DNA from: Deltaproteobacteria bacterium RBG_13_61_14
Lineage (GTDB): Bacteria > RBG-13-61-14
NCBI GenBank assembly: GCA_001797815.1
Contig: MGQK01000109.1
Location: 3,322-10,319 of the forward strand
Length of the DNA: 6,998 nt
Reading direction: 5' to 3'
The position numbers were made by a program, and so were the translations under genes. Each line of letters starts with the position of its first letter. The first letter of the stretch is position 1. Below are positions 1-6,998 of this stretch, in pieces. The notes below the pieces were generated by a model. It ran no database searches and was not told the DNA's origin. It saw nothing but the letters and a program-made list of their open reading frames with translations.

Positions 1-1206
1 GTCCGGCTCCTCGACTGCCTCGATTACCATCACCCTCAAGCCGCTGGTCTCGCCTCTGCTCTCCAGCGCCGCGCCGACGGCCGGGGCCGGCTCTGGGCCG
101 AGGAAATTCCCAAGCCCGAGCCGCTCCTCCGCATCCCCCGCCGCTTCAAGCGCTATGGCCTGCCGCCTGAGATCGCGCGCAAAATTCTCGCCGCCATGCC
201 CCGGCCGGACGCGGTGCTGGTCGGGTCCACCATGACCTATTGGTACACCGGCGTGGCCGAGACCATCGCGCGGGTCAAGGAAGTCTTCCCGCAGGCGCCG
301 GTGATCCTGGGCGGGCTGTATGCCACGTTGCTTCCCGACCATGCCCGCGCCCATACCGGCGCGGATCACGTGGTGGAAGGCGACTGGGAAGATTCGCTTC
401 CCGGACTGCTCGAGAAATTGCTCGGCGAAAAATTGTTTTTGCCCGGCCCGCTCGCGGTTTCCCCGGCCTGGGACCTTTACCACCGGCTGGACTACGCCAC
501 GGTGCTCACCGGCCGGGGCTGCCCGCTCCGCTGCCGCTACTGCGTGGCCCATCGGCTCCACCCGAAGCTGGAACGCCGCGAGCCGAGGGCGGTGGTGGAG
601 GAAATCGAGAAGGTGCATCGCCGCCACGGGGTCCGCGACTTCGCCTTTTACGACGACGCGCTCCTGGCCGGCGCCGAGCATCACCTCCTGCCCATCCTGG
701 AAGAGCTCACCCGGCGCGAGCTGCCGCTCCGCCTGCACGCGCCCAACGGTCTCTCGCTGGCCGCGGTGACTGATGAGGTGGCGGCGATATTCCGGCGAAG
801 CGGGTTGACCACGCTCCGCTTCGGGCTGGAGACCACGGACCCGGAGCGGCAGCGGCGGTTGGGCCCCAAGGCCTTTGCCGAGGACCTGCACCGGACGGTC
901 GCGTGCCTCACCCGGGCGGGTTACGCGGCGGAGGAGGTGGGGGTCTATCTGCTCGCGGCCCTGCCCGGCCAGAGCGTGGCCGAGGTGGAAGCGGACCTCC
1001 TGGAGGTGAAGCGCGCGGGCGCCCGGCCATACCTTTCTGAATATTCGCCCATCCCGGGGAGCGGGCTCTGGGAGGAATCGGTGGCCGCGGCCCGCTACGG
1101 CATCGCGCAGGAGCCGCTCTATCACAACAACTCGCTTTTCGCCTGCGCCGGGCCGGAATGGACGGCGTCGGCCTGGAGCCGGCTCCAGAAACTCTGCCGC
1201 GAGTAA
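1..1206 (+). CDS. B12-binding-domain radical SAM protein (5' truncated)
   Basis: The reading frame is open from the first base to a TAA at 1204-1206, so the start lies outside the window; probably only a few tens of residues are missing. The visible part is 401 residues. The N-terminal part looks like a cobalamin-binding Rossmann domain: DAVLVGSTMTYWY, then a GGLYAT loop near residues 104-109 and VEGDWEDS near 125-132. The radical SAM core follows, with the cluster-binding CX3CX2C motif C174, C178, C181 (GCPLRCRYC) that binds the 4Fe-4S cluster and SAM. Later family-like landmarks are FYDDALL (216-222), GLETTDP (275-281), LPGQS (321-325) and YSPIPGS (348-354). Proteins of this architecture include methyltransferases and other radical enzymes, but the substrate cannot be read from sequence. 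No biosynthetic partner is visible downstream. The class is secure; the reaction is unknown. Confidence 0.92.
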   Translation, partial: VRLLDCLDYHHPQAAGLASALQRRADGRGRLWAEEIPKPEPLLRIPRRFKRYGLPPEIARKILAAMPRPDAVLVGSTMTYWYTGVAETIARVKEVFPQAPVILGGLYATLLPDHARAHTGADHVVEGDWEDSLPGLLEKLLGEKLFLPGPLAVSPAWDLYHRLDYATVLTGRGCPLRCRYCVAHRLHPKLERREPRAVVEEIEKVHRRHGVRDFAFYDDALLAGAEHHLLPILEELTRRELPLRLHAPNGLSLAAVTDEVAAIFRRSGLTTLRFGLETTDPERQRRLGPKAFAEDLHRTVACLTRAGYAAEEVGVYLLAALPGQSVAEVEADLLEVKRAGARPYLSEYSPIPGSGLWEESVAAARYGIAQEPLYHNNSLFACAGPEWTASAWSRLQKLCRE

Positions 1207-1216
1207 TCAATAGTAA

Positions 1217-1963
1217 TTAGTTGCCGGCTTCGAGGTCGTGGAGGAAGCTCAGGATGGCCTGGGCGAGGAGCTCGGGCGCTTCGAAGAAGAGGACGTGGCC
1301 GCGGCCGGGGAGGATCTCCAGCCGGCAGCGGGGCAGGCGTTCCTTGAAGAGGCGGGCGTGCGCCACCGGGTATTGCTCGTCCAGCTCGCCGTGGACCGCC
1401 AGGACCGGACAGCCGATCTGAGGAAGGCGCTCGCGGGTATCGGCGTAGGAGCCGTCGGTGATGGCTTGCTCGGCCCAGCGCAAGTAATTGATCGGATCGT
1501 CGGCCAGGTTATACTCGCCGACCATGCCGTTGTCCTTGAACTTGTCGTAATAGCCCAGGATCTTCCGCTGGAAATACTCGGCGAAGCTTTTGTGCACGTA
1601 GGAGCCGGTGCTGAGCAGGACCAGGCTTTTCACCGCCTGGGGATGGCGCAGCGCCAGGTTCTGAGCGATGATGCCGCCCATGCCGTGTCCGATGACATGG
1701 GCCGGAGCCACGCCCAGGTGCTGGATCAGTCCGGCGAGGTCATCGGCCGAGGCGGCGTGGTGGTAGGTCGTTTTGGGGTGGCGGGTGCGGCCGAAGCCGC
1801 GGAGGTCCGGGAGGATCACCCGGAAGTGGGGAGTGAGGGCATGGAGCAGGTTGGCGAAGGTGAACCGGGGCGCGCCCATGATCCCGTGGATCAAGACCAC
1901 GGGCGGGCCCTCTCCCTGCTCTTCGTAGAAAAGCTCGATGCCGTTGACCGCTGCGTGCGGCAC
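1217..1963 (-). CDS. alpha/beta-hydrolase fold protein lacking the nucleophile Ser
   Basis: With the GTG start at 1963 the protein is 248 residues, a normal length for a single-domain alpha/beta hydrolase. The fold is plain: an N-terminal VNGIELFYEEQGEG strand region, the oxyanion-loop HGIMG (residues 26-30), DLRGFGRT (53-60), the nucleophile elbow near 92-97, a cap segment, then HGELDEQYP with the acid D195 and GRGH with H223. The elbow reads GHGMGG rather than GHSMGG, so the nucleophile position (residue 94, bases 1682-1684) is GGC glycine. Asp and His of the triad are retained. GTG at 1963 was chosen because GGGAG sits 5 nt upstream and the protein begins MPHAAVNGI, typical of the family. 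In-frame TTG 2014, ATG 2002 and ATG 1990 have no Shine-Dalgarno, and the first lies within a terminator-like hairpin. The substrate is unknown; a non-hydrolytic or dead protein is possible. Confidence 0.88.
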   Translation of the reverse strand: MPHAAVNGIELFYEEQGEGPPVVLIHGIMGAPRFTFANLLHALTPHFRVILPDLRGFGRTRHPKTTYHHAASADDLAGLIQHLGVAPAHVIGHGMGGIIAQNLALRHPQAVKSLVLLSTGSYVHKSFAEYFQRKILGYYDKFKDNGMVGEYNLADDPINYLRWAEQAITDGSYADTRERLPQIGCPVLAVHGELDEQYPVAHARLFKERLPRCRLEILPGRGHVLFFEAPELLAQAILSFLHDLEAGN

Positions 1964-1968
1964 TTGCT

Positions 1969-1976
1969 CTCCCTTT
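1969..1976 (-). promoter_or_regulatory. ribosome binding site deciding the hydrolase start
   Basis: On the minus strand AAAGGGAG is followed by AGCAA and then GTG at 1963-1961. The 5-nt spacing and the lack of any such motif before the upstream in-frame ATG and TTG codons make this GTG the preferred start. Confidence 0.65.
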
Positions 1977-2002
1977 CCCGGCCCGACCATACCATTGCCC
2001 AT

Positions 2003-2031
2003 AAAAAAGTTCAAGGGCTATTTCGCCCTTG
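2003..2031 (-). terminator. Rho-independent terminator downstream of GH38, at an insertion junction
   Basis: Read on the minus strand, CAAGGGC (2031-2025) can pair perfectly with GCCCTTG (2018-2012) over a GAAATA loop. AAC and six T residues (2008-2003) follow. It lies after the GH38 gene and before the GTG start of the alpha/beta hydrolase. The 7-bp stem is modest. The first four bases of the 5' arm come from the inserted element (2028-2031); the rest of the hairpin is the direct-repeat copy and flanking DNA. Confidence 0.6.
2018..2027. repeat. 10-bp direct repeat, left copy (candidate target-site duplication)
   Basis: CTATTTCGCC abuts the left end of the inverted-repeat element exactly. 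The second copy, at 2166-2175, abuts the right end. The repeat can be extended by one G on its left side in both copies. It is a copy of the last bases of the GH38 gene, including its stop codon, which is what duplication of the target on insertion would produce. Confidence 0.75.
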
Positions 2032-2047
2032 CCCACCCTCATTTTTT
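2028..2047 (+). repeat. terminal inverted repeat, left
   Basis: CTTGCCCACCCTCATTTTTT is the exact reverse complement of 2146-2165. It begins at the base immediately after the left direct repeat. Confidence 0.85.
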
Positions 2048-2073
2048 AACAGCGCCGCGTATTTTCGGTCTTC

Positions 2074-2133
2074 GTAGGGGCGCAATTGATTGCGCCCACC
2101 TCCCGGCAAGGGCGCGATAAATCGCGCCCCTAC
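2074..2133. repeat. REP-like palindrome doublet inside the insertion
   Basis: Two perfect 9-bp palindromes with 2-base centres stand side by side. GGGCGCAAT pairs with ATTGCGCCC (2078-2097), and GGGCGCGAT pairs with ATCGCGCCC (2110-2129). The outer bases GTAGGGGCGC (2074-2083) and GCGCCCCTAC (2124-2133) are also exact reverse complements, so the block can fold either as two hairpins or as one larger structure. Blocks beginning GTAGGGGCG are a recognisable type of interspersed intergenic repeat in several bacterial phyla; that comparison is from general knowledge. Confidence 0.75.
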
Positions 2134-2145
2134 CCCCGGTTCACG

Positions 2146-2165
2146 AAAAAATGAGGGTGGGCAAG
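2146..2165 (-). repeat. terminal inverted repeat, right
   Basis: This is the exact reverse complement of 2028-2047. Its last base (G2165) directly precedes the GH38 stop codon, which is CTA on the plus strand at 2166-2168. A degenerate relative of this end occurs at 5086-5112. Confidence 0.85.
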
Positions 2166-2175
2166 CTATTTCGCC
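2166..2175. repeat. 10-bp direct repeat, right copy (candidate target-site duplication)
   Basis: CTATTTCGCC is identical to 2018-2027. On the minus strand it encodes the last codons of GH38 (GCG AAA TAG), so this copy is the original gene end and the left copy is the duplicate. Confidence 0.75.
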
Positions 2176-5006
2176 AGAGCCATCCTCAAGGTGATGATCT
2201 GGCCGGGCCGGAGTTTCAAGGCCGCGCCGGCCGGTTCCAGCCGGAATTCCGGCGTCACCACCTTTTCGCCGAGCAGGTTGACCACGGCCTCTGCCCGCAG
2301 GGCCGGGTGCCAGGAGAGGCCGCAGGCCTGCGGCTCCAAGCTCGTGTTGTAAAGCCGGAGGTCAAATGCGTCGGCCGTCACCGGCACGAACGCGCTTAGC
2401 TCCACCCGGGGGTTATCCACCGCGACCAGCCGGGCTTCAGCCGGGCCGGAGCCTTGCCCCGGCGCGGGGAACAGGAGCGGCGGAAAGGCAAAGGCATGGG
2501 CCTGGGCCGCAAGCTCGGCCTCTTCCGCGGAACCCGCAAACCCGGTCAGGGCATATTCGCAGACCAAATCGCGCAGGCATTGTCCGCCCGGGGTGGACAG
2601 GGGCGGCCCCGCATGCTGCGAGCGCTGGCGTAAGTCGGGCCGGCTGAGCCAGCCCACGCTCCGCACCAGGGTCAGAGCGAGGCAAGTCTGACCGGGAAGC
2701 TTCACCGCCTCCACCTCAGCCAGACCCCGGTTGAAAAGGGCCATGCCGAGCTTGCCGTCCGAAATTGCGGCATAGGTCTTGTGCGGCGAAGTGCCGTAGG
2801 TGCCCTCGGTCCCCATCATGATGGCGTTGATGTCCAGGGGGGACGGCTTGCCCGCCGGACGGGTGGGCTGGATCGGCCGCTGGACTGCGCCGAAGGCGCT
2901 CTCGGCCAGGTAATGGTCAGTGGCCAGCGGCGCGTCGAACGCCACCTGCAGGCGGTGGTCCTTGGCGCGGTTAAAGAAGGCGGTGCGGAACTCGACCACC
3001 CGCGAGTCCTGGCCCAGGCTGATGCGGGTGACCAGGTCGAGCGGGACCATCCGCCGGCTGCGGCCTTGCCGGCCGGGCGCCAACTCTGCCGGAATCCGGA
3101 AGCGATGGCGGACGGTGAACTCGGCCAGCGCCGGCCCGCGGGCGAGGAGTTTGGACTGGAAGGAGTCCGGCTCACTGATGGGAGTGTCGCCGGCCACGGG
3201 ATCGAAGTTGTATTCGTCGCCCCGGTCGCCGACATCGAGGAAGCGGAGCCCGGAGATCTTGAGACCACCGGCTTTATCGGCGACGGTCAGTCGGCCCTGC
3301 TCGGTAAGGTCCACCCGCAGATGGGCGTTCTCCAGGAAGCCGGGGCCGGCCTGGAGGTCGGTGGCCGCGGGTCCTTTCCTTGCCCGCTTGACTTGCCAGC
3401 TCGACACGGCCGCCCCCGGCCGGGCCAAGAGCGCCGCGGCCACCTGGTAGCGGGGCAGGCGCTTGAGCTCGATGTGGAGCAGGGTGAGGCTCGGATCGGC
3501 CAAATGCTTTTCCATCTCCCGGCGGAAGCGGGCCAGATCAAAAGCCGCGCGGCGGGAAGCCAGGTCCATGGTCAGGTGCAGCGTCGCGCCCCGCCGTTTC
3601 AGGCGGTAGCCGACGATGAAAGCTCCGATCTGTTCCTCCACGGCCAGCATGTCCAGGGCGATGCCGGCCGCGATCTTGGGCACCGTGATCTCGAATACCT
3701 GCTTTTCCCGCTCGAGCTTCTCGGCCTGGAGCGGCACGCTCTCGCCCGAGGCCGCGACCAGGCCGGCCCGGGCCGGGAGCCGCATCTCCACCTCGCCCCG
3801 GAGCGGCCCGGCGCCGGCGGCGGCGTTGGGGTAAAAGGCGCCGAGCCGGGGACCGGGGCCGGGCAGGCCCTGGGCCACGACCGCGAGAGCGTCGCCGAGC
3901 AAGCGGTCGGCCAGTTGATTCAATTTCGCATAACGGGTCTCCATCTCGTCGTGGACCGCGTCCACCGAGCAGCCGCAGATGGAGTCGTGGGGGTGGTTCT
4001 GGAGAAGAAGCCGCCAGAGGTAGCGCAGGTGGTCGGTGAGGTCGGGGCCGGCCGAGGCGCGGGCGAGGACCGCGAGCGGCTCCAGGTAGCGCTCGAGAGC
4101 GGCGCCGGCGCGGAAATCGGCCTGCTTGAGGTAGAGCCGGGCCGAGGCCACGCCGGGCAGGATCGAGGTGCGTTCGGCCGAGTAGAGCTCGCCCTGGTGC
4201 GCGGGCAGGTCCTGGACGCGCTCGCGCACGCGCTTTAGGTAGAGGGGCAAGTTCCCCATCTCCAGTCGCCAGTTGGGTTTGAGCGCTTGCACCGCCTGGA
4301 GCGTGGCCGGGATCTCGGGCTGGGGCTCCCAGTGGTCGGTGCCGTTGGGCAGGAGGATGATGCCGCTCTTCTCGTTCTTTTTCAAGCCGAGCAGGAAGAT
4401 CTGCAGGCGCTCGATAAGAAGCTTGGGGTCCGCGGGAAGGGCGAAGGCGAAACCGTAACCCAGGGGCAGGAAGATGCCGAGCACGGCGGTGCCATCCGGC
4501 GCCTGCCAGGTGAAGTGGTTGGAGGTGACATCGGCGGTGATGCCGCGCCAGACCATGGCGTTGTCCAGGCCGAAGCCGCGGAGGATCTGGGGCATCTGGC
4601 CGATGTGGCCGAACATGTCGGGGAGGTAGCCGACCGGGACCGGCTCGACCCCGTAGCCGCGGGCGACCCGGAAACCCTCTTGCAGGTTGCGGATGATGGC
4701 TTCGCCCGAGACCAGGAACTCGTCGGGCAGGACATACCAGGGCCCGATGTGGATGCGGCCCTGCTGGATGAGGGCGCGCAGGCGGGGCTCTGGTCCGCGG
4801 ATGGCTTCGTAGTCTTCGAGCACGATGGTCTGGCCGTCGAGGTGGAAGAACTTGTAATCGGGGTCGGCCTCCATGATCGCGGTCAGCCGGTCGAGCAGGC
4901 GGACGAGCCGGTGGCGGAAGGCTTCAAAGGGCAGATACCATTCGCGGTCCCAGTGAGTGTGGGGCACCAGGACAATCTCGAGTTCGGGCGCATTGGCAGG
5001 GGTCAC
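2166..5006 (-). CDS. GH38 alpha-mannosidase (bacterial MngB-like)
   Basis: This is a complete 946-residue glycoside hydrolase family 38 enzyme, somewhat longer than E. coli MngB (about 880). It would hydrolyse terminal alpha-mannosyl linkages with retention, using zinc. The N-terminal catalytic domain opens with VPHTHWDREW, where H18 and D20 are the expected zinc ligands. GYLPDMFGHIGQ supplies the nucleophile D130, and the mid-domain motif NHPHDSICG supplies the remaining ligand H340. HLDGQTIVLEDY (55-66) and IGPWYVLPDEF (87-97) are typical of the bacterial branch. The C-terminal beta domain contains TLVRSVGWLSRPDL. No signal peptide is seen, so a cytoplasmic enzyme is likely, perhaps acting on imported mannosides or mannosylglycerate; the substrate is inference. 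The GTG start at 5006 is supported by AAAGGAG 8 nt upstream and by the closeness of HTHWD to the N-terminus. I saw no clear promoter in the repeat-bearing upstream spacer. Confidence 0.94.
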   Translation of the reverse strand: MTPANAPELEIVLVPHTHWDREWYLPFEAFRHRLVRLLDRLTAIMEADPDYKFFHLDGQTIVLEDYEAIRGPEPRLRALIQQGRIHIGPWYVLPDEFLVSGEAIIRNLQEGFRVARGYGVEPVPVGYLPDMFGHIGQMPQILRGFGLDNAMVWRGITADVTSNHFTWQAPDGTAVLGIFLPLGYGFAFALPADPKLLIERLQIFLLGLKKNEKSGIILLPNGTDHWEPQPEIPATLQAVQALKPNWRLEMGNLPLYLKRVRERVQDLPAHQGELYSAERTSILPGVASARLYLKQADFRAGAALERYLEPLAVLARASAGPDLTDHLRYLWRLLLQNHPHDSICGCSVDAVHDEMETRYAKLNQLADRLLGDALAVVAQGLPGPGPRLGAFYPNAAAGAGPLRGEVEMRLPARAGLVAASGESVPLQAEKLEREKQVFEITVPKIAAGIALDMLAVEEQIGAFIVGYRLKRRGATLHLTMDLASRRAAFDLARFRREMEKHLADPSLTLLHIELKRLPRYQVAAALLARPGAAVSSWQVKRARKGPAATDLQAGPGFLENAHLRVDLTEQGRLTVADKAGGLKISGLRFLDVGDRGDEYNFDPVAGDTPISEPDSFQSKLLARGPALAEFTVRHRFRIPAELAPGRQGRSRRMVPLDLVTRISLGQDSRVVEFRTAFFNRAKDHRLQVAFDAPLATDHYLAESAFGAVQRPIQPTRPAGKPSPLDINAIMMGTEGTYGTSPHKTYAAISDGKLGMALFNRGLAEVEAVKLPGQTCLALTLVRSVGWLSRPDLRQRSQHAGPPLSTPGGQCLRDLVCEYALTGFAGSAEEAELAAQAHAFAFPPLLFPAPGQGSGPAEARLVAVDNPRVELSAFVPVTADAFDLRLYNTSLEPQACGLSWHPALRAEAVVNLLGEKVVTPEFRLEPAGAALKLRPGQIITLRMALAK

Positions 5007-5014
5007 GGCTTGGG

Positions 5015-5021
5015 CTCCTTT
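5015..5021 (-). promoter_or_regulatory. ribosome binding site of the GH38 gene
   Basis: The minus strand reads AAAGGAG, then eight bases, then GTG at 5006-5004. This supports GTG as the start; no in-frame ATG lies nearby. Confidence 0.7.
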
Positions 5022-5045
5022 CCGGCAAATCAGGAGAAGATTTTA

Positions 5046-5072
5046 ACACAGAGCGCACAGAGAACACAGAGG
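5046..5072. repeat. three 9-bp tandem CACAGAG-type repeats
   Basis: Three consecutive 9-mers, ACACAGAGC, GCACAGAGA and ACACAGAGG, share the core CACAGAG at exact 9-base spacing. They follow TTTTAACA. Similar ACACAGAG-rich intergenic blocks are common in some environmental bacterial genomes, from general knowledge. The block lies 39 bp upstream of the GH38 start, in what should be its leader or promoter region. No coding potential is credible here. Confidence 0.7.
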
Positions 5073-5085
5073 AAGATAAATACTA

Positions 5086-5112
5086 GGTTCAGAAGAAATG
5101 AGGATGGTTAAG
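5086..5112. repeat. degenerate copy of the MITE right end
   Basis: The segment starting GGTTCAGAAGAAATGAGG matches 2138-2165 (GGTTCACGAAAAAATGAGG and onward) at 23 of 28 aligned columns, with one gap. It ends in AAG one base before the DUF507 stop codon, just as the right end of the insertion abuts the GH38 stop. No matching left terminal repeat is visible in 5007-5085; only TTTTAACA (5041-5048) recalls the sequence at 2044-2051. Confidence 0.5.
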
Positions 5113-5113
5113 T

Positions 5114-5632
5114 TTAGAGCAAGCCCTTTTTGCGGGCGATCTGGTTATAGACCCGCTGGTATTCGATGTCCCACTCGGGGGTGCCTTCGGCCACGTTCTT
5201 GATCCGCTCCCGGGCCTCGCGGTCCACCTGCTCCTCCAAACCCAGGTACTGGGCGAAGACGCGGATGATCTTCTTGCGGAGCACGTGGTCCTCGCTGTAA
5301 ATCTCCGCCACCCGGTCGTTGATCATGAAACACTCGATGATCTGGTGGGCGATCCAGTGCAGGGCCCGGTCGCCCATCTCGAAGTTCTTTTCCTCCGCGA
5401 TCATCCGCCGGAGCTTTCCGAACTCGGTGTAGGAGATGCCCTGCTTCTGCAGCCGCTCCCGCGCCAGCGAGCTGACCTCCTCCTCCAACCGCAAGTACTC
5501 CTTGATGATCGCCTCGATGTCCAGCACCACTTCCGGAACTTGTTCGGCCGGCACCTCGATGTCGCCCTCATTGACCAGGATGGTGACCACGTCTTCGGAG
5601 ATGGGTTTGATTTTGCCTCGATAGATCTTCAT
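5114..5632 (-). CDS. DUF507 family protein
   Basis: This is a 172-residue, charged, largely helical protein with no signal peptide or membrane segment, so it is probably cytoplasmic. It starts MKIYRGKIKPISEDVV and ends in the conserved-looking stretch RVAEIYSEDHVLRKKIIRVF (107-126), followed by an Arg/Glu-rich tail with TPEWDIEYQRVYNQIARKKGLL. I recognise it as DUF507 (PF04368), a family of unknown function seen in deltaproteobacterial, aquifical and acidobacterial lineages. ATG 5632 was chosen because a sigma70-like promoter ends at 5661 and upstream in-frame codons would fall in or before it. The Shine-Dalgarno is weak (GGA 3 nt upstream). It is the first of three minus-strand genes and could be co-transcribed with GH38, 107 nt downstream, although repeats lie between. 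Family assignment is good; function is not known. Confidence 0.85.
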   Translation of the reverse strand: MKIYRGKIKPISEDVVTILVNEGDIEVPAEQVPEVVLDIEAIIKEYLRLEEEVSSLARERLQKQGISYTEFGKLRRMIAEEKNFEMGDRALHWIAHQIIECFMINDRVAEIYSEDHVLRKKIIRVFAQYLGLEEQVDREARERIKNVAEGTPEWDIEYQRVYNQIARKKGLL

Positions 5633-5660
5633 GCGTCCAAATTTAATCCGTGGAGCCTTT

Positions 5661-5689
5661 AATCTAAAGAAAAAGCCGCGAAATGTCAA
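5661..5689 (-). promoter_or_regulatory. sigma70-like promoter for the DUF507 gene
   Basis: On the minus strand a perfect TTGACA (5689-5684), a 17-bp spacer and TAGATT (5666-5661, 4 of 6 matches to TATAAT) precede the ATG at 5632. Transcription would start near 5654, giving a leader of about 20 nt. This may also drive GH38 if there is read-through. Confidence 0.6.
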
Positions 5690-5715
5690 ATCCTTATCTC
5701 GAATGCGGATTTTGC

Positions 5716-5743
5716 TTGACTGATACTCGTTTGCCGATACAAT
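5716..5743 (+). promoter_or_regulatory. sigma70-like promoter for the epimerase gene
   Basis: TTGACT (5716-5721), a 16-bp spacer and TACAAT (5738-5743) each differ from consensus at one base. Transcription would start near 5750, leaving a leader of under 20 nt before ATG 5767. It faces away from the minus-strand promoter, whose -35 box is 26 bp to the left. Confidence 0.65.
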
Positions 5744-5753
5744 GCAAAGGCAG

Positions 5754-5760
5754 AAAGGAG
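5754..5760 (+). promoter_or_regulatory. ribosome binding site deciding the epimerase start
   Basis: AAAGGAG, then TGCACC, then ATG at 5767. The frame stays open upstream to 5683, but that extension would run through the promoter, so ATG 5767 is the start. Confidence 0.8.
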
Positions 5761-5766
5761 TGCACC

Positions 5767-6702
5767 ATGCGTGTAGCCGTGACCGGCATCTCAAGTTACC
5801 TGGCCCGGACCGTGTTTCCCCTCCTGGAGAAAGACCCCGCGGTCGAGGAAATCCGGGGCCTGGACCTGAAAGCCCCTTCTTTCCGCTCCGACAAGCTCCG
5901 CTTCATCCAGGCCGACGTGCGCGACCCGGAACTCGCCCGGCACCTGAAGGGCTGCGACACCTTGATCCATTTTGCTTTCATCGTCATGCCCATCCGGGAC
6001 GAGGCAAAAGCCGACGACATCAACATCGCCGGCTCGAAAAACACCTTCCAGGCCGCGGCCGCGGCGGGGATGCGCAAGATTGTCTATTCCAGCTCGGTGG
6101 CGGCCTACGGCGCCTGGCCGGAAAACCCCCCGGTAATCACCGAGGACGTGCCGGTGCGGGGCATGCCCACGTTTTACTATTCGCGGGCCAAGGCCGCGGT
6201 CGAGAATTTCCTGGACGGGTTCGAGAAGGAACATCCGGCCATGGTGATCACGCGCTTGCGGCCCTGCATCTTCGTGGGCCCGACCATCGAGAACGCGGTC
6301 AAGGATATCCTGGGCGCCAAAATGGTGCCCTACTTCCGCGGCTACCCCTCCCGGATGCAACTGGTCTGGGACGAAGACGTGGCCCAGGCGATTCACCTGG
6401 CGCTGAAAGGCGACTTTCCCGGTGCCTTCAACCTGGCCGGAGACGGCTCCCTGAGCATGCAGGAGTTCGCCGCGATCCTGGGAGTGCCCTCTCTGCCGGT
6501 GCCCTACGCCCTGGCCTACTGGGGAGGCCGGCTCTTGTGGTCGCTCCGGCTCTTCGGCCAGCTCTCCCCGGGATGGATCGAGTGCATACGCTATTCGATC
6601 ATCGTCAGCTCGGACAAGGCCAAACGGGTCCTGGGCTGGAAGCCGTCTTGCGACACAGCCGGCGCTTTACGCCGCCTGATCGCCAGCCTGCCCCCGGCCT
6701 GA
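5767..6702 (+). CDS. NAD-dependent epimerase/dehydratase, extended SDR family
   Basis: This is a 311-residue protein, normal for extended short-chain dehydrogenases. It opens MRVAVTGISSYLA, the dinucleotide-binding loop, with the usual second and third glycines of GxxGxxG replaced by Ser and Ala. An acidic D33 at the end of the second strand suggests NAD(H) rather than NADP(H). Further landmarks are ADVRD (49-53), IHFAF (67-71), YSSSVAAYG (107-115) and the catalytic pair Y138 and K142 in YSRAK. RLRPCIFVGP (163-172) and FNLAGDG (221-227) follow as in sugar-nucleotide epimerases, and the C-terminus ends with a RVLGWKPS motif (287-294). Such enzymes epimerise, dehydrate or reduce nucleotide sugars or related substrates; the actual substrate is not readable, and no polysaccharide genes are nearby. 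It has its own promoter and overlaps the next gene by 36 bp tail-to-tail. Confidence 0.92.
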   Translation: MRVAVTGISSYLARTVFPLLEKDPAVEEIRGLDLKAPSFRSDKLRFIQADVRDPELARHLKGCDTLIHFAFIVMPIRDEAKADDINIAGSKNTFQAAAAAGMRKIVYSSSVAAYGAWPENPPVITEDVPVRGMPTFYYSRAKAAVENFLDGFEKEHPAMVITRLRPCIFVGPTIENAVKDILGAKMVPYFRGYPSRMQLVWDEDVAQAIHLALKGDFPGAFNLAGDGSLSMQEFAAILGVPSLPVPYALAYWGGRLLWSLRLFGQLSPGWIECIRYSIIVSSDKAKRVLGWKPSCDTAGALRRLIASLPPA

Positions 6703-6998
6703 ATTCCCGGATTCGGCGATTTCCGCGCCGAGCACGCTCTGCATCTGCTTGAGCGCCCATTCGTGGGCTTCCTGGTCAAAGCTGGCCACGCCCCGGCGAT
6801 AGACCCGCGTCGGGATGTCGCGGTTCCGCAGTTCCTCAACCGTGTAAAGCACGCAGATGTTGGTGCAGACCCCGACCACCTCCACCAGGTCCGGCTTCAG
6901 CTTCTTCAGCCGCTTCTCCAGGTCCGTGCCGAAAAAAGCGGAGTAGCGCTTCTTGGGCAGATAGACCGAGTTCTTGGCCAGACCCTTTAGCTCCTGGA
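6667..6998 (-). CDS. isochorismatase/nicotinamidase-type cysteine hydrolase (5' truncated)
   Basis: Only the C-terminal 109 residues are inside the window; the start and the catalytic Asp lie beyond the right edge. The visible part starts QELKGLAKNSVYLPKKRYSAFFGTDL, containing the lysine (K15 or K16) expected before RYSAF. It continues with VVGVCTNICVLYTVEEL, where C48 is the expected nucleophile, preceded by the cis-peptide region VCT. ASFDQEAHEWALKQMQSVLGAEI then closes the fold. Nicotinamidases (nicotinamide to nicotinate, NAD salvage) fit this pattern best, but other amidases of the superfamily share it. About 17 residues after AEIAE look like a non-conserved tail. This tail overlaps the end of the epimerase gene on the other strand, so the two genes converge with no room for a dedicated terminator. 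Confidence 0.85.
   Translation of the reverse strand, partial: QELKGLAKNSVYLPKKRYSAFFGTDLEKRLKKLKPDLVEVVGVCTNICVLYTVEELRNRDIPTRVYRRGVASFDQEAHEWALKQMQSVLGAEIAESGNSGRGQAGDQAA

Follow-up and report, generated by a model that had tools for sequence, protein, structure and literature searches.

Between the genes for a GH38 alpha-mannosidase and an alpha/beta hydrolase, Deltaproteobacteria bacterium RBG_13_61_14 carries a short, gene-free segment that lies exactly at a stop codon. This locus raises the question of what the segment is, what moved it, and what singled out its landing place. We examined it within a 6,998-nucleotide stretch of contig MGQK01000109.1 (the window; Table 1), across the rest of its source genome (an assembly of 4.74 Mb in 132 contigs, 95% complete), and in other genomes that carry the same ends.

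The element and its copies

The segment has the anatomy of a MITE: it is short (138 bp) and non-coding, and is bounded by TIRs that are 100% complementary over 20 nt, and no match to the TIR with up to three mismatches is expected by chance within the window. A perfect 10-bp direct repeat, CTATTTCGCC, abuts both TIRs, and the match grows to 11 nt if the G at 2017/2165 is included. Compared with shuffled sequences the segment folds far better on both strands (z -8.6 and -6.8), an effect of the two REP-like palindromes that lie between the TIRs. An Rfam search gave no match, and no U-run follows the core hairpin.

Table 1. Features of the element and its insertion site, in window coordinates.
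Feature	Position	Strand	Remarks
MITE, 138 bp	2028-2165		the source genome has 47, counting partial copies
Left TIR, CTTGCCCACCCTCATTTTTT	2028-2047	+	promoter-facing end; 19-bp ends identical in other phyla
Right TIR	2146-2165	-	perfect complement of left TIR
Target-site duplication CTATTTCGCC, promoter-side copy	2018-2027		
Target-site duplication CTATTTCGCC, GH38-side copy	2166-2175		includes GH38 stop codon, 2166-2168
REP-like palindrome, arm 1 of core, GTAGGGGCGCAATTGATTGCGCCC	2074-2097	+	folding z -8.6
REP-like palindrome, arm 2 of core, GGGCGCGATAAATCGCGCCCCTAC	2110-2133	+	inverted pair with arm 1; folding
Predicted -35 box, TTGAAC	2009-2014	-	starts 13 nt outside TIR (10-bp repeat + CCC)
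Predicted -10 box, TATGGT	1986-1991	-	17 nt from -35 box
Alpha/beta hydrolase	1217-1963	-	Pfam; predicted promoter upstream; GTG start 1963-1961
Hydrolase ribosome-binding site, AAAGGGAGAG	1967-1976	-	
GH38 alpha-mannosidase	2166-5006	-	upstream neighbour, same direction, undamaged by insertion

The element is one of many in its genome. BLAST of the element against its own genome gave 74 matches. Scores were taken for about 40 separate places, whose identity is 75-100%; most of these run from query position 11 to 148 exactly, that is, end to end from TIR to TIR, at 75-97% identity. A pattern search with the TIR found 33 forward and 32 reverse occurrences; the reversed control gave 1 and 0. From 16 copies we made a profile that, applied to fetched stretches of the source genome, marked 48 places, and 47 of these, partial copies included, were used for the statistics below; tried on 400 kb of background, the same profile revealed a single REP-like palindrome pair and no additional complete copy. 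Many copies are flanked by perfect direct repeats of 9-12 bp, centred on 10 bp, each of a different sequence. Dozens of copies running from TIR to TIR, most of them with a 10-bp repeat of their own, therefore define a MITE family.

The first-pass annotation had described a MITE-like insertion with perfect 20-bp ends and a 10-bp target duplication, and all of this stands: the ends and the repeat are exact, and the further copies with different 10-bp flanks that it anticipated are present among the 47 places of the source genome. Its suggestion of recent movement is plausible, given the perfect TIRs and repeat and the 96-99% identity between the window element and three or four other copies.

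Several smaller observations belong here. Four contigs of the source genome (C10, C99, C68 and C122 of G000) terminate within or right beside element copies; the assembly thus probably breaks at these repeats, and more copies may exist than were counted. In both TIRs, positions 8, 12 and 15 vary (A/T, C/T and G/T, respectively) within the source genome, with identical polymorphisms in other phyla. The palindrome pair found in the background (L199:8414-8489, on G000:C53) has the REP-like core but lacks transposon ends, and occurs once in 400 kb; in unrelated genomes, a search with the MITE as query matched only such REP-like cores. Elsewhere in the window, AAATGAGGATGGTTAAG at 5096-5112, between DUF507 and GH38, resembles a decayed MITE end (AAATGAGGGTGGGCAAG, 3 mismatches), and the gap upstream of GH38 contains a repetitive CACAGAG...CACAGAGAACACAGAGG stretch (5041-5075) of a type that also occurs in other environmental genomes.

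Position relative to predicted promoters

The copies lie in a fixed register just upstream of predicted sigma70-type promoters. These promoters are consensus-based predictions (-35 and -10 boxes), and offsets are counted outward from the TIR end, such that 13 corresponds to the 10-bp repeat plus 3 nt. Of 93 flanks, 29 have a TTGA that begins precisely at offset 13, where the genome rate predicts 0.4 (binomial P ~1e-45). With the motif relaxed to TTG[AC] and the offset to 12-14, 40 of 47 copies have a candidate -35 box, nearly always at 13 and always on one side only, the left end facing the promoter in 28 and the right end in 12 (P 0.017 versus equal use); in the other 7 of 47 no -35 box could be recognised at this distance. 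A -10 box (TANNNT) follows 16-18 nt beyond the -35 box at 26 of these 40 sites (65%), with a peak at 17 nt (19 sites), compared with 2.6% of TTG[AC] and 17% of TTGACA occurrences in 400 kb of background. Even poor -35 hexamers, such as TTGCGC and TTGCCC, are accompanied by a -10 box in 10 of 15 targets, which argues that whole promoters, and not the hexamer alone, mark the target. At 38 of the 40 sites an open reading frame starts in the right direction no more than 300 nt from the predicted +1.

The GH38-hydrolase junction follows the same rule. The hydrolase promoter is predicted immediately behind the mannosidase gene, with a -35 box starting 3 nt beyond the GH38 stop codon (minus-strand TAG) and a predicted +1 lying 15 nt ahead of the hydrolase GTG start. 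Because of this spacing the stop codon falls inside the 10-bp target and neither gene was harmed. The first-pass annotation had placed the insertion exactly at the stop codon: the stop does lie within the repeat, but the choice of site follows the promoter, and the stop is a by-product of that choice. Its statements that GH38 is undamaged and that 54 nt would separate the two genes once the element and one repeat are removed hold good, the stop codon being retained in the repeat and the spacer being counted to the hydrolase GTG. No empty site was found in the two other genomes examined from this order, where the gene that GH38 overlaps is a different one and the hydrolase lies elsewhere.

Same-ended transposons and their accessory gene

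Uncultured genomes unrelated to the source show these ends again, together with the 10-bp repeats and the 13-nt rule. A scan for CTTGCCCWCCCYCAKTTTT in one genome per GTDB species returned 79 stretches, several of them within the same uncultured genomes. About ten are short end pairs of 93-496 bp, with direct repeats that agree at 8-10 of 10 bp and with unrelated cores. TTGA stands at exactly 13 in 21 of the 68 exact ends outside cultured isolates; matches in isolates, which we take as chance, have TTG[AC] at 12-14 in 0 of 15. One scanned genome, AlinenSedimentsD2_bin-1424 (G098), has contigs, coordinates and scores identical to those of G002, an order-mate of the source genome, and appears to be that genome. 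Two end matches in viral contigs were judged to be chance, one having no second end (L095) and the other no promoter at the offset (L094).

Some of the relatives contain a transposase. In a Nitrospinota genome the ends lie 1.2 kb apart and enclose a broken DDE transposase (L147); in two loci from Acidobacteria the transposase is intact, a single ORF of 399 aa in L099 and of 408 aa in L170. Two further elements come from the phylum of acidobacterium G108: a complete element of 1796 bp (L210, positions 1-1796), which begins at the contig edge, and one of 1545 bp (L212, positions 366-1910). Among the relatives L210 alone is uninterrupted, with each end and each gene intact, and L099 and L147 are without matching repeats. 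In a genome of the same order as the source, a CTTGCCC end with TTGACT 13 nt outside it is adjoined on its inner side by a frame-broken C-terminus of this transposase (L180). The full insertion sequence with matching ends that the first-pass annotation had in mind thus exists in other genomes, not in the source genome, with autonomous elements represented by L210 and L212 and decayed ones by L147 and L180.

These proteins have the marks of the IS4 family, which is defined by D(60-110)D(100-150)E spacing together with a Y(2)R(3)E(6)K signature, and whose transposase is stated to be a single ORF (De Palmenaer et al., 2008; PMC2266710). In L099 the catalytic residues D109, D175 and E285 give D(65)D(109)E, and Y278, R281, E285 and K292 form the signature, which is conserved in L170, L097 and L147. 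The L099 and L170 proteins score above the cut-off of PF01609 and below those of the NCBIfam IS4 models (127-136 of 152 bits); each is a single ORF, with a DUF6788 gene in addition. The 10-bp repeats of the same-ended MITEs fall within the family range of 8-13 bp, and at complete autonomous copies no intact repeat was seen. The nearest named match on plasmids is ISTth2, at 30% identity; no relative of the transposase was found in viral contigs, or, with an E threshold of 1e-40, among 386 genomes spanning the domain. The 95%-complete source genome itself has neither this IS4-type transposase nor DUF6788. Its three DDE_Tnp_1 genes were considered as movers of the MITE and rejected, as their ends differ. 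Judged from sequence, the MITE family can be tied to IS4-type (YREK) transposons, and because the source genome lacks the transposase we infer mobilisation in trans, on the basis of shared ends, repeat length and target rule.

DUF6788 (PF20586; ~100 aa) lies upstream of the IS4-type transposase in L170, L210, L147 and L099, and directly inside a CTTGCCC end in L111. It also adjoins ISKra4 transposases above the NF033572 cut-off (L214, L217, L229 and L231), and stands next to IS66 (L230) and Tn5-like (L218) transposases; insertion sequences with unrelated transposase families thus apparently often carry it as an accessory gene. In L216, too, DUF6788 lies directly beside an ISKra4 transposase. 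Few of these other elements have readable ends: the bounded ISKra4 element L247 has TTGACT-17-TACAAT at offset 16, and L246, L240 and L250 show no clear fit. The predicted DUF6788 model is confident (pLDDT 93.8), and comparison with solved structures gave no clear Foldseek match, with VIA Z at most 5.4. We found no report on DUF6788 in the open-access literature.

The presence of DUF6788 beside transposases of ISKra4 type, some members of which are published as promoter-targeting, together with the promoter at offset 16 in L247, makes a shared role in targeting worth entertaining. DUF6788 might be a portable promoter-targeting subunit common to IS4-type and ISKra4-type transposases, docking the complex on RNA polymerase; we offer this tentatively and think it unlikely as it stands, and published work on Mutator-like elements (p-MULT) places specificity in a motif of the transposase (PMC3942029). 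Were it true, elements with DUF6788 and their MITEs would settle at a harmless position immediately ahead of the -35 box, and an accessory protein carrying the specificity would amount to a small portable targeting module.

Mechanism, alternatives and known systems

We consider it highly probable that the segment is a non-autonomous MITE moved in trans by an IS4-family transposase, with its target tied to promoters. A DDE transposase of the YREK type would bind the CTTGCCC[AT]CCC[CT]CA[GT]TTTT ends of the MITE and cut the target with a 10-bp stagger, and the transposition complex would insert such that the duplicated 10 bp end 3 bp before a -35 hexamer of the housekeeping type. In the window the target promoter would be that of the alpha/beta hydrolase, sparing both genes. 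Targeting probably proceeds via RNA polymerase or sigma factor bound at the promoter and not via bare sequence, and the 138-bp MITE was presumably mobilised by a transposase of the type encoded by its relatives.

The target rule would look similar if the transposase itself read a CTTGAC-like motif, akin to its own CTTGCC end, at a fixed distance, with promoters merely containing that motif. The TIR does start with CTTGCC, the target, on the other side of the 10-bp repeat, carries (C)TTGAC inverted relative to it, and many targets are exact TTGACA. The -10 box is nevertheless present at targets well above both background rates, and equally often where the -35 box is poor; part of this excess could be explained by selection for intergenic survivors. 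Direct motif reading is possible, though on balance we doubt it. A REP/REPIN-type repeat, or a terminator or attenuator, kept for a host function and bordered by direct repeats only incidentally, would account for the two REP-like palindromes, the strong folding and the location of copies between genes. REP elements, however, lack long TIRs and 10-bp target duplications, and here the copies bear different perfect 10-bp repeats, same-ended elements elsewhere have unrelated cores, and neither an Rfam match nor a U-run after the hairpin was found. We find this explanation hardly credible.

A mover of the Mutator-like p-MULT group, of ISKra4 or ISLre2/TnGBS type, has in its favour that TnGBS/ISLre2 and ISKra4 choose the same kind of target, sites that precede sigmaA promoters by a set distance (Guerillot et al., 2014; PMC3942029). 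The terminal C and IR length (18-39 bp) are also compatible, and the near-perfect IRs with insertion in both orientations resemble those of ISKra4 members. The geometry is not the same, p-MULT elements having 8-9 bp repeats and the -35 box at 15-17 bp (PMC3942029) as against 10 bp and 13 here. The source genome has no match to ISKra4 (NF033572) or UPF0236 (PF06782), the ISKra4 elements we met have GGGTGTGCGAC-type ends, and elements with exactly the ends of our MITE encode an IS4-type transposase. A p-MULT mover is thus very improbable, and we retain the IS4-type transposase acting in trans.

Set beside known systems, the family is recognisable in most of its parts. It shares with bacterial MITEs its short, non-coding build, TIRs, target duplication, many copies and the lack of an internal transposase, and differs in its exact promoter register and in the absence of the cognate transposase from the source assembly. 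With REP/REPIN sequences its core has in common two GTAGGGGCGC...GCGCCCCTAC-type palindromes, which in this family lie between transposon ends and travel with them as a unit. The relatives agree with the IS4 family in DDE spacing and YREK signature, and a 10-bp repeat, one turn of the helix, fits; they differ in the extra DUF6788 gene, in promoter targeting, and in the combination of CT ends with 10-bp repeats, which fits none of the seven tabulated subgroups (IS231, ISH8, IS4Sa, IS4, IS10, IS50 and ISPepr1, with repeats of 9 bp for IS10, 8-9 for IS50 and 7-8 for ISPepr1; PMC2266710). De Palmenaer et al. (2008; PMC2266710) describe strong target-arm specificity in some elements of the IS4 subgroup, without using the word promoter, a possible precedent; in the open-access literature we found no report of promoter targeting by IS4-family elements.

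The closest likeness in behaviour, as a comparison of how the elements work, is to the p-MULT elements, with which this family shares a constant spacing between the insertion and the promoter downstream of it, an initial C in the IRs, and near-perfect IRs that go with insertion in both orientations. It differs in its 10-bp repeats, in the -35 box at 13 nt and in a transposase of another superfamily, and no MITE is discussed by Guerillot et al. (2014; PMC3942029). That an unrelated transposase family, spread over several phyla, has arrived at the same habit suggests more than one evolutionary origin for insertion next to promoters, a strategy that does little damage. With roughly 40 natural records of target choice available from a single genome, recognition of RNA polymerase, of sigma factor and of the bare -35 box can be tested against one another. 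Targeting upstream of promoters by Mutator-like elements was already known; what we add is the same kind of targeting associated with the ends of IS4-type transposons and with a fixed geometry of its own.
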